The notes below the pieces were generated by a model that was not told the DNA's origin, searched no databases, and saw only the letters and a program-made list of their open reading frames with translations. Positions 1 to 64,000 of a stretch of 64,000 nt of DNA are shown piece by piece. Numbering within the stretch: position 1 is the stretch's first letter; every line of letters starts with the position of its first letter. Source of the stretch: Holophagales bacterium (lineage in GTDB: Bacteria; Acidobacteriota; Thermoanaerobaculia; Multivoradales; Multivoraceae). Location of the stretch: positions 124,001 through 188,000 of the forward strand of contig VXZQ01000005.1 of assembly GCA_009845425.1 (NCBI GenBank), read 5' to 3'. The translations under genes were made by a program, and so were the position numbers.

Positions 1-1056
1 TGCTGCGTCGTGGTGTCGATCGCCGGAATCGGGGCCGGCTGGGCACAACGAGTCGGGGACTCGGACGGCGGACAGAACCGGCCTCTCTTCCATGACGCCC
101 ACTTCCACCTGACGAACTACGTCCAGCGTGGCATCACCCTGAGCGAGTTCCTCGAGATCGCCGCGAACGACGTGGGGCGCACGGCGGTCTTCGGCATCCC
201 GTTGCAGCAGAAGTGGGACTACTTCGAGTCGGGCGACCGGGCACCGGACTACTACCTGCACTCGGACTCGGCGCTCTACTACTACTCCTTCGTCGACGCG
301 ATCATCGCCGAGGAGTACCAGTTGCTGCCGGCCGAGGACCAGGCGCGCTTCGACCCGATGATCACGGGGTTCAACCCGACGGACATGTACGCGGCGGACC
401 ACATTCGCCGAGTGCTCGAGCACTACCCCGGCGTCTTCTCCGGAATCGGGGAGTTCTCGATCCACAAGGAATTCGTAACCTCGAAAATCCTTGGCCACAC
501 GGCCAGCCTGCGGAATCCTGCACTCGACCGCGTGCTCGACTTCGCCGCCGAGGTGGGCCTCGTCGTGATCTTCCACAACGACATCGACGTGGTGCTGCCC
601 ACGGAGGCGCACGAGCCGGTTCACCTGGAGCCCGTGCGAGAGTTCTTCCGGGCCCACCCCGAGGTCACGATCATCTGGGCTCATACCGGGCTGGGCCGGT
701 TCGTGGCGCCCGCCGCGGACCATGTGGAACTGCTCGACGCCCTGCTCTCCGACGAGGCGTTCTCGCACGTGTACTGCGATCTGTCCTGGGACGAGGTGGC
801 GAAGTACATCGTGCGTGACAAGACCTCACTGGAGGCCTGGACCGCGCTGCTCGAACGCCATCCGGACCGCTTCCTGTTCGGGACGGATTCCGTTGCGCCG
901 AGCGGCCGGGACGGGTACCTCAAGACGTGGCGCGACTACGCGCCGCTCTGGGACCGGCTCAGCGAACCGACGCTGCACGCGATCACGATCGGCAACTACG
1001 AGCGCATCTTCGACGAGGCGAACCGCAAGGTGCGGGCCTGGGAGGCCGGTGAGTAG
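1..1056 (+). CDS. Amidohydrolase-family (TIM-barrel) metal hydrolase, 5' end outside the window
   Basis: Probably a secreted or periplasmic metal-dependent hydrolase of the amidohydrolase_2 type; substrate unknown. The metal-binding motif HFH follows DA near the N-terminus of the visible protein, a further histidine lies in IIWAHTGLG, and the late aspartate in RFLFGTDSVAP is where the family keeps its catalytic Asp. The frame is open from the first base and the residues before the catalytic domain (CCVVVSIAGIGAGWAQ) look like the end of a signal peptide, so the true start is probably upstream; the GTG at 10 would cut the signal in half. The next gene starts about 34 bases downstream on the same strand and could be cotranscribed. 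Confidence 0.8.
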   Translation, partial: CCVVVSIAGIGAGWAQRVGDSDGGQNRPLFHDAHFHLTNYVQRGITLSEFLEIAANDVGRTAVFGIPLQQKWDYFESGDRAPDYYLHSDSALYYYSFVDAIIAEEYQLLPAEDQARFDPMITGFNPTDMYAADHIRRVLEHYPGVFSGIGEFSIHKEFVTSKILGHTASLRNPALDRVLDFAAEVGLVVIFHNDIDVVLPTEAHEPVHLEPVREFFRAHPEVTIIWAHTGLGRFVAPAADHVELLDALLSDEAFSHVYCDLSWDEVAKYIVRDKTSLEAWTALLERHPDRFLFGTDSVAPSGRDGYLKTWRDYAPLWDRLSEPTLHAITIGNYERIFDEANRKVRAWEAGE

Positions 1057-1089
1057 ACTGCGCGGCGAACTTCCGTGGAGCAGACCGGC

Positions 1090-2322
1090 ATGAGCGCGAA
1101 TCAGGCCTATGTGCCTCCCTTGCAACTCACCAAGGGGCAGCCGCCGCCCGTTGCCGCGAACGGAGGCCTCTCCTACATGTCGTTCGACCGGGACGGGGAT
1201 GCGGGAACCGCGGCGGCGACGGAGGCGGCCTTCACACAGGTTGCCGAAGGGAACGAGAAGGCGTTCGCGGACGTGCTCGACAACGCTCCTCCCGGACCGA
1301 TCGAGACGAAGTGGGGCCTCGGTTTCCGTCGCTACACGGAGTGCCTCGAGTACATCCGGGCGAACAGCGTCGAAGTCCCTGAAGGCGGCCTGGCGTTGCC
1401 GCTGCGCTACTCGGTCCGCGAGGAGCCTTCCTACTCGATCGTCTCGTCCAACGCGCTCTGGCGGGATCCGGCGCGAAGAGTCGACGCGGAAGCGCTGCGC
1501 CGGTACGAACGGGACATCGCGCGGGGGTGCCTCTACTTTCCCCACGTGATGCGCGACGCGCGTCGAATCGAGGAGGTCTACCCGGGTCTGAAGCCCGACA
1601 GCGCCGAATGCATGGACCAGCTTGGCCTCTCGCTGGGGCACTGTGAGTCCAAGTGCGAGAACTTCTATGACGCGGCGGAAGTGGAGCGCGTGTTCTACCC
1701 GGAGATGGAGAAGCTCCTCCTGGAGTTCTTCCCGGATGCGACGGATGCGTTCGTGTACAACCACGACGTGTTCGACAAGGACTACCAGGGAGATCGGACC
1801 GAAGATCAGGACAACAAGAACCCCGGTGTGAACGCCAACTACGCCAACCTCGTGCACAACGACCTGAACGACAACAGCGGCCGCGTTCGCTGTCGCGAGC
1901 TGCTCACCAGGAACCTGCGGAACTTCGGCCGCGAGCAGCACTACACCGAAGAGCAGGCGGACGCGAAGATGTCGCGGCGTTTCATGTCGATCAACCTCGC
2001 CAAGCCGATGGAGACCGTGCGCCAGAATCCCTTCGTACTCTGCGCCTGGCCTTCCTTCGCCGACCAGCCGTACATCACCAACTACCGCATCTACGACGAC
2101 CGCGTCGGTGAGACCACGCGCTTCACCTACCGCCCGCACCACGAGTGGTACTGGTTCCCGCAGCAGACGCCCACCGAGGTCTCGATGCTCAAGTGCTACG
2201 ACTCGGTCACCGACGGCTCCGTCTCGCGCTGGTCCTTCCACACAGCCTGCATCGACCCGACCGCGCCCGACGACGCTCCCTGCCGGAGGAACGTCGTGGT
2301 CCGCTCCTTCGTGTTCTTCTAG
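1090..2322 (+). CDS. CmcJ/NvfI-family oxidoreductase-like protein
   Basis: A 410-residue protein resembling the CmcJ/NvfI family (2-oxoglutarate-oxygenase-like proteins first known from cephamycin and fungal meroterpenoid clusters). Seen: VHNDLND (candidate metal-binding His and Asp), RRFMSINLAKPMETV, the HHEWYWFPQQTPTEV block, KCYDS, FHTACIDP and a C-terminal VVVRSFVFF, which together follow the family's conserved order. The ATG at 1090 is chosen because GGAG lies nine bases before it; a GTG at 1075 in the same frame is possible. There is no signal peptide. No other biosynthetic cluster genes lie nearby, so the substrate is unknown. Family assignment is from memory of the motif order. Confidence 0.68.
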   Translation: MSANQAYVPPLQLTKGQPPPVAANGGLSYMSFDRDGDAGTAAATEAAFTQVAEGNEKAFADVLDNAPPGPIETKWGLGFRRYTECLEYIRANSVEVPEGGLALPLRYSVREEPSYSIVSSNALWRDPARRVDAEALRRYERDIARGCLYFPHVMRDARRIEEVYPGLKPDSAECMDQLGLSLGHCESKCENFYDAAEVERVFYPEMEKLLLEFFPDATDAFVYNHDVFDKDYQGDRTEDQDNKNPGVNANYANLVHNDLNDNSGRVRCRELLTRNLRNFGREQHYTEEQADAKMSRRFMSINLAKPMETVRQNPFVLCAWPSFADQPYITNYRIYDDRVGETTRFTYRPHHEWYWFPQQTPTEVSMLKCYDSVTDGSVSRWSFHTACIDPTAPDDAPCRRNVVVRSFVFF

Positions 2323-2342
2323 GGTTCGGGGCGGCGTAGCGG

Positions 2343-3755
2343 CTACTTCGGCTGCAACTCCGACAACCGCAGCGTCTGATGCAGCAGGCTCCGGTTCGCC
2401 ACGCTCCGGACCTCGACGCGGATTTCGGGGTCGGCGGCGGTCCAGTCGACTTCGATGTAGCCAAAGTTCGGCTCGCGCGTGGCTTGGCCGACCCGGTGCC
2501 GGTTCGGGCCGATCCCGGCCGTGCCGCGTCCGTTGAGCGTGCCGGACGTGAAGTCCCACAGCGGATAGGGCACTTCTCCCTCGAGACGGGAGACGTCGGC
2601 CCAGGGGGTATCGCCGCTCAGCAGCAGGACGCCGGTCGCGCCCGTGTCCCGCATCAGGTCGATCAGCCGCTGGCGCTCGTTCGGCATGTTCGCCCAGCTC
2701 TCCCAGCCCGTGAACTCCATGACGAAGGGGATGCTGGTGACGATCAGGCGCAGGTCCGCCGGCTGACGAAGCTGTTCTTCGAGCCAGCGCCACTGTTCCT
2801 CGCTCAGCATCCGGGCGCGCTCGTGATCGTTCGGCAGGTAGGGGCCCATGCCCAGTCGTTCCCGCCTCCGCGCTTCGTCGGGTGATGCCTGCCAGAGTGG
2901 CCCGCGCCCGTACCGGGTATCCAGCAGGACGACCTGGAGACGCCGGCCGGGCGGCCCGAAACGTTGTGCAGTGTAGACGCCTTGCTGTTGCCGTCGCGGC
3001 GACCCGGACGGTTCGTTCCAGAAGTCCAGGAACATCTGCTGCGACTCGGCCCGTTTGTCGAAGTCGGCGCCGCCGTCCTCGCGGCCGAAGTCCAGGTCGT
3101 TCCAGGTAGCCATGAAGCGGCTCCGCCTGCGCAGTTCGGCAAACCCCGGCTGCAACGTCAGCTTGTCGTACTCCACGCGGAGGTCCCGCATGTCTTCCGT
3201 GCCGGCAAGGACGTTGTTTCCGAGCATCAACATGAGCTGGGGACGCAGCGCGAGGACGGTGTCCCAGATCGGCTGCGCGCGATCCTGGTCGGCGCCCGAA
3301 CCGAAGGCGATACGGCTCACGACCTCCCGGGTCAATGTGTCCGCGGCCCGGCGACGCCGGTGGAGGGACCAGACGTACGCGGTCAGCGCGTCGACATCGC
3401 CTTCGTCGAGCTCCATGCCGCCCAGGGGCCACATCTCGTACTTACCGCGGAAGCGGCGGCCGGCGCCGTGGCGGAAGCCGGTTTCGATCGCGGCGCGGAC
3501 GGCGGCAAGCGATCCGTCGCCGTGAAGCCACTCCTCGTCGGTCAGGTCGGGCCCCCGGCGGTTCCCCTGGCCTTCCCAGTGGTGACACACCGGGCAGGTG
3601 CCGCCGCGGTAGATCACTGCGCCCCGTTCGACCGCCGCCGGGTCGGCGGCGGCTCCAGCGGCGGGTGCCGCCATCGGAGCGAGGACGACGGCGACGACGC
3701 CCGGAAGCAGAGCCCGCCGCCAGTGGCGGCGCAAGCTGAACCGGGCGGACGCCAT
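2343..3755 (-). CDS. Exported cytochrome c fused to a PhoD-like domain with its metal ligands replaced
   Basis: 470 residues: signal peptide 1-37, a class I cytochrome c domain about 40-133 with heme motif CPVCH at 54-58 and candidate axial Met at 108 or 114, then a PhoD-like metallophosphatase fold about 148-470. The fold is recognisable from IAFGSG, PIWDTVL, LLDTRYGR, GWESWANMPNERQRL and VLLLSGD. However the residues that bind metal in PhoD-like enzymes are changed: GSC is GSG (154), LGDNIY is LGNNVL (180, 183), WDDHD is WNDLD (219, 221) and GDRH is GDTP (383-384). The protein is therefore probably not a phosphatase. The ATG at 3755 gives a clean signal peptide; a TTG at 3800 would add 15 residues. 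Convergent with the preceding gene. The role is unknown, perhaps electron transfer or ligand sensing in the periplasm. Confidence 0.78.
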   Translation of the reverse strand: MASARFSLRRHWRRALLPGVVAVVLAPMAAPAAGAAADPAAVERGAVIYRGGTCPVCHHWEGQGNRRGPDLTDEEWLHGDGSLAAVRAAIETGFRHGAGRRFRGKYEMWPLGGMELDEGDVDALTAYVWSLHRRRRAADTLTREVVSRIAFGSGADQDRAQPIWDTVLALRPQLMLMLGNNVLAGTEDMRDLRVEYDKLTLQPGFAELRRRSRFMATWNDLDFGREDGGADFDKRAESQQMFLDFWNEPSGSPRRQQQGVYTAQRFGPPGRRLQVVLLDTRYGRGPLWQASPDEARRRERLGMGPYLPNDHERARMLSEEQWRWLEEQLRQPADLRLIVTSIPFVMEFTGWESWANMPNERQRLIDLMRDTGATGVLLLSGDTPWADVSRLEGEVPYPLWDFTSGTLNGRGTAGIGPNRHRVGQATREPNFGYIEVDWTAADPEIRVEVRSVANRSLLHQTLRLSELQPK

Positions 3756-3853
3756 GCGCGGAATGTACCGCACGGCCTTCGCGGCGATCTTCCCGAACAA
3801 CTACCGGCCGGTGCAGCCGCTGGGCGAGCGCGTTCTCGTGCGGGGATGAGATC

Positions 3854-5092
3854 TCAGTTCGCGTCCCGGACCAGCCGTAGCATGGCGTCGCTGACGGCGC
3901 AGGCGAAGCGCGGGTCGTTGATGTTCGCGTCGACCTCGGTGACCGGCACGGCCCGGCGCAGGTTCTCGCGCAGGGCGGTGAAGAGCGCCTCGTCGGCCGC
4001 CGCGTCGTGGAACGGTCCGCCTGGGGCGGAGAGCGTGGAGACGCCGCCCAGGGGCAGGTAGACCTCAACCGGGCCGGTGGAGGCGTTGAGTTTGGCGGCG
4101 AGGACCTGACCGAGCTCCGCGGACTCCGCGCGCGACGTGCGCATCAGGGTCATGTTGTCGCTCTGGCGGTGGAAAGTGCGTCCCGCGAACTCCTCCGGAA
4201 CGGTGTCCCGGGCGAAGAAGCTGACCATGTCCAGGCAGCCGGGCACGACGACGGCGGGGGTACCGCTCCTGGCCGCGGCCTCCAGTCGCGACGGGCCGGC
4301 TGTGCGTACGCCGCCGACCAGCTCGTCCGCGCACTCCGTGGTCGTCAGGTCGAGCACGCCGCGCACGAAGCCGGCCTCGACCAGACTCTCCATCGTTCGG
4401 CCGCCGGCGCCCGTGGCCTGGAAGACGAGCACCTCGAGCCCCTCGGTCTCCAGTTGACGCCGGCAGGCATCCACGCAGGGGGTGGCGCTCCGGAAGGTGG
4501 AGGCCGCGATCAGAGGACGGTCGTCCCCGCCTTCGATCTCGACCCGGGCCATGGCGCAGACCGCGGCGGCGGTGCGGCTCAGAATCTGTCGGCTGATCCG
4601 GTTGATGCCGTCGATGTCGACGATCGACGGCACCATCACGATGTCCTTGACGCCGACGTAGCCGGACGCGTCGCCGCCCGCCATCGTCGAGACCATGATC
4701 TTGGGTACGCCCAGCGGCAGGGCGCGCATCGCGGTGGTCGCCATCGCCGTGCCCGCTCTGCCGCCCAGGCCGACTATCGCGTCGAAGCTCTCGCGCCGGT
4801 AGCTGCGGCGGACGACCTCCTCGGCGCCGGATGACATCGCCGCGATGGCCCGCTTGCGGTCGGCCGCCTGGGCCAGTTGGTCGACGTTCTCGCCGCCGGC
4901 GCAGGCGACCTCGCGGCGGCTGACGTCAGGCAGCCAGGTGCCGTCGAGCGCCGGTTCGCCGAGGATGCCGAGGTCGATGACGAACGCCCGGCAGCCCCAG
5001 TCGCGCACGATCCGATCGACCAGGTAGACCACCTCCCCGCCCTTCGTGTCGAGGGTCGCGAGCACGGCGATGGTGCAGGGGCGTTCGGGCAC
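3854..5092 (-). CDS. UPF0261 / Tm-1-like ATP-binding domain protein
   Basis: A 412-residue cytosolic protein of the UPF0261 family, the N-terminal half of the plant virus-resistance protein Tm-1. Seen: IAVLATLDTKGGEVVYL at the N-terminus, the glycine-rich IVGLGGRAGTAMATTAM segment, MVPSIVDIDGINRISRQIL, and FQATGAGGRTMESLVEAGF. Length fits the family (about 400). The usual partner, a TIM-barrel protein of the Tm-1 C-terminal type, is not in the window. Bacterial members have no firmly established reaction, though ATP binding is expected from Tm-1. It stands 98 bases upstream of the cytochrome/PhoD gene and may be its operon leader. Confidence 0.85.
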   Translation of the reverse strand: MPERPCTIAVLATLDTKGGEVVYLVDRIVRDWGCRAFVIDLGILGEPALDGTWLPDVSRREVACAGGENVDQLAQAADRKRAIAAMSSGAEEVVRRSYRRESFDAIVGLGGRAGTAMATTAMRALPLGVPKIMVSTMAGGDASGYVGVKDIVMVPSIVDIDGINRISRQILSRTAAAVCAMARVEIEGGDDRPLIAASTFRSATPCVDACRRQLETEGLEVLVFQATGAGGRTMESLVEAGFVRGVLDLTTTECADELVGGVRTAGPSRLEAAARSGTPAVVVPGCLDMVSFFARDTVPEEFAGRTFHRQSDNMTLMRTSRAESAELGQVLAAKLNASTGPVEVYLPLGGVSTLSAPGGPFHDAAADEALFTALRENLRRAVPVTEVDANINDPRFACAVSDAMLRLVRDAN

Positions 5093-5196
5093 GCTGCCTG
5101 CATCCTACGGACGTGGAGCACGGAAAGACAAGACGTAGGGCGCCGTTTTCTGGCGGCCGGCGTGAGGTTGTGGGGCAGGGAGTAGGATCGCCGGTC

Positions 5197-8115
5197 ATGC
5201 TCGCTCGAAGTCTGTCCCTGGGATTCGTGTTCAGCCTCGCCGTTGCGGCCGGCGCCCAGGAGTTGATGCCCGATCACGACGGGTCGCGCCGGGAGCGGCT
5301 CAACTACGCCGGGGGGCGGTTCCGCACGCCCGACGGATTCGCGGTGGAACCGGCGGCGACCGCCGGCCTCTTCGGTTCGGTCGTCAACATGACCTTCGAC
5401 GCCGCGGGCAGACCGTTACTGGCGCTGGAGGGCGAAGGCCTGGCGCTACTGGAGGACGCCGACGGTGACGGCGTGTACGACCGGCGCATCGACTTCGCTC
5501 CCCAGGTCGATACGGCCCACGGCCTGTACGTCATGGGACCGGGCGACGTGCTCGTCCACGCGAACGGCCGCGGCCGGCTGGCTGAAGCGGCGGGAGTCGA
5601 GGGCAGGCCCGGCCGCAACGACTCGGTCGACGACACCGGGCTCTACCGGTTGCGGGACACGGACGGCGACGACCGCGTCGATGCCGTCGAGCAGATCGCT
5701 CCCGCGAACGGCCGGATCCAGGAGCACGGACCGCACACGATCGCGAGGGGTCCCGACGGCGCCCTCTACCTCCTCTACGGCAACTACTCGTCGCCCGAAG
5801 TGGGGCTCGCGCCGACGTCGCCGCTGCGCGAGCTGCAGGAGGATCAACTCCTGCCGCCAATTCTCGACCCGCGAGGCCATGCGAACAGCCTGCGCGCGCC
5901 GGGCGGCACGATCTACCGCCTGGATCTGGATACCCACGTCTGGGAGCGGCTCTCGGGAGGCCTGCGCAATCCCTTCGATCTGGCGATCGGTGCGGCGGGG
6001 GAGATCTTCGCCTACGAGGCGGACATGGAGTGGGACCGCGGGTTGCCCTGGTTCCGGCCCACCCGGGTCGTCCACCTGATACCGGCGGGCGACTACGGTT
6101 GGCGCACCGGATCCGGCAAGATCGCGTTCCACGAAATCGACACGCTGCCCGGCGTCGTCGACCTCGGCCGCGGTTCGCCGGTGGGCGTCACCTTCTACTA
6201 CCACCACGCGTACCCTGCGAGGTTCTCGGGCGCATACTTCATGGGCGACTGGTCGAGGGGCCGCATCCGCGTCCTGTTCCCCGAGCGGGCCGGCGCCACC
6301 TGGACCGGAGAGGCGCACGACTTCGTCCTCGGCGAACCGCTGAACGTGACGGACCTCGACGTCGGACCGGACGGGCTCCTGTACTTCGCGACCGGCGGCC
6401 GCGGCACCTCGGGAGGCCTCTACCGGGTGACCTACGAGCGAGCGGGGGAGGCTGTTGCGGCTACGGGCGCGGAAGCCGCCGTGCGTCAACCGATGCCCCG
6501 CTCCGGTTGGGGGAGAGAGGCGATCCGTCGCGCTCGCGGCGAGGCGGGTGCGAACTGGGAGGCGGAACTGTGGGCGGTCGTTCGCGACGCCGGACGAGAG
6601 TCGATCGACCGAATCCGCGCGCTGGAACTGCTCCAGGTGCATGGTCCGCGACCGACTTTGGAAGAAGCGGCGGCGCTCCTCGACTCGGACGCACCACTGT
6701 TGCGGGCGGCTGCCGCCACGCTGCTCGGCGGGCACCCCTTCACCCAGGTACAGGGTTCCCTGCGCGCCGCGCTCGCCGACGGCGACCCGCTGGTCGCCCG
6801 GCGGGCAGCCGAATCCCTCGTGCGCTCAGGGCTCGATCTCCGCGCCCGCGGCATCGAGGTGGAAACCTCCGATGCCCTCTACGGTCTGCTCGACCACGGT
6901 GACCGGTTCCTCCGCTACGCGGCCCGGGAGGCGATCCAGCGCATCCCGCATGGCTACTGGGTCGACCAGGCCTTCGTGGCTTCTCCCCGGCAGCGCCCCC
7001 GCGGTTTCTTCGAGGCGGTGCTGGCGATGATCTACAGCCTGGAGCACAGGATCGAGTACAACTTCCTGATGGGCGGCCTGCTGCAGGTTGCGCGGGCCGA
7101 CCTGGAGGCGGAAGCCGAACTCGACTTCCTGCGGACGATGGAGATCGCGTTCATTCGCGATCCGGCTCCCGACGCCCCGGGGCGTGACGATGCGCGCGCC
7201 GGCCTGGGTCAGGCGATGCTCGAACGCTACCCGCACGCCGACGACCGGGTGAACCGCCAGCTCGAACGGCTGCTCGCGTACCTGCAGCCTGCCGGGGCGC
7301 TGGCGAAGATGGTCGCTCGTCTGGAAGAGGACCTGCCGGCGGAGGAGCGGATCCACGCCGCGTACTGCCTGCGCACGATGGACCAGGGCTGGACGCCGGA
7401 GTTACGCGTCCGGGTCGTGGCCTGGTTCGACGATGCCCGGGAGTTTCGGGGGGCCGCCAGCATGGAGGGGTACATCGACGCCATCTGGAACGACGTCCTG
7501 GACCGGTTCCCGGACGGGGAACGCGCGGCGGCCGAGGAGCGGCTCGAGGGTCAGCGGGCCGAGCGGGCGCGGCGCGCTGCCGCTTTGGTCACCGAGGTCG
7601 AGGGCGACCGGCAAGGCAGGAGCGACCTCGCCCAGATGAGCTTCGAGGAGCTCGCGGAGTACCTGGAGTACGACGTGATGGCCTACGAGCGCTACAACCC
7701 GGAGCAGGGCGAGCGGGTTTTCCACCGCGCGCGCTGCTCGGCCTGCCACGTGTTCGGCGACATCGGCCGCGGTGGCGGCCCGGATCTCTCGACGGTGATC
7801 AAGCGCTTCCGCCGCGGCGAGGTCCTCGAGTCGATCATGTTCCCGTCACGCGTCATCTCGGACCAGTACCAGGCGGTCGATGTCGAGCTCGAGGACGGCG
7901 CTCTGCACAGCGGGATGGTGGTCGAGGACACGGGCGGGCGGCTGACGCTGATCAACGCGAACGGCGACCGCCTCGATCTGGACAAGGCGCGGATCCGGAG
8001 CCGCGAGCCGTCCGCGCTCTCGATCATGCCGGAGGGCCTGCTCGACACGATGACCCTGAGTGATCTGGCCAGCCTGATCCGCTTCCTCGACGAGGGGGCG
8101 GACGAGGCGCCCTAA
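5197..8115 (+). CDS. Large exported propeller-type dehydrogenase with HEAT-like repeats and C-terminal cytochrome c
   Basis: 972 residues, exported by a signal peptide (MLARSLSLGFVFSLAVAAGA). Residues about 30-430 form a soluble sugar-dehydrogenase-like beta-propeller (FRTPDGFAVEP, HGPHTIARGPDGALYLL, GGLRNPFDLAIG, DLDVGPDGLLYFATGG). About 500-800 is helical with HEAT-like spacing. The last 120 residues carry CSACH near 847-851 and the heme-binding domain seen in Planctomycetes and Acidobacteria (FGDIGRGGGPDLS, SRVISDQYQAVDVEL). This architecture is usually called membrane-bound dehydrogenase domain protein; the substrate is probably a sugar or sugar acid but is not proven. A GTG at 5113 would add 28 residues before the signal and is rejected. 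Its stop overlaps the stop of the convergent sulfatase gene. Confidence 0.87.
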   Translation: MLARSLSLGFVFSLAVAAGAQELMPDHDGSRRERLNYAGGRFRTPDGFAVEPAATAGLFGSVVNMTFDAAGRPLLALEGEGLALLEDADGDGVYDRRIDFAPQVDTAHGLYVMGPGDVLVHANGRGRLAEAAGVEGRPGRNDSVDDTGLYRLRDTDGDDRVDAVEQIAPANGRIQEHGPHTIARGPDGALYLLYGNYSSPEVGLAPTSPLRELQEDQLLPPILDPRGHANSLRAPGGTIYRLDLDTHVWERLSGGLRNPFDLAIGAAGEIFAYEADMEWDRGLPWFRPTRVVHLIPAGDYGWRTGSGKIAFHEIDTLPGVVDLGRGSPVGVTFYYHHAYPARFSGAYFMGDWSRGRIRVLFPERAGATWTGEAHDFVLGEPLNVTDLDVGPDGLLYFATGGRGTSGGLYRVTYERAGEAVAATGAEAAVRQPMPRSGWGREAIRRARGEAGANWEAELWAVVRDAGRESIDRIRALELLQVHGPRPTLEEAAALLDSDAPLLRAAAATLLGGHPFTQVQGSLRAALADGDPLVARRAAESLVRSGLDLRARGIEVETSDALYGLLDHGDRFLRYAAREAIQRIPHGYWVDQAFVASPRQRPRGFFEAVLAMIYSLEHRIEYNFLMGGLLQVARADLEAEAELDFLRTMEIAFIRDPAPDAPGRDDARAGLGQAMLERYPHADDRVNRQLERLLAYLQPAGALAKMVARLEEDLPAEERIHAAYCLRTMDQGWTPELRVRVVAWFDDAREFRGAASMEGYIDAIWNDVLDRFPDGERAAAEERLEGQRAERARRAAALVTEVEGDRQGRSDLAQMSFEELAEYLEYDVMAYERYNPEQGERVFHRARCSACHVFGDIGRGGGPDLSTVIKRFRRGEVLESIMFPSRVISDQYQAVDVELEDGALHSGMVVEDTGGRLTLINANGDRLDLDKARIRSREPSALSIMPEGLLDTMTLSDLASLIRFLDEGADEAP

Positions 8116-9686
8116 CCTTCCGGCGGCGCCAGGGGCGCCGCGTCGGCGCCGCGGATCGCCTCGAGTTCCGCGGTCAACCGCTCGACGATGTCGGGCCGGG
8201 CGAGGTAGAGGTCCTTCGTCTCGGCCGGGTCGGCGACGAGTTCATAGAGCTGTCCCTCGGCCCCTCCGGGTTCCGGGGCGAGTTGCCGCGGTTGCGTGAA
8301 GCCGCCCGAGCCGAGCCCCTCGATCAGCTTCCACTTCCGCGGCGCGTCCATGCCTTCCGCCTGGTGAGACCGTATGGCGAACATGCCGCGCGAGCTGTGG
8401 TGAATCAGCGAACCGCGGGGCGGCTGCGGGTCTTCCTCGCCGCGTAGCACCGGCCCGAGGTCGACGCTGTCTTCCGCCACTCCCTCGGGGAGGTCGACCT
8501 CCAGGAGGGAGGTGACGGTGCGGAACACGTCGACCAGGCCGGCCAGCTCCTCCCGTACGGCGCCGGCCGGAATGCGGGCCGGCCAGCGAGCCAGAAAGGG
8601 TACGCGGTGGCCGCCCTCGTGGATGTCGGCCTTCTGCCCGCGCAGCGCGCCGTTCGCGCGGTGTCCGGTCTCCTCGATGTCGGCTTCCAGCCAGTGTGCG
8701 CCGTTGTCGCTCGTGAACAGGACCAGGGTGTTCGAGGCGAGGCCCAGAGAGTCGAGCGCGCCGAGTAGCCGGCCGACGCCCGCGTCGACCTGGGCGACGA
8801 AGTCGCCGTAAACGCCGGCGTCGCTCGCGCCTTCGAACTGGGGCAGCGGCATCCAGGGTGTATGGGGCGAGGGCAGCGGCAGGTAGAGGAAGAAGGGGCG
8901 GTCGTCCCCGGCGCTCGCCCGCTGTTCCAGGTAGCCACTGGCCCGATCGAAGAGAGTCGGAGTCACCTGGAGGAAATCGAAGCCGGGCGCGATGTCGCCG
9001 GCGCGCCAGTAGCCGTCCCCGCCGTAGCGTCGCATCGAACTGGCCTCGACCGTCTCGGTCGCCGCCTCGAACACGCCCTCGTCCTCGATGTAGAGGTACG
9101 GCTCCATGTCGAGGGAGGCGGGGATGCCGAAGTAGTGCTCGAAGCCCGCGGTGATCGGCCCCGGCTGCAGCGGGGCGCTGTAGTCCGTTTCGCCGGGAGT
9201 GTCGTCGTTCGGATCCGGGTCGGCTCCGAGGCCGAGGTGCCACTTCCCGATGCCGGCAGTGGCGTAACCCAGGGTCCGAAGGAACGCCGGCAAAGTGACG
9301 CGCTCCGGCTCGAGCAGGGCGGTGGAACGTCCGTTCAGCACCCCGCGCTTGAGCCGCGAGCGCCAGGCGTAGCGACCGGTGAGCAGCGCGTAGCGGGTCG
9401 GCGTGCAGACGGACGACGGGCTGTGGGCGTCCGTCAGTCGCATGCCCTCGGCCCCGAGCCGGTCGAGGTTGGGGGTCGGGATCCGCGACGCCGGGTTGTA
9501 GACGCCGAGATCGCCATAGCCGAGGTCATCTGCGAGGATCAGCAGGATGTTCGGCCGCTCGGTCTCCGGTTCCTGGTCCGGTGCGGGTTCGGGCGCACAA
9601 CCCAGCAGCAGTACCGCGGCGGCCGCTGCGCACTTGGCGACGGCCGGCCGGCCCGAAAGCGCTTGACGGCGTGCTGGTTGGTACAG
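8112..9686 (-). CDS. Lipoprotein sulfatase (formylglycine type), apparent CTG start
   Basis: An arylsulfatase A-type enzyme that would hydrolyse sulfate esters outside the inner membrane. The formylglycine motif CTPTR is at residues 94-98, metal-binding DD follows RPNILLILA, the conserved GKWHLG is present, and LFTSDNGAHW supplies later metal ligands. The first ATG, at 9443, lies inside the catalytic domain and would delete the metal site. The reading frame continues upstream through a lipoprotein signal ending in LLLGC, but it holds no ATG, GTG or TTG. A CTG at 9686 follows an AAGGGAG ribosome site by seven bases, so I use it. A sequencing frameshift is the main alternative. Divergent from aroH across 44 bases. 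Confidence 0.85.
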   Translation of the reverse strand: MYQPARRQALSGRPAVAKCAAAAAVLLLGCAPEPAPDQEPETERPNILLILADDLGYGDLGVYNPASRIPTPNLDRLGAEGMRLTDAHSPSSVCTPTRYALLTGRYAWRSRLKRGVLNGRSTALLEPERVTLPAFLRTLGYATAGIGKWHLGLGADPDPNDDTPGETDYSAPLQPGPITAGFEHYFGIPASLDMEPYLYIEDEGVFEAATETVEASSMRRYGGDGYWRAGDIAPGFDFLQVTPTLFDRASGYLEQRASAGDDRPFFLYLPLPSPHTPWMPLPQFEGASDAGVYGDFVAQVDAGVGRLLGALDSLGLASNTLVLFTSDNGAHWLEADIEETGHRANGALRGQKADIHEGGHRVPFLARWPARIPAGAVREELAGLVDVFRTVTSLLEVDLPEGVAEDSVDLGPVLRGEEDPQPPRGSLIHHSSRGMFAIRSHQAEGMDAPRKWKLIEGLGSGGFTQPRQLAPEPGGAEGQLYELVADPAETKDLYLARPDIVERLTAELEAIRGADAAPLAPPEG

Positions 9687-9693
9687 TCCGCGA

Positions 9694-9700
9694 CTCCCTT
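9694..9700 (-). promoter_or_regulatory. Ribosome binding site that supports a CTG start for the sulfatase gene
   Basis: Read on the minus strand the seven bases are AAGGGAG, followed by TCGCGGA and then CTG at 9686-9684. Sequence and seven-base spacing are close to ideal for a Shine-Dalgarno site. No ATG, GTG or TTG exists in this frame between the lipoprotein signal and this point. Confidence 0.5.
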
Positions 9701-9730
9701 CCGCGCCGATCGTACCCTCCGCTTCTTCCC

Positions 9731-10201
9731 ATGCAAGCCCAATCGCGCAAGAGGTCCCGGCGCGCGAGCTTCCGACGTCGGGGACGGCCGGTCTGTCGCG
9801 GCGTCCGCGGCGCGACGACGGTCGAGGGCACGAGCCGCGAGTTGATTCTGACCGCGACGGCGGAACTGCTGGAGCGGATGGTGCAGGCGAACGGCATCGA
9901 GACGGAGGACATAGCCAGCGCCATCTTCACGACCTCGCCTGATCTGACGGCGGAGTATCCGGCGCTGGCGGCCCGGCTGATGGGTTGGCGGGACGTGGCT
10001 CTCCTGTGCGGTCACGAGATGGCGGTGCCCGGCGGCCTGGATCGCTGTGTGCGCATCCTGCTGCACTGGAACACGATGGCGGCCGCGTCGGAGATCGAGC
10101 ACGTCTACATTCACGGCGCCGCGAATCTGCGGCCCGACCGCGAGGAACTCGACGAACTGCGCCGGCAGATCGAGGCGCGACAAGAGCGCTCTTCAGACTA
10201 G
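9731..10201 (+). CDS. aroH: Chorismate mutase, AroH class
   Basis: Converts chorismate to prephenate, the first step towards phenylalanine and tyrosine. The 156-residue protein matches the small trimeric AroH fold of Bacillus subtilis: [10 protein letters not shown] near the N-terminus, [33 protein letters not shown] with the active-site Cys and Glu, [10 protein letters not shown] with the active-site Arg, and [13 protein letters not shown] with the Tyr. An arginine-rich stretch of about 28 residues precedes the normal start and is unusual; the only upstream start codons make it longer. No other aromatic amino acid genes lie nearby. It sits between two sulfatase genes, and its stop shares the bases CTAG with the stop of the second one. 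Confidence 0.9.
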
Positions 10202-11967
10202 GAGGGGCGGCGGCGGAGAATCAGCAGGCGGAAGTCCATCGCCCGGTCGCCCGGGATCTCCGGCGCCCGCAGGAACAGAGTGCCCCGCCCGGGCTGGAGG
10301 TCGATCTCGCCCAGGACCGTTGGCTGGAAGTCCTTCACGTAGGACTCGATGCGCTCAACGCGGTCGTCCTCCATTCCGACCAGCGGCGGGTCGTGCGCCT
10401 GGTCGATTCGGCCGCTCACTGCCTGCTCGCCGAGCCGCAGTTCGATCAGGGCGCCGGCGTCGTTCTCGGAGCAGGTGGTGTAGAGGACGACCTCGAAGCG
10501 GCCGCCGGCGAGCACTTCGACGTCCCACGTGATCGCGTCCTCGGGGCTTGTCCAGTTCGTGAAGTAGGAATCGTTCGGGTAGCGGCTCGACCGCTCGATG
10601 GCGCCGTGGGCGGTGGCGTCGCGAGCTGGAAGATGGGTGGATTCGTGTTCAGGATGGCCGATCGGAAAGGGCCGCCCGTCAGCGTCCTGAAGCTCGGGCA
10701 CGATCTCCGAGATGAAGGCACTGCGGGCTTCCGTCAGGCGCGCGGCGACCGCCGGGTGCCGGGCCGCTACGTCGGTTCGTTGTCCCGCGTCGGCCGCCAT
10801 GTCGAACAACCGGCCGTCGTGGTCGAGTCGGAACCGCTGGCTCCGGACGCTCGTCCGTCCGCGCCAGTGACTCACGAGATGGCGATCAGGCCAGAGGTCG
10901 GCCGAGCTCGCGCCCGGGAGGAGCAACGGCTTGAGGCTGAGACCGTCGACGGCTTTGGCTGTCGTGGGAGGGATCCCGGCCATGTCCGCCAGCGTCGGCA
11001 ACAGGTCGATGGCGCCGGCGATCCGATCGACCACCGTGCCGGCCTCGATGGCACGCGGCCAGCGGACGAAGAAGGGAGACCGGACGCCGCCTTCATCCGT
11101 CGAACCCTTGCGACCCTTCATGCCGCCGTTCCAGCGCCAGCCGTTCGGGCCGTTGTCCGTCAGGTAGACGACGATCGTGTCGTCGGCGAGACCGAGCTCC
11201 GCCAGGCGCTCCGCAAGCCGTCCGACGTTCCAGTCGATGTTCTCGGTCATTGCCAGGGCGGCCCGGGTGTGGTCGAGACGTTCCTTTTCGGGGTCGCGGT
11301 GGCGCTGGGGGAGGTCGCTTTCGTCGAACCGGCCCCACCAGCGATCGGGTACCTGCATCGGGCTGTGGGGCGTGTTGTAGGCGACCCAGACGAAGAAGGA
11401 CTCGGCTCGATGGTCTTCGATGAACCGGATGGCCCGGTCCGTGAAGTCGTCGGTGACGTAGCCGTTGCCCCTGACGACGCGGCCGTTGTGGTCCAGGGAC
11501 GGGTCGAAGTAGTGCCCCCAATGGCCCGATGTGAAGCCGTAGAACTCGTCGAATCCCCGGGCGTTGGGGTGGTAGGGGGGCTGCGTTCCGTTGTGCCACT
11601 TGCCGAAGGCCGCGGTGGCGTAGCCCGCGGCATCGAAGATCTGCGCGATTGTCGTTTCGTCCAGGTCGAGCCGCTCTCCGCCACGGGATGTGGCGTAGAC
11701 GCCGGTCCGCGGGTGGTAGCGGCCGGTCAGGAGTTCCGCGCGCGTCGGCGAACAGACGGGACTGACGAAGAACCGGGTGAAGGATGCGCCCTCCCGCGCC
11801 AGCGTGTCGAGGTTCGGCGTGCGGACGTTCGTGTTGCCATGGATGCTCAGGTCGCCCCAGCCCTGGTCGTCGGCGAGGAACAGGACGACGTTGGGGCGAG
11901 CGGTTGGCCCGGGCGCCGCGCACGAGGCCACGACGATGGCCGGCAGCAGGATGGTCGCTCCCCGCAT
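10198..11967 (-). CDS. Lipoprotein sulfatase with C-terminal extra domain
   Basis: A 589-residue formylglycine-type sulfatase. The lipobox is VVASC at 12-16, metal-binding DDQGWGD follows at 33-39, the modified cysteine is C72 in CSPTR, FGKWHNG and [10 protein letters not shown] carry further metal or sulfate contacts. After the sulfatase fold (to about residue 430) comes roughly 140 residues that look like a beta-rich accessory domain ([28 protein letters not shown]), typical of carbohydrate- or surface-binding extensions in marine and acidobacterial sulfatases. Probable outer membrane or periplasmic face. No sulfatase-maturating enzyme is in the window. Substrate unknown; a sulfated polysaccharide is likely from family knowledge. 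Confidence 0.9.
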
Positions 11968-12071
11968 CCCTTCGTTCTATCCCAACCGGCGCTAAACGTG
12001 ACTAGAATGATCGCCTTTATCGGCGTTCCACGCCACGCGCTCCGCATAGAACCCGATCGACCGGAGGAACC

Positions 12072-12728
12072 ATGACGCTCAGAATCAACGACGAAGCTCC
12101 CAACTTCACCGCCCAGACCACGGAGGGAGAGATCGACTTCCACGAGTGGATCGGCGATGGCTGGTGCGTTCTGTTCTCTCATCCCAAGGACTTCACGCCG
12201 GTCTGTACGACTGAACTGGGGACCGTCGCCGGTCTCAAGACCGAGTTCGACCGCCGCAACTGCAAGGTGATCGGCATCAGCGTCGACGGCGTGTCGGACC
12301 ACGAGGCGTGGTCGAAGGACATCGAGGCGTCACAGGGTCACGCCTTGAACTACCCGCTGATCGGCGACCCGACGCTCGACATCGTGAAGCGCTACGACAT
12401 GCTGCCCGCCGACGCCGGCGATACCTCCGAGGGTCGGACACCGATGGACAACGCGACCGCGCGCTCGGTCTTTGTCATCGGCCCGGACAGGCGGATCAAG
12501 GCGACCCTCACCTACCCGATGAGCACGGGTCGGAACTTCGCCGAGATCCTGCGTCTGGTCGACTCCGTGCAGTTGACGGCGAAGGAGCAGGTGGCGACGC
12601 CGGCGAACTGGGAGCACGGCGACGACGTGATCATCCTGCCGGCCGTGTCTGACGAGGCGGCGCGGGCGAAGTATCCCCAGGGCTGGCAGCAGCCCCTGCC
12701 GTACATCCGGGTGGTGCCGCAGCCGTAG
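12072..12728 (+). CDS. 1-Cys peroxiredoxin (Prx6 type)
   Basis: Reduces hydrogen peroxide and organic hydroperoxides in the cytosol. The peroxidatic cysteine is C45 in FTPVCTTELG; the Prx6-type features VIGISVDGVSDHEAW, YPLIGDPTLDIVKRYDML and the C-terminal PANWEHGDDVIILP block are all present. There is no typical resolving cysteine in the C-terminal region, which fits the 1-Cys class. Length (218) is normal. GGAGGAAC lies directly before the ATG, giving a strong ribosome site. It is divergent from the sulfatase gene upstream and convergent with bolA. Confidence 0.93.
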   Translation: MTLRINDEAPNFTAQTTEGEIDFHEWIGDGWCVLFSHPKDFTPVCTTELGTVAGLKTEFDRRNCKVIGISVDGVSDHEAWSKDIEASQGHALNYPLIGDPTLDIVKRYDMLPADAGDTSEGRTPMDNATARSVFVIGPDRRIKATLTYPMSTGRNFAEILRLVDSVQLTAKEQVATPANWEHGDDVIILPAVSDEAARAKYPQGWQQPLPYIRVVPQP

Positions 12729-12736
12729 GTGCGGAT

Positions 12737-13126
12737 TCAGTCGCCGGCGTCGAACCGGGAGCCGCCGCGGCAGTCGGGCGAGAGGCCACGGCTCTCGCCG
12801 CGGGTGCGCCACTCGGCCGGAGTCAGCGCGTCGACGGCCAGGGCGTGGACCGGGCCGGCCAGTTCGTCGGCCAGGGCGCGGTGTATCACCCGGTGCCGCT
12901 GCAACCGGTTCATGCCCTCGAACCGGCCGCTGACAACGACGACACGGAAGTGGGTCTCGGCCTTGGGCGGGACGTTGTGCATCCGGCTCTCGTTCAGGAC
13001 CTCGATCACTTCGGCGCCGGTCGCCTGCTCAAGCTTCTCGCGAATCGCCTGTTCGAGGGGCGTGCCGCGAACGACCGCCTTCTCGGAAGCCCTGTGTGTC
13101 GCGAGCGGACGGCCGAGAGTCGCCAT
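12737..13126 (-). CDS. bolA: BolA-family protein
   Basis: A 129-residue member of the BolA/YrbA family, usually partners of monothiol glutaredoxins in iron-sulfur cluster handling and stress response. Seen: IREKLEQATGAEVIEVLNES, then HFRVVVVSGRFEGMNRLQRHRVIH, the family's conserved class II KH-like fold with the invariant RH, and HALAVDALTPAEW at the end. The C-terminal 20 residues after the BolA fold are extra. The first 20 residues before the fold may be over-called; a GTG start inside VVRGTPL is possible. No glutaredoxin gene is nearby. Confidence 0.85.
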   Translation of the reverse strand: MATLGRPLATHRASEKAVVRGTPLEQAIREKLEQATGAEVIEVLNESRMHNVPPKAETHFRVVVVSGRFEGMNRLQRHRVIHRALADELAGPVHALAVDALTPAEWRTRGESRGLSPDCRGGSRFDAGD

Positions 13127-13169
13127 GCGCCGATCATAGCGGCGTCGACGGCCGTGCTACGGTCGCTCG

Positions 13170-13883
13170 ATGGCGGAGTCGACGGGCCGTTCACCCTGGT
13201 TCTACGCTCTTGTGGGCTGTCTGGGCTGCCTCGGTATCGTGATTCTGGTGGTGGGCGGCCTGGCTTTCTTCGGCGTTCGAACGGCCCAGCAGGTGACCGC
13301 CGACAACGAGGATCCCGAGCGGCGCAGGCACCGGGCACTGGAGGTGCTGGGAGCGGAGCGGGAGCCTGGTGGGTACCACGCCGCGGCGGTCGTTTCGATC
13401 CCGCTGTTCCTGGAGATGGCCGTGTTTTCGGACCGGGCGCCGGAAGACGGCTCCTGGGGAGGAGAGTTCCGTGAGGAGGGGTTCTTCTACCTTCGCGTGA
13501 GAGGAGGGGGCGACGACCTGCGGGCCTTCTTCGACGGCGAGACGAGTGAGTCGGTGACATTCCGCGAGATGGGCCTGGAGCTGGACATCGAGGAGAACCT
13601 GGGACGCGGCGACCTGGACCGCGGGGACTTCACCGGGCGCTGGGCCACCTTCCGTGGCCGTACCCTGTACGAGGCCGGGGAGGAAGTCGGAGAACTCGTG
13701 ACCTTCATCGAGTTCGAGTGCCCCGACGACGAGTGGATGCGTATGGGCGTCTGGTTCGGACCTGCCGCGGAGCCGGATGATCAAGACCGAGCTACGGAAC
13801 CGGGATCAGACGGTCTGGCGGCGGACGGCGAAGCGATCGAGGCGTTCCTCGAACCGATCTACCCGTGTGGTCGTTCCGTCTGA
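13170..13883 (+). CDS. Membrane-anchored protein of unknown function
   Basis: 237 residues not matched to any family I recognise. One strongly hydrophobic segment (about residues 11-36, with GCLGCLG) would anchor it in the inner membrane, leaving an acidic beta-rich domain of about 180 residues, probably outside. Tryptophan, aspartate and glutamate are frequent and a terminal PCGRSV leaves a lone cysteine near the end. The next gene begins inside its last codons in another frame, so the two are probably made together, and the partner is an exported spondin-type protein. Confidence 0.65.
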   Translation: MAESTGRSPWFYALVGCLGCLGIVILVVGGLAFFGVRTAQQVTADNEDPERRRHRALEVLGAEREPGGYHAAAVVSIPLFLEMAVFSDRAPEDGSWGGEFREEGFFYLRVRGGGDDLRAFFDGETSESVTFREMGLELDIEENLGRGDLDRGDFTGRWATFRGRTLYEAGEEVGELVTFIEFECPDDEWMRMGVWFGPAAEPDDQDRATEPGSDGLAADGEAIEAFLEPIYPCGRSV

Positions 13884-15169
13884 AGCTCCTACTGGCGGCT
13901 GCCGCCGTCTGGTCCTTCTGGGTCGCGCCGACTCTGGCGCAGTCCCCGCGAGACGAGTCGGCCAGCTACCGGCTGACGTTCCGGGGCACTTGGACTCGTA
14001 GCGCGACACCCGGCGGCGTGCCGGGCAGCGCGCATTTCTCGCCTCTGATCGGCGCTGTTCACAACGACCAGGTGGGTTTCTGGGAGCCGGGCGGCCGGGC
14101 CAGCCGGCAGATAGAGCGGGTGGCCGAGCTGGGGATCCAGCGGGACCTCAGAGCCCTGATGAACCGGAGCCCGTACGTCCTTGAAGTCTTCGAGAAGGAG
14201 CCTCCGAGAGGTGGCACAGCCTCGGCATCGATCGAGTTCGAGGCCGACAGGGACCATTCCCTTGTCACCCTGGTGACCATGATCGCTCCCAGTCCGGACT
14301 GGTTCGTCGGCGTTTCCGCACGGTCACTGCTCGACGACAGCGGAAGCTGGGTCGATGACCTGGAGGTCGACCTCTTCCCCTACGACGCCGGCACCGAGGA
14401 GGGAACCGAGTTCTCGCTCGAGAATCCGGCGACCGTCCCACAGGGGACGATCACCAGCATCCGCGGCATGGGCAAGTTCACGGGCAGGCCGATGGCGCGC
14501 TTGACCTTCGAGCGGCTGGATCCGAACGTGCCCGAACCGCGGTTCACCGGCGATGTCGCAGCGGAGCCGGTGGGGGACTCGGGCGTCATCGTGTTCTGGC
14601 GGGGAAGCTGGGCCGGCGCGGAGATGGGGCTGCTCAGCGTCGAGGCGCGCAGCCAGACGGCGGGCTGGACACGGGTGACGACGGCGAACGCGACCGAAGG
14701 CCGCGTCCGCATCGACGGACTTCGTTCGGAGACGCCGTACACCTTCCGCCTGCGCGCGGACGGTCGCCAGGGCGTCCAGCACTCGGATGAGGCAAGTGCG
14801 ACGACCGGCGGCTACAGCGGCCCTTGTCGTGCCGGCGACGGCTTCCTCTGCCTGATGCAGCGCCGCTTCGAGGTCCAGGTGCACTGGACCGATCCGGACG
14901 TAGCCGGCAACTTCGGAAGCGGCGGCGCCATCCCGGTGGCGACGTCCGACGAGTCGGGCTTGTTCTGGTTCTTCAACCCGGCGAACCTGGAACTTGTCGT
15001 CAAGGTGCTCGACGGCCGCGTGCTGAACGGCCACTACTGGGTGTTCTACGGCGCCCTGTCCGACGTGGAGTACTGGGTCACGGTAAGGGACACGGTCGGC
15101 GGTCTGAATCGTACGTACCACAATCCGCCCAAGCAGGTGAGCGGGAAGCGGGACCTCGAAGCGTTCTGA
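13865..15169 (+). CDS. Exported spondin-domain protein with fibronectin III-like and shared C-terminal domain
   Basis: 434 residues with a signal peptide (cleavage near residue 26). Residues about 30-220 follow the Spond_N pattern (FSPLIGAVHN, SPDWFVGVSARSLLDD, DLFPYDAGTEEGTEF, PQGTITSI). About 225-318 is fibronectin III-like (VIVFWRGSWAGA, IDGLRSETPYTFRLRA). Residues 321-434 are a domain that recurs at the end of the M14 peptidase at 21678-23774 (ESGLFWFFNP, VKVLDG, VRDTVGG, ending at AF). The start is a GTG overlapping the previous gene by 19 bases, so translation is likely coupled. Probable surface or matrix protein; the ligand is unknown. Confidence 0.78.
   Translation: MWSFRLKLLLAAAAVWSFWVAPTLAQSPRDESASYRLTFRGTWTRSATPGGVPGSAHFSPLIGAVHNDQVGFWEPGGRASRQIERVAELGIQRDLRALMNRSPYVLEVFEKEPPRGGTASASIEFEADRDHSLVTLVTMIAPSPDWFVGVSARSLLDDSGSWVDDLEVDLFPYDAGTEEGTEFSLENPATVPQGTITSIRGMGKFTGRPMARLTFERLDPNVPEPRFTGDVAAEPVGDSGVIVFWRGSWAGAEMGLLSVEARSQTAGWTRVTTANATEGRVRIDGLRSETPYTFRLRADGRQGVQHSDEASATTGGYSGPCRAGDGFLCLMQRRFEVQVHWTDPDVAGNFGSGGAIPVATSDESGLFWFFNPANLELVVKVLDGRVLNGHYWVFYGALSDVEYWVTVRDTVGGLNRTYHNPPKQVSGKRDLEAF
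14825..15166 (+). other. C-terminal domain shared with the M14 peptidase, copy 1
   Basis: Residues 321-434 of the spondin protein. Conserved landmarks are a CxxxxxxxCL pair, a tryptophan after an alternating strand, ESGLFWFF, VKVLDG, LNxHxWV, VxDTVxG, YxN and a final AF. One cysteine found in copy 2 after VKVLDG is replaced by Arg here. Confidence 0.7.
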
Positions 15170-16291
15170 CTAGGCGGTTGCGCCTCCGACGACTCGGCGC
15201 AGGTCCGCGTCACGCGCCAGCAGCGACTCGAGCAGCGCCAGTTGCACCCGGCAACGATCCAGGTTCTGGCCGTGGCGCTCGACCCGAAAGTAGACGTCGC
15301 CATCCAGGTGGTCCGTGAGGAAGCGCACCGCCTGCTCGAGCGTCAGCACCAGGGCGCCGTCGACCAGGCTGCGACGCTCCGCCTCGGTCAGGAAGCCAGC
15401 GCCGTCCAGGTAGCCTTTGGCCAGGGCGGCGAACAGTTCCAGATCGACTCGCGCCCCGGCAGTCTCCCGGGCGTCCTCGTCGGCGCGGTGGCTCATCGAG
15501 CGAACCATGTCTCCGAAGTCGTAGGCGGCCAGTCCGGGCATGGTGGTGTCCAGATCGACGACGCACAGCGCTTCGCCGGTTGTGCGGTCGAACAGGATGT
15601 TGCTGATCTTGCAGTCGTTATGGACGGTGCGCCGTGGCAAGTCGTGAGCCGCGTCGCTCAGCCGCGCTGCCAGTTCGCGGTGGACGGCGACCGACCGGAT
15701 CTCGGCGATGGCCCGGCGCCGCCTCTCGTTGCCGGCAGCTGAGGCGCTTGCGGCGGCGAGCGCCCGGTCGAGCGCCTCGAAACGGCTCAGCGTGTCGTGG
15801 AAGCCGGGAATCGTCTCGTGCAGCGGCGGTGAAGGCAGATCCACGAGCTGCGTCTCGAAGCCGCCGAACGCCTGTGCGGCGAGGAAGGCCTGCTCCGGCG
15901 TCGACGCCCGGAGTTCGGTCGTCGTGTCCTCGATCAGCTCGTACATTCGCCACCAGTCGGCGGGGCCTTCCTCCGTTGCCGTCTCGCGCCACATCTCTCC
16001 ATCCACTGTGGGCACGAGAGTGAGCCGGCGCCGGGCGCTTTCCGGGCCGAGCCTGTGTTCGAGGTGGCGCGTGATCCGTACGATGTTCGCCATGACCTGA
16101 CCGGGATTCGGGAACACGTGGCCATTGATTCGCTGCAGCAGGAATCGGCTGCCGCCGGCGGTGGAGACGATGAAGGAGTCGTTGATGTGGCCCGCCCGCA
16201 GTTCGACGACGGCGATGGGGCGGCCGTCGGTCCGGAAGCGGCCAGCGATGCGCAGGACCGCCTCGGGGTCGTCTCGTTCGGGTCGTGTCAA
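15170..16291 (-). CDS. Phosphotransferase of the N-acetylhexosamine 1-kinase type
   Basis: A 373-residue aminoglycoside-phosphotransferase-fold kinase that resembles NahK-type N-acetylhexosamine 1-kinases. Seen: [10 protein letters not shown] and [11 protein letters not shown] near the N-terminus (nucleotide loop and hexosamine kinase hallmark), [14 protein letters not shown], the catalytic [16 protein letters not shown] (HxDxxxxN), and [19 protein letters not shown] where the metal-binding Asp lies. Expected reaction: ATP-dependent phosphorylation of an amino sugar at the anomeric position, in the cytosol. No hexosamine pathway genes adjoin it. It is convergent with the spondin gene, stop codon next to stop codon, and divergent from the SPFH operon. 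Confidence 0.78.
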
Positions 16292-16324
16292 GGCGGTGTC
16301 GGCTGGCCGACCAGGTGGCCAGTT

Positions 16325-16354
16325 CGATATAAGTATGATATCACTTTCATATCG
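16325..16354. promoter_or_regulatory. 30-bp dyad with three phased ATATC half-sites, candidate operator of the SPFH operon
   Basis: The arrangement is CGATAT, five bases, TGATATCA, five bases, ATATCG. The outer arms are perfect inverse complements and the centre is a perfect 8-bp palindrome. The GATAT/ATATC elements repeat every 11 bases, so the sites face one side of the helix. It is the most AT-rich stretch of the area and lies between the divergent kinase and SPFH genes, 52 bases before the SPFH start. The small Arc-like protein encoded downstream is a natural candidate to bind it. Confidence 0.55.
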
Positions 16355-16406
16355 ACTACAACAGCGGTCGTTTACTCGGCCGCGTGATCAAGGGAGTCAC
16401 CAACAG

Positions 16407-17294
16407 ATGGAACAGCAGATGGTAGAGCATCGGGAGAAGCGTCTCTCGGTCCAATCGGGCGTAGGCATGCTGTGCCTGCTCCTTCTCCTCCTCCTTCTGG
16501 CGATTGCCGGCGTCGCCGTCTTCGGGATCTGGCGGGTCATCCCCGTCGTGATCTTCTGCGCGGTGTGCATTCCGGTTCTCGTCTTCCTGTTGTTCGGGCT
16601 GTTCATGGTCCACCCGAACGAGGCAAAGGTCCTGCAGCTCTTCGGTTCGTATCGGGGCAGCGCCTACGACACGGGGCTTCGGTGGGCGAATCCGTTTCTC
16701 AGCAAGCGGCGCGTGTCCGTACGGACGAGGAACTTCGAGACCGGGAAGCTGAAGGTGAACGACAACGCCGGGAACCCGATCGAGATCGGCGCGGTCGTCG
16801 TCTGGCGCGTCACGGATAGCGCCGAGGCGCTCTTCAACGTCGACGACTACGAGGACTACGTACAGGTTCAGAGCGAGGCCGCGCTGCGCAACATGGCGAC
16901 GGGCTACCCCTACGATGCACACAGCGAGGGCGAAGTCTCCCTGTCGCATCACACCGCCGAAATCTCCGAGCGCCTCCGCGGAGAGGTCCAGGAGCGGTTG
17001 GCGACGGCCGGGGTCGAGGTGATCGAGGCCCGGATCAGCCACCTGGCTTACGCTGCGGAGATCGCCGCTGCGATGCTGCAACGGCAGCAGGCCGCGGCGG
17101 TGGTGGCCGCGCGCGCCCAGATCGTCGACGGCGCGGTCGGCATGGTGGAGCAGGCGCTGAACATGCTGAGCGAGAAGGACGTCGTACACCTGGACGACGA
17201 ACGGAAGGCCGCGATGGTCAGCAACCTGCTGGCCGTGCTATGCAGCGACCGCCATACGCAGCCGGTCGTGAACACCGGCACGCTCTATCCGTAG
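16407..17294 (+). CDS. SPFH (band 7) domain membrane protein
   Basis: 295 residues of the stomatin/prohibitin/flotillin type, which form membrane scaffolds. Two adjacent hydrophobic stretches (about 19-41 and 44-68) anchor it; the SPFH domain follows from [19 protein letters not shown] through [30 protein letters not shown] and [20 protein letters not shown], then a short alanine-rich coil. The ATG at 16407 is preferred because AGGGAG lies ten bases upstream and the protein then begins normally; the longer frame runs back into the divergent gene. A ribbon-helix-helix gene follows after 18 bases, a pairing I recall from many bacteria, so the two probably form an operon. Confidence 0.87.
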
Positions 17295-17312
17295 ACGGAA
17301 GGCGACTGTACG

Positions 17313-17507
17313 GTGGGTGCCCCTCCGCGCAAGGCGTTTCTTCTGCGTCTCGATTTCGGCCTGTTCGAGGAGCTTCAGCGGCTGGCGGCAGCGGAGTTGC
17401 GGAGCGTCAATGGGCAGATCGAGTATCTGCTCCGTGAGGCGCTTCGGCAGCGGGGAAGAACCGCGCCGCCCGCAACGGTTGAGAAGAACGGACGCGATGC
17501 CCCGTAG
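17313..17507 (+). CDS. Arc-like ribbon-helix-helix protein
   Basis: A 64-residue protein with a beta strand (KAFLLRLDFGLFEELQRLA) followed by two helices (AAELRSVNGQIEYLLREAL), the classic MetJ/Arc pattern with the NGQIE turn typical of Arc and related antitoxins. It probably binds DNA as a dimer. No toxin is next to it; the partner is the SPFH gene 18 bases upstream. Likely role, by inference, is to control this operon through the dyad at 16325-16354. The start is a GTG preceded by GGAAGG; the C-terminal 15 residues look disordered. Confidence 0.75.
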   Translation: MGAPPRKAFLLRLDFGLFEELQRLAAAELRSVNGQIEYLLREALRQRGRTAPPATVEKNGRDAP

Positions 17508-17726
17508 GCGCCCCGGAGGGCAAGAGCGGAGAAAACCCGGTGCGAAACACAACGGCGGGGCTGATCGTCTTCATACTGCTACACTTGTGCGCTGTCGGCG
17601 CTCAATGTTCCCAGTTCGCTGAGACACTCTCTCGGCGGGCGGGGAGGTGTGCAGGTTGAGATCCACATGGACGGCTCTCGGCGCCGTCGAAATCCCCTCT
17701 GCTAGGCCCCTACCTGGAGACCGAAG

Positions 17727-19451
17727 ATGGCAGTTGCCTCAGTCAAGGACGTGAACAAGCCCCTCGAGGCGAGGTACTCGTCCATTCGTCAGCTCTTCGA
17801 GCTGGGGAAGGCGAAGACGTACCTTCTCAACGACGAGATCCACGACATGATGCCGGCGGACATGGTCGGCGTCGAGGCCGAGATCAACGAACTGTACGAC
17901 CGGCTGCGCGAGTTGCGGGTCGGCGTGATCCGGCGGCCGGACTGGTACGTGGCGAACCTCGACGAGACGGTCACCCTCGAGATCGAGAAGGCGGACGAGG
18001 ATCCCGCGACGCCGACGGTCACCGAGCCGCTGAACACCAGCGACCCGGTGCGGATGTACCTGCGGGAGATGAGCACCGTCCCGCTCCTGGACCGCGACGG
18101 CGAGGTCGAGATCGCCAAGGATCTCGAGGACGGCGAGTGGCAGATCTTCCAGGCGATGACCCGCAACCAGGACTTGATGACGCGGCTGCTGGCGATGACC
18201 GAACTCGCGGACCGCAGGAATGCGAAGCCGCTCTCCCAGTTGGTGGAGCTCGGCCAGCCTACGTCCCTGCTGGACCAGAACGGTTACAAGCGGGTCGCGA
18301 AGCGCGTCGGCGTGCTGGACAAGATGAGGGAACACGAGGACGACCTGGAGCGCGCCCGCCGCAAGCAGAAGCGCTACTCGCCCAGGGGCGACCGCTTCCA
18401 GGAGATCGGTCGGGACATCGACCGTCTCGAGGAGCGGGCCTCCGCCCTGATCGTGGAGCTGGGTTTCACGGGGCCGGACCGCAATCGGGTAGTCGACCTG
18501 GTCAAGTTGATCGACAACCGCTTCCGGCGCAGCGAGCGCGACATCAGCCGGGCCCAGGTGGCGCTTGAGCGCGAGAGCAACGAGGAACTCAGGGCTCTGC
18601 ACCGCCGACGCATCCAGAAGTACCGCGAAGAGGTGCGGGACCTCGAGGCTCGTCACTTCGTCAAGCAGGGAGAACTGCGGGCGATGGTGGCCAAGGTCAA
18701 GCGCGGCGAGGCGTTGAGCGAGCGCGCCAAGGAACAGCTCATCATGGCGAACCTGCGGCTTGTCGTCTCGATCGCCAAGAAGTACACGAACCGGGGCCTC
18801 CAGTTCCTGGACCTGATACAGGAGGGGAACATCGGCCTGATGAAGGCGGTCGAGAAGTTCGAGTATCGCCGCGGCTACAAGTTCTCGACTTACGCCACCT
18901 GGTGGATCCGCCAGGCCGTGGCGCGGGCGATCGCCGACCAGTCGCGGACGATCCGCATCCCGGTTCACATGATCGAGAACATCAACAAGCTGACCCGCAC
19001 GTCGCGGTCTCTGGTCCAGGAGCTCGGTCGCGAGCCCACGGCCGAAGAGATCGGCGAGCACATGGATCTGCCCGCCTCCAAGGTGCGCAAGATCATGAAG
19101 ATCGCGCAGGCGCCGGTGTCGCTCGAAACCCCGGTCGGCGAAGAGGAGGACTCGCACCTCGGCGACTTCATCGAGGACAAGAACTCGCCGTCGCCGATCG
19201 ACGAGGCCATCGCTCAGAACCTGACCGAGCAGACCAATGACGTACTCCGCAAACTGTCGCCTCGGGAGGACCTGGTCCTGCGGATGCGCTTCGGCGTCGG
19301 CGGGGGATCGGAGCACACGCTGGAAGAGGTCGGCAAGTCGTTCAACGTCACCCGCGAACGGATCCGCCAGATCGAGTCCAAGGCGCTGCGCAAGCTCCGG
19401 GCGCCGGACTCGGCGAGCAAGCTGCGTCCGTTCCTCGACGACGGCGCGTAG
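17727..19451 (+). CDS. rpoD: RNA polymerase sigma factor RpoD (sigma-70)
   Basis: Primary sigma factor, 574 residues. Region 1.1 lies near the start ([20 protein letters not shown]), region 1.2 at [20 protein letters not shown], a charged non-conserved spacer about 160-310, then region 2 ([55 protein letters not shown]) that reads the -10 box, region 3 ([14 protein letters not shown]) and region 4 ([34 protein letters not shown]) that reads the -35 box. TGGAGA precedes the ATG by nine bases. The 219 bases upstream contain no gene I can support. Unlike many genomes, dnaG is not adjacent. Confidence 0.97.
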
Positions 19452-19490
19452 CGCGCGGGCCTGGCGCTCGTCCCCGGCAGTGGGTCAGGT

Positions 19491-20195
19491 ATGCGGGTCC
19501 GTACCGGCACGAGCGGATTCTCGTACCCCGCGTGGACGGGGCCGTTTTACCCGTCTGGATCGAAGCGGCGGGACATGCTCTCGTTCTATGCCTCCAGGCT
19601 CGGCTCGGTGGAGATCAACAACACCTTCTACCGCATGCCGAAGACGGATCTGCTGGAGCGGTGGCGCGATGCGGTGCCTGACACCTTTCGCTTCGCGCTG
19701 AAGGCCTCCCGCCGGATCACGCACCAGCAAAGACTCAGGGACTCCGGGGACTCGGTCGACTACCTGTTTCGCACCGCCGGCGTGCTGGGTGAGCGCCTGG
19801 GCCCCTTCCTCTTCCAGTTGCCGCCGTACCTGAGGCGCGACGTCGATCGGCTGGCGAGCTTTCTCGACCTGTTACCGGACGGAATGCGCGCCGCGTTCGA
19901 GTTTCGCCATGCCAGTTGGTTCGACGACGAGGTGTTCTCGCTACTTGCAGGCGCCGGCGCTTCGCTGTGTATTGCTGACGCCGGAGGCGACCATGACGCG
20001 CCGCTGGTGGCGACTGCCGACTTCGGTTATCTTCGGCTTCGCCGCGAGGACTACGACGAGGCGGCGCTTCGCGCCTGGGCCGACAGGATCCGGCGGCAAC
20101 CCTGGGGCGAGACTTACGTCTTCTTCAAGCACGAAGACGAAGCGGCGGGACCGCGCATGGCCGCGCAGTTCGAAGCCCTCCTTCCGGAATCCTGA
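19491..20195 (+). CDS. DUF72 family protein
   Basis: A 234-residue TIM-barrel-like protein of the DUF72 (YecE) family. Seen: VRTGTSGFSYPAWTGPFYP at the N-terminus, FYASRLGSVEINNTFYRMP, FRFALKASRRITH, LGPFLFQLPP, AAFEFRHASWF and TYVFFKHED near the end, all in family order. Function of the family is not established; some authors suggest links to DNA or iron-sulfur metabolism. It lies between rpoD and a MATE pump on the same strand with short gaps and may be read with the latter. Confidence 0.9.
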   Translation: MRVRTGTSGFSYPAWTGPFYPSGSKRRDMLSFYASRLGSVEINNTFYRMPKTDLLERWRDAVPDTFRFALKASRRITHQQRLRDSGDSVDYLFRTAGVLGERLGPFLFQLPPYLRRDVDRLASFLDLLPDGMRAAFEFRHASWFDDEVFSLLAGAGASLCIADAGGDHDAPLVATADFGYLRLRREDYDEAALRAWADRIRRQPWGETYVFFKHEDEAAGPRMAAQFEALLPES

Positions 20196-20218
20196 CCCGC
20201 TTCGGACAGACACGAGCC

Positions 20219-21640
20219 ATGAACATCGACATCTCCTATCGGCGCATCCTGGCGCTGGCGGGACCGGTCGTCATCACGCAGATGACCCACACGGCGATGG
20301 GTTTGATCGACGCGATGATGGTCGGTCGGCTGGGCGTCGTCGCTCTGGCCGGGGTCGGTCTGGGGGCCATCATCTCCTGGTGGTTGCTCGGCTTCTTCGT
20401 CGGTCTGCTGCAGGGCGTGAACACGTTCGTCGCCCAGTTCTTCGGCGCCGGCAAGAAAGACCGGGTCGGCGTCGCCTTCTGGCAGGGTCTCTACCTGGCC
20501 GCGGGCGCGGGCGTCGCCGTTCTGCTCGCGGCGCCGCTGTCCGGCTGGGCCTTCCGGGTGATGGGGGCGTCGGCGGAAGTGCAGGCGATCGCCACGGACT
20601 ACACCGAGGTGCGCCTGGGCGCCGCGGTGGGGCTGATGATCTTTCTCGTCGCGGAGAACTACTATCGCGGACTCGGTCGCACCGAGGTTCCCATGTTCGC
20701 GGGTCTGATTCAGTTGGCCCTGAATTGCGGGCTGAACTACCTGCTCATCTTCGGCGTGTGGGGATTCCCGGAGCTTGGTGCCGCGGGCACCGCGGTCGGT
20801 ACGGTGATCGCCCAGTTTCTCGTCGCGCTCGGCCTGTTGGCCGGAGTGCTCGCGACGAAGATGGGGCGCGACTACGGTGCGACCCGCCCCCGGCCGCCAG
20901 AGGCTGCCCTTCTCGGCCAGATGCTCCGTGTCAGCCTGCCGATCGGGGTCCAGGTGTTCATGGAGATGGGCGGAATCAGCGTTTTCACGGCCCTCGTGGC
21001 GAACCTGGGCGACGCGGAGATGGCGGCGACGAACGCCGTAATCCACGCGTGGTCCGTTTCCTTCATGCTGGCCGTCGCACTGGCCGTCGGTTGCACGACG
21101 CTGGTCGGGCAGTGTCTGGGCGCCAGACAACTTGGCGACGTCCGCGTCGTTGTCCGTCGTGTGATGTGGCTGGGCTATGGGGCGATGGCGATCATGGCCG
21201 TTGTCTACGTCGGGTTCCCCGGGTGGCTGATGCAGTTGTTCGCGCGGGAGGCGGGCGATCTCGCAGCGCTCCTGCCATACGCCAGGCCGCTGTTTCTCAT
21301 CGCCACCCTGTGCCTGATCTTCGAACTGCCGTTCAATATCTACTCCGGCGCGCTGCGGGGCGCCGGAGACACGACCTACCCGATGGTCGTGAACATCGGC
21401 GTGGCCTGGCTCGTCTTCGTGCCGCTCGTCTTCTTCGCCACGCGGAACTGGGGCCTGGTCGGCGCCTGGAGCTGCTTCATCGTCCATGTAGCGCTGCTGG
21501 CAGGTCTGCTCGCCGTCCGGGTGCGCGGCCGGACCTGGATCGAACGCGGCGCCTCCCTGCTCGATGCGGAGCGGGCGGGAGGCGTTGCAACGTCGAGCGT
21601 GTCCGAGATGGACGACCTCCGCTCCTCGCCGGCGCTCTGA
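20219..21640 (+). CDS. MATE-family multidrug efflux transporter
   Basis: 473 residues with about 12 predicted membrane helices in two similar halves, as in NorM-type cation antiporters that export drugs and cationic metabolites. Seen: GPVVITQMTHTAMGLIDAMM in helix 1, GLLQGVNTFVAQFFGAGKK, YYRGLGRTEVPMFAGLIQL, and in the second half LPIGVQVFMEMGGISVFTAL and CTTLVGQCLGARQL. The last 40 residues are a soluble tail. It is convergent with the M14 peptidase gene, 37 bases apart; I see no clear hairpin terminator between them. Confidence 0.92.
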   Translation: MNIDISYRRILALAGPVVITQMTHTAMGLIDAMMVGRLGVVALAGVGLGAIISWWLLGFFVGLLQGVNTFVAQFFGAGKKDRVGVAFWQGLYLAAGAGVAVLLAAPLSGWAFRVMGASAEVQAIATDYTEVRLGAAVGLMIFLVAENYYRGLGRTEVPMFAGLIQLALNCGLNYLLIFGVWGFPELGAAGTAVGTVIAQFLVALGLLAGVLATKMGRDYGATRPRPPEAALLGQMLRVSLPIGVQVFMEMGGISVFTALVANLGDAEMAATNAVIHAWSVSFMLAVALAVGCTTLVGQCLGARQLGDVRVVVRRVMWLGYGAMAIMAVVYVGFPGWLMQLFAREAGDLAALLPYARPLFLIATLCLIFELPFNIYSGALRGAGDTTYPMVVNIGVAWLVFVPLVFFATRNWGLVGAWSCFIVHVALLAGLLAVRVRGRTWIERGASLLDAERAGGVATSSVSEMDDLRSSPAL

Positions 21641-21677
21641 GTCGATTCCGCTAGCGGGCGACGAGAGTCGTTCGCGC

Positions 21678-23774
21678 CTATGGTGGGCGGCACCCGTCCG
21701 GGAAGGCGGTCGCGTCTGTGATCGCCGAGGCCGGCACGCCCGGTTCGTTCCGGTACTCCTTCTCGACGCCGGTAACGGTGTCGGTCACCCGAATGGTGTA
21801 GCCGAGGTCCGTCGTCGAGGCGCCGTACACCCAGACGTGATCGTTCAGGGAGCAGCCGTCCAGCACCTTGACCAGGACCTCCCAGTTGTCCGGATCGAAG
21901 AACCAGAACAGTCCGGACTCCTCCGTAGCGGACCTGGCCGCTCTTGCGGCTCCGGTCCGGCCGTTCTCGGCCAGCCAGGTGACCCGTACGTCGTAGCGGG
22001 CGTCGTGGAGACAGACGCTGTTCTCGTCCACGACACAACTGCCTCCTTCACCGTCCTCGGGGTCATCGTCTTCGTTGCCCGTGTCGTCGCCGGGATCGTC
22101 GTCCGTCGGCGTCGGGTCGTCGTCCGTCGGTGGCGGTTCGGCGGCAGCAACGTGCAGGAAGATGGCGCTGACCGCGCCCCAGTTGCCGTCGACGTCTCTT
22201 GCCCGCACGAAGACGGTGTGCTGGCCGGCGGCGAGGTCGGTCGTATCGATGGTTGCAGTCGCACTCTCTGTGCGGCTGTCGAAAGCGGCATCGGAGGCGT
22301 GCATGGTGTTCGCAGTTCTCCGCCATGCCCAGGGCGGCACGTCGACGTAGTACTCGCCGTCCGCGATGTTCTGGGTCGGTTCGAAGCCGTTGCCGTTCTC
22401 GTAACGGGCGTCGTCGAAGATCGCTGACAGGGTGACCGCCGTTCCGGCGGCGACGCCGGTGGTCGACGCGCCGTTGCTCAGACTGAGATCGCGTACGTCG
22501 GGGCCGGCCGGAGTCCGGTACGGCGTCCGCGCCACCTTGAAGGCATAGAGAAGGGACTCCAGGTTGTCGTCCAGAATCGAACTCTCGAATCGGCGGCAGT
22601 CCTGGAAGAACGTCGTGCCCAGTTCATAGGTAAAGGAGGCGCGGCCGAGAACTCCGTAGCCGTAGTCCTCGGTAGTGCCGCTTGCCGGATAGAGCCCGAT
22701 GGCTTGAAGCGGCCTGTAGCCGTTGAAGTACGCGAGCTTCCGGCCGAGGGTCTGGAGCGCCCTGCCGTTCGGCGCCGGGTCGTGTACGTGGCCCCAGGGC
22801 CAGAGGATGAGACGCCCATGGCTATGAATGTCGAGGACGACGCCGGAGGTGCGGCTTGGCGCCGCATCGCCGTCATTCGGTCCGCGAGCGTCGCGAAACA
22901 ACCTCGCCATGTAGGTCTGGATCGCCTGCGTTTCGGGCTCGGAGGCCGCCGACAGCCCCCGATAGACCATGCTGCACTCGTTGGTGCTGGTGCCCGACTC
23001 TCCCCACTTGAAGTCGAAGTTGCGGTTCAGATCGACTCCCGCCCATGAACTTCGGCAGTGGCGCGTGTTGTGATTCTTGCGCCAGAGCAGGCCCTCCTCG
23101 GCCTGTTTCCTCCCGTCCGGATTCGCCTGCAGCATGATGTGGACTTCCTGGTGGTCCAGGAGCCACCGCACGTCGGCGTCCGTCTCGTAGGAGGCAACCA
23201 GGTGCTCGGCGAAGCGCAGGGCGAGTTCGGCGGTCGTGTACTCCCGGGCGTGAAGCGCCGCGGTGATGAAGAGGACAGGCTTCGGCCCCCTCGTCTCCGA
23301 GTTCGTAAGACGCAGCACGTACAAGGTGTAGCCCTCGGTGCTCCTTTGCCTCTTCTTCCATGACCTTCCGGCCCACTTCCACGTGGCGAGTCCTGGATGT
23401 GCGCGGGCAATCTCCCGGGCGCTCGCGTACGTTTCCTCGACGGTGCGGTAGCACGGGAACCCGGCGATCGTCCCCTCCACGACGTCCGTTGGCGGTTCGG
23501 AGGGGAGGGTGACGGAAACGTAGTCGTCGTCTTCGACGATCCGCATTCCGGCTTGCCTTGCGGTTTCGATGTCCTCTTCGGTGCCCCGCAGGACGATGTA
23601 GCCCTTCTCGTACTCCGACTCGAGGGCGTCGAGCGACATGACGGCTCTGGCGGCGACCAGCGGATCGTCGAAGTAGGCGCGCACCACCCGGGCGCCATCG
23701 GGCTGTTCGAGCTCCTGCGCCGGCAGGGCGGCGGTGGCCGCGAGCATGGCGGACAAGGCGAGGATGCGGGTCAC
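21678..23774 (-). CDS. Secreted M14 zinc carboxypeptidase with Asp-rich linker and shared C-terminal domain
   Basis: 698 residues: signal peptide 1-19; a propeptide-like segment about 25-90; an M14 peptidase domain about 105-415 with zinc ligands H175 and E178 (LHAREYTTAE) and H317 (LDIHSHG) and catalytic E384 (SFTYELGTTFFQ); a beta-sandwich about 430-545; an Asp/Thr/Pro/Glu-rich linker 549-577; and a C-terminal domain 580-693 shared with the spondin protein. It would trim C-terminal residues from extracellular peptides. The linker suggests the last domain acts as a separate module, perhaps for surface attachment. Calcium binding by the acidic linker is possible but unproven. Confidence 0.88.
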   Translation of the reverse strand: MTRILALSAMLAATAALPAQELEQPDGARVVRAYFDDPLVAARAVMSLDALESEYEKGYIVLRGTEEDIETARQAGMRIVEDDDYVSVTLPSEPPTDVVEGTIAGFPCYRTVEETYASAREIARAHPGLATWKWAGRSWKKRQRSTEGYTLYVLRLTNSETRGPKPVLFITAALHAREYTTAELALRFAEHLVASYETDADVRWLLDHQEVHIMLQANPDGRKQAEEGLLWRKNHNTRHCRSSWAGVDLNRNFDFKWGESGTSTNECSMVYRGLSAASEPETQAIQTYMARLFRDARGPNDGDAAPSRTSGVVLDIHSHGRLILWPWGHVHDPAPNGRALQTLGRKLAYFNGYRPLQAIGLYPASGTTEDYGYGVLGRASFTYELGTTFFQDCRRFESSILDDNLESLLYAFKVARTPYRTPAGPDVRDLSLSNGASTTGVAAGTAVTLSAIFDDARYENGNGFEPTQNIADGEYYVDVPPWAWRRTANTMHASDAAFDSRTESATATIDTTDLAAGQHTVFVRARDVDGNWGAVSAIFLHVAAAEPPPTDDDPTPTDDDPGDDTGNEDDDPEDGEGGSCVVDENSVCLHDARYDVRVTWLAENGRTGAARAARSATEESGLFWFFDPDNWEVLVKVLDGCSLNDHVWVYGASTTDLGYTIRVTDTVTGVEKEYRNEPGVPASAITDATAFPDGCRPP
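21696..22037 (-). other. C-terminal domain shared with the spondin protein, copy 2
   Basis: Residues 580-693 of the peptidase. It keeps CxxxxxxxCL, an alternating strand ending in W, ESGLFWFFDP, VKVLDGC, LNDHVWV, VTDTVTG, YRN and a final AF. Four cysteines (580, 588, 641, 695) could form two disulfides outside the cell. Confidence 0.7.
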
Positions 23775-23929
23775 TTGAACCGCAATTCGATCACAGGCGG
23801 CCGGCCTTGCCCACTCCTGGATTCCGGGGTCGAACCGTCCTCTGTTTTGTGGCTATGATCACCGCCGGGCCGACCGCGCCCCTCGCCCACGCACTTCCAT
23901 CCAGCGACCCAGAGAGGACACAATCCGAG

Positions 23930-24730
23930 ATGGCTTTCTCCGCCGTGCTGAAGCGGCGATCGTTCGGTGAGACGCAGCGTCAGGATTCCTGGTGGCTGCA
24001 GCCAGGCGCGGTGGTCGTGGGCCTGGGTCTCGCAAGCGCCTATGCGACCTGGGCGGCGCTGCAGGCCGACCACTACCACTTGGGCGGCTACCTGTCACCG
24101 CTGTACTCGCCCGAGGTCTTCGGCCTTTCCCACCATGCCTGGTTCGAGGGCTTCCCGAACTGGTGGCCGAGTTTCGTGCCCCAGTCGCCGGCGCTGTTCA
24201 TCCTGATCCTGCCGCTGGGATTCCGCGCCACCTGCTACTACTACCGGGGCGCGTACTACAAGGCGTTCTGGGCCGATCCTCCGGCCTGCGCGGTCGGCGA
24301 GCCGCGGAACGCCTACCGGGGAGAGAACTCGTTTCCGCTGATCGTCCAGAACATCCACCGCTACTTCCTGTTCGCGATGATGGCATGGATCCTCGTCTTC
24401 TTCCCGATCGACGTGTACCGGGGCTTCGTGTTCGAGACGGCGTCCGGCGGCCACGGCTTCGGCATTGGTGTGGGCAGCTTCGTCCTCCTGATCAACTGGC
24501 TGCTGCTGAGCGGATACGCCCTGGGCTGCCACTCGACGCGCCACGTGATCGGCGGCTTCCGCAACGTGATGGCGGGGCGGCCGTTCCAGAGCGCCTGCTA
24601 CCGCTGCGTCTCCTGCCTGAACCGCCGGCACATGGCCTGGGCCTGGTTCAGCCTGATCTGGGTCACCTTCTCCGATATCTACGTCCGGCTCTGCTCGATG
24701 GGCGTCTGGACGGACTTCAGGTTGGTCTGA
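23930..24730 (+). CDS. sdhC: Succinate dehydrogenase membrane anchor (Sdh1-type, five helices)
   Basis: 266 residues with five hydrophobic helices (around WWLQPGAVVVGLGLAS, ALFILILPLGFRATCYYY, HRYFLFAMMAWILVFF, GSFVLLINWLLLSGYALG and AWAWFSLIWVTFSDIY). Size and pattern fit the single long anchor subunit of the Mycobacterium Sdh1 complex rather than the classic SdhC plus SdhD pair. Histidines in NIHRYF and GCHSTRHV are candidates for heme or quinone contact. GAGAGGA lies upstream of the ATG at 23930; a longer frame exists but has no better start. The stop overlaps the flavoprotein start by one base (TGATG). Confidence 0.82.
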   Translation: MAFSAVLKRRSFGETQRQDSWWLQPGAVVVGLGLASAYATWAALQADHYHLGGYLSPLYSPEVFGLSHHAWFEGFPNWWPSFVPQSPALFILILPLGFRATCYYYRGAYYKAFWADPPACAVGEPRNAYRGENSFPLIVQNIHRYFLFAMMAWILVFFPIDVYRGFVFETASGGHGFGIGVGSFVLLINWLLLSGYALGCHSTRHVIGGFRNVMAGRPFQSACYRCVSCLNRRHMAWAWFSLIWVTFSDIYVRLCSMGVWTDFRLV

Positions 24731-26538
24731 TGGAGCAGACACCCTACGAGTACGACGTGCTGGTGGTCGGCGCGGGCGGCGCCGGGCTGCGAGCGGCGAT
24801 CGAAGCTTCCGCCAAGGGCGCGTCCTGCGGCGTGATCTGCAAGTCCCTGCTCGGCAAGGCCCACACGGTGATGGCTGAAGGCGGCATGGCGGCCGCGATC
24901 GGCAACGTCGACGAGCGCGACGACTGGAAGGTCCACGTCACCGACACCCTGCGCGGCGGCCAGTATCTGAGCAACCCGAAGATGGCGGAGATCCACGCGA
25001 AGGAAGCGCCGGCGCGGGCGCTGGAACTCGAGGCCTGGGGCGCCCTGTTCGACCGGACGAAGGACGGGCGCATCCTGCAGCGGAACTTCGGCGGTCACCG
25101 CTATCCGCGGCTGGCCCACGTGGGCGACCGCACGGGGCTCGAGATGATCCGGACGTTGCAGGATCACGGCATTCATCGCGGCATCGATTTCCACATGGAG
25201 TACACGGTCTTCCGGCTGCTTCTGGACGATGGCCGGGTGTCCGGGGCCCTCGCCTACGACCGGGAGCGGGGACGGTTCCGCGTCTACCGGGCAAAGGCGG
25301 TCGTGCTCGCCACCGGCGGCATCGGCCGCGCCTTCAAGATCACGAGCAACAGCTGGGAGTACACCGGCGACGGCCACACGCTGGCCTACGACGCCGGCGC
25401 CGACCTGATCGACATGGAGTTCGTCCAGTTCCATCCGACCGGGATGGTCTGGCCGCCCAGCGTCCGCGGCATCCTGGTCACCGAGGGCGTTCGCGGCGAG
25501 GGCGGGATTCTCCTGAACTCGGACGGTGAACGGTTCCTGTTCGACGAGATCCCGGCTCTCTACAAGGATCAGACCGCGGACAGCGCGGAGGAGGGCTGGC
25601 GCTACGTCGTCGGCGACCGCGACGCGCGGCGTCCGCCGGAGCTCCTGACCCGGGACCACGTTGCCCGGTGCATCGTGAACCAGATCAAGGCCGGCAAGGG
25701 GTCGCCGCACGGCGGCGTCTACCTGGACATCGCCTGGATCAAGGAGAAGATCAGCAACTCGGAGGACCACATCCGCAAGAAGCTGCCTTCGATGTACCAC
25801 CAGTTCAAGGAGCTGGCGGGCCTCGACATCACGAAGGAGAGGATGGAGGTCGGCCCAACGACGCACTACGTGATGGGCGGTGTCCGGGTCGACGCCGAGA
25901 GCCAGATGTCGTCCGTCCCCGGCCTCTACGCCGCGGGGGAGTGCGCGGCAGGTCTCCACGGCGCCAACCGGTTGGGCGGCAACTCTCTCTCGGACCTGCT
26001 GGTGTTCGGCCAGCGGGCGGGTGAGTATGCGGCGGCTTTCGCCGCGGAGCACGGCGATGTCCGGCTCGACGAGGGAGCGGCCGACGCGGGGATCAGGGAG
26101 GCTCTCGAACCCCTCGAGCGCCAGGATGGCGAAGGGCCGTACCAGATCCAGTACGCGCTCCAGGACCTGATGCAGGAGAAGGTCGGGATCGTCCGGGTCG
26201 AGTCCGAACTGGAGGAGGCCATCGAGGAGATCGGCCGGTTGAGCGACCGCGCGAAGGCGGTGTCGGCGCCGGGCAACCGGGAGTACAACCCGGGCTGGCA
26301 CACGGCGCTCGATCTGCACCCTCTGCTGGTCGTATCGGAAGCGGTCGCCCGTGCCGGTCTGCTGCGGCGCGAAAGCCGCGGCGCGCAGTTCCGGGACGAC
26401 TATCCGCAGAAGGACGAACACTTCGGCAAGGTGATCATCCGGGTCGCCAAGGGCGCCGACGGAGAGATGGTGGTAAAGGAGACGCCTGTGGAGCCGATGA
26501 GCGATGAGCTGACCAGGCTGGTCGAGGAGATGGGCTGA
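24730..26538 (+). CDS. sdhA: Succinate dehydrogenase/fumarate reductase flavoprotein subunit
   Basis: 602 residues. FAD-binding VVGAGGAGLRAAIEA at the N-terminus, the covalent FAD attachment histidine H45 in GKAHTVMAEGGMAAA, substrate-site EFVQFHPTGM and TEGVRGEGGILLN, and HGANRLGGNSLSDLLVFGQRAG in the C-terminal half. Oxidises succinate to fumarate in the citric acid cycle (or the reverse) and passes electrons to SdhB. The insert with SAEEGWRYVVGDRDARRP and the long C-terminal tail resemble the actinobacterial Sdh1 flavoprotein. Translationally coupled to the anchor gene before it and one base from the iron-sulfur gene after it. Confidence 0.94.
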   Translation: MEQTPYEYDVLVVGAGGAGLRAAIEASAKGASCGVICKSLLGKAHTVMAEGGMAAAIGNVDERDDWKVHVTDTLRGGQYLSNPKMAEIHAKEAPARALELEAWGALFDRTKDGRILQRNFGGHRYPRLAHVGDRTGLEMIRTLQDHGIHRGIDFHMEYTVFRLLLDDGRVSGALAYDRERGRFRVYRAKAVVLATGGIGRAFKITSNSWEYTGDGHTLAYDAGADLIDMEFVQFHPTGMVWPPSVRGILVTEGVRGEGGILLNSDGERFLFDEIPALYKDQTADSAEEGWRYVVGDRDARRPPELLTRDHVARCIVNQIKAGKGSPHGGVYLDIAWIKEKISNSEDHIRKKLPSMYHQFKELAGLDITKERMEVGPTTHYVMGGVRVDAESQMSSVPGLYAAGECAAGLHGANRLGGNSLSDLLVFGQRAGEYAAAFAAEHGDVRLDEGAADAGIREALEPLERQDGEGPYQIQYALQDLMQEKVGIVRVESELEEAIEEIGRLSDRAKAVSAPGNREYNPGWHTALDLHPLLVVSEAVARAGLLRRESRGAQFRDDYPQKDEHFGKVIIRVAKGADGEMVVKETPVEPMSDELTRLVEEMG

Positions 26539-26539
26539 G

Positions 26540-27298
26540 ATGGCCGCGACGCAGTTCAGGATCTGGCGCCAGGAAGGCGCCGAAGGGGAAGGCGCCTACC
26601 GGGACTACACGACGGACGTCACCGAAGGCATGGTCGTCCTCGACGCCGTTCACCAGATCCAGGCCGAGTCGGCGAACGACCTCGCCGTGCGCTGGAACTG
26701 CAAGGCCGGCAAGTGCGGGTCCTGCTCGGCGGAGGTCAATGGCAACCCGCGGCTCATGTGCATGACGCGGATGAGCGACCTGCCGACGGACCGGCCGGTC
26801 ACCGTCGAACCGATGCGCGCGTTCCCGGTGATCCGGGATCTCGTCTGCGACGTGTCCTGGAACTACGAGGTCAAGAAGAAGATCGAGCCCTTCGAGCCGC
26901 GGCCCCCTGATGCCGAGGACGGCACCTGGCGCATCGCCCAGGAGGACGTCGAGCGGGTGCAGGAGTTCCGCAAGTGCATCGAGTGCTTCCTGTGCCAGGA
27001 CGTTTGTCACGTCCTGCGGGACCATCACCTGCACGACGAGTTCGTCGGCCCCCGCTTCTTCGTCTACAACGCGGCGCTCGAGATGCATCCTCTCGACACC
27101 CGGGACCGGCTGGCTTCGCTGAAGCAGGACGAAGGGATCGGCTACTGCAACATCACGAAGTGCTGCACGAAGGTCTGCCCCGAGCACATCACGATCACCG
27201 ACAACGCGATCATCCCGCTCAAGGAACGGGTGGTGTCGGAGTTCTACGACCCGCTGAAGAAGCTGTTCCGGGTGTTCTCCGGCGGTTCGCGGGCCTAG
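26540..27298 (+). CDS. sdhB: Succinate dehydrogenase iron-sulfur subunit
   Basis: 252 residues. The [2Fe-2S] ligands are in WNCKAGKCGSCSAEVNG and the following LMCM; the ferredoxin-like half has CIECFLCQDVCH and CNITKCCTKVCPEHI for the [4Fe-4S] and [3Fe-4S] clusters. The subunit joins the flavoprotein to the membrane anchor and carries electrons to quinone. All cluster cysteines appear to be in place. The gene starts one base after the sdhA stop, completing a three-gene operon; the convergent TPR gene ends ten bases later. Confidence 0.94.
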   Translation: MAATQFRIWRQEGAEGEGAYRDYTTDVTEGMVVLDAVHQIQAESANDLAVRWNCKAGKCGSCSAEVNGNPRLMCMTRMSDLPTDRPVTVEPMRAFPVIRDLVCDVSWNYEVKKKIEPFEPRPPDAEDGTWRIAQEDVERVQEFRKCIECFLCQDVCHVLRDHHLHDEFVGPRFFVYNAALEMHPLDTRDRLASLKQDEGIGYCNITKCCTKVCPEHITITDNAIIPLKERVVSEFYDPLKKLFRVFSGGSRA

Positions 27299-27307
27299 GT
27301 CAACGCG

Positions 27308-28639
27308 CTACAACTGATCGAGGGCCGCGCGCGCCACGTCGGCGAACTCGCCTTCCGGATCGAGTTCGAGCGACTTGCTCAGGTGCTCACGGGCCGCCGC
27401 CGCGTCGCTCGCGTTCACCGCGAGAATCCCGAGTTCGTAGTGCGCCCTCGCGAGGCTCTCGACGTCCTCGTCGTCCGGCGCTGATTCCAGGTATCTGGTC
27501 AGGTGTTCCCTGGCCGGGCCGGAGTCGGCGCTGCGGCGGTAGGCCACGCCGAGCCGGAAGTGGGCTCGCGGATGGTTGTCGTCCCAGGCGATGAGCGACT
27601 GGTCGTAGAGCTTCGCGTTGCCGAACGCTTCCTGGTCGAAGAACTGCTGGGCCTGGAACTGCACCTGCCTGCCGGCGGTGGGATTGACGGCGATCCAGGC
27701 CTTGCCGGCTTCGATGGAGTCCTCGAGGCGGCCGAGCGAGGCGAAGGAGAAGTACTTCATCCGCAGCGCCTCCTGGTTGCGCGGGTCGATCTCCAGGGTG
27801 CGGTCGAGCTCGACCAGGGCCTCCTCGAACTCCCCGTCGTTGAAGTAGATCGTGCCGATGTTCCGGTAGGCCTGGTGGAGTCTCGGGTTGAGTGATGCCG
27901 CTTCGCGGAAGAGCTCGATCGCCCGTTCGTCGTCGCCGCTCCGGACCGCCTGAACGCCTTGCGAGAACACGCCGGGTGCGAGGTCGGCGCCCATGCCGGC
28001 CTCGATCGCCATCTGCTTCGCCTCTTCCGCCCGAGGATCGCCGGCGGCAGCGAAGATGTCGAAGAACATGGACGCGAAGTCGGGTGGCATCGGCTCCATC
28101 TCGAGATACCGCCTCGCGGGTTCGAGCGCCTCGTCGAGTTGACCCAGGTTGTGCAGGATGGCCGCGATCGTCCGATGGGCGGCCGCGATCGTCGGATCGA
28201 TCTCTACGGCCTGTTCGAACAGGGGCAGAGCCCCGGACGCATCGCCAGCCTGGATCTTCCCGATCCCCTCGTTGAAGGCGTCGATCGCCTGCTGCTGGCG
28301 GGCGGCCTCTTCGTCCCAGAGCTGAGCGGTCAGCGATCGGTCCCGACTCCCGTCGGGGATCTCCACCTCGAGCTCACGGTCCGGGTAGCCATCTTTCTGC
28401 AGCAGCAGCCTGTAGGGCGCCTCCGCCGGCGCCAGACGGATCCGCAGGCGGCCGTTCCTGCGGGTGGCGTCCTGCACGATGATCTCGCCCGTGGGGGCAT
28501 AGACGGTCACGTTCACCGGGCCCAGCTCGGCGCCGGCCATGTCGACCACCTGCAGTTCCAGTTGGCTGCGCTGGGGGAACGCCGCGGAGGCGACCAGCAG
28601 CATGGCCAGGGGGAGAACACTACGGCTGAGTTTCTGCAT
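27308..28639 (-). CDS. Exported TPR-repeat protein with N-terminal carboxypeptidase-regulatory-like domain
   Basis: 443 residues. A signal peptide (to about residue 22) leads into a beta domain about 24-95 (VDMAGAELGPVNVTVYAP, LLLQKDGYPDREL), similar to carboxypeptidase regulatory or PEGA-type domains. The rest is tetratricopeptide repeats (AIDAFNEGIGKIQAGD, AYRNIGTIYFNDGEFEEAL, HYELGILAVNASDAAAAREH), expected to hold partner proteins in the periplasm. The ATG at 28639 has GAGGAA nine bases before it and gives the signal peptide; an upstream TTG or GTG would mask it. Partner unknown. Confidence 0.85.
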   Translation of the reverse strand: MQKLSRSVLPLAMLLVASAAFPQRSQLELQVVDMAGAELGPVNVTVYAPTGEIIVQDATRRNGRLRIRLAPAEAPYRLLLQKDGYPDRELEVEIPDGSRDRSLTAQLWDEEAARQQQAIDAFNEGIGKIQAGDASGALPLFEQAVEIDPTIAAAHRTIAAILHNLGQLDEALEPARRYLEMEPMPPDFASMFFDIFAAAGDPRAEEAKQMAIEAGMGADLAPGVFSQGVQAVRSGDDERAIELFREAASLNPRLHQAYRNIGTIYFNDGEFEEALVELDRTLEIDPRNQEALRMKYFSFASLGRLEDSIEAGKAWIAVNPTAGRQVQFQAQQFFDQEAFGNAKLYDQSLIAWDDNHPRAHFRLGVAYRRSADSGPAREHLTRYLESAPDDEDVESLARAHYELGILAVNASDAAAAREHLSKSLELDPEGEFADVARAALDQL

Positions 28640-28766
28640 CGTCGGAAGTTCCTCTGGGTCGGCGCCGCATGCGCGGGTGGCCGCGTCACAGCGAGTCGGG
28701 AGTTGGGGGAACCGGCCGATCCTATCGCTTGACGCGGGCTTCGCGGGTGGGAGATGGTTACGTTCC

Positions 28767-29447
28767 ATGGACGCTGACGACTTCTTCGAACTGCTTTCCA
28801 CCGCGCGCTCCGTACGGCGCTACAGCCCCGAGCCGATTCCGGACGAGGACCTGGCGCGGATTCTCTATGCGGCGAGCCGGGCGCCGTCCGGTACGAACCG
28901 GCAGCCCTTCCGCTTCGTCGTCCTGCGCGACGGGCCGCGCGCCCGGAGGGCCCGGCGCCTGCTGGGCGAGTCCTTCCGTCGCGGCTGGGCGCGCAAGATG
29001 GAAGAGGAAGGGTGGAACCGGGGTTCGGCCGCGGACCCGAACTCGCCGAAGTCCCGCGCCAACCGCGCGATCCAGCACTACGTCGACCACTTCGAGCAGA
29101 TCCCGGCCGTGGTCATTGCCTGCTACCTCCGCTACCGGGCGCTGACCCACTCCGAGGGCGCGTCGGTCTTCCCGGCGTGCCAGAACCTGTTTCTGATGGC
29201 GCGGGCGCTCGGCTACGGCGCCTGCTACAGCGGCTGGCACAACGCGGTGGCTGACGAACTGCGGGAGATCCTGGAGATTCCGGACAACGTCGAGCTGTCG
29301 CTGACGATCACCATCGGCAGGCCGCTGGGGCGCCACGGCCCGCTGCGTCGGCGGCCTATCCGGGACACGGTCTTCGACGACGGCTGGGAACGGGGCGCCG
29401 AGTGGATCAGCGATCCGCCGGATGCCCGTCTGTCGAAGCGTCGTTGA
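28767..29447 (+). CDS. Nitroreductase-family flavoprotein
   Basis: 226 residues. TARSVRRYSPEPIPDEDL and AASRAPSGTNRQPFRFVVL form the FMN-binding N-terminal pattern, and the C-terminal ALGYGACYSGWHNAVADELR, IPDNVELSLTITIGRPLG matches the second half of the fold. It would reduce a nitro, quinone or similar compound with NAD(P)H in the cytosol; the physiological substrate is unknown. The insertion between (GWARKMEEEGWNRGSAADPN) is somewhat long. It is divergent from the TPR gene and convergent with the quinoprotein dehydrogenase, four bases apart. Confidence 0.88.
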   Translation: MDADDFFELLSTARSVRRYSPEPIPDEDLARILYAASRAPSGTNRQPFRFVVLRDGPRARRARRLLGESFRRGWARKMEEEGWNRGSAADPNSPKSRANRAIQHYVDHFEQIPAVVIACYLRYRALTHSEGASVFPACQNLFLMARALGYGACYSGWHNAVADELREILEIPDNVELSLTITIGRPLGRHGPLRRRPIRDTVFDDGWERGAEWISDPPDARLSKRR

Positions 29448-29450
29448 TTC

Positions 29451-31406
29451 CTACCCGGTCGGTAGGGCGTACGCGACGAGGGAGTGCTCCTGGCCGCGGT
29501 TGCCGACGGGAACGACGACGAACTGGCGGCCAGAGATGACGTAGGTCATCGGACCGCCGCCCGGCGTGTCGGGCAGCTCGGTTCGCCAGACCTCTTCGCC
29601 GGTCGCCTTGTCGAAGGCGTAGAGGAACCCTGTCGACGGGCCGCGGGACGTGAAGCCGGCGGCCTCCTCCTGGTACGTGCCCGGCGCCTGCTCGCTGGTG
29701 ACGACGAACACGAGCGTGGCGGTCGCCATCGGCCAGCCCGGCGTGAGACCGGCGAGCGGCCAGGCGCCGAGTCGTCCCAGGTTGAGATCGGCAAGCGCGG
29801 GATGATCGCGGGGGCCGTCGCCGACCGGCGTTTGCCACAGGATCTCGCCACGGTTCAGGTCGATCGCGGTGAGCCGGCTCCAGGGCGGCTTGACGAGCGG
29901 CAGACCCTCCGGCCCGGCGGGAAACGTGAACGCCGGCAGGTAGTCGCGGTCGGAAGGCTGGCGCTCGGTCGGTGGGATCAGCGCCATCGTGCCGAGCCGG
30001 GTTTGCGACGGCACGAACAGGACACCGCTGTTCGGATCGACGGCGGCGCCGCCCCAGTTCGCGCCGCCGGCCTGGCCGGGGAGTTGCGCCATCACCCTCC
30101 GGTTCTCGCCGGACAGGGTCGGCGGCGTGAACATCGGACCTCCCAGGAGCGTCTTCCGGTAGAGCTCGACCGCCTTCGCCTTGAGCTCCGGCGTGAAGTC
30201 GATCAGATCGCTTTCGCGCACGCCCTGGCGGTCGAACGGCGGCGGTTTCGTGGGGAAGGGCTGCGTGCTCGCGGTCCATTCCCCCGGGACCAGGCTCTCG
30301 GGCACCTTGCGCTCCTCGATCGGCCACACGGGCTCGCCGGTCTTGCGGTCGAAGACGTAGGTGAACGCCTGCTTGCTGACCTGAGCCACGGCCTCGATCC
30401 GCTTTCCGTCGACCTCGATGTCGAGCAGGATCGGCGCGCACGGGAAGTCGTAGTCCCAGAGGCCGTGCCGCACGGCCTGGAAGTGCCACTTCTTCTCGCC
30501 GGTCGCGGTGTCGATGGCGACCAGGCTCTCTGCGTAGAGGTTGTCGCCGTGGCGGTGGCCGCCGTAGTAGTCGCTGGTCGGGGTGCCGGTGCCGAAGTAC
30601 ACCCAGCCCGTCTCGTCGTCGCAGCTCATCCAGGACCATACGTTGGTGTTGCCCGAGTAGCGCCAGGATTCGTCGTGCCACGTCTCGGCGCCGGGCTCGT
30701 CGCCCTGGGGCACGGTGTGGAAGATCCACTTCTTCCGGCCGGTGCGGATGTCGTAGCCGCGAATGTGGCCGGCCGGCATCTCCTGGGTCAGGGCAAAGTC
30801 CATGATCGTCATGCCCATGAGGACGGTGTCGCCGCAGACGATGCCGGGCGAGTTCGCGCCGGTCTCCCGCATCTGGTCCGGCCGGCCGATGTCGCCGCGC
30901 ATGTCGACCATCCCGGCTTCGCCGAACTCGAGGTCGGGCTCGCCCGTCTTCGCGTCCAGGGACACGAGCTGGTGGGTGCCGGTGACCAGGACGATCCGCT
31001 GCATGCCCCGGTGCTCCCAGTACTCGATGCCGCGCTGGGTGAAGCCGCCGTGGGTCGGGATACCGCGCTCGTACGCCTTCGGATCGTAGGTCCAGAGCTC
31101 TTTGCCGGTCGCGGGGTCGACGGCGCTCACGAGGTTCATGGCCGACACGGCGTACAGGGTGTCGTTCGCCATCAGCGGCGTGCCCTTGAGGTCACCGGCC
31201 AGGGTCTGTGCTTCGACACGGCTGTCGGGCGTGACCCAGCGCCAGGCGACCTCGAGTTCGGACACGTTCGAGGCGTCGATCTGCACCGCCGGCGAGTACT
31301 TGGTGCTGGCGCGGTCGGCGGCGTAGTGGCGCCACTCGATCGTCTCCTGCGCGGCCAGGGCGGTGGAGCAGGTGAGCGAGGCGACGAGAAAGAAACGAGC
31401 GTGCAT
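29451..31406 (-). CDS. Exported PQQ-dependent quinoprotein dehydrogenase (glucose dehydrogenase type)
   Basis: 651 residues with a signal peptide ending near ALAAQ. The body is an eight-bladed propeller with repeated tryptophan-docking strands (ATGKELWTYDPK, TGRKKWIFHTVPQGDEPG, TGEKKWHFQAVRHGLWDYD, TGEPVWPIEERKVP, TGEEVWRTELPDTPGGGP). GDIGRPDQMRETGANSPGIV and PTSDYYGGHRHGDNLYAESL are typical of the soluble membrane-glucose-dehydrogenase-like group. It oxidises an alcohol or sugar in the periplasm and hands electrons to the respiratory chain. No PQQ synthesis genes are in the window and no attached cytochrome domain is present, so a separate acceptor is needed. Confidence 0.9.
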   Translation of the reverse strand: MHARFFLVASLTCSTALAAQETIEWRHYAADRASTKYSPAVQIDASNVSELEVAWRWVTPDSRVEAQTLAGDLKGTPLMANDTLYAVSAMNLVSAVDPATGKELWTYDPKAYERGIPTHGGFTQRGIEYWEHRGMQRIVLVTGTHQLVSLDAKTGEPDLEFGEAGMVDMRGDIGRPDQMRETGANSPGIVCGDTVLMGMTIMDFALTQEMPAGHIRGYDIRTGRKKWIFHTVPQGDEPGAETWHDESWRYSGNTNVWSWMSCDDETGWVYFGTGTPTSDYYGGHRHGDNLYAESLVAIDTATGEKKWHFQAVRHGLWDYDFPCAPILLDIEVDGKRIEAVAQVSKQAFTYVFDRKTGEPVWPIEERKVPESLVPGEWTASTQPFPTKPPPFDRQGVRESDLIDFTPELKAKAVELYRKTLLGGPMFTPPTLSGENRRVMAQLPGQAGGANWGGAAVDPNSGVLFVPSQTRLGTMALIPPTERQPSDRDYLPAFTFPAGPEGLPLVKPPWSRLTAIDLNRGEILWQTPVGDGPRDHPALADLNLGRLGAWPLAGLTPGWPMATATLVFVVTSEQAPGTYQEEAAGFTSRGPSTGFLYAFDKATGEEVWRTELPDTPGGGPMTYVISGRQFVVVPVGNRGQEHSLVAYALPTG

Positions 31407-31411
31407 CCGGA

Positions 31412-32209
31412 TCAGCGCCCCTTGAATTCGGCCGGCCGCTTCTCGAGGAAGGCGAGGACTCCTTCACGTGAGTCCTCGGTGGCGCCGGCCTCCGCCTGCA
31501 GCCTGGCCTCCAGGTCCAGTTGCTGTTCGTAGACGTTTTGCCAGGTCGCCCAGTAGGCCTTGCGGATCATGGCCAGTGAGCGCGGACCGTTGGCCAGGCG
31601 GTGGGCCAGCTCCGTGGCGCCCTCCATCAGGGACTCCCGGTCGTCGTAGAGCCGGTTGATCAGACCCCACTCGAATGCCTTGTCGGCCGGCAGGCGCTCG
31701 GCGAGCATGGAGAGCTCCACCGCGCGGCCCCAGCCGATCAACCGCGGCAGCATGAACGTGGCGCCGCCGTCGGGGACCAGTCCGATCCGAGCGAACGCCT
31801 GCAGGAAGAAGGCCTGCTTCGAGGCGCAGACCAGGTCGCCGATCAGGGCGAAACTCATGCCGACGCCGGCCGCGGCGCCGTGAACCGCGGTGACGATGGG
31901 CATGTCGAGGTCGCGCAGCGAGAGCAGGAGAGGGTGATAGCTGTTGCGCAGACCCTCGCGGGCGGTGGGCCTGCTGCCGCCCTGCGGCTGATCGCCCCGA
32001 CCCGAGAGGTTGGCCCCGGAGCAGAAGGCACGGCCCGCGCCGGTGAGGAGCAGGGCGCGCACGCCGCTTTCCGGCGCGCGGATGCGCAGCACGGCGTCGC
32101 CGAGTTCCGCAACCATCTGGGCGTCCGTGGCGTTCAGCACCTCCGGGTGGTTCAGGGTGATGATCGCGAGGTTGCCGTCCTGCTCGAGCAGGATCCGTTC
32201 GTAGCTCAT
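31412..32209 (-). CDS. Crotonase-family enzyme (enoyl-CoA hydratase/isomerase)
   Basis: 265 residues. LTGAGRAFCSGANLSG and HGAAAGVGMSFALIGDLVCA form the oxyanion hole and CoA site. The usual hydratase glutamates are not obvious: the first site has MSFAL, and the second has VPDGGATF, an Asp in place of Glu, as in PaaG-type isomerases, so an isomerase reaction on an acyl-CoA is more likely than classic hydration. GAAGGGAAGGC precedes the ATG. It lies six bases from the quinoprotein gene start and 11 bases from the DUF1801 gene end on the same strand, but functional linkage is not obvious. Confidence 0.87.
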   Translation of the reverse strand: MSYERILLEQDGNLAIITLNHPEVLNATDAQMVAELGDAVLRIRAPESGVRALLLTGAGRAFCSGANLSGRGDQPQGGSRPTAREGLRNSYHPLLLSLRDLDMPIVTAVHGAAAGVGMSFALIGDLVCASKQAFFLQAFARIGLVPDGGATFMLPRLIGWGRAVELSMLAERLPADKAFEWGLINRLYDDRESLMEGATELAHRLANGPRSLAMIRKAYWATWQNVYEQQLDLEARLQAEAGATEDSREGVLAFLEKRPAEFKGR

Positions 32210-32220
32210 GCCTTCCCTTC

Positions 32221-32640
32221 TCAGTCCGGGTACATCTCGCGCATCGCGTCGAGAGAACTGCGAATCAGTTGCTCCAGCACGTCCGTGTCGACGTCGGCGA
32301 GCTTGTTGATGTAGAGGCAGGACTTGCCGGTCCGGTGCTTGCCGAGTCGCGACAGCAGGTCGTCGTAGCTCGAGAATCCCGGCATGATGTAGATCGTCAG
32401 GTTCTGCTTGCGCGGTGAGAAGCCGATGCGCGGCCAGTCGCCTTCGCGGCCGCTGGCGTACCGGTAGTGATAGCTGCCGAAACCGACGATGGAGGAACCC
32501 CACATCTGCGGTTCTTCGCCGGTCAACCGCTCCATCAACTCGAGGACGACGAAGCTGTCCTCGCGGCGCCGTGCGTTCTCGACGGCAGTCAGGAACCCTT
32601 CGACGCTGGCGTCGTTCTTCTTCGTTTTCAGTTCGGCCAT
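32221..32640 (-). CDS. DUF1801 (YdhG-like) protein
   Basis: A 139-residue cytosolic protein. KTKKNDASVEGFLTAVENAR, PQMWGSSIVGFGSYHYRYAS, WPRIGFSPRKQNLTIYIMPG and KSCLYINKLADVD are the standard DUF1801 blocks in order. The family adopts a small alpha/beta fold related to frataxin-like iron-binding proteins, but function is not known. The ATG at 32640 gives the normal length; longer frames upstream are out of character. It precedes the crotonase gene by 11 bases and is divergent from trkA. Confidence 0.87.
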   Translation of the reverse strand: MAELKTKKNDASVEGFLTAVENARRREDSFVVLELMERLTGEEPQMWGSSIVGFGSYHYRYASGREGDWPRIGFSPRKQNLTIYIMPGFSSYDDLLSRLGKHRTGKSCLYINKLADVDTDVLEQLIRSSLDAMREMYPD

Positions 32641-32748
32641 CGTGTTCGGCCCGGTGCCGCGGACGGCCCTGTCGCGGGCGGAAGGGGCAACCGTAGCAGA
32701 CGCCAGGACGCCTCCGCGGGGGGGTGTTTGCCTTATGCTCGACAGGCG

Positions 32749-34119
32749 GTGAGTGCGAACGGCCACTTCTGCGTGATGGGGATCGGCGACATGGGTTTCC
32801 ACATCGCCGAGGCCTTCGGCCGGGAAGGGCGGAGCCTCACGCTGATCGATCTCGATCCGGGCATGAGCGAGCGAATCGAGGAGGAACTCGACGCGGCGTT
32901 CGTGGTCGGCAATGGCGCGCACCAGGCCGTGCTGGAGCGGGCGAACGTCGATCAGGCGGAGCTCTTCATCGCCGCGTCCTCTTCGGAGGAGGCGAACCTG
33001 GTGGCGTCGGTCATCGCGCGCAGCCTTGGTGCCAAGCGCTGCGTCGTGCGGCTCGACACGTCCGAGGACCTGACCGTCTACCGCCGCTCCTACGAGCGGT
33101 TGTTCGGGGCCGACCTCCTGCTCTCGCCGCAGAGCCTGGCGACGAATACGATCCTCAACATCGTGCTAGGCCACCACACGCACGAGGTCGACTACCTGGC
33201 GCGGGGCCGGTTCGAACTGCGGACGATCCAGGTCCAGATCGGCAGCACGGTTGCCCGCCTCCCGCTCAGCGAACTGCCGCTGCCCGAGGACGCGAGGATC
33301 GTCGGGTACTTCGATGGAGAGCACGAGCTGTCGATCCCGGGGCCGGATCTGCGTGCGTCGCCCGGCGATCTGGCCATGGTCCTGTGTCGCACCCAGTCGA
33401 CGCACGATGTCGAAGAGCTGTTCGCGTCCCGGATCGAGCATCCCCACACCGTCGCCATCGCCGGCGGCAGCCCGGCTGCCGTAGCGGTGGTCAAGGCGCT
33501 GCGGAACGAGGTCAAGCGCATTCGCTGGATCGAGCGCGACCGGCGCCGGGCCGAGTTCTTCGCGCAGTCCTTTCCCGATGTCGAAGTGCTGCACGGCGAC
33601 CCGATCGACGCCGCGACGATGGAGAGCGAGGGTCTCGGTCGAGCCGAGGTGCTGATTGCCGCCACCAGCCACGACGACAGCAACGTCGTCGCCGGTCTCA
33701 TCGCGCAGGAACTCGGGGTGCGCCGGGTGGTGGCGCTGATTCACCACACGACCAGCCGGCTCTGGAAACGGGTCGGCGAGGTGGAACTCGTTTCGCCCCA
33801 CTCGCTCGCGATCGACCACGTTCGCAACTTCGTCGCCAACGGCTACAAGGCGAACCTCGTCACCCTTGCCGACGGTGCCGTGCAGGTCGTCCAGCGGGTG
33901 ATCCACGAGGCAAGTCCGGCGGCCGGCGCCACGCTGGCCGACCTCCAGGCCCCTCGTGGCCTGATCGTCGGCGCGGTCGTGCGCGGCGACCGCGTGTTCA
34001 TGCCCGAGCGCAGCAACATGCTCCGCCCCGACGACCAGGTCATTCTCTTCGTCCACCGCTCCCAGACCCAGATGGCCCGTCTCCTGTTTCCGGGTAGCGA
34101 GAGCGAGGTCGCGAGCTAG
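32749..34119 (+). CDS. trkA: Trk potassium uptake regulatory protein TrkA
   Basis: 456 residues, the same size as E. coli TrkA. Two RCK halves, each with an NAD-binding Rossmann motif (VMGIGDMGFHIAEAF and TVAIAGGSPAAVAVV) followed by RCK-C regions (VQIGSTVARLPLSELPLPE; PAAGATLADLQAPRGLIVGA). It gates a TrkH/TrkG channel from the cytosolic side according to NADH/NAD and ATP state. The start is a GTG in front of SANGHFCVMG. No trkH is adjacent, so the channel must be elsewhere. The second glycine motif is GGSPAA rather than the canonical GxGxxG. Confidence 0.88.
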   Translation: MSANGHFCVMGIGDMGFHIAEAFGREGRSLTLIDLDPGMSERIEEELDAAFVVGNGAHQAVLERANVDQAELFIAASSSEEANLVASVIARSLGAKRCVVRLDTSEDLTVYRRSYERLFGADLLLSPQSLATNTILNIVLGHHTHEVDYLARGRFELRTIQVQIGSTVARLPLSELPLPEDARIVGYFDGEHELSIPGPDLRASPGDLAMVLCRTQSTHDVEELFASRIEHPHTVAIAGGSPAAVAVVKALRNEVKRIRWIERDRRRAEFFAQSFPDVEVLHGDPIDAATMESEGLGRAEVLIAATSHDDSNVVAGLIAQELGVRRVVALIHHTTSRLWKRVGEVELVSPHSLAIDHVRNFVANGYKANLVTLADGAVQVVQRVIHEASPAAGATLADLQAPRGLIVGAVVRGDRVFMPERSNMLRPDDQVILFVHRSQTQMARLLFPGSESEVAS

Positions 34120-34166
34120 TTCCCGGGGGCTAGACTAGGGAGAAAGCCACAGAAGGAGGCATCGCC

Positions 34167-34892
34167 ATGACAGACGTGCGAACGGCTCGTTCAATGCTGA
34201 TGGCTACGGTGCAGTCGGCGGCGGCCGCGTTGTTGGCTGTTTTCGCGTCGTTGGCGACGGGGGAGTCCGCGGAGGCTCAGCGAGGAGGTACGCCGTCGGC
34301 GGACCTCAGCGGGGAGTGGATCCTCAACGAAGAGCTGAGCGACGACCCGCGGCAGGCGATGCGTCGGCTGAGGATTGCGCGTGGGGGCGCTGGTGATGGC
34401 GGTTTCAGCGGTCGTGGCGGCAACGTTGGCCGCGGCGGTGGTGGCGGACGCGGTGGCGGCGCTGCCGTGGGTGGCGGCGGTGCTGGTCGTGGCGGTGGCG
34501 CGGCAGCAGGAGCAGGCGGCCGTGGTGGTGCAGGCGCGAGTGGTCGTGGTGGTGCCGGAGGTCCCGGTGGCCGTGACGCGGATGCCGGTGCGGACGCACT
34601 CAGCATCCGCATGCTGGAAGGTGGCGTTGAGATCACGAACTCGCAGGGGCTGGCCCTCGTTCTGAAGACGGATCGCGAGTGGTACGAAGTGGGGGAGCGG
34701 CGGGAGATCCAGGCCTTCTGGAAGAAGGCGAAGCTAGTGACCAGGAACCGGGGACGCGGGGCGCCGCTCTTCATCCAGGAGTACAGCCTGAACAAGAAGG
34801 GCCAACTGGTCGTCCTGAACCAGATCCAGTTCAGCGGCGATGGGGGTACCGCCTCCTACAAGAGGTTCTACGACCGCAAGGCGAGCGGCTAG
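34167..34892 (+). CDS. Exported protein with long Gly/Arg-rich segment, function unknown
   Basis: 241 residues. A signal peptide (about 1-38, ending AEA/Q) is followed by DLSGEWILNEELSDDPRQAM, a low-complexity stretch about 72-136 made of Gly, Ala and Arg, and a folded beta-rich C-terminal half (IRMLEGGVEITN, TDREWYEVGERREIQAFWKK, YSLNKKGQLVVLNQI). The segments before and after the low-complexity part resemble small acidobacterial exported proteins with a GTWxLNxxxSDDP start. A strong AAGGAGG ribosome site lies seven bases before the ATG. The stop shares CTAG with the convergent acyl-CoA dehydrogenase stop. Confidence 0.7.
   Translation: MTDVRTARSMLMATVQSAAAALLAVFASLATGESAEAQRGGTPSADLSGEWILNEELSDDPRQAMRRLRIARGGAGDGGFSGRGGNVGRGGGGGRGGGAAVGGGGAGRGGGAAAGAGGRGGAGASGRGGAGGPGGRDADAGADALSIRMLEGGVEITNSQGLALVLKTDREWYEVGERREIQAFWKKAKLVTRNRGRGAPLFIQEYSLNKKGQLVVLNQIQFSGDGGTASYKRFYDRKASG
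34380..34574 (+). repeat. Low-complexity Gly/Ala/Arg coding repeat
   Basis: Codons for Gly (GGC, GGT, GGA) dominate in runs such as GRGGGGGRGGG separated by Ala and Arg. It is imperfect, without a fixed period, and lies between two folded parts of the exported protein. It is likely to vary in length between strains. Confidence 0.65.
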
Positions 34893-36118
34893 TTCGCGCC
34901 GGTCGGGATGTCGCTGAAGGCCCGGTCGCGGTCGACGCGGATCTCGCCGGGCAAGGTGAGGACGCGCTCGGCGATGATGTTACGCAGGATCTCGTCGGTG
35001 CCGGCGGCGATCCGCATGCCCGGCGCGGCCAGGTAGGCGTAGTGGAACATGCCGGCCGAGGGGGCGTCCTCGCGTCCGCTGACGGCGCCCGCGGAATCGA
35101 GCAGGTCGGCGGCGAACGAGGCGATGTCCTGCCGGGCGCTGGCGGTGATCACCTTGCAGATCGAGTTCTCGGGCCCCGGCTGCTTGCCCTGGGAGATGGC
35201 GGTCAGGGTGCGCATGAAGGTCAGTTCGACGCCGCGGCACTGGACGTACCAGTCGGCGATCCGCTCACGCACTGAACTCTGGTTGGCGGCGGGTTCGCCG
35301 TCGATCTCGAGTTCCGAGGCGAGGCGAAGAGCATCGCTCCAATCGGGCGTCATGTTGTAACGGCCGTGGCGCTCGTTCATCAGCGTCGTGATCGCCACCT
35401 GCCAGCCGGCGCCGACCTCGCCGAGCCGGTTGTGATCAGGGATCCGGACGTTCTGCAGGAAGACTTCGTTGAACTCGGACGTGCCCGGGATCTGCCGGAT
35501 CGGCCGCGGGTCGATGCCCGGCGACTTCATATCGACGACGAAGAAGGTCAGTCCTTTGTGCTTGGGCACGCTGGGATCGTGCCGCGTGACCAGAATGCCC
35601 CAGTCGGCGTAGTGGGCGCCCGAGTTCCAGACCTTCTGGCCGTTGACCACCCACTCGTCGCCGTCGCGCTCGGCGCGGGTCCGGAGCCCCGCCAGGTCCG
35701 AACCTGCTCCCGGCTCGGAGAAGAGCTGGCACCAGACTTCCTCGCCGCTCGCCAGCTTGGGCAGGTAACGGCGCTTCTGCTCTTCCGTGCCGTGGGCCAT
35801 GATCGCCGGGGCGCAGGTGCCGTGGCCGATGCCGAGGTAGCCCTCCGGCACGTCGAACTTCGCCTCTTCCTGGGCCCAGATCACGCCCTCCATGAAGGTG
35901 GAGCCGCGGCCGCCGTGTTCCTTCGGCCAGGTGATGCAGGCCCAGCCGTCGTCGTACTTCTTCTGCTGCCACTCCTTCATCGCGGCCAGGCCTTCCTGCT
36001 CGGGCAGGCCGTCGAACCGTGACGTGCCGCCGGGCGGCAGAGATTCGGCGTTCGCTTCGAGCCAGGCGCGCGCCTCGGCGCGGAAGGCGGCTTCCTGCGG
36101 TGAGTCCTGAAAGTCCAT
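34889..36118 (-). CDS. Acyl-CoA dehydrogenase
   Basis: 409 residues. CQLFSEPGAGSDLAGLRTRA and VVNGQKVWNSGAHYADWGIL form the FAD and substrate site, LGIGHGTCAPAIMAHGTEEQK the N-terminal domain hallmark, and AGTDEILRNIIAERVLTLP the C-terminal helix bundle. The usual catalytic-base Glu is not settled by eye. Oxidises an acyl-CoA to the enoyl-CoA, passing electrons to an electron-transfer flavoprotein. AGGAG lies seven bases before the ATG; longer frames run into the CaiB gene. It follows the CoA-transferase gene by 73 bases on the same strand, suggesting one catabolic module. Confidence 0.92.
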   Translation of the reverse strand: MDFQDSPQEAAFRAEARAWLEANAESLPPGGTSRFDGLPEQEGLAAMKEWQQKKYDDGWACITWPKEHGGRGSTFMEGVIWAQEEAKFDVPEGYLGIGHGTCAPAIMAHGTEEQKRRYLPKLASGEEVWCQLFSEPGAGSDLAGLRTRAERDGDEWVVNGQKVWNSGAHYADWGILVTRHDPSVPKHKGLTFFVVDMKSPGIDPRPIRQIPGTSEFNEVFLQNVRIPDHNRLGEVGAGWQVAITTLMNERHGRYNMTPDWSDALRLASELEIDGEPAANQSSVRERIADWYVQCRGVELTFMRTLTAISQGKQPGPENSICKVITASARQDIASFAADLLDSAGAVSGREDAPSAGMFHYAYLAAPGMRIAAGTDEILRNIIAERVLTLPGEIRVDRDRAFSDIPTGAN

Positions 36119-36191
36119 GGAGGGTCTCCTGGCAGCGGTGTGGTCCGTGGTTGGGCTGAGCGGGAGATTGTATGCGTGATCGCCGCGTGGT

Positions 36192-37400
36192 TCAGAGCCG
36201 GCCCGAGATGACTCCCCGATCGGCCAGGTCGGCGATCTCCGAGGCGTCGAGCCCGAGTTCGCGCAGCAGGTCGCCGGTGTGTTCGCCGAGTTCCGGCGCC
36301 GGTTGGGGTTCCGCCTTGTCCTCTCCCTCGATGAACACGGGGCTGTCGACGGTTCGCAGGCGGCCGTACCGGGGGTGGTCCAGGTCACGAAACATGCCGA
36401 TGGCTTCCAACTGCTCGTCGTTGGTTATGTCGTCGAGGTTGGAGACCAGGCTGTAGGGAATCTCGTGGCGAGTGAAGCGCTCGCCCCAGTCCTCGAAGTC
36501 TCGCCGCGCGAACTCCGCGTCGAGGAGGGCGACGAACTCCGGCATGTTCGCAATCCGCTCCGGCGTGGTGCAGAAGCGCTCGTCGTCGATCAGATCGGCG
36601 CGGCCGAGAGCGAGGCAGAAGCGTTCCCAGTCCCGGTCCTGTTCGACGATGCTCAGCTTGACCAGGCGGTCGTCGCGGGTGCGGTAGTAGAGCTGCCCGA
36701 AGTTCATCGTGTGTTCCCGGGGACGCTTCTGGTGGAACTCCGCGCCGACCAGCTTTGCCTGGATGGCGCAGGCGTTGGCCCAGGCCCCGGCCGCGAGCAG
36801 CGAAGTCGTGACGTAGGAGCCGGCGCCGGTGCGGTCCCGTTTCATCAGGCCGAGGAGGACGGCGGAGAACAGGGTCACGCCGGTAGGATGATCGCCGGTG
36901 CCGCAGCCGAGCGGTCCGAGATGGCCCTCCACCGGGAAGAAGGTGGAAACCAGCCCCGACCGGGTCCAGTAGCAGACCTGGTCGTAGCCGGGCTTCTCGG
37001 CTTCCGGCCCGGTGTGGCCGTAGCCGGTGCCATGGGCGAACACGAGGCGCGGATTGACCTTCCGCAGCCGCGCCCAGTTCATGCCGAGCGCGTCGAGCAC
37101 GGAGTTGTGGCAGTTCGTCAGGAAGACGTCGGCGGTCTCGATCAACCGGTGCGCGACGGCCTGGCCGCTCTCCTGCTTGAGGTCGATCACGACGCTCTTC
37201 TTGTTCCGGTCATCGAGCAGGAAGCAGTAGGGGATCTCCGAATCCGGCATCCCGGGCAGGTCCTGGAAGTACCTGTAGATGTCGCCCCGGCCGGGCGCCT
37301 CGACCTTGATCACCTCGGCTCCGAAGTCCGTGAGGATCGCGCAGGCAGACGGCGCCATCACGATCGTCGCGAGTTCTACGACGCGGATTCCGTCCAGCAA
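36192..37400 (-). CDS. CaiB/BaiF (class III) CoA-transferase
   Basis: 402 residues. LDGIRVVELATIVMAPSACA, DFGAEVIKVEAPGRGDIYR and NKKSVVIDLKQESGQ are the N-terminal hallmarks; the catalytic aspartate position is in the CGTGDHPTGVTLFSAVL block, and the C-terminal part returns to ESGQ-like folds typical of the interlocked dimer. It moves CoA between carboxylic acids. The first start in frame is TTG at 37400 with GAGG five bases upstream, but the frame stays open upstream and residues such as LSDQLLPPDVGAADATTSSA read like protein; an unusual start further up cannot be excluded. Pairs with the acyl-CoA dehydrogenase after it. Confidence 0.9.
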   Translation of the reverse strand: MLDGIRVVELATIVMAPSACAILTDFGAEVIKVEAPGRGDIYRYFQDLPGMPDSEIPYCFLLDDRNKKSVVIDLKQESGQAVAHRLIETADVFLTNCHNSVLDALGMNWARLRKVNPRLVFAHGTGYGHTGPEAEKPGYDQVCYWTRSGLVSTFFPVEGHLGPLGCGTGDHPTGVTLFSAVLLGLMKRDRTGAGSYVTTSLLAAGAWANACAIQAKLVGAEFHQKRPREHTMNFGQLYYRTRDDRLVKLSIVEQDRDWERFCLALGRADLIDDERFCTTPERIANMPEFVALLDAEFARRDFEDWGERFTRHEIPYSLVSNLDDITNDEQLEAIGMFRDLDHPRYGRLRTVDSPVFIEGEDKAEPQPAPELGEHTGDLLRELGLDASEIADLADRGVISGRL

Positions 37401-37555
37401 CGCCGCCTCGGTCGCGGCACTGGAAGTCGTGGCGTCGGCGGCGCCGACGTCGGGAGGAAGAAGCTGGTCAGACAGGGCGGCGGCGATTGTGACATAGCGC
37501 CTGGGAACCCTGAAGTGCGGGATACGATCCCGCGGATGTTCGGGTGGGAGCCAGC

Positions 37556-37915
37556 ATGACCGGAGTCCGGCTGGCCAAGCCCTGGCTGGACCTGGACGAG
37601 GCCGTTATCGCGGCTCTGCCAGGCCAGTTGGGCGTCTACGAGATCGCGGATGCGAAGGGAGGCACCCTGGAACTGGGTTTCGCCGGAGGCCGCTCCCGCT
37701 TCGGGTTGCGGAGCGCGATCGCGGAGGCAGGGGCGAAGCACGAAGCGGCCGCCAGGTTCCGCTACGAGGTGACGATGCAGTACTGGAGCCGTTTCGAGGA
37801 ACTGCTCGCGGTGTACCTCGCCGACCACGGCGAGTTGCCGCCGGGGAACGCGGACCGGGGAGAGCAGCGGGTCGGGAGGTTGGGCGTGGGTTCCAGTTGC
37901 GCCACGGGAGATTGA
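37556..37915 (+). CDS. Small protein of unknown function
   Basis: 119 residues. [20 protein letters not shown] then TLELGFAGGRSRFGLRSAIA, and RFRYEVTMQYWSRFEELLAVYL: a short strand-helix pattern loosely like GIY-YIG-type or DUF-class helper domains (LGVYEI, then a glycine-rich turn and Arg), but the full nuclease motif is not there. The tail after residue 95 looks disordered. GGGAG lies six bases before the ATG, and the next gene begins four bases after its stop, so it is likely cotranscribed with the acyl-CoA dehydrogenase module downstream. Confidence 0.68.
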   Translation: MTGVRLAKPWLDLDEAVIAALPGQLGVYEIADAKGGTLELGFAGGRSRFGLRSAIAEAGAKHEAAARFRYEVTMQYWSRFEELLAVYLADHGELPPGNADRGEQRVGRLGVGSSCATGD

Positions 37916-37919
37916 CTCG

Positions 37920-39086
37920 ATGGACTTCGAACTCAGTCCCGAACAGAAGCTGATCCTGGAGACCGTGCGCCGCTTCGTGCGCGAGGAGATCGAGCCGCTC
38001 GAGGCGGACCTCGACCCCGACGCGAGCGAGCTGCCGCCGCACCACCGGGAGCGGCTCGTCGCGATGACGAAGGAACTCGGCTTCTACGGCCTGGACATTC
38101 CGGAGGAGTACGGCGGACCGGGCATCGACCTGGTCACCAGGACCCTGATGGCGTTCGAGATGGCCCAGCACCGGGCCGGCCTCTACGCGCCCTGCTACGG
38201 TGTCTTCGGCGGCGCCGGCCTGGCCCAGTTGTACGAGGCGGACGACGGCCAGAAGGAGCGCTACCTCTATCCGGTGCTGCGGGGCGAGAAGCGCGGGTTC
38301 TTCGCCCTCACCGAGCCCTCGGGCGGCAGCGATCCTGCCCGGGCCATCCGCACCACCGCAGTCCGGGACGGCGACGACTGGATCCTCGATGGCGAGAAGA
38401 CGTTCATTTCCGGCGCCGACAAGGCGGACTTCGGCATTGTCTTCGCGCGCACCGATCCGGAACTCGGCCGCAAGGGGATCACCTGCTTTCTCGTCGATAC
38501 GGACATGCCCGGCTTCCGCGTACGGCGCATCGTTCACACCCTGCGATCCACTCACTACGCCGCGGAACTCGAGTTCAACCGGGTGCGGGTGCCGGGGCGC
38601 AACGTGCTCGGGGAGGTGAACCAGGGCTTCGCCATCGCCAACGACCGCCTGAGCCGCAACCGGATCCCGTACGCGGCCGGCTGTGTCGGAGTGGCGCTCA
38701 AGGCGCAGGAGATGGCGATCGCCTACGCGAAGACGCGCAAGACGTTCGGCGACTACCTGTCGACCCGGCAGGCGGTCCAGTGGATGATCGTCGACAACGA
38801 GATCGACCTGCGCACCGCCCGGGCGCTGACCCTGGAGGCCGCGGCCCGCGCCGATGCCGGCAAGCCGTTCCGCACGGAGGCGGCGATCTGCAAGCTGGTG
38901 GCGAGCGAGGGCGCCAGCCGCGTCGTCGACCGGTCAATGCAGATCCATGGCGGCTACGGGATGACGAAGGATCTGCCGCTCGAGCGCTGGTACCGGGAGC
39001 TCCGTATTCGCCGGGTGGGCGAGGGGCCGAACGAGATTCAGCGTCTGATCGTGGCCCGCGACGTGATCGGCGGTTCGTTTCATTGA
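37920..39086 (+). CDS. Acyl-CoA dehydrogenase
   Basis: 388 residues. MDFELSPEQKLILETVRRFV, FFALTEPSGGSDPARAIRTT, ILDGEKTFISGADKADFGIV and YAKTRKTFGDYLSTRQAVQW follow the standard family order; MQIHGGYGMTKDLPLERWYR and RVGEGPNEIQRLIVARDVIG complete the C-terminal FAD site. It resembles CaiA-type crotonobetainyl-CoA or related short-chain enzymes, which often accompany CaiB. GGGAG is nine bases upstream. The next gene, a CoA-transferase, starts on a TTG that overlaps this stop (TTGA), so the two are coupled. Confidence 0.94.
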   Translation: MDFELSPEQKLILETVRRFVREEIEPLEADLDPDASELPPHHRERLVAMTKELGFYGLDIPEEYGGPGIDLVTRTLMAFEMAQHRAGLYAPCYGVFGGAGLAQLYEADDGQKERYLYPVLRGEKRGFFALTEPSGGSDPARAIRTTAVRDGDDWILDGEKTFISGADKADFGIVFARTDPELGRKGITCFLVDTDMPGFRVRRIVHTLRSTHYAAELEFNRVRVPGRNVLGEVNQGFAIANDRLSRNRIPYAAGCVGVALKAQEMAIAYAKTRKTFGDYLSTRQAVQWMIVDNEIDLRTARALTLEAAARADAGKPFRTEAAICKLVASEGASRVVDRSMQIHGGYGMTKDLPLERWYRELRIRRVGEGPNEIQRLIVARDVIGGSFH

Positions 39087-40258
39087 AGGCGCCCAGACCT
39101 CTCGCCGGGGTTCGGGTGCTCGACCTGGGTCAGGTCTACCAGGGCCCGTACGCCGGCTTCCTGCTCGCTCAGGCCGGGGCGGATGTCGTCAAGGTCGAGC
39201 CGCCGCGCGGCGAGCCGCTGCGCCGTCGCGAGGCCCATGGCGGGCCGCCCTCCTTTCCGCTCGCCTTTCTGAACACGAACAAGCGGTCCGCGACCTGCGA
39301 TCTGAAGGAGGAGCAGGGGCGGGATCTGCTGCGCCGGTTGGGCGGGGTCGCGGACGTACTGATCGAGAACTTCGCGCCGGGGGTGATGGACCGCCTGGGG
39401 GTCGGCTGGAAGGCGCTGCGGGAGCTGAACCCGCGGTTGATCTACGCCTCGGGCACCGCCTATGGACTGAGCGGCCCTGATTCCGAGCGGCTCGGCATGG
39501 ACATCACGGTGCAGGCCTGGTCCGGCGTGATGAGCATCACCGGCGAAGTCGGAGGCGAGCCGCTCAAGGCGGGGCCGGCGTTCATCGACTTTCTGGGCGG
39601 AACGCACCTGTACGGCGGCATCGTCAGCGCGCTCTACGAACGGGAGCGGACGGGTAGGGGTCGTCTGGTCGAGGTGGCGATGCAGGAGGCGGCCTATCCG
39701 ACCCTGCTCTCGCAGCTCGGACTGATGCACCACGACGGGAAGCTGCCCGGACGGGCCGGCAACCGGCACGGCCGCGTCTCGCCCTACAGCGTGTACCCCT
39801 GCCGTGACGGCCACGTTGCGGTCATCTGCATCACCGAGCGGCACTGGCGGAACCTGCTCCGGGCGATGGGACGGGAGGACCTGATCTCCGATCCCCGGTT
39901 CCGGAACAACGAGGCCCGCGTCGCCCATCGGGAAGAGACGGAGGCGCTGGTCGCGGCGTGGACCACCGGCCTTACCCGGGCGGAGGTCGACGAGGCGGTG
40001 CGCGCGCACCGCGTACCGTCCGCGCCGGTCCGGGACCTGGCCGAGGTCAACGTGGATCAGCATCTCCGGGAGCGCGGCTTCTTCGAGACCGTCGATCATC
40101 CGGGACTGGGCGAGATCAGCCTGCCGGCGAGCGCCGTCCGTTTCGACGGACGGCCATCCGGTCCGCTCGAGCCGATTCCGGCTCTGGGAGAGAACACGGA
40201 AGAGGTGATCGGCGAGTGGCTTGGGGCCGTTCCGGCCGAGGAGGGGACCAACGGATGA
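39083..40258 (+). CDS. CaiB/BaiF (class III) CoA-transferase, TTG start coupled to previous gene
   Basis: 391 residues. PLAGVRVLDLGQVYQGPYAG, QAGADVVKVEPPRGEPLRRR, NTNKRSATCDLKEEQGRDLL and the conserved active-site region AFIDFLGGTHLYGGIVSALY (catalytic Asp) identify the class III transferase fold. The TTG at 39083 overlaps the stop of the acyl-CoA dehydrogenase; no better start exists since the upstream frame is inside that gene. The downstream enolase-superfamily gene begins by an ATGA overlap. Probably activates a carboxylic acid for the dehydrogenase with CoA from another acyl-CoA. The substrate cannot be read from sequence. Confidence 0.92.
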   Translation: MKAPRPLAGVRVLDLGQVYQGPYAGFLLAQAGADVVKVEPPRGEPLRRREAHGGPPSFPLAFLNTNKRSATCDLKEEQGRDLLRRLGGVADVLIENFAPGVMDRLGVGWKALRELNPRLIYASGTAYGLSGPDSERLGMDITVQAWSGVMSITGEVGGEPLKAGPAFIDFLGGTHLYGGIVSALYERERTGRGRLVEVAMQEAAYPTLLSQLGLMHHDGKLPGRAGNRHGRVSPYSVYPCRDGHVAVICITERHWRNLLRAMGREDLISDPRFRNNEARVAHREETEALVAAWTTGLTRAEVDEAVRAHRVPSAPVRDLAEVNVDQHLRERGFFETVDHPGLGEISLPASAVRFDGRPSGPLEPIPALGENTEEVIGEWLGAVPAEEGTNG

Positions 40259-41421
40259 AGGTCAGGAGCATCGAGACCCGGCACTGCGACGCAGGCTGGC
40301 GGAACTACCACTTCGTCAAGCTGACGACCGAGGACGGCGTCGTCGGCTGGAGTGAGTACGACGAGCACCAGGGCGCGGTCGGCGTGACGACCGTGATCGA
40401 GCAGCTCGCTGAGCGGGTCGTCGGCTCCCGTGTCCGGGACGTGGAACCGATCTACCAGCGGCTCCTGGTCCGGGCCCGGCAGTCGATGTCCGGGGTCATG
40501 GCCATGGGCATCGGAGCGATCGAGAACGCGGTGCTCGACGCCTGGGCCAGGTCTCTGGGCGTTCCCTGCTGCGACCTGCTCGGCGGTCGGGTGCGGGACC
40601 GGGTGCCGGTGTACTGGTCGCACTGCGGGACCTGGCGGATCGGACTGCCTCAGTACTACGGAAACGCGATCACGGACATCGAGGGCGTGATCGCTCTTGG
40701 CGCGGAAGTCCGCGAACGGGGATTCAAGGCGCTCAAGACGAACATCTTCGACTACACGAGCGGCGCGCCCCGTGGCTGGGCGCCCGGCTTCGGTCGGCCC
40801 TACGAGCCGGGCCAGAACGTGGAGCGCCGGACGATCCGGGAGCTCCGGTGTCATCTCGAAGCGCTGCGTGAGGGCGCCGGCGAGGACGTCGACATCCTGC
40901 TCGACCTGAACTTCAACGCGAAGATCGAGGGCTACTGCCGGATCGTGCGGGCGCTCGCCGACCTGGATCTCTTCTGGATCGAGATCGACACGCCCTCGGC
41001 GGAGGGGCTGGCTACCGTGCGACGGTGCAGCCCGCACCCGATCAGCTCCTGCGAGACCCTGATCACGCCCGCCGCCTTCCTGCCGTTCCTGCGCAACCAG
41101 GCGGTGGACGTGGCGATCATCGACGCGGTGTGGAACGGCGTCTGGCAATCGATGAAGATCGCCGCCCTGGCCAACGCTCACGAGGTGAACGTGGCGCCGC
41201 ACAACTACTACGGCCACCTGGCGACGATGATGAACGCCCACATGAGCGCGGCGGTCCCGAACCTGCGGATCATGGAGACGGACATCGACCGGCTGCCCTG
41301 GGACGGCGAGATCTTCACGGTCGAGCCGGAGTTCGAGGACGGTTGCCTGATCGTGCCGGACACTCCCGGTTGGGGCACGGAGCCGGACGAGGAGGGGCTC
41401 AGGGCCCATCCGCCCCGCTGA
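40255..41421 (+). CDS. Enolase-superfamily (mandelate racemase/muconate lactonizing) enzyme
   Basis: 388 residues. The N-terminal capping domain (KVRSIETRHCDAGWRNYHFV) is followed by the barrel with KALKTNIFDYTSG (candidate catalytic lysine), DILLDLNFNAK, FWIEIDTPSAEG and SSCETLITPAAF supplying three acidic metal ligands, and VNVAPHNYYGHLATMMNAHM near the end with the His that serves as general base in this subgroup. Likely a dehydratase or racemase acting on a hydroxy acid. It is the last gene of a coupled ACAD/CaiB/enolase module, so its product may feed or follow CoA activation. Confidence 0.88.
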   Translation: MKVRSIETRHCDAGWRNYHFVKLTTEDGVVGWSEYDEHQGAVGVTTVIEQLAERVVGSRVRDVEPIYQRLLVRARQSMSGVMAMGIGAIENAVLDAWARSLGVPCCDLLGGRVRDRVPVYWSHCGTWRIGLPQYYGNAITDIEGVIALGAEVRERGFKALKTNIFDYTSGAPRGWAPGFGRPYEPGQNVERRTIRELRCHLEALREGAGEDVDILLDLNFNAKIEGYCRIVRALADLDLFWIEIDTPSAEGLATVRRCSPHPISSCETLITPAAFLPFLRNQAVDVAIIDAVWNGVWQSMKIAALANAHEVNVAPHNYYGHLATMMNAHMSAAVPNLRIMETDIDRLPWDGEIFTVEPEFEDGCLIVPDTPGWGTEPDEEGLRAHPPR

Positions 41422-41455
41422 CGTGCGCTCGTCTACTGGCGCTAACATCCCCGCC

Positions 41456-41977
41456 GTGGGCACCACCCTCCGCTACAGCGATGCCCTGATCGCCGGCATC
41501 CTCCGGCGGGTGCGCACGATCGCGATGGTGGGCGCGTCCCCGAACTGGAAGCGGCCCTCGAACTTCGCGATGAAGTACCTGCAGGAGAAGGGCTACCGGG
41601 TGATTCCGGTGAATCCGCGGGCGGCGGCGGCGGGGGCGATCCTGGGCGAGAGGGTCTGCGCCTCGCTGGCGGAGGTGCCGGCGCCGGTCGAGATGGTCGA
41701 CATCTTCCGCGGCTCGGACGCGGCGCTCGAGACGACCAGGGAGGCCATCCGGCTGCGGGTGGAGAAGGGGTTCGAGGTGGTCTGGATGCAGCTCGGCGTG
41801 CGCAACGACGAGGCCGCCGCCGAGGCGGAAGCCGCCGGGCTCACCGTGATCATGAACCGCTGCCCGAAGATCGAGTACGGCCGCATCTGGGGTGAGTTGG
41901 GCTGGGGCGGGTTCGACCGCGGCGTGATCAGCAGCCGCTGGCCACGTCCGCTGAAGCGGGACGAACGCGCGGGGTGA
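41456..41977 (+). CDS. CoA-binding domain protein (YccU type)
   Basis: 173 residues with a Rossmann-like CoA-binding fold: RVRTIAMVGASPNWKRPSNF, YLQEKGYRVIPVNPRAA, VDIFRGSDAA, VVWMQLGVRNDEAA and TVIMNRCPKIEYGRI. The family is the stand-alone CoA-binding domain of succinyl-CoA ligases; function is unproven. Start chosen at the GTG at 41456; a GTG at 41423 would add 11 residues that overlap nothing but are atypical. It follows the enolase-superfamily gene by 34 bases and precedes metY by 33. Confidence 0.88.
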   Translation: MGTTLRYSDALIAGILRRVRTIAMVGASPNWKRPSNFAMKYLQEKGYRVIPVNPRAAAAGAILGERVCASLAEVPAPVEMVDIFRGSDAALETTREAIRLRVEKGFEVVWMQLGVRNDEAAAEAEAAGLTVIMNRCPKIEYGRIWGELGWGGFDRGVISSRWPRPLKRDERAG

Positions 41978-42010
41978 CGAGCCATCTCGGGCGGCGTAGA
42001 CTCCGCCGCC

Positions 42011-43324
42011 ATGAGTGAAGAAACACCAGCCCCGGAGGGCGGCACCGCTTCCGACTGGGGCTTCGAAACCCGGATGATCCATGCCGGCGCCGGCCCCGAC
42101 CCGGTTTCGGGATCGCGCCAGATCCCGATTCACCAGACGTCGGCCTATGCGTTCCATGACGCGGACCACGCGGCGTCTTTGTTCAATCTCCAGACCTTCG
42201 GCTTCATCTACTCCCGCCTCGGCAATCCGACGGTGGCCGCGCTGGAGCAGCGCATCGCCAGCCTGGAAGGTGGTTGCGGGGCGACCTGCGCCGCCTCGGG
42301 CCACGCCGCCCAGGTCCTGGCCTTCTTTCCGTTGATCGAGGCGGGAGAGCGGTTCGCGGCCTCGAACAAGCTCTACGGCGGGTCGGTCACACAGTTCAGC
42401 CGGACCTTCCCGAAGTTCGACTGGCATTGCGACTTCGTCGACACGGAGGACCTCTCCGCGGTCGAGGCGGTGCTGGCCCAGGGTGCCAAGGCGCTGTTCG
42501 TCGAGAGCCTGGCGAACCCAGGCGGCGTGGTTACCGACCTGGAGACCCTGGCCGGTCTGACCCGGGCCGCGGGCGCCCTGTTGATCGTTGACAACACGCT
42601 CGCAACGCCCTGGCTCTGCCGACCGTTCGAATGGGGCGCCGACCTGATCGTCCATTCGGCGACGAAGTTCCTCTCCGGCAACGGCACGGTGATCGGCGGC
42701 GCCGTGGTGGACAGTGGTCGGTTCGACTGGTCGGCATCGGGACGTTTCCCGGGCCTCTCGGAGCCGGAGCCGGCCTACCACGGCCTGAAGTTCAGCGAGA
42801 CGTTCGGTGAGCTTGCCTTCACGGTCCACTCGCACGCGGTGGGCCTGCGGGACCTCGGCGCCTCGATGGCGCCGATGAACGCCTTTCTCACGTTGCTCGG
42901 TACCGAGACTCTCGCCCTGCGCATGGAACGCCACTGCCGGAACTCCCTGGCGGTCGCCGAGTGGCTGACGGAGCACCCGAAGGTCGAGTGGGTGTCCTAC
43001 GCCGGCCTGCCGACCAGTCCGTACCGCGAGCTTGCAGAGAAGTACCTGCCTGACGGGGCCGGCGCCGTGTTCACGTTCGGCGTGCGGGGCGGCTACGAGG
43101 CGGGCGTCAAGGTCGTCGAGAAGTGCGAGCTGTTCTCCCACCTGGCGAACATCGGCGATGCCCGCTCGTTGATCATCCATCCGGCGTCGACGACCCATCG
43201 GCAGCTTACGGATGAACAGCGCACCGCCGCCGGCGCCGGTCCGGAGGTCGTGCGTCTCTCGATCGGTCTGGAGACGGTGGACGACCTCGTCCGGGATCTG
43301 GACAGCGCTCTGGCTGCCGTATAG
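42011..43324 (+). CDS. metY: O-acetylhomoserine sulfhydrylase (Cys/Met metabolism PLP enzyme)
   Basis: 437 residues, the usual length of MetY. FETRMIHAGAGPDPVSGSRQ, FIYSRLGNPTVAALEQRIA, VDNTLATPWLCRPFEWGADL and the PLP lysine K219 in VHSATKFLSGNG are all present, followed by the C-terminal SLIIHPASTTHRQLTDEQR block. It joins sulfide to O-acetylhomoserine to make homocysteine. This fits the neighbouring sulfate-assimilation genes, which would supply the sulfide. Closely related O-succinyl-dependent or cystathionine enzymes cannot be fully excluded from sequence alone. Confidence 0.9.
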   Translation: MSEETPAPEGGTASDWGFETRMIHAGAGPDPVSGSRQIPIHQTSAYAFHDADHAASLFNLQTFGFIYSRLGNPTVAALEQRIASLEGGCGATCAASGHAAQVLAFFPLIEAGERFAASNKLYGGSVTQFSRTFPKFDWHCDFVDTEDLSAVEAVLAQGAKALFVESLANPGGVVTDLETLAGLTRAAGALLIVDNTLATPWLCRPFEWGADLIVHSATKFLSGNGTVIGGAVVDSGRFDWSASGRFPGLSEPEPAYHGLKFSETFGELAFTVHSHAVGLRDLGASMAPMNAFLTLLGTETLALRMERHCRNSLAVAEWLTEHPKVEWVSYAGLPTSPYRELAEKYLPDGAGAVFTFGVRGGYEAGVKVVEKCELFSHLANIGDARSLIIHPASTTHRQLTDEQRTAAGAGPEVVRLSIGLETVDDLVRDLDSALAAV

Positions 43325-43385
43325 GGCTGTCCGCCAGCGACGTTTCCGGTCCCAGGCCCTGTTCCGACCATAGGATGGCCGCCCC

Positions 43386-44543
43386 GTGCTCCCCTGCCAG
43401 CGCTATCGGTTCCAGCTGCCCCCGCACCTTCACTACCTGAACTGCGCCTACATGGCGCCCCTCGCTCGGGAGGTCGAAGAGGCAGGCCTCCGCGGAATGG
43501 CGCGCCGGAGGGACCCGTCGAAGATCGTCGCGGACGACTTCTTCGTCGAGACAGACGCACTGCGCGAGCGGTTCGCACGGCTGATCGGGAGTTCCGACCC
43601 GCAGCGGGTGGCGATCATCCCGGCCGTGTCGTACGGCATCGCCACGGCCGCTCGCAATGTGCCGGTCGAGAGTGGCCAGAACATCGTCATCCTGGGCGAC
43701 CAGTTTCCGAGCAACGTCTACGTCTGGATGCGCAAGGCGAGGGAGAACGGAGCGGAACTCCGGGTCGTCGAACGATCCGCCAGGGGCAGGCCGAGTCCGG
43801 GCGCATCGTGGAACCGCCGGCTGCTCCGGGCGATCGACCGGAACACGGCGGCGGTGGCGACGCCAGTCGTCCACTGGGCGGACGGCACCCGCTTCAACGT
43901 CGCGGCGATCGGGCGGCGCGCCCGCGCGGTGGGAGCCGCCTTCGTGATCGACGGCACGCAGTCGATCGGAGCAATGCCGTTCGACGTAGAGAGGGTGGCG
44001 CCCGACGCGCTCGTTGTCGCCGCGTACAAGACCCTGTTCGGCCCGTATCAGAGCGGCCTGGCCTGGTTCGGCGAGCGCTTCGACGAGGGAGTGCCGCTGG
44101 AGGAGCCGTGGGCGGGGCGCGAAGGAAGCGACCGCTTCGTCGCGGGCCGGATCGAGTACGTCGAGTCCTACCGGCCGGGGGCGCTGCGCTACGACGTCGG
44201 GGAGCGGAGCAACCAGATTCAGGTACCGATGCTGAACGCGGCGCTCGACATGGTGCTCGAGTGGGGGCCGGAGCGCGTGCAGGAGTACTGCGAGGATCTG
44301 CTCGAGCCGTTCGAAGAGGTCTTCCGCGAGGCGGGTTTCGAGCTGGAGGACCGGGCCTGGCGCGGGGCCCACCTGTTCGGCCTCCGCAGCGTTCGGGGCC
44401 TCGACGCGGACGAGGCGGCGGCGACGCTGCGGCGCGCCGGCATCTTCGTCTCCGTTCGTGGCGAGGCGATCCGCGTGGCGCCGCAGGTGTACAACGACCG
44501 TGCGGACCTGGACGCGCTGGCAGCCGCCCTCCGGTCCCTCTAG
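43386..44543 (+). CDS. Class V aminotransferase (cysteine desulfurase-like)
   Basis: 385 residues. HYLNCAYMAPLAREVEEAGL at the N-terminus, VVHWADGTRFNVAAIGRRAR, FVIDGTQSIGAMPFDVERV with the PLP aspartate, and K215 in VVAAYKTLFGPYQSGLAW as PLP lysine place it with class V enzymes related to SufS and selenocysteine lyase. The cysteine that cysteine desulfurases use in a loop near the C-terminus is not evident, so a different reaction on an amino acid is possible. It lies between metY and the cysH operon on the same strand. Confidence 0.82.
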   Translation: MLPCQRYRFQLPPHLHYLNCAYMAPLAREVEEAGLRGMARRRDPSKIVADDFFVETDALRERFARLIGSSDPQRVAIIPAVSYGIATAARNVPVESGQNIVILGDQFPSNVYVWMRKARENGAELRVVERSARGRPSPGASWNRRLLRAIDRNTAAVATPVVHWADGTRFNVAAIGRRARAVGAAFVIDGTQSIGAMPFDVERVAPDALVVAAYKTLFGPYQSGLAWFGERFDEGVPLEEPWAGREGSDRFVAGRIEYVESYRPGALRYDVGERSNQIQVPMLNAALDMVLEWGPERVQEYCEDLLEPFEEVFREAGFELEDRAWRGAHLFGLRSVRGLDADEAAATLRRAGIFVSVRGEAIRVAPQVYNDRADLDALAAALRSL

Positions 44544-44592
44544 CGTCATGCCGTCCGTGCGCTCGATGACTCGCGTCCGGACTGGTGCACGG

Positions 44593-44611
44593 GTAGCGTG
44601 AATCACGCTAC
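44593..44611. promoter_or_regulatory. Perfect 19-bp palindrome upstream of cysH
   Basis: GTAGCGTGA, one base, TCACGCTAC. The nine-base arms are exact inverse complements and the centre is a single A. It lies 49 bases before the cysH ATG in the intergenic region and has the size and symmetry of a dimeric repressor or activator site. The regulator is unknown. Confidence 0.55.
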
Positions 44612-44635
44612 GGCGTGTCCATTGCAACCATGAGA

Positions 44636-44662
44636 CATTTGTGATCGTATTTGTCACAAATG
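44636..44662. promoter_or_regulatory. Perfect inverted repeat overlapping the cysH start codon
   Basis: CATTTGTGA, nine bases, TCACAAATG. The arms match exactly and the last three bases are the cysH ATG. TTGCAA at 44622-44627 lies 17 bases before TCGTAT inside the repeat, a possible -35/-10 pair. No Shine-Dalgarno site is seen, so transcription may begin close to the ATG (leaderless); a bound protein, or an RNA hairpin if the transcript is longer, would block initiation. Confidence 0.55.
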
Positions 44663-45451
44663 AGCGAGCAGACGAGCCAGGACGGCATCGGAGGCGCCGT
44701 CCTGGAGTTCCCGGGCCTCGCCGCCGACGGCGATCTCTGCGTCCTCGGCTGGGCGATGGAGCTGGAACTCGCGACGCCGGAACAGGTGCTGCGCTGGGCT
44801 CACGGCCGGTGGGGAAGCGAGCTCACCCTGGCGACTTCGTTCCAGGCCGAAGGCATGGTGCTCCTTCACATGTGTCACCAGCTCGGTCTGCCGGTTCGGA
44901 TCGTGACCCTCGACACGGGCCGGCTGCCGGAGGAGACGTTCCGGCACATCGAGCACGTCCGGCTGCACTACGGCGTGGAGGTGGAGATGCTGGCGCCGCG
45001 CGCCTCGGACGTGGCGCGCCTGGTCAAGCGGGAGGGACCGAACCTCTTCTACACGTCGGTCGCGGGCCGGCAACGTTGCTGCAACGTGCGCAAGGTGGAG
45101 CCGATGCGCCGGGCCCTGGCGCGAACCCCCGCCTGGCTGAGCGGCCTGCGGCGGGATCAGACGCCGACGCGCGATGTCCTGAACAAGGTCGAGGTGGACC
45201 GGGTGACGAGGACGAAGGGGCGCCTGGTCAAGGTCTGCCCGCTCCTCGACTGGACCGAGGACGAGGTCTGGGCCTACATTCATGAGCACGGAGTGCCCTA
45301 CCACCCACTCTACGACCAGGGCTACCGGACGATCGGCTGCGCGCCGTGCACTCGCCCATCGCGCCCTGGTGAAGGCGCCCGCAGCGGCCGCTGGTGGTGG
45401 GAATCCCACACCGGCAAGGAATGCGGCCTACACGTTCTGCAGCCACGTTGA
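44660..45451 (+). CDS. cysH: Phosphoadenylyl/adenylyl-sulfate reductase (4Fe-4S type)
   Basis: 263 residues. LATSFQAEGMVLLHM is the P-loop-like nucleotide site, VTLDTGRLPEETF the PAPS-reductase hallmark, and C140-C141 with C227-C230 (RQRCCNVRK and IGCAPCTRP) the [4Fe-4S] cluster ligands that mark the APS-accepting, plant/Pseudomonas-type enzymes. The catalytic C255 lies in TGKECGLH. It reduces APS (or PAPS) to sulfite with thioredoxin. The next two genes build siroheme, the cofactor of the following sulfite reductase, but no sulfite reductase or APS-forming gene is in the window. Start at 44660 rather than TTG 44651. Confidence 0.93.
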   Translation: MSEQTSQDGIGGAVLEFPGLAADGDLCVLGWAMELELATPEQVLRWAHGRWGSELTLATSFQAEGMVLLHMCHQLGLPVRIVTLDTGRLPEETFRHIEHVRLHYGVEVEMLAPRASDVARLVKREGPNLFYTSVAGRQRCCNVRKVEPMRRALARTPAWLSGLRRDQTPTRDVLNKVEVDRVTRTKGRLVKVCPLLDWTEDEVWAYIHEHGVPYHPLYDQGYRTIGCAPCTRPSRPGEGARSGRWWWESHTGKECGLHVLQPR

Positions 45452-46119
45452 GCGGCGACGCTCGACCGCCTGCCTACTACCCAGTCTACCTCTCGCTCGC
45501 CGAGCGGCTGGTCGTCGTCAAGGGCGGCGGTCGGGTCGCGGAACGGCGGGTTGCAGGCCTCCTGCGCTGCGGAGCGCGGGTGCGCGTCGTCGCTCCCGAG
45601 TTGACCCTGGAGCTTGCGCAACGGGCTCAGGACGGAGAGATCGAGCATGTGGCCCGGCCGTACCGGGCAGGAGATCTCGAAGGCGCCGCCCTGGCTCTGG
45701 CTGAGCCCGGCGAGCCGGCGTCGGACGGGTCCTTCTTCGCCGAGGCGGAGCGGCGCGGCATCTTCGCCAACGTGGAGGACGACCTCGAGCACTGCAGCTT
45801 CATCATGCCGGCGCTCGTCCGCCGGGGCGACCTGGTCGTGGCGATCTCGACCTCCGGACGCGCTCCGGCGCTGGCGGTGCGTCTCCGCGAGCGGCTCGAG
45901 CGGGAGCTGGGGCCCGAGTACGGGGCGCTGCTCGAGCTCGCCGGCCGTTTGCGGGCGCCTCTGGCGCGAGCGGTGCCCGGGTTCGAGGAGCGGCGCCGGC
46001 GCTGGTATGAACTGGTTGACTCGGAGGTCCTGGTCCTGTTCCGCGAGGGCAGGGCCGTTGAAGCCCGCGAACGGGCGGAGCAGATCATGGGTGTTTCCGC
46101 CGAGGAGCCCGGAGGATGA
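45448..46119 (+). CDS. Precorrin-2 dehydrogenase/sirohydrochlorin ferrochelatase-like (CysG N-terminal, Met8 type)
   Basis: 223 residues. YYPVYLSLAERLVVVKGGG and RVAERRVAGLLRCGARVRVV form the NAD-binding start, NVEDDLEHCSFIMPALVRRG holds the aspartate used in dehydrogenation and chelation in CysG and Met8p, and VAISTSGRAPALAVRLRERL follows. It would oxidise precorrin-2 and insert iron to make siroheme. The loop that normally reads AATDD is replaced by a longer, unlike sequence. The start TTG overlaps the cysH stop (TTGA) and the stop overlaps the methyltransferase start (ATGA), so the three are coupled. Confidence 0.82.
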   Translation: MSGDARPPAYYPVYLSLAERLVVVKGGGRVAERRVAGLLRCGARVRVVAPELTLELAQRAQDGEIEHVARPYRAGDLEGAALALAEPGEPASDGSFFAEAERRGIFANVEDDLEHCSFIMPALVRRGDLVVAISTSGRAPALAVRLRERLERELGPEYGALLELAGRLRAPLARAVPGFEERRRRWYELVDSEVLVLFREGRAVEARERAEQIMGVSAEEPGG

Positions 46120-46859
46120 GCGGTGCGGGGCGGGTCACGCTGATCGGCGCCGGGCCCGGCGACCCGGACCTGATCACGGTCCTGGGCCTGAAGCGGCTGC
46201 GGGCAGCGGATGTCGTGCTGCACGACCGGCTCGCGGCACCGGAGCTTCTGTCCGAAGCGAAGGCAGGCGCCGAGATCGTCGACGTCGGCAAGCGCCCCGG
46301 CGACGACGTCCAGGCCCGGCAGCGCCGGATCGAGAAGCTGATGATCGAACGGGCGCTCGATGGCGCTCACGTGGTCCGGCTGAAGGGAGGCGATCCGACC
46401 GTCTTCGGCCGCGGCGGCGAGGAAATCGAAGCATGTGCCGCCGCGGGTGTGTCGTGCGAGGTGGTCCCCGGCGTGAGCAGCATCGTGGCCGCACCGGCCG
46501 TTGCCGGCATCCCGTTGACGCACCGCGGCGTTTCCCTGGGTTTCGCGGTCGTGTCGGCACGGAACGCCGATGGCGGAGAACCGGATTGGGGCGGTCTGTC
46601 CGGCGCCGATACCGTCGTCGTCCTGATGCCGGCCCGGCGACTGGAGCGTATCGGCCGCGGCCTGATCGCCGCCGGACGCCGGCCCGCCACGCCGGTGGCG
46701 ATCGTGGAGCGGGCGACGACGACCGAACAGAGGACGGTGCGCTGCACACTTGAGACGTTGGCGGCTGGAGAGTTCTCAGGCCGGATCAAGCCGCCCTGCG
46801 TCGTCATCGTCGGCGACGTGGCGGCTGGCCGGTCTCCGTTCCCTCGAACAGACGGATGA
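46116..46859 (+). CDS. cobA: Uroporphyrinogen-III C-methyltransferase
   Basis: 247 residues. VTLIGAGPGDPDLITVLGLK and RLRAADVVLHDRLAAPELL, then VVRLKGGDPTVFGRGGEEIE, CEVVPGVSSIVAAPAVAGIP and HRGVSLGFAVVSA are the signature blocks of SUMT enzymes. Two S-adenosylmethionine-dependent methylations turn uroporphyrinogen III into precorrin-2, which the upstream-encoded dehydrogenase then converts to siroheme. It is the third gene of the cysH operon. Its last 56 bases overlap, on the opposite strand, the end of the TRAP binding-protein gene. Confidence 0.92.
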   Translation: MSGAGRVTLIGAGPGDPDLITVLGLKRLRAADVVLHDRLAAPELLSEAKAGAEIVDVGKRPGDDVQARQRRIEKLMIERALDGAHVVRLKGGDPTVFGRGGEEIEACAAAGVSCEVVPGVSSIVAAPAVAGIPLTHRGVSLGFAVVSARNADGGEPDWGGLSGADTVVVLMPARRLERIGRGLIAAGRRPATPVAIVERATTTEQRTVRCTLETLAAGEFSGRIKPPCVVIVGDVAAGRSPFPRTDG

Positions 46860-47835
46860 CCTCGCCAGCCGTCGTGTCGCCCACCTGACGGGCGAGGCCG
46901 GCTTCGCGCGCGGAGGCGATCGCCCGTTCGAAGCGGCGCTTTTCGTCTTCCGAGAGATCGATGATCTCGACGCCGGCCTCCTCCGCCAGGCGTATCCCCT
47001 CGGCCCCGGCGCGCTCGTAAGCGACGGCTCCGGCTCTGGAAAGGGAGACATCCGCGGCTTCGTCGACCCAGGCCCGCGCTTCGGGAGAAAGGCTGTCGTA
47101 CACCTCCTGATTCATCAGCAGGACGAACGGCAGCCCGGACGCGGGAAGCCAGGAGGTCAGGTAGCCGGCGGGCTCGTGAAGCTGGAAGGTGACGATCCCC
47201 GAGGGGGAGAGGGCGACGCCGTCGACGACTCCCGTCGCCAGGCTCTGGTGGACGACCGGGCCGGGCTGCATGACGGCGCTGGCGCCAAGCGCTTCGATGA
47301 ACGGGATGGCGCTCCGGGTCGAGACCCGGATCTTGAGTCCGCGGATGTCTTCGAGCGTTCGTACCGGTACGTTGCGTGTGAGCAGCACCGGGGCGGCGTT
47401 GGACCAGAGCGCCAGAACCCGCGCCTGGTACTCCGGCTCCAGAACCTGCCGGGCGCGCAGCATGGCCTCGGTGCAGTCCCTCGTCGTCTTGCAGATGCCG
47501 GGGTAGGCGATCAGGTCGGTCTTCGGAAAGACATCGGCGGTGTAGGCGGGAATGGCGAGAGCGATGTCGGCCACGCCGCCGAGCAGAATCGAGTACTGCG
47601 CGGGCGCCGACGAGTTGAGGGCGCCGGCGGGGAACTGCCTGACGGTCAGCTTGCCGCCCGAGAGTTCCGCGAGTTCTTGCGAGAACGGCGTGAACACGGC
47701 CTCGTTCAGGGGGTGATCCGCTGCCAGGAAGTGCGCCAGCGACAGCTCCCGGGTATCGGAGGCCGGCCGGCATCCGCAGGCCAGCATCAGTCCGAGGACG
47801 AGGATCCGGCCGAGCTTCGACACTTCAGGAACCAC
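46804..47835 (-). CDS. dctP: TRAP transporter substrate-binding lipoprotein (DctP type)
   Basis: 343 residues. The lipobox LACGC places the protein on the periplasmic face of the inner membrane. ELSLAHFLAADHPLNEAVFT, GGKLTVRQFPAGALNSSAPA, LLGGVADIALAIPAYTADVF and RTLEDIRGLKIRVSTRSAIP, with the conserved arginine near RVSTRS that binds the substrate carboxylate in this family, identify DctP. The ligand is unknown, probably a carboxylic acid. It is the last gene of a four-gene operon and its start overlaps the NCS2 permease stop by 11 bases. Its 3' end overlaps cobA. Confidence 0.9.
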   Translation of the reverse strand: MVPEVSKLGRILVLGLMLACGCRPASDTRELSLAHFLAADHPLNEAVFTPFSQELAELSGGKLTVRQFPAGALNSSAPAQYSILLGGVADIALAIPAYTADVFPKTDLIAYPGICKTTRDCTEAMLRARQVLEPEYQARVLALWSNAAPVLLTRNVPVRTLEDIRGLKIRVSTRSAIPFIEALGASAVMQPGPVVHQSLATGVVDGVALSPSGIVTFQLHEPAGYLTSWLPASGLPFVLLMNQEVYDSLSPEARAWVDEAADVSLSRAGAVAYERAGAEGIRLAEEAGVEIIDLSEDEKRRFERAIASAREAGLARQVGDTTAGEVIRLFEGTETGQPPRRRR

Positions 47836-49612
47836 GCCGGGCGCCAGCGGAAACGTGGAGGGTCAGGATGTCCGTGTCGTGAAACTGCTGGTGTCGAACC
47901 GAGGACGCGAGGTGTCTGAGCAGCCGAAGCGAGAATTCCTGCTCGATCCGCGCCGCCCGGGTCTGTTCGTCCAGGGACGTCAAACGGTCCTGGAGGTTGA
48001 GTTCGTCGGCGCTTGCCGCGCCGACCTTGAACTCCAGCACGGCCTCTCCGTCCTCTTCGCGCGCCTGGAGAAGCAGATCGGGTCTCTCGTCGTCGGGGGC
48101 GTCGTCCACCCCGTCGTTCTCCGCGCGCGACTGCAGAAGCGTGAGCAGTGTCTCCTCGGTCGCGGCTTCGAGCCTCTCCACCACGGCCTCCAGGCCGTGG
48201 CGGGCGGCGAATGCCTGAATGAACTTCCTGATCCTCGGCAGTTCGGCCATGTCGAGCTTGCCCTTGAGCTGGCTCTTCCGCCGTATCGTCAGCGCCGCGA
48301 GCAGGAGCGCCAGCAGGCCCCCCGTGGTCAACCCGCTGCTCAACAGGCCACCCGCGAACTCGGCGAAGTAAGCCGGGAAGATCATGTCGAACTCGAACGC
48401 GACACCGGTCCAGAACGAGACGGCTGCGATCAGGCCGTTGCGGGGGTTCGACCCCATGCTGCTCGCGACTTCACGCACGCCGACCGTGAACAGCGTCGCC
48501 ATGACCACGGCAACGGAAGCGGCTACGACCGCGGCGGGGATCGCGAGAATGAGGGCCAGCGCTTTCGGGAGGAAGGCCAGGACGACGAAGACCAACCCGC
48601 ACGCGACACCCACCCTGCGCGCCGCGACGCCGGTGATCTCCACCGCGGACACGGTGCCCGCGTTCAGCGTGTTGGGCATCGTCCCCGCCAGCCCCGCCAG
48701 CAGGCTCCCGGCGCCTTCCGCGGCCACGGCCCGCTGCACGGCCCGGAAGTCGACCGCGCGGGGCCGGCGCCACGCCACGCGCTGGGCGGCGACCGCGACG
48801 GCGACCGACTTGGTCGAACCGACCAGCGTCACGAACAGAAACGCGGGCAGGAGGGCCCAGAACGGGGCGCCGAACTCGAGATCCAGCCCGGGCGGCCGGC
48901 CCCGCGGAATGCCGATCCAGGCTGCATCGGCCACGCGTCCGGCATCGTAGATGCCGAGGAATGCGCCGGCCAGGGCGCCGGTGACGATACCGATCGCGGG
49001 GGCCCAGAGGCGCGCGGTCCCTCTCCCCTTGAGAGCGACGCCCAGGAATGTGCAGATCATGACGCCGGCGCTCAGCGGCGCGGCGTACGCCGGGGCGCCC
49101 GGTGGCAGTTCGTTCAGCATGCGGAAGAGAATCGGCATCACGCTGACGGGAAGGAGCATGACGACCGTTCCCGTGACGACGGGGGTGAGAACCCTGTGGA
49201 GCAGGGCGAGCCGGGCCGAGAGCGCGACTTGGGCGAGGGCCGAGACGACGACCAGGGTTGCCAGCAGCCCCGGTCCGCCCTGGATCAGGGCCTCCGCGCA
49301 CACGGCGACGAAGATCGCCGAGCTGACGTGAGGCAGGACGTAACCCGCCCCGAACCGTCGCACCCGCAGGGCCTGCATGATCGAGGCGGCGCCACAGGCC
49401 AGGACGGAGGCGAAGACAGCCCAGAGCACCAGATCCTCGGCGCCGCCGGCACGGAAGGCGATCGTCGGCAGGAGCACCATCCCGTTGAGGCCCAGGGCGG
49501 CGAGCTGCAGGCCGAGTCCGACTGCGAGGGAACGGGGAATCCGGTCGTCGACTTCGTAGAGCAACTCGTCATCCGAGCCAAGCCGCGAGCTCTTCGTACG
49601 CTTCGTGTTCAT
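47825..49612 (-). CDS. NCS2-family nucleobase permease with an extra cytosolic RsbW-like domain
   Basis: 595 residues. About 12-14 hydrophobic helices cover residues 25-445 (LPTIAFRAGGAEDLVLWAVF, VLTPVVTGTVVMLLPVSVMP, AEGAGSLLAGLAGTMPNTLN is the family signature region, VSAVEITGVAARRVGVACG), as in uracil/xanthine permeases. From residue 455 on, about 140 residues (ELPRIRKFIQAFAARHGLEA, LEAATEETLLTLLQ, EFSLRLLRHLASSVRH) resemble an anti-sigma RsbW-type ATPase fold but lack the Asn and DxGxG motifs for ATP, so it is probably degenerate. Proton-driven uptake is likely. Both ends overlap TRAP genes, which places it inside a TRAP operon. Confidence 0.83.
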   Translation of the reverse strand: MNTKRTKSSRLGSDDELLYEVDDRIPRSLAVGLGLQLAALGLNGMVLLPTIAFRAGGAEDLVLWAVFASVLACGAASIMQALRVRRFGAGYVLPHVSSAIFVAVCAEALIQGGPGLLATLVVVSALAQVALSARLALLHRVLTPVVTGTVVMLLPVSVMPILFRMLNELPPGAPAYAAPLSAGVMICTFLGVALKGRGTARLWAPAIGIVTGALAGAFLGIYDAGRVADAAWIGIPRGRPPGLDLEFGAPFWALLPAFLFVTLVGSTKSVAVAVAAQRVAWRRPRAVDFRAVQRAVAAEGAGSLLAGLAGTMPNTLNAGTVSAVEITGVAARRVGVACGLVFVVLAFLPKALALILAIPAAVVAASVAVVMATLFTVGVREVASSMGSNPRNGLIAAVSFWTGVAFEFDMIFPAYFAEFAGGLLSSGLTTGGLLALLLAALTIRRKSQLKGKLDMAELPRIRKFIQAFAARHGLEAVVERLEAATEETLLTLLQSRAENDGVDDAPDDERPDLLLQAREEDGEAVLEFKVGAASADELNLQDRLTSLDEQTRAARIEQEFSLRLLRHLASSVRHQQFHDTDILTLHVSAGARRGS

Positions 49613-50916
49613 CCGTACATGGCGTCCGGCAGCAACGTGGCGATGCGGGGAAGCAGCGCGATCAGAACCATCGCCGCGAGGAGGGCGAGCCAGAACGGAA
49701 CGATGCCGCGAAACATCGTGCGGACCGGCACGTCGGGCGCCACGCCCTTCACCACGAAGATGTTCAACCCGACCGGAGGCGAGATCAAGCCCATCTCGAG
49801 CGCGATGACGATCATCACACCGAACCAGATCATGTCGACGCCCAGCGACTCGAGGATCGGCTGCACCAGCGGAACGGTCAGCACCAACATCGCGAATCCG
49901 TCCAGAAAGGTGCCGAGGACGATGAACATGATCAGCACCAGCAGGACGACCTGAGCACCCGAGAACCCCTGTTCGCCGACCCACTCGGAGGCGACGAAGG
50001 CGATGCCGGTGAATCCAAGGAAGATCTTGAACACGAACGCGCCGAACAGCACCAGGAAGGCGGTGCCGCTCGCCTTCAGCGTGGAATTCGCCACTTCGAT
50101 CATGCTCTTTCGGTTGAGCGTTTGCCGCACACAGGCCGCGACCAGCGCCAGCAGCGCTCCCACTCCGGCCGCTTCGATCGCGGAGAAGACGCCGGCGTAG
50201 ATGCCGCCGATCGTCACGACGACGATGCCCAGGATCCACGAAGCGCTCGCCGTGGCCCTGAGCCGTTCCCGCCACGGAACGGGCGCCGTGGCGTGCGGCG
50301 CCTTGCCCGGGTCGCGTTTGACGACGATCCAGATGGCGAGAACAAAGAGCACAGTCAGCAGAACCCCGGGTATCACTCCGGCCATGAACAGACGTCCGAT
50401 GCTCTCTTCGGTGATGATCCCGTAGATCACCAGCCCTGCCGACGGTGGGATCAGAATGCCCAGGGTTCCTCCGGCGGCGATGGCGCCGGTGGCCAGGGAA
50501 TCGTCGTACCTGAACCGCCGCATCTCGGGCAGCGACACGCGGCCCATGGTCAGCGCGGCGGCCAGCGACGAGCCCGAGAGAGCCGAGAATCCGGCGCACG
50601 CGACGATCGACGCGGAGGCGAGGCTGCCGCGGAAACGGCCGAGCCAGCTATGGGCGGCCCGGTACAGGTCCTGACTCATCCTGGAGACCAGGGCCAGATT
50701 GCCCATCAGCATGAACAGGGGCAGGATGGTGAGCGAGTAGCGGGAGGAGACCGCGAAGATCTCTCCCGCCACCACCGGTACGACCGCTCCGGGCCGGATC
50801 AGGGCGATCCCGGCCGCGCCCACGATCAGCATCGCCAGCCCCACGGGCACGCGGATCAGGAGCAGGGCGAGAAGGGTGAGAAAGCCCAGCAGGGCGATTC
50901 CGGTTCCGGCCGTCAT
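49609..50916 (-). CDS. dctM: TRAP transporter large permease (DctM type)
   Basis: 435 residues with about 12 membrane helices. IRVPVGLAMLIVGAAGIALI, TILPLFMLMGNLALVSRMSQ, ACAGFSALSGSSLAAALTMG, AAGGTLGILIPPSAGLVIYG, the sodium-coupled core sequences, and LGTFLDGFAMLVLTVPLVQP, GLISPPVGLNIFVVKGVAP are typical DctM signatures. It is the translocating subunit that works with DctQ and takes the ligand from DctP. Start and stop codons overlap those of dctQ and the NCS2 gene by the bases ATGA, so all are made together. Confidence 0.95.
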   Translation of the reverse strand: MTAGTGIALLGFLTLLALLLIRVPVGLAMLIVGAAGIALIRPGAVVPVVAGEIFAVSSRYSLTILPLFMLMGNLALVSRMSQDLYRAAHSWLGRFRGSLASASIVACAGFSALSGSSLAAALTMGRVSLPEMRRFRYDDSLATGAIAAGGTLGILIPPSAGLVIYGIITEESIGRLFMAGVIPGVLLTVLFVLAIWIVVKRDPGKAPHATAPVPWRERLRATASASWILGIVVVTIGGIYAGVFSAIEAAGVGALLALVAACVRQTLNRKSMIEVANSTLKASGTAFLVLFGAFVFKIFLGFTGIAFVASEWVGEQGFSGAQVVLLVLIMFIVLGTFLDGFAMLVLTVPLVQPILESLGVDMIWFGVMIVIALEMGLISPPVGLNIFVVKGVAPDVPVRTMFRGIVPFWLALLAAMVLIALLPRIATLLPDAMYG

Positions 50917-51452
50917 TCGACCGGCTCGTTGGGGTCTTCGTCGTTCCAGACCGCGAAGCCCAGCAGCATTTGGGACGCGAGCAGGCAGCCGTAGGCGGCC
51001 AGCGACGCGCCGAGCGCGTAGTAGAACGGCGTATGTGGGATCGAGAGGCTGCCGGTCACATCGCCGCAGGGAAGGCCGCAACTGCCGTGAACGAACAGGG
51101 CGTAGGCGGCCATCGCCGTCACGCCGAGGCCCAGAAGCCGTGCGATCGCGTCCGTGACTCTGGTGACCCGCCGGGCCGCGAGGCGCGCGATCAGGTTCAC
51201 GCAGACATGAGCGCCCTCGCCCGCGCCGTAGGCGATGGCGGCCGCCACCACCACGGTGAGCGACATGGTCGAGATGTCCTCGATCCAGGGCAGCGAGTCG
51301 TTCAGGAGGTGGCGCCAGAGGACCTCGGCCACCGTGACTCCCAGCAGCACCGCGAGTGCGATGCCGCCCACGACGGCGAACGCGGCCGGCGGAAGGCGGC
51401 AGTACGCTTCGGCCCGCGTCAGGTGGGCACGGTGCTGCTCGAACAGGGGCAA
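50913..51452 (-). CDS. dctQ: TRAP transporter small permease (DctQ type)
   Basis: 179 residues with four predicted helices (PPAAFAVVGGIALAVLLGVT, DISTMSLTVVVAAAIAYGAG, LLGLGVTAMAAYALFVHG, ALGASLAAYGCLLASQMLLG). VAEVLWRHLLNDSLPWIEDI and GAHVCVNLI match the family's conserved WxEE-like region and charged loop. It is the first gene of the operon and forms the membrane complex with DctM. Stop overlaps the dctM start by ATGA. Confidence 0.9.
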   Translation of the reverse strand: MPLFEQHRAHLTRAEAYCRLPPAAFAVVGGIALAVLLGVTVAEVLWRHLLNDSLPWIEDISTMSLTVVVAAAIAYGAGEGAHVCVNLIARLAARRVTRVTDAIARLLGLGVTAMAAYALFVHGSCGLPCGDVTGSLSIPHTPFYYALGASLAAYGCLLASQMLLGFAVWNDEDPNEPVE

Positions 51453-51490
51453 GTCGTCCTATTGAAGCACACAGGACGGGCGGGTGGCGG

Positions 51491-52129
51491 CTACGCGGAG
51501 TAGACCGGCGCCAGCGGGCTCGCCGCGAGGTCGGGTACTTCCCGGCCTTCCGAGCGCGCCACCTCCCGCAGGAGCCAGTCCAGGCGGTCGTTGCCCCAGA
51601 AGCGCTCGCCGCGGTAGATGAAGAGCGGAACGCCGAAGGCGCCGTCGTCGCGCGTATGGGCGAAGCCGGCCATGATCCTGTCCTTCCACTCGGGATCGTG
51701 AGCGACGGCCAGGGCCTCGCCGCCGTCGAGGCCCGCGGCGGCCGCGGCGGCACGCATGACCTCGTCACTGGCGAGGTCGAGGCCGCGCCCGAACCGGGCC
51801 ATGAAGGCCTCTCGTGCGTAGTCGATCGCCTTGCCCTGCTCCCGGGCCCAGACGTAGATCTGATGCGGCGGGAACCAGTCCGGATCGTCACCGCCTTCCG
51901 GCCAGTTCATCGGTAGCCCGTAGGCCTCCGCGATCCGCTCCGCGTCCTGGCGGACGTAGCTCGACTTGGCGCGCCCGGCCGAGAGGTTGGCGCCCTTCCC
52001 GAAGGGGAAGATCGGCACGGCGTCGATCCCGTTCCAGTCGAGCACGCCGGTCGTCGTGATGCGGTGGAAGGCGAACCACGAGAAGGGGGAGCGGAAGGAG
52101 AAGTAGACGCGCAGGTCGTTCGGGTTCAT
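51491..52129 (-). CDS. 2-hydroxychromene-2-carboxylate isomerase-like (DsbA-fold) protein
   Basis: 212 residues. VYFSFRSPFSWFAFHRI has the catalytic serine of HCCA isomerases in place of the CxxC of DsbA; VPIFPFGKGANLSAG, DDPDWFPPHQIYVWAREQGK and GVPLFIYRGERFWGNDRLDW complete the fold. The family isomerises aromatic ring-fission products with glutathione, in cytosol; in this organism the substrate is unknown and other GST-kappa-like reactions are possible. ATG at 52129 chosen over a TTG at 52177. It lies 49 bases downstream of the DUF5916 gene and could be cotranscribed with it. Confidence 0.82.
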   Translation of the reverse strand: MNPNDLRVYFSFRSPFSWFAFHRITTTGVLDWNGIDAVPIFPFGKGANLSAGRAKSSYVRQDAERIAEAYGLPMNWPEGGDDPDWFPPHQIYVWAREQGKAIDYAREAFMARFGRGLDLASDEVMRAAAAAAGLDGGEALAVAHDPEWKDRIMAGFAHTRDDGAFGVPLFIYRGERFWGNDRLDWLLREVARSEGREVPDLAASPLAPVYSA

Positions 52130-52177
52130 GGCGGCGAAGGTCCTGTTGGCAGTCGGGGTGAACTCGACGGAAGGCAA

Positions 52178-54418
52178 CTAGCGGAAGACGTCGACCAGCC
52201 GGCTGTACTTCACGATGACGGTGCGGTCCGGCCGCTCGTAGAGGATCCGGGCGCCCAGTTCGTCGACTTCGTTGTAGACCACGAACAGTCCCGTGTTCGC
52301 GTCCTGCAGCCAGGAGAAGCGGAGGTTCGCGGACACGTTGTCCGACTGGTCGTTGTACTGGGCGAGCGCCTGGACGAGCATCCGCGGGGTGATCGAGTAG
52401 GAGAGTCGGAGACGGCCCAGATTGACCTGGAAGCTGCCCGAGGCGATGTCCACGTCGTTGTGGTCCCAGGTCAGTTCCGAGGTCATTCGTTCGCCGCGCC
52501 GGGCAAGCAGGGTGAACGAAGTCGAACTCCGGTCGCCGCCGAAGAAGCCGCCGGCGATGTTGCGGATGTAGACCGAGAACGGCTTCGCCTGGTTCGTCGA
52601 GAACACGGTCTGCGTCTCGTGGTGGCTGTACCTGCCTGCCTGGACCGGGATGCCCTCGACGATCTCGAAGGTCTCCTTGACGCCCTCCACGGTGAAGTTC
52701 ACGCCGGTGTGGACCTGGATGCCGTTGCGCCACTCCCAGTGGTTGTCGACATGGAGGTACTCGCTCTCCAGGTAGTCGTCGAAGTCCCAGATGCCGCTGT
52801 ACGAGATATGGGGCCGGAGTTCGTGAAAGCCGGCCAGGTCCTTCGGGCGAATGGTGCGCATGCCGAACGCGGAGATGTTCCGGAACTCCCGTCGCGACAG
52901 GAAGCCGACTTCGGGGTTGAAGTTGGCGTGGGCTTCGGCGAAGCTGAGGCTGCCGCGCCACTGAGGCTTGCCGAGGTTGTAGCTCAGGAGCATCGAGCTG
53001 TCGTCGCCATCGAGTCCCGGTGTGTCGGTCTGGGCCAGGTAGGTTTCGATCGTGTGGTGCTCGCCGATGCCCCACTTGCCGTCGATGGCGTAGGCCCGGT
53101 TCGTGTCGTCATGCGCGGCGAGGCTGCCCACGCCCTCGCGGCTGACGAAGATGCCGCCGATGCTGGAGCGTTCGCCCAGCTCGCGGTTGACCCGGGCGAC
53201 GGCGTAGTCGTTGCCGTGCAGCCCGCCGACCGCGGCGGTCTGCATGTGGAGCAGTCCCACGTTGAAGCGGCCCGCCTTGCCGGAGAGCCGGCCGCCGTAG
53301 TCGATCGGGATCAGCTCGCCGCCGGGTCCGATGCCGATGCGCCGGCTGAAGAACAGGTCGACCCGGGCCGATGCGCGACTCCCGCCCCGCGCTCCGACCG
53401 TGAACAGGCCCGCGTTCTCCAGGAAAAACGGCCGCTTCTCGGGGAAGAACAGGTTGAACCGGTCGAGATTCACCTGCTGCTCGTCGACCTCGACCTGGGC
53501 GAAGTCCGTGTTGTAGGTCAGGTCGAGGGTCAGGCTCGGGGTCACGCTGTACTTGAGATCGACGCCGAGATCGGAATCCGACTCGTTGTCGCTGCCGGCC
53601 GCCGGCGGCTCCCGGCTCGATCCGATGGCGTAAGGGATCAGCTTCAGGTTCCGCTGTGGCGGCGGTGCGACGCCCTGGAGCGAGCCCGCGTCGGTCAACC
53701 GGTCCAGGTCGTGGTTCCGGTCGAGTTCGGACCAGAAGGCGACCTCCCTGTGGCGAGCGATGTTGCGCTGGAAGTTCAGGCCCCAGGTCTGCACGTCGGT
53801 CGGGGGATAGCGGAGAGTGCGGAACGGAATCGCGAACTCGGCGCTCCAGCCATAGTCGCCGACCTGCGTTGCGACGTTCCAGGCGCCGTCCCAGTTCAGG
53901 TTGAACCCCGCGGACAGTGCGCCCCGGAAACGGCCGCCTCCGCCCATGCCGCCGAACACGCCCGAGCCGCCTTGCAGGACCTGGCCGTCGTACTCGATGC
54001 CGGCGGGGTTCGTGCCGAACACGAAACCGTTGCGCCCGTCCTGGAACGTGTCGAAGATGACCTGGAAGCTGTCCGTCTCGTTCAGGGGCGCGTCGCGGCG
54101 GCTGTCGGAGATGACGATGCCGTTCGGTTCGCGGTCGTGGCAGACGACGGCGACGAAGAGGGTGTCCTCCGTGAACGCGAAGCGGACTTCGGTGCGTTCG
54201 GTGCCCGGCTGGCCGGCGAAGGGCCGGGTCTGGGTCGTACCGGATGCAGGCGCGATGGTCTGCCAGACCGGATCGTCGAGGACGCGGCCGTCGAGTTGGG
54301 GCGCCTCGCCGATCGGCGAGGCTGTCGCGGCGGGCCGGTCGCCCTGTGCTGCCGCTGCCGGCGAGAAGGCGCACAGGAACCAGGCCGCGGCCCCGGCGGC
54401 AGAGCGAACGCGGTTCAT
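52178..54418 (-). CDS. DUF5916 outer-membrane protein with CBM9-like N-terminal domain
   Basis: 746 residues with a signal peptide ending near AAAA. Residues about 30-230 resemble a family 9 carbohydrate-binding domain (PQLDGRVLDDPVWQTIAPAS, LFVAVVCHDREP, GWSAEFAIPFRTLRYPP). The rest is alternating strands ending in aromatic residues with many amphipathic repeats (VDLKYSVTPSLTLDLTYNTD, RNIAGGFFGGDRSSTSFTLL) that fits an outer-membrane beta-barrel. FPEKRPFFLENAGLF is the DUF5916 hallmark. Probably a surface receptor or porin for large sugars; ligand unknown. Confidence 0.88.
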   Translation of the reverse strand: MNRVRSAAGAAAWFLCAFSPAAAAQGDRPAATASPIGEAPQLDGRVLDDPVWQTIAPASGTTQTRPFAGQPGTERTEVRFAFTEDTLFVAVVCHDREPNGIVISDSRRDAPLNETDSFQVIFDTFQDGRNGFVFGTNPAGIEYDGQVLQGGSGVFGGMGGGGRFRGALSAGFNLNWDGAWNVATQVGDYGWSAEFAIPFRTLRYPPTDVQTWGLNFQRNIARHREVAFWSELDRNHDLDRLTDAGSLQGVAPPPQRNLKLIPYAIGSSREPPAAGSDNESDSDLGVDLKYSVTPSLTLDLTYNTDFAQVEVDEQQVNLDRFNLFFPEKRPFFLENAGLFTVGARGGSRASARVDLFFSRRIGIGPGGELIPIDYGGRLSGKAGRFNVGLLHMQTAAVGGLHGNDYAVARVNRELGERSSIGGIFVSREGVGSLAAHDDTNRAYAIDGKWGIGEHHTIETYLAQTDTPGLDGDDSSMLLSYNLGKPQWRGSLSFAEAHANFNPEVGFLSRREFRNISAFGMRTIRPKDLAGFHELRPHISYSGIWDFDDYLESEYLHVDNHWEWRNGIQVHTGVNFTVEGVKETFEIVEGIPVQAGRYSHHETQTVFSTNQAKPFSVYIRNIAGGFFGGDRSSTSFTLLARRGERMTSELTWDHNDVDIASGSFQVNLGRLRLSYSITPRMLVQALAQYNDQSDNVSANLRFSWLQDANTGLFVVYNEVDELGARILYERPDRTVIVKYSRLVDVFR

Positions 54419-54529
54419 TGCGGGACAGACTCTACCCGTTTACTGAGGCATCGTTCAGCACCCGGTGGAGTGGCGGTTCCGCGGTGCGGGTCGGGTACGA
54501 TCCAGGGGATTCAAACGGAGGAAAGCACG

Positions 54530-55531
54530 ATGCAAGGAAGCCTGAGTGTGCGGTACGTGTCGGGGGCGGTCGTGGCGATGCTGGCCCTGGTCATCGGCGG
54601 TGTCCCGGCAACGGCCGCCGACAAGCTGATGGAAGTCGAGGGCTATCCGACCCTCGTGCGCAAGCCGGTGGAGATCTGGAGCGACGGTACCCGTCTCGCT
54701 GGCGATGTCTTCTACCCGAAGGCGACCGCCGAGGGCGAGAAGCTGCCGGCGATCGTGCTTTGCCACGGCTGGGGCGGTACCAAGGCCCACCTGAATCGCG
54801 GCATCGCGCCGCGCTTCGCGGTCGCCGGCTACCTGGTCCTGGCCTTCGACTACAGAGGCTGGGGTGAGAGCGACGCGCGGCTCGTCGTTCACGGCGAGAT
54901 GCCGAAGCCCGACGCGGCCGGTTTCGTCACCGTGAAGGCCCAGGCAATCCGGGAGCTGGTCGATCCCCTGGACCAACAGGAGGACATCGACGCCGCGATC
55001 TCCTTCGTCGAGGGCGAGCCGCACGCCGACCCGTCGCGGATCGGCATCTGGGGCTCGAGCTTCGGTGGCGGCCACGTCATCTGGCGCGCCGCCCACGACC
55101 GGCGGGTCAAGGCCGTGGCCGCGCAGGTCGGCGCGATGGACCAGCGTAACGGTCTGGTCACGAGCCCGGGGGGGCTCGAGGCGGTCCACGCGAACCGCGT
55201 ACGCCGCGCTCGCGGGGAACTGGCTCCGGTTCCGATCGGCGACGACAAGCCGGAGGGCCTCACCGGCAGTCCCTACTACGAGCGCTTCGCGAGGTTCTCA
55301 CCCGTCGAACACGCTCACCTCATCACCGCGCCGACCCTCATCATCGACGCCAAGCAGGAGCATTACTTCGACATTCGCGAGCACGGCGAACGCGTCTACC
55401 GGATCCTCTCCGGCCGGGTCCCCGTCGAGTACCACGCCTGGGACATCACTCACTACGCCATCTACAGCGGCGAGTGGCTCGACAAGGCGATGGCCGCGGA
55501 GATCGATTTCTTCGACCGCCACCTGAAGTAG
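54530..55531 (+). CDS. Exported alpha/beta hydrolase
   Basis: 333 residues with a signal peptide (about 1-30). LPAIVLCHGWGGTKAHLNRG is the oxyanion loop, S177 in IWGSSFGGGH the nucleophile, an Asp in LIIDAKQEHYFD and His in WDITHYAIYSGE complete the triad. The cap region is long. It resembles prolyl oligopeptidase-type or X-Pro dipeptidase-like hydrolases of the S9/dienelactone hydrolase clan; an esterase on a small ester is also possible. GGAGGAAAGCACG before the ATG gives a strong ribosome site. It is divergent from the DUF5916 gene. Confidence 0.86.
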   Translation: MQGSLSVRYVSGAVVAMLALVIGGVPATAADKLMEVEGYPTLVRKPVEIWSDGTRLAGDVFYPKATAEGEKLPAIVLCHGWGGTKAHLNRGIAPRFAVAGYLVLAFDYRGWGESDARLVVHGEMPKPDAAGFVTVKAQAIRELVDPLDQQEDIDAAISFVEGEPHADPSRIGIWGSSFGGGHVIWRAAHDRRVKAVAAQVGAMDQRNGLVTSPGGLEAVHANRVRRARGELAPVPIGDDKPEGLTGSPYYERFARFSPVEHAHLITAPTLIIDAKQEHYFDIREHGERVYRILSGRVPVEYHAWDITHYAIYSGEWLDKAMAAEIDFFDRHLK

Positions 55532-55549
55532 CGGTCGGCCGCGGCTCCT

Positions 55550-56356
55550 CTACAGGACGTCGGCCAGGAACGCGTCTATCTGGGCGTGGAACGCGTCGGG
55601 CCGCTCGGTGGGGATGGCGTGGCCGCAGTTCTCGAGCATGACCAGGCGCGAGCCCTGGATCCGGCGGGACATGATGACGCTGCCGCCGGGCGGGGTCAGG
55701 GCGTCCTCGAGGCCCTGGAGGATCAGCGTCGGGCAGGTGACGGTCTCCAGATCCGCCGTGTAGTCGATGTTCGAGACCGCACGGCAGGCGGCTGCGTAGG
55801 AGGCGGCGTCGTTCCGTTCGATGGTGAGACGCGCCGCCTCCGCGATGTCCTCGGCGTGGCGTTCCCGGTACTCCTTGCCGTAGGACAGGGCGGGGCCGGT
55901 CGGGGCAAGGGCCTTGGCCAGACCGTCGCGTTCGACGATGTCGGCGCGGGCGTTCCAGCCGGCCGCGGCCCGTTCGTTCACCTCGCTCGAGGTGCTGATC
56001 AGGATCAGCGCGCGGGTGCGTTCGGGGAAGTCGAGGGCGAAGCGCTGGGAAACGACGCCGCCCATCGAGATCCCGCCGATCACCGCGTCATCGGCGCCGA
56101 CTTCGTCGAGTACGGCGGCGAGATCGGAGGACCAGGTTTCGGGCGCCATCGTGTCGGCGCGGCGTGCCGAGTCGCCGAAGCCGCGAACGTCCCAGGTCAG
56201 GACCGTGTAGCGGTCCCGGAATGTGGCTACGGTCTGTTCCCAGGCCTCCAGGTGGCTACCGAGACCGTGGGTGAAGACGACGACCGGCCCACGGCCTTCC
56301 TGCCGATAGCGGATGCGGGCGCCGTCGGCGGCCGCCGCGAAACGGTCAGGCTGCAC
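55550..56356 (-). CDS. Alpha/beta-fold hydrolase
   Basis: 268 residues, cytosolic. FTHGLGSHLEAWEQTVATFR is the oxyanion loop, S97 in VIGGISMGGVVSQR the nucleophile, an aspartate in LQGLEDALTPPGG and a histidine in ENCGHAIPTERPDAF the rest of the triad. Pattern and length fit 3-oxoadipate enol-lactonase-like enzymes of aromatic catabolism, but no other genes of that pathway are nearby, so other esters or lactones are as likely. Its start overlaps the end of the small membrane-protein gene upstream by 11 bases. Confidence 0.88.
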   Translation of the reverse strand: MQPDRFAAAADGARIRYRQEGRGPVVVFTHGLGSHLEAWEQTVATFRDRYTVLTWDVRGFGDSARRADTMAPETWSSDLAAVLDEVGADDAVIGGISMGGVVSQRFALDFPERTRALILISTSSEVNERAAAGWNARADIVERDGLAKALAPTGPALSYGKEYRERHAEDIAEAARLTIERNDAASYAAACRAVSNIDYTADLETVTCPTLILQGLEDALTPPGGSVIMSRRIQGSRLVMLENCGHAIPTERPDAFHAQIDAFLADVL

Positions 56357-56627
56357 GTCGATTGAACAGCCCCAGGGTCAACGCGAAGGGAATCACGAAC
56401 AGCAGCGTCCGCAGCCAGCCCGGCATGTCCGTGAGGATCAGGATGAGGCCGAGCGGGACCCAGAGTACGATCCACATCCAGATCGGGATCGTCCTCGGCT
56501 TGATCGGTTCGGTGCTGGCGCCCTCGGCGATGATGACGACGACCAGGGCGCCGGCGGCGGCACCGAGAACGCCGGCGATCAGACCTCCGGCGGGATAGGG
56601 GACGGTTGCGAGAATCAGTTCAGGCAT
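56346..56627 (-). CDS. Small membrane protein, unknown function
   Basis: 93 residues with three hydrophobic helices (AGGLIAGVLGAAAGALVVVI, IWMWIVLWVPLGLILIL and WLRTLLFVIPFALTLGLF). The first helix has GxxxG-type spacing. No cofactor or catalytic motifs are visible. Overlap with the hydrolase gene downstream suggests coupled translation, but the combination gives no clear function. Codon use looks like its neighbours, so it is probably a real gene. Confidence 0.6.
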   Translation of the reverse strand: MPELILATVPYPAGGLIAGVLGAAAGALVVVIIAEGASTEPIKPRTIPIWMWIVLWVPLGLILILTDMPGWLRTLLFVIPFALTLGLFNRRAA

Positions 56628-56710
56628 GGGATTCGGCGCATGCTCCTGTGCGTTGTTGATGGCGCGATGGCGGTTGCGCGATCCTATACATTGACCGCGA
56701 CGAGGGAACC

Positions 56711-57628
56711 ATGCGGGTCAGCATTTCCGTTCAGAGCGCATACAACGTAGACGACCCTCGCGAGGGGGCGCGGAGAATGATCGACCGGGCGCGGGCGGCG
56801 CGGGAGGCCGGGCTCGACGCGTTGTTCGTGGGCGACCATCACGCCACGGCTTTGCCGTACTACCAGAACACGGCAATCCTGGGCCGGATGCTGGCGGAGT
56901 GGGGAGATCGACCGGCCGGCGCCCTCTACCTGCTGCCGCTCTGGCATCCGCTGATCGTCGCCGAGCAGGTGGGGACGCTGGCCAGTCTCATCCCCGGCCG
57001 GTTCATCCTTCAGTGCGCGATCGGTCCGGCCGACAACCAGTTCGAGGCGATGGGCGTTCCGGTTCGGCAGCGGCCGTCGCGGTTCGAGCAGTCGCTCTCC
57101 ATCCTGCGCCGGTTGTGGGCTGGGGAGACGGTGACCACCGGCGGAGAGAACGACCGCTTCGGGCTCCGCGAGGCGCGCATCTCGCCGGGTCCGCCGGAGC
57201 CGGTCGACGTCTGGATCGGGGCCTCGGCGCCGCCGGCGATCGACCGCGCTGCGCGGCTCGGCGACGGCTGGCTGGCGGCGCCGGGGTTGGCGCCGGCGGA
57301 GGCGGCCGTCCAGCTCGGCCTGTACCGGGACGCTTGCGGGCGCCACGGTCGCCCGGTCGGGGTGTGCGCGATCCGGCGTGACATCTACGTCGGCGAGACG
57401 GCGGCGGAAGCGGAGCAGGCGGCGACCGGAGTCATTTCACGCGGCTATCGCGGCTTTCCGCGGGAGGCGCTGGTCGTGGGCGATGCGGCGCAGGTCGCCG
57501 CTTCGTTCGCCGAACTGGGTGAGATGGGCTACGACGAGGTCGTCGTGCGGCACCTGGTGCAGGACCCGGCGCGGGTGCTGCAGTCGATCGGACGACTCGC
57601 CGAAGTCCGCGAAGGGCTGGCCGGTTAG
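56711..57628 (+). CDS. LLM-class flavin-dependent oxidoreductase
   Basis: 305 residues. RVSISVQSAYNVDDPREGAR, GLDALFVGDHHATALPYYQN, RPAGALYLLPLWHPLIVAEQ, FILQCAIGPADNQFEAMGVP and RFEQSLSILRRLWAGETVTT follow the luciferase-like monooxygenase fold. VDVWIGASAPPAIDRAARLG is the C-terminal hallmark. Uses reduced FMN or F420; the cofactor and substrate cannot be decided by eye, although F420-type members are common in acidobacteria-like genomes. Divergent from the hydrolase gene pair and convergent with the next gene, seven bases apart. Confidence 0.9.
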   Translation: MRVSISVQSAYNVDDPREGARRMIDRARAAREAGLDALFVGDHHATALPYYQNTAILGRMLAEWGDRPAGALYLLPLWHPLIVAEQVGTLASLIPGRFILQCAIGPADNQFEAMGVPVRQRPSRFEQSLSILRRLWAGETVTTGGENDRFGLREARISPGPPEPVDVWIGASAPPAIDRAARLGDGWLAAPGLAPAEAAVQLGLYRDACGRHGRPVGVCAIRRDIYVGETAAEAEQAATGVISRGYRGFPREALVVGDAAQVAASFAELGEMGYDEVVVRHLVQDPARVLQSIGRLAEVREGLAG

Positions 57629-57635
57629 GGCCTCG

Positions 57636-58238
57636 CTAGCGGCGCGGCACGTCCTCGGGGAAGGGCTCCAGCCCCTCGTCGAGTTCGACGCGAATGCTCC
57701 TGAGCGCCATTGACACCATGCGGTACTGGCCGACCGTGAAGATCAGGTCGATCATCTGCTGGTCCGTGTAGCGGGCCTTCAGGAATGCCCAGGTCCGTTC
57801 GGAAATGGCCGACCCGCGGTGCAGTTCGGTCGCCGCGCGCAGGAGGTAGCGCTCGAAGCTGGTCCACGGACCGGCGTTCTCGCCGACCGCGACGTTGCGG
57901 ATCTCTTCGTCCGACATGCCGGCCGCCCTGGCCGCCCGCGCGTGGTGGCCCCATTCGTACTCAGCTTCGTTCAGCCAGGCAGTGCGCAGGATGACGATTT
58001 CACGATCCCGGTCGGGGAGTGTGCTGCCGCGCAGGATGTAGCCCCCGAACGGTCCCCAGGCCTCCATCAGCGGCGGGTGGTGAGAGAGAGTGCGAATCAG
58101 GTTGATGCTCTCGACAGCTTCGGCCGGTGGAATCCTTGGCCCGGTCTCGCGTCGCGTCCACTGAGCCGAGAGGGAACCGGCGACGAGAGCCAGGCCAAGC
58201 GCCGCCGCTGCTGTCCTGCGGAGAGTCTGCGTGTTCAT
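57636..58238 (-). CDS. Exported carboxymuconolactone decarboxylase-like protein lacking the Cys pair
   Basis: 200 residues with a signal peptide (to about 25). LPDRDREIVILRTAWLNEAE, YEWGHHARAARAAGMSDEEI, YTDQQMIDLIFTVGQYRMVS and SMALRSIRVELD match the CMD/AhpD helical family. In AhpD-like enzymes the helix that reads CxxC or CxxxH carries the redox cysteines; here it is EYEWGHH and no cysteine is present in the mature part, so peroxidase activity is unlikely. A decarboxylase or another role in the periplasm is possible. It follows the MoaD/kinase gene by 27 bases and may be part of its operon. Confidence 0.8.
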   Translation of the reverse strand: MNTQTLRRTAAAALGLALVAGSLSAQWTRRETGPRIPPAEAVESINLIRTLSHHPPLMEAWGPFGGYILRGSTLPDRDREIVILRTAWLNEAEYEWGHHARAARAAGMSDEEIRNVAVGENAGPWTSFERYLLRAATELHRGSAISERTWAFLKARYTDQQMIDLIFTVGQYRMVSMALRSIRVELDEGLEPFPEDVPRR

Positions 58239-58265
58239 TGTCGATCCTCCTTGTCGCGGGTCACT

Positions 58266-60014
58266 CTACAGCCCCGCCGCGGTCCTGAAACCCGAGTACT
58301 TCGGCTGGTCGATGGCGATCTGGTTGACGACGGTGGCGCGCAGGTGTTCGTGGAGCCTCCGGTCGTCGAGGCCGATCTGGTCCTCGCGTATCGCGTGAAC
58401 CAGTTTCCACCGCAATTCCAGCAGCGAGCCGTCGGCGTCGACCAGGCCGCGGAGCCGCTCGTGCTCGCGGCGGCGGTGTTCATCGCCGAAGTGCAGGTCG
58501 CGATAGACGATGTCGAGCGCGTTGCCGGCGACCAGGGCGTGAAACCGGGTGCGCCCGGTGGTCTCGTCCCTCACCCGACCGTGCAGGAAGTCCCGGGTCG
58601 CGCCGACCAGTTCCTCGAGCCGGGGCATGTCGGGGTCCGGGAGCTGGTCGGGCGCCCCGACGAGTTCGACCGGACCGGGGATCAGAAGATTCACGCAGTC
58701 GACCTGACACTCCGTGGTGCGGCGTCCGATCGTCACGCGCTCGACCGAGGCGTCCAGTCCCTGGCGGTAGTGCTGGGTTATGCCGAGGGTGGAGACGGCC
58801 CACCAGAAGGAGCCGAACACCTCCCAGTACTGCACGCTCTTCAGGTCGACCGCCCTGCCGCTCGTCGCTTCGTAGCCGGCGAACAGGTCCTCGTAGGTGC
58901 CGAAGCCGCCGACCGGAAGCTCGGGTCCGGCGCCGTAGCGCCAGGAGTTCGTGCAGATCCAGCCCAGGTCCCGCATCGGGTCGCCGATGTGGGCGATCTC
59001 CCAGTCGAGCACCGCGATGACACCCGTTTTGTCGACCATGAGGTTGCCGTTGCGGAAGTCGTTGTGAACCAGGGTCCGATCCGGCGAATCCGGCACGTTC
59101 TCCGTCAGCCAGCGCGCGGTGAAGTCGATCATCGGTTGCGGCGTGCCGAGAGCCTCGTAGCGGCCGCGGGTCTGCTCGATGAAGTCGACCGCGCTGAGGC
59201 TCGCCAGAGCACGGTCGAGGCCGTGGCCTTCCAGGTCGATCGTGTGCATCCGGCCCAGGATCTCGCCGCATTGCCGGGCCAGCTTGGGTCGCGTCCCGGC
59301 GAGGTCGGGAGAGCGCACGATCCGCGCGCCAAGGGCGATGCCGTCGAGCCACTCCATGACGAAGCCCGCCCCAAGCCGGTCGGCGGGCTCCAGAACGTAG
59401 AACACCTGGGGACCGGGGATGCCGTTCTCGAGGCCGACCTGCATCAGCTTCGCCTCGACGCGCAGGCCCGGCGCACTGCGCTCGACGGCTTTGGCTTCTT
59501 CTCCCTTGCCGCCCGGGGATCGCCTGAGAGCGAGCGGGCGAGGGCCCCCGGGCGCCTCGACCTCGAGCCGGTAGGTCTCCTGGCTGGCGCCTCCCGAGAG
59601 CCGCTCGATGGCGGTCAGGTTCTTGCAGCCGTCGATCTCCCGCCGAAGTACCCGCTCCAGCCGCGCTTCGAAGCTGCCCGGCGCCCAGGCATCGCCGCTG
59701 CCGCCGGCGACGGGAGCCAGGAGGTAGATCTCGTCACCGTCCTCGAGCGGCCGGTCGCGGTTGCTCTCGAGCGGGCAGCGCTCGCCGTTGATCATCAGCG
59801 TGTCGCGCAGGTGCGGCGACTCCGCGATCGCCGAGGACAGGGGCACGCCGGCACGGTCCGCAAGCGGCAGCAACTCAGCGAGCGTGGTGCCGGGGGCAAG
59901 CCGGAACGTGCGGTCGACGTCGTGCCAGCCGACGCCGATCCGCCCCTTGATCAGAACGCGGACGCGGATCTTCGGTCGGGAACCGGAACGAACGAGGCTG
60001 CGCAGGAGGCCCAT
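58266..60014 (-). CDS. MoaD/ThiS-like domain fused to an ACAD10-type phosphotransferase
   Basis: 582 residues. Residues about 15-105 read as a beta-grasp MoaD/ThiS fold ([61 protein letters not shown]), with the GG that MoaD carries at its C-terminus here internal at 104-105 and followed by SGDAWAPGS. Residues about 130-582 are an APH-fold kinase of the ACAD10/LvaA type: [51 protein letters not shown] (HxDxxxxN) and [18 protein letters not shown]. It would phosphorylate a hydroxyacyl-type substrate. It follows the tungsten-type oxidoreductase gene by 22 bases; see findings. Confidence 0.82.
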
Positions 60015-60036
60015 CGAGGCGAAGAACGCGCTCCGG

Positions 60037-62088
<2,052 letters not shown>

Positions 62089-62179
62089 CTCGTCAGGTTC
62101 TCCGGCTGTTGGTGCGTGCCGCGCGGTGGAGTGTACTCGGGGCAGACGCCACGCCCTTGCCGCGAGTCCTCGACCGGCG

Positions 62180-62611
62180 TTACCGGCTGCTGGTCGCCAG
62201 GCACTCGACACCCTCCGCCTGGGCAGCGTCTACGAGGCGATCGTCGAACGCTACGAGACGCGCAGACGTTCCCAGCTCGTCGGCCAGCAGCAGGCAGGAG
62301 GCAAGCTGCACCGAGTCGCTCGCTCGTAGCGGATGCCGGCGCAGCAGCGTAGCGGCCCTCGTCGTGATCGCCTCGGTGAGCTCCACCACGTGAAAGGCCG
62401 GGCGTTCGGCGTCGAGAGAGAGCAGGGCGGCTTCGCGCTGTTCGACGCGCATGTCGCCCTCCCGGCAGCGCCGACATATCGCCGAGGCCACCTCGGTTGC
62501 CGATAGTCGGCTGATCGCCACTGGTTGTCCGGCCGTGGCTTCGATGACGAACTCCGAACCGACTTCCTCGACGTATCGCTTCACCAGAGCGCTCGCGTCG
62601 AGAAAGAGCAT
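62180..62611 (-). CDS. vapC: VapC-type PIN-domain toxin
   Basis: 143 residues. [16 protein letters not shown] carries the first metal aspartate, then E in [10 protein letters not shown] in [11 protein letters not shown] and D in FDDRLVDA give the PIN-domain acidic quartet that binds magnesium for RNA cleavage. It is a ribonuclease toxin of a type II pair. The start overlaps the antitoxin stop by one base (TGATG), which couples their production. Its target RNA is not evident. Confidence 0.9.
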
Positions 62612-62895
62612 CAGCACCGGTCGTTTCGTTCCTCGACGATCGTGTTCGCGACCGATCCACCGCGTACCGGGACCGGTTCGATGGACGGCGCAAGGCGTGC
62701 GGTCCCCAAGGTCACGAGTCCTCTGGCCGCAAGTTCGAGGAGCTTCGCCTCCTCGTCCGATGCGGCTGTCGGCAGCGGTCTGAGTTCGGCGACTGGCCGT
62801 CCTCGTTCGGTCACGAGAATCACCGATCCCTCGCGCACCCTCCGGAGGTAGGTGCCCAGCCTCGTCTTGAGTTCTCTGGCTCCAACGGTCACCAT
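62611..62895 (-). CDS. Phd/YefM-type antitoxin of the VapC pair
   Basis: 94 residues. MVTVGARELKTRLGTYLRRV and EGSVILVTERGRPVAELRPL are the DNA-binding and dimerisation parts of the Phd/YefM antitoxin fold. The C-terminal half, rich in Glu and Arg, should wrap the toxin. ATG at 62895 is chosen since the longer frame adds unlike residues. It precedes the toxin gene, as is usual. Confidence 0.87.
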   Translation of the reverse strand: MVTVGARELKTRLGTYLRRVREGSVILVTERGRPVAELRPLPTAASDEEAKLLELAARGLVTLGTARLAPSIEPVPVRGGSVANTIVEERNDRC

Positions 62896-62965
62896 GTGAC
62901 CATTGTAGGCACAAGCACTGGGGTCGGGCAAGGGCGACCCGGGCCGCCAGGCTCGTTTCGGACCC

Positions 62966-63502
62966 TCAGCGCCGCTTGAGATGGAAAGTCATCGTGCCGG
63001 CTTCCTCGTCGCGCTCGTGGGCCTTCCAGGCGCTGTCGAGCCGATCCTTGCCGTCGAGCCGGATCTCCGCCGAGTGGATGTGGCTGGGCGTGGTGTCCAG
63101 GTTCGTGCCGCCGTCGAAGTCGAAGACCAGGCGGTTCGGAGCGCTGGTGGCGGCGTTGAACTTCATCCGCGGCTGGTTGCCGCTCGAGCAGTAGTGGGTG
63201 AGGACGAGGTCGGAGCCGTCGAGGTGGTACATGTTGACCATCTCGTAGTCGGTGTCCGGGCCCATGCGCTCCATCAGCACATGGCCGCTGGCAGTGACCT
63301 CGAATTCGTGGACGACCTTGCCCGTTGCGTCGGCTTCGGCCGCGGCCTCCGCGCCCTCGCCGCTGGCCGATCCTTCCCAGGTGCCGGCCAGCGCTTTGAG
63401 ACGTTCGAACGCCTTCTCGGCGGTCAACTCGTCGGACGCCGACGCTGCGGCCGGCAGCAGCAGGACGGCCGCCGCAACTGCGATCCACTGGATTCTCTTC
63501 AT
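62966..63502 (-). CDS. Exported lipocalin-like protein, unknown function
   Basis: 178 residues with a signal peptide to about residue 22. FERLKALAGTWEGSASGEG, then GHVLMERMGPDTDYEMVNMY and HLDGSDLVLTHYCSSGNQPR, NRLVFDFDGGTNLDTTPSHI form strands like those of DUF1579/lipocalin-type proteins that bind small hydrophobic ligands. One cysteine is present in HYCSSG. GGAGGAAGACACGAG before the ATG is a good ribosome site. Divergent from the partial hydrolase gene, 96 bases apart. Ligand not predictable. Confidence 0.78.
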   Translation of the reverse strand: MKRIQWIAVAAAVLLLPAAASASDELTAEKAFERLKALAGTWEGSASGEGAEAAAEADATGKVVHEFEVTASGHVLMERMGPDTDYEMVNMYHLDGSDLVLTHYCSSGNQPRMKFNAATSAPNRLVFDFDGGTNLDTTPSHIHSAEIRLDGKDRLDSAWKAHERDEEAGTMTFHLKRR

Positions 63503-63598
63503 CTCGTGTCTTCCTCCGGGGCGGGTTGTGCTGAGACGGCAAGGATAACCGGCTCGAGCCCGGACGGCCGCCGTGCTTGGCGTATCCTCCCGCGCACC

Positions 63599-64000
63599 AT
63601 GACGACCGACTCAGACAAGCCCCGAAGTCTCCGCCTACCGGGTGCCGGCGGCATCGAACTGCAGGTCTACGACTACGGCAACGAGGGTGCGCCGCCTCTC
63701 GTCCTGCTGCACGGGATGCAGGACCTGGCCCTGGCGTTCGAGCCGCTGGCGAACCGGTTCCGGGACCGCTACCGGGTCGTCTCCTTCGACCTGCGCGGCC
63801 ACGGCGACAGCGGCAAGCCCGGTGTCTACGCGCTGCCGCACTTCATCGCCGATCTCCACGCCGTGATCTTCCAGCTTCAACTGGAACGGCCGGTGCTGGT
63901 CGGCCACAGCCTGGGCGGCCAGATCGTCAGCCACTATGCCGCCGTGTTCAACGATGTGCCAGGTGTCATCGTCAACATCGACGGAGTCGGCGCGCCGTTC
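63599..64000 (+). CDS. Alpha/beta hydrolase, 3' end outside the window
   Basis: The first 134 codons of a hydrolase. LVLLHGMQDLALAFEPLANR is the oxyanion loop, SFDLRGHGDSGKPGVYALPH the conserved DxRGHG segment, and S104 in VLVGHSLGGQIVSHYAA the nucleophile. The aspartate and histidine of the triad lie beyond the window edge. Function cannot be settled from this part. Starts at the ATG at 63599; no strong ribosome site is visible before it. Confidence 0.82.
   Translation, partial: MTTDSDKPRSLRLPGAGGIELQVYDYGNEGAPPLVLLHGMQDLALAFEPLANRFRDRYRVVSFDLRGHGDSGKPGVYALPHFIADLHAVIFQLQLERPVLVGHSLGGQIVSHYAAVFNDVPGVIVNIDGVGAPF

Follow-up and report, generated by a model that had tools for sequence, protein, structure and literature searches.

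A cytochrome c fused to a PhoD-like domain that lacks the iron site, kept across a genus of Acidobacteriota

Introduction

PhoD of B. subtilis binds one Fe3+ and two Ca2+, and the phosphate in its active site is coordinated by all three metals (PMC4223295). What, then, is a PhoD-like fold kept for when the ligands of these metals have been replaced and the domain is joined to a cytochrome c? The question is raised by a gene of what is probably Candidatus Multivorans, a genus placed in Thermoanaerobaculia, Acidobacteriota, whose hosts, on a reading of isolate names, would be sponges or corals. An earlier note on this DNA had proposed that the gene is not decaying and encodes a pseudoenzyme that lost every metal ligand and was retained for binding or sensing. 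Here we examine this proposal through the protein's architecture, the alignment of its former metal site, its relatives and the selection acting on it.

Results

Gene and domain architecture

The gene lies on the minus strand of the window (the whole stretch of 64,000 nucleotides that was analysed) and forms an open frame from an ATG at 3755 to a stop codon at 2343-2345. The frame is open further upstream, to 3800, in a stretch that overlaps the remnant of another gene; the start region is common to 19 complete orthologs, and the conserved start is the ATG at 3755. The main parts are as follows.

2343-3755, minus strand: whole gene, 470 residues, a predicted secreted fusion of cytochrome c and a PhoD-like pseudoenzyme (open frame, Pfam, 19 complete orthologs)
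3648-3755, minus strand: putative signal peptide, residues 1-36, with an Arg-rich start, a hydrophobic core and an AxA-type end; weakly constrained (sequence, dN/dS)
3351-3647, minus strand: class I cytochrome c domain, residues 37-135 (PF00034, E 1.2e-7; no variation of CPVCH or Met108 among 19 orthologs)
2352-3320, minus strand: PhoD-like domain without the Fe3+ site, residues 146-468 (PF09423, AlphaFold2 model, match to 2YEQ)

Pfam places Cytochrom_C at residues 42-131, above the curated cut-off, and PhoD at 234-411 (E 1.1e-7; 31.8 bits for PF09423 against a cut-off of 27). The heme attachment motif CPVCH occupies residues 54-58, Met108 is probably the sixth (distal) heme ligand, and the N terminus looks like a Sec-type export signal. 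With a CxxCH motif, a putative distal Met, a signal-like N terminus and a PF00034 match above cut-off, the sequence has the marks of a class I c-type cytochrome, and among PDB entries the domain resembles CcoP. An AlphaFold2 model built from an alignment of the window and locus proteins has pLDDT mostly above 90 in the PhoD-like part and low confidence in the cytochrome part. Modelling, one of the checks that the earlier note had proposed, thus predicts the PhoD fold with high confidence, and among solved structures B. subtilis PhoD comes closest (2YEQ, E 6.3e-14), as it does by sequence. By fold and descent the domain belongs to the PhoD-like phosphatases, as indicated by PF09423, 2YEQ and its placement among PhoD proteins in the tree. 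In the fusion protein Pfam and NCBIfam recognized nothing but PhoD and cytochrome c, and the PhoD-like domain shows no motif for an organic redox cofactor. No RNA element or promoter above chance was found near the gene. The architecture that had been read from the letters, a cytochrome c joined to a PhoD-like domain in an intact frame with a whole heme motif, is therefore borne out.

The former metal site

In B. subtilis PhoD, activity is abolished by C180A, D265A, N271A, N272A and D436A and drastically reduced by D207A and D266A; the CaB site employs the Asn271/Asn272 positions, and Cys180 is the sole difference between the Fe ligand set and that of purple acid phosphatase (PMC4223295). From this comparison and our alignment, Tyr210 and His438 were taken as putative Fe ligands. 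The register was set by an HMM alignment of relatives with 2YEQ, in which chain numbering plus 56 equals the numbering of that paper. The corresponding segments of the window protein are listed below.

3294-3296, minus strand: residue 154, where Gly stands in for the Fe ligand Cys180 (15 orthologs have Gly and 4 have Ser; 46/46 single-domain relatives have Cys)
3207-3218, minus strand: residues 180-183, Asn-Asn-Val-Leu at Asp207 (Fe/CaA) and Tyr210 (Fe) (Asn180 and Leu183 in 19/19 orthologs)
3075-3101, minus strand: residues 219-227, NDLDFGRED, with Asp265 replaced by Asn219, Asp266 kept as Asp220, and Asn271 and Asn272 probably replaced by Glu226 and Asp227 (alignments, with a one-residue gap relative to 2YEQ for the last two)
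2604-2612, minus strand: residues 382-384, Asp-Thr-Pro, with Asp436 kept and His438 replaced by Pro384 (alignments)

All four Fe3+ ligands are lost in this register (C180 to G154, D207 to N180, Y210 to L183 and H438 to P384), as is the CaA ligand D265 (now N219), and D266 and D436 are retained as D220 and D382. The pairing of N271 with E226 and of N272 with D227 passes through a one-residue gap and appears to be the appropriate one, the relatives reading 'ND' where 2YEQ reads 'NN'; D227 would be tolerable at its position, where Asp is a natural alternative. The Fe3+ site of an active PhoD is absent from all 19 complete orthologs, in which Gly or Ser, Asn, Leu and Pro take its place. Among the Ca2+ ligands, Asn219 and Glu226 are changed, the acidic E226 being fixed in 19/19, Asp220 is kept, and Asp382 is variable, with Asn or His in 5/19. 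As judged from sequence, nothing remains of the Fe site, CaA is impaired and acidic residues persist around CaB, so that some metal binding by the three remaining carboxylates of the old site would be possible.

Every substitution in the earlier note (G154, N180, L183, N219, L221 and T383-P384) stands at the residue given there, and one change, Asn271 to Glu226, had been missed. Its phrase 'lost every metal ligand' is right for the four Fe3+ ligands and Asp265 and wrong as a whole because some calcium ligands remain (D220, D227 and D382). Likewise, it correctly named the Fe set and Asp265 as metal ligands, but the His221 and Arg383 positions, which it also included, are not among the ligands reported for B. 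subtilis PhoD (PMC4223295). A shifted alignment was considered and ruled out: the flanking structural motifs line up with those of 46 single-domain relatives and of 2YEQ.

Single-domain relatives and the origin of the substitutions

The closest relative of the PhoD-like domain, L066, comes from the same order and is 50% identical; L078, L067, L068 and L072 follow at 43-45%. These five proteins and the paralog in the window's own genome (contig C2, 27496-28461) possess C, D, Y, D, D and H, so the altered residues are not shared by close relatives, which at 43-50% identity are ligand-complete. The Fe set Cys/Asp/Tyr/His is complete in 44/46 single-domain proteins, whereas the fused proteins keep none of the four. 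Because B. subtilis PhoD shares the ligands of these relatives, a complete set is most simply ancestral under any rooting. The clade with the same substitutions and the same cytochrome fusion that the earlier note had suggested looking for was found, and it is monophyletic with support of 100/100; the tree does not resolve its immediate sister. Its stem measures 0.64 changes per site and its inner branches are short.

Altered ligand sets were also seen in a few single-domain PhoD relatives: L070 and L071 read GDxYY / WGDEDFG / GERHL, L057 has GDAVH and SGGRH, and L059 has GDSID and WDDND. These are perhaps other metal uses or partial pseudoenzymes.

Distribution of the fusion

The fusion with these substitutions is present in 20/21 genomes of the genus, the window's own included, and 19 copies are complete; the remaining ortholog, in G020, is split where its assembly has a run of N. 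Loci from a public collection (L035-L051) largely duplicate the same genomes and were left out of this count. The 19 complete orthologs all carry the same substitutions, Gly154 being Ser in four, a recurrence that goes beyond chance. In G018 a deletion (L075, which is G018 C16, 6343-6619) spans the fusion gene, the adjacent CmcJ-like gene and the larger part of the carbonic anhydrase gene; the flanking amidohydrolase and UPF0261 genes are still present. Since it was lost there with two neighbours, the fusion gene is dispensable in G018.

Outside the genus, the fusion was absent from 149 genomes of the class, 396 of the phylum (overlapping sets, about 500 Acidobacteriota together) and 399 Pseudomonadota. 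When about 85,000 species genomes were scanned for the pattern, a search that reaches close relatives only, the fusion again appeared in this genus only. No ligand-complete cytochrome-PhoD fusion that could be an intermediate occurs in the searched Acidobacteriota or the 399 Pseudomonadota genomes. All other matches cover the PhoD part only, from about residue 131; the exception, in G489, starts at residue 101 and runs across a stop codon. Outside the orthologs, the same cytochrome domain was not found in relatives at E <= 1e-8. As a source of the fusion, a cytochrome gene adjoining a single-domain PhoD was looked for and discarded, none lying near L066-L069 or L071-L072, and the multi-heme cytochrome gene found near L070 does not match the cytochrome domain of the fusion.

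Selection on the fused protein

Pairwise dN/dS (NG86) across the orthologs is 0.735 in the signal peptide, 0.085 in the cytochrome and 0.191 in the PhoD-like domain. This last value is far from 1 and close to the 0.137 of the PhoD paralog that these genomes carry with a complete ligand set. As descriptive figures, 7/9 former ligand positions never vary within the genus, compared with 57% across the domain as a whole, and thus give no sign of relaxation at the old site. At 52 positions conserved in the relatives, the fused clade differs at 5/8 ligand sites and 7/44 other sites (Fisher p 0.011), the ligand positions having been picked from the literature and not from the tested table. Four other conserved positions were exchanged and then fixed in 19/19 orthologs (L221, T340, P343 and N454), which would suggest a remodelled pocket.

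The low dN/dS of the PhoD-like domain and the cytochrome, in comparison with the signal peptide, argues for a selected pseudoenzyme, and because the altered sequence is intact across nearly the whole genus, the protein is to be seen as an enzyme relative that is very probably inactive but has been maintained, not as the product of a decaying gene. Catalytic residues lost, a lineage conserved under purifying selection and ligand-complete relatives are the sequence marks of a pseudoenzyme, and with orthologs in 20/21 genomes and the replacements fixed across the genus the earlier proposal on this point stands. Decay or an assembly artefact, for which the deletion in G018 and the split match in G020 might have spoken, has hardly any likelihood left, given 19 complete open frames in different genomes, the dN/dS of 0.19 and a G020 split that is due only to a run of N, which rules out a broken gene or frameshift there.

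Locus surroundings

Gene order in the genus runs sulfatase, PVC-type heme protein, UPF0261, alpha-carbonic anhydrase (divergent), fusion gene, CmcJ/NvfI-like oxidoreductase (1090-2322 in the window) and amidohydrolase. These neighbours are conserved across the genus and together indicate no single pathway. In sister species (for example L050, 5129-5818) the alpha-carbonic anhydrase gene is complete and oriented divergently from the fusion gene. In the window lineage a deletion has left only a short piece of its 3' end, about 24 residues, AFAAIFPNNYRPVQPLGERVLVRG, at about 3775-3846 on the plus strand, and no second alpha-carbonic anhydrase copy was found in the window's genome.

Several further observations concern this region. 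The PVC-type heme-binding protein (5198-8115, plus strand) is 54-90% identical between species, compared with 88-99% for the neighbouring UPF0261. In L044 (7313-8517) the match to the CmcJ/NvfI-like gene falls into two parts, possibly through a frameshift. A bacterial protein with a Spondin_N domain, which is better known from animals, is encoded at 13865-15169 on the plus strand (E 2.2e-40). A PQQ-dependent protein of the alcohol dehydrogenase type (29451-31406, minus strand; E 1.6e-181) could donate electrons to periplasmic cytochromes c.

Discussion

The PhoD-like domain very probably has no PhoD phosphatase activity: with Gly, Asn, Asn and Glu at positions 180, 207, 265 and 271, and in view of the B. 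subtilis mutants, it should be inactive. Our preferred explanation, to which we give about an even chance, is a periplasmic monoheme cytochrome c whose catalytically dead PhoD-like domain is kept as a folded module for binding or docking. The protein would be exported, heme would then be attached to CPVCH, and the heme may shuttle electrons, with the PhoD fold serving either to dock the cytochrome on a redox partner or to anchor it to a surface or a ligand. The residual acidic loop of D220, D222, E226 and D227 may still bind one Ca2+. That the dead module docks or binds is, by analogy with other inactive folds, an evenly balanced proposition, and the 'binding or sensing' role suggested earlier is a reasonable inference only.

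More tentatively, the fold could have become a dedicated redox module in which the former three-metal pocket accommodates a new ligand or partner and controls the flow of electrons; to our knowledge, no such function has been described for the PhoD or purple acid phosphatase fold. It is somewhat less probable that the pocket formed by N180, N219, D220, E226, D227, P343 and P384 acquired a new catalytic role, in which the oxidation or reduction of a bound substrate is linked to the fused heme. Fusions of a dehydrogenase with a cytochrome c domain exist, the heme itself implies redox chemistry, and the long stem followed by conservation fits such a change, as do the fixed non-ligand exchanges, of which L221 lies inside and P343 probably near the old site. 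However, the domain contains no organic redox cofactor motif, Pfam and NCBIfam showing PhoD and cytochrome c only, and we know of no PhoD-fold oxidoreductase.

Equally doubtful is a ligand sensor or binder, in which the dead site would bind phosphate, a phosphoester or Ca2+ and so modulate heme redox or partner contact. The retention of D220, D227 and mostly D382, together with the acidic E226 of every complete ortholog, is consistent with this, and PhoD itself employs the Asn271/Asn272 positions in CaB (PMC4223295). Phosphate in PhoD, however, is coordinated by all three metals (PMC4223295), and here the Fe site is absent and CaA damaged; moreover, five orthologs have Asn or His in place of D382, and the locus has no regulatory partner gene. 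A phosphohydrolase that persists with a different, relocated metal set seems very unlikely. Altered ligand sets do occur in L070/L071 and L059, but these proteins retain the Fe-site Cys, Asp and His, of which the fused clade retains nothing, no new His, Cys or Tyr cluster has arisen in the old motifs, and the alignment is in register with 2YEQ.

Environmental phoD surveys and automatic annotation call for caution here, as they would count the fusion gene as an alkaline phosphatase. We found no report of a PhoD pseudoenzyme or of a cytochrome-PhoD fusion in the open-access literature; dead metallophosphoesterase relatives are known in eukaryotes (VPS29), with none found reported within PhoD or joined to cytochrome c. 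The fusion shares the fold, structural motifs and a collinear alignment with the PhoD family (PF09423; B. subtilis PhoD, 2YEQ), and differs from B. subtilis PhoD in the replaced Fe3+ ligands and Asp265, in Asn271 changed to Glu and in its N-terminal cytochrome c domain. The short single-domain PhoD proteins of Acidobacteriota and Pseudomonadota (L066, L067, L072, the own paralog L002 and L078) are about 40-50% identical and similar in length and motifs, but have complete ligand sets and no cytochrome domain. CcoP, or cbb3 subunit III, cytochromes c have in common with the fusion CPVCH and a probable distal Met, as seen in PDB and NCBIfam matches; unlike them, the fusion has a single heme, is not a membrane subunit and reaches 39 bits against a ccoP cut-off of 180. 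VPS29, in which an inactive metallophosphatase fold acts as a rigid scaffold (PMC3101248), is a structural match to the fusion model and offers the parallel of a fold of this superfamily that lost catalysis and serves as a scaffold, although it is eukaryotic and cytosolic, belongs to a different subfamily, has no heme domain and lost its activity independently. Alongside it, the roughly 20 species carrying the fusion form a natural series for learning what purpose a phosphatase fold serves once its metals are lost.
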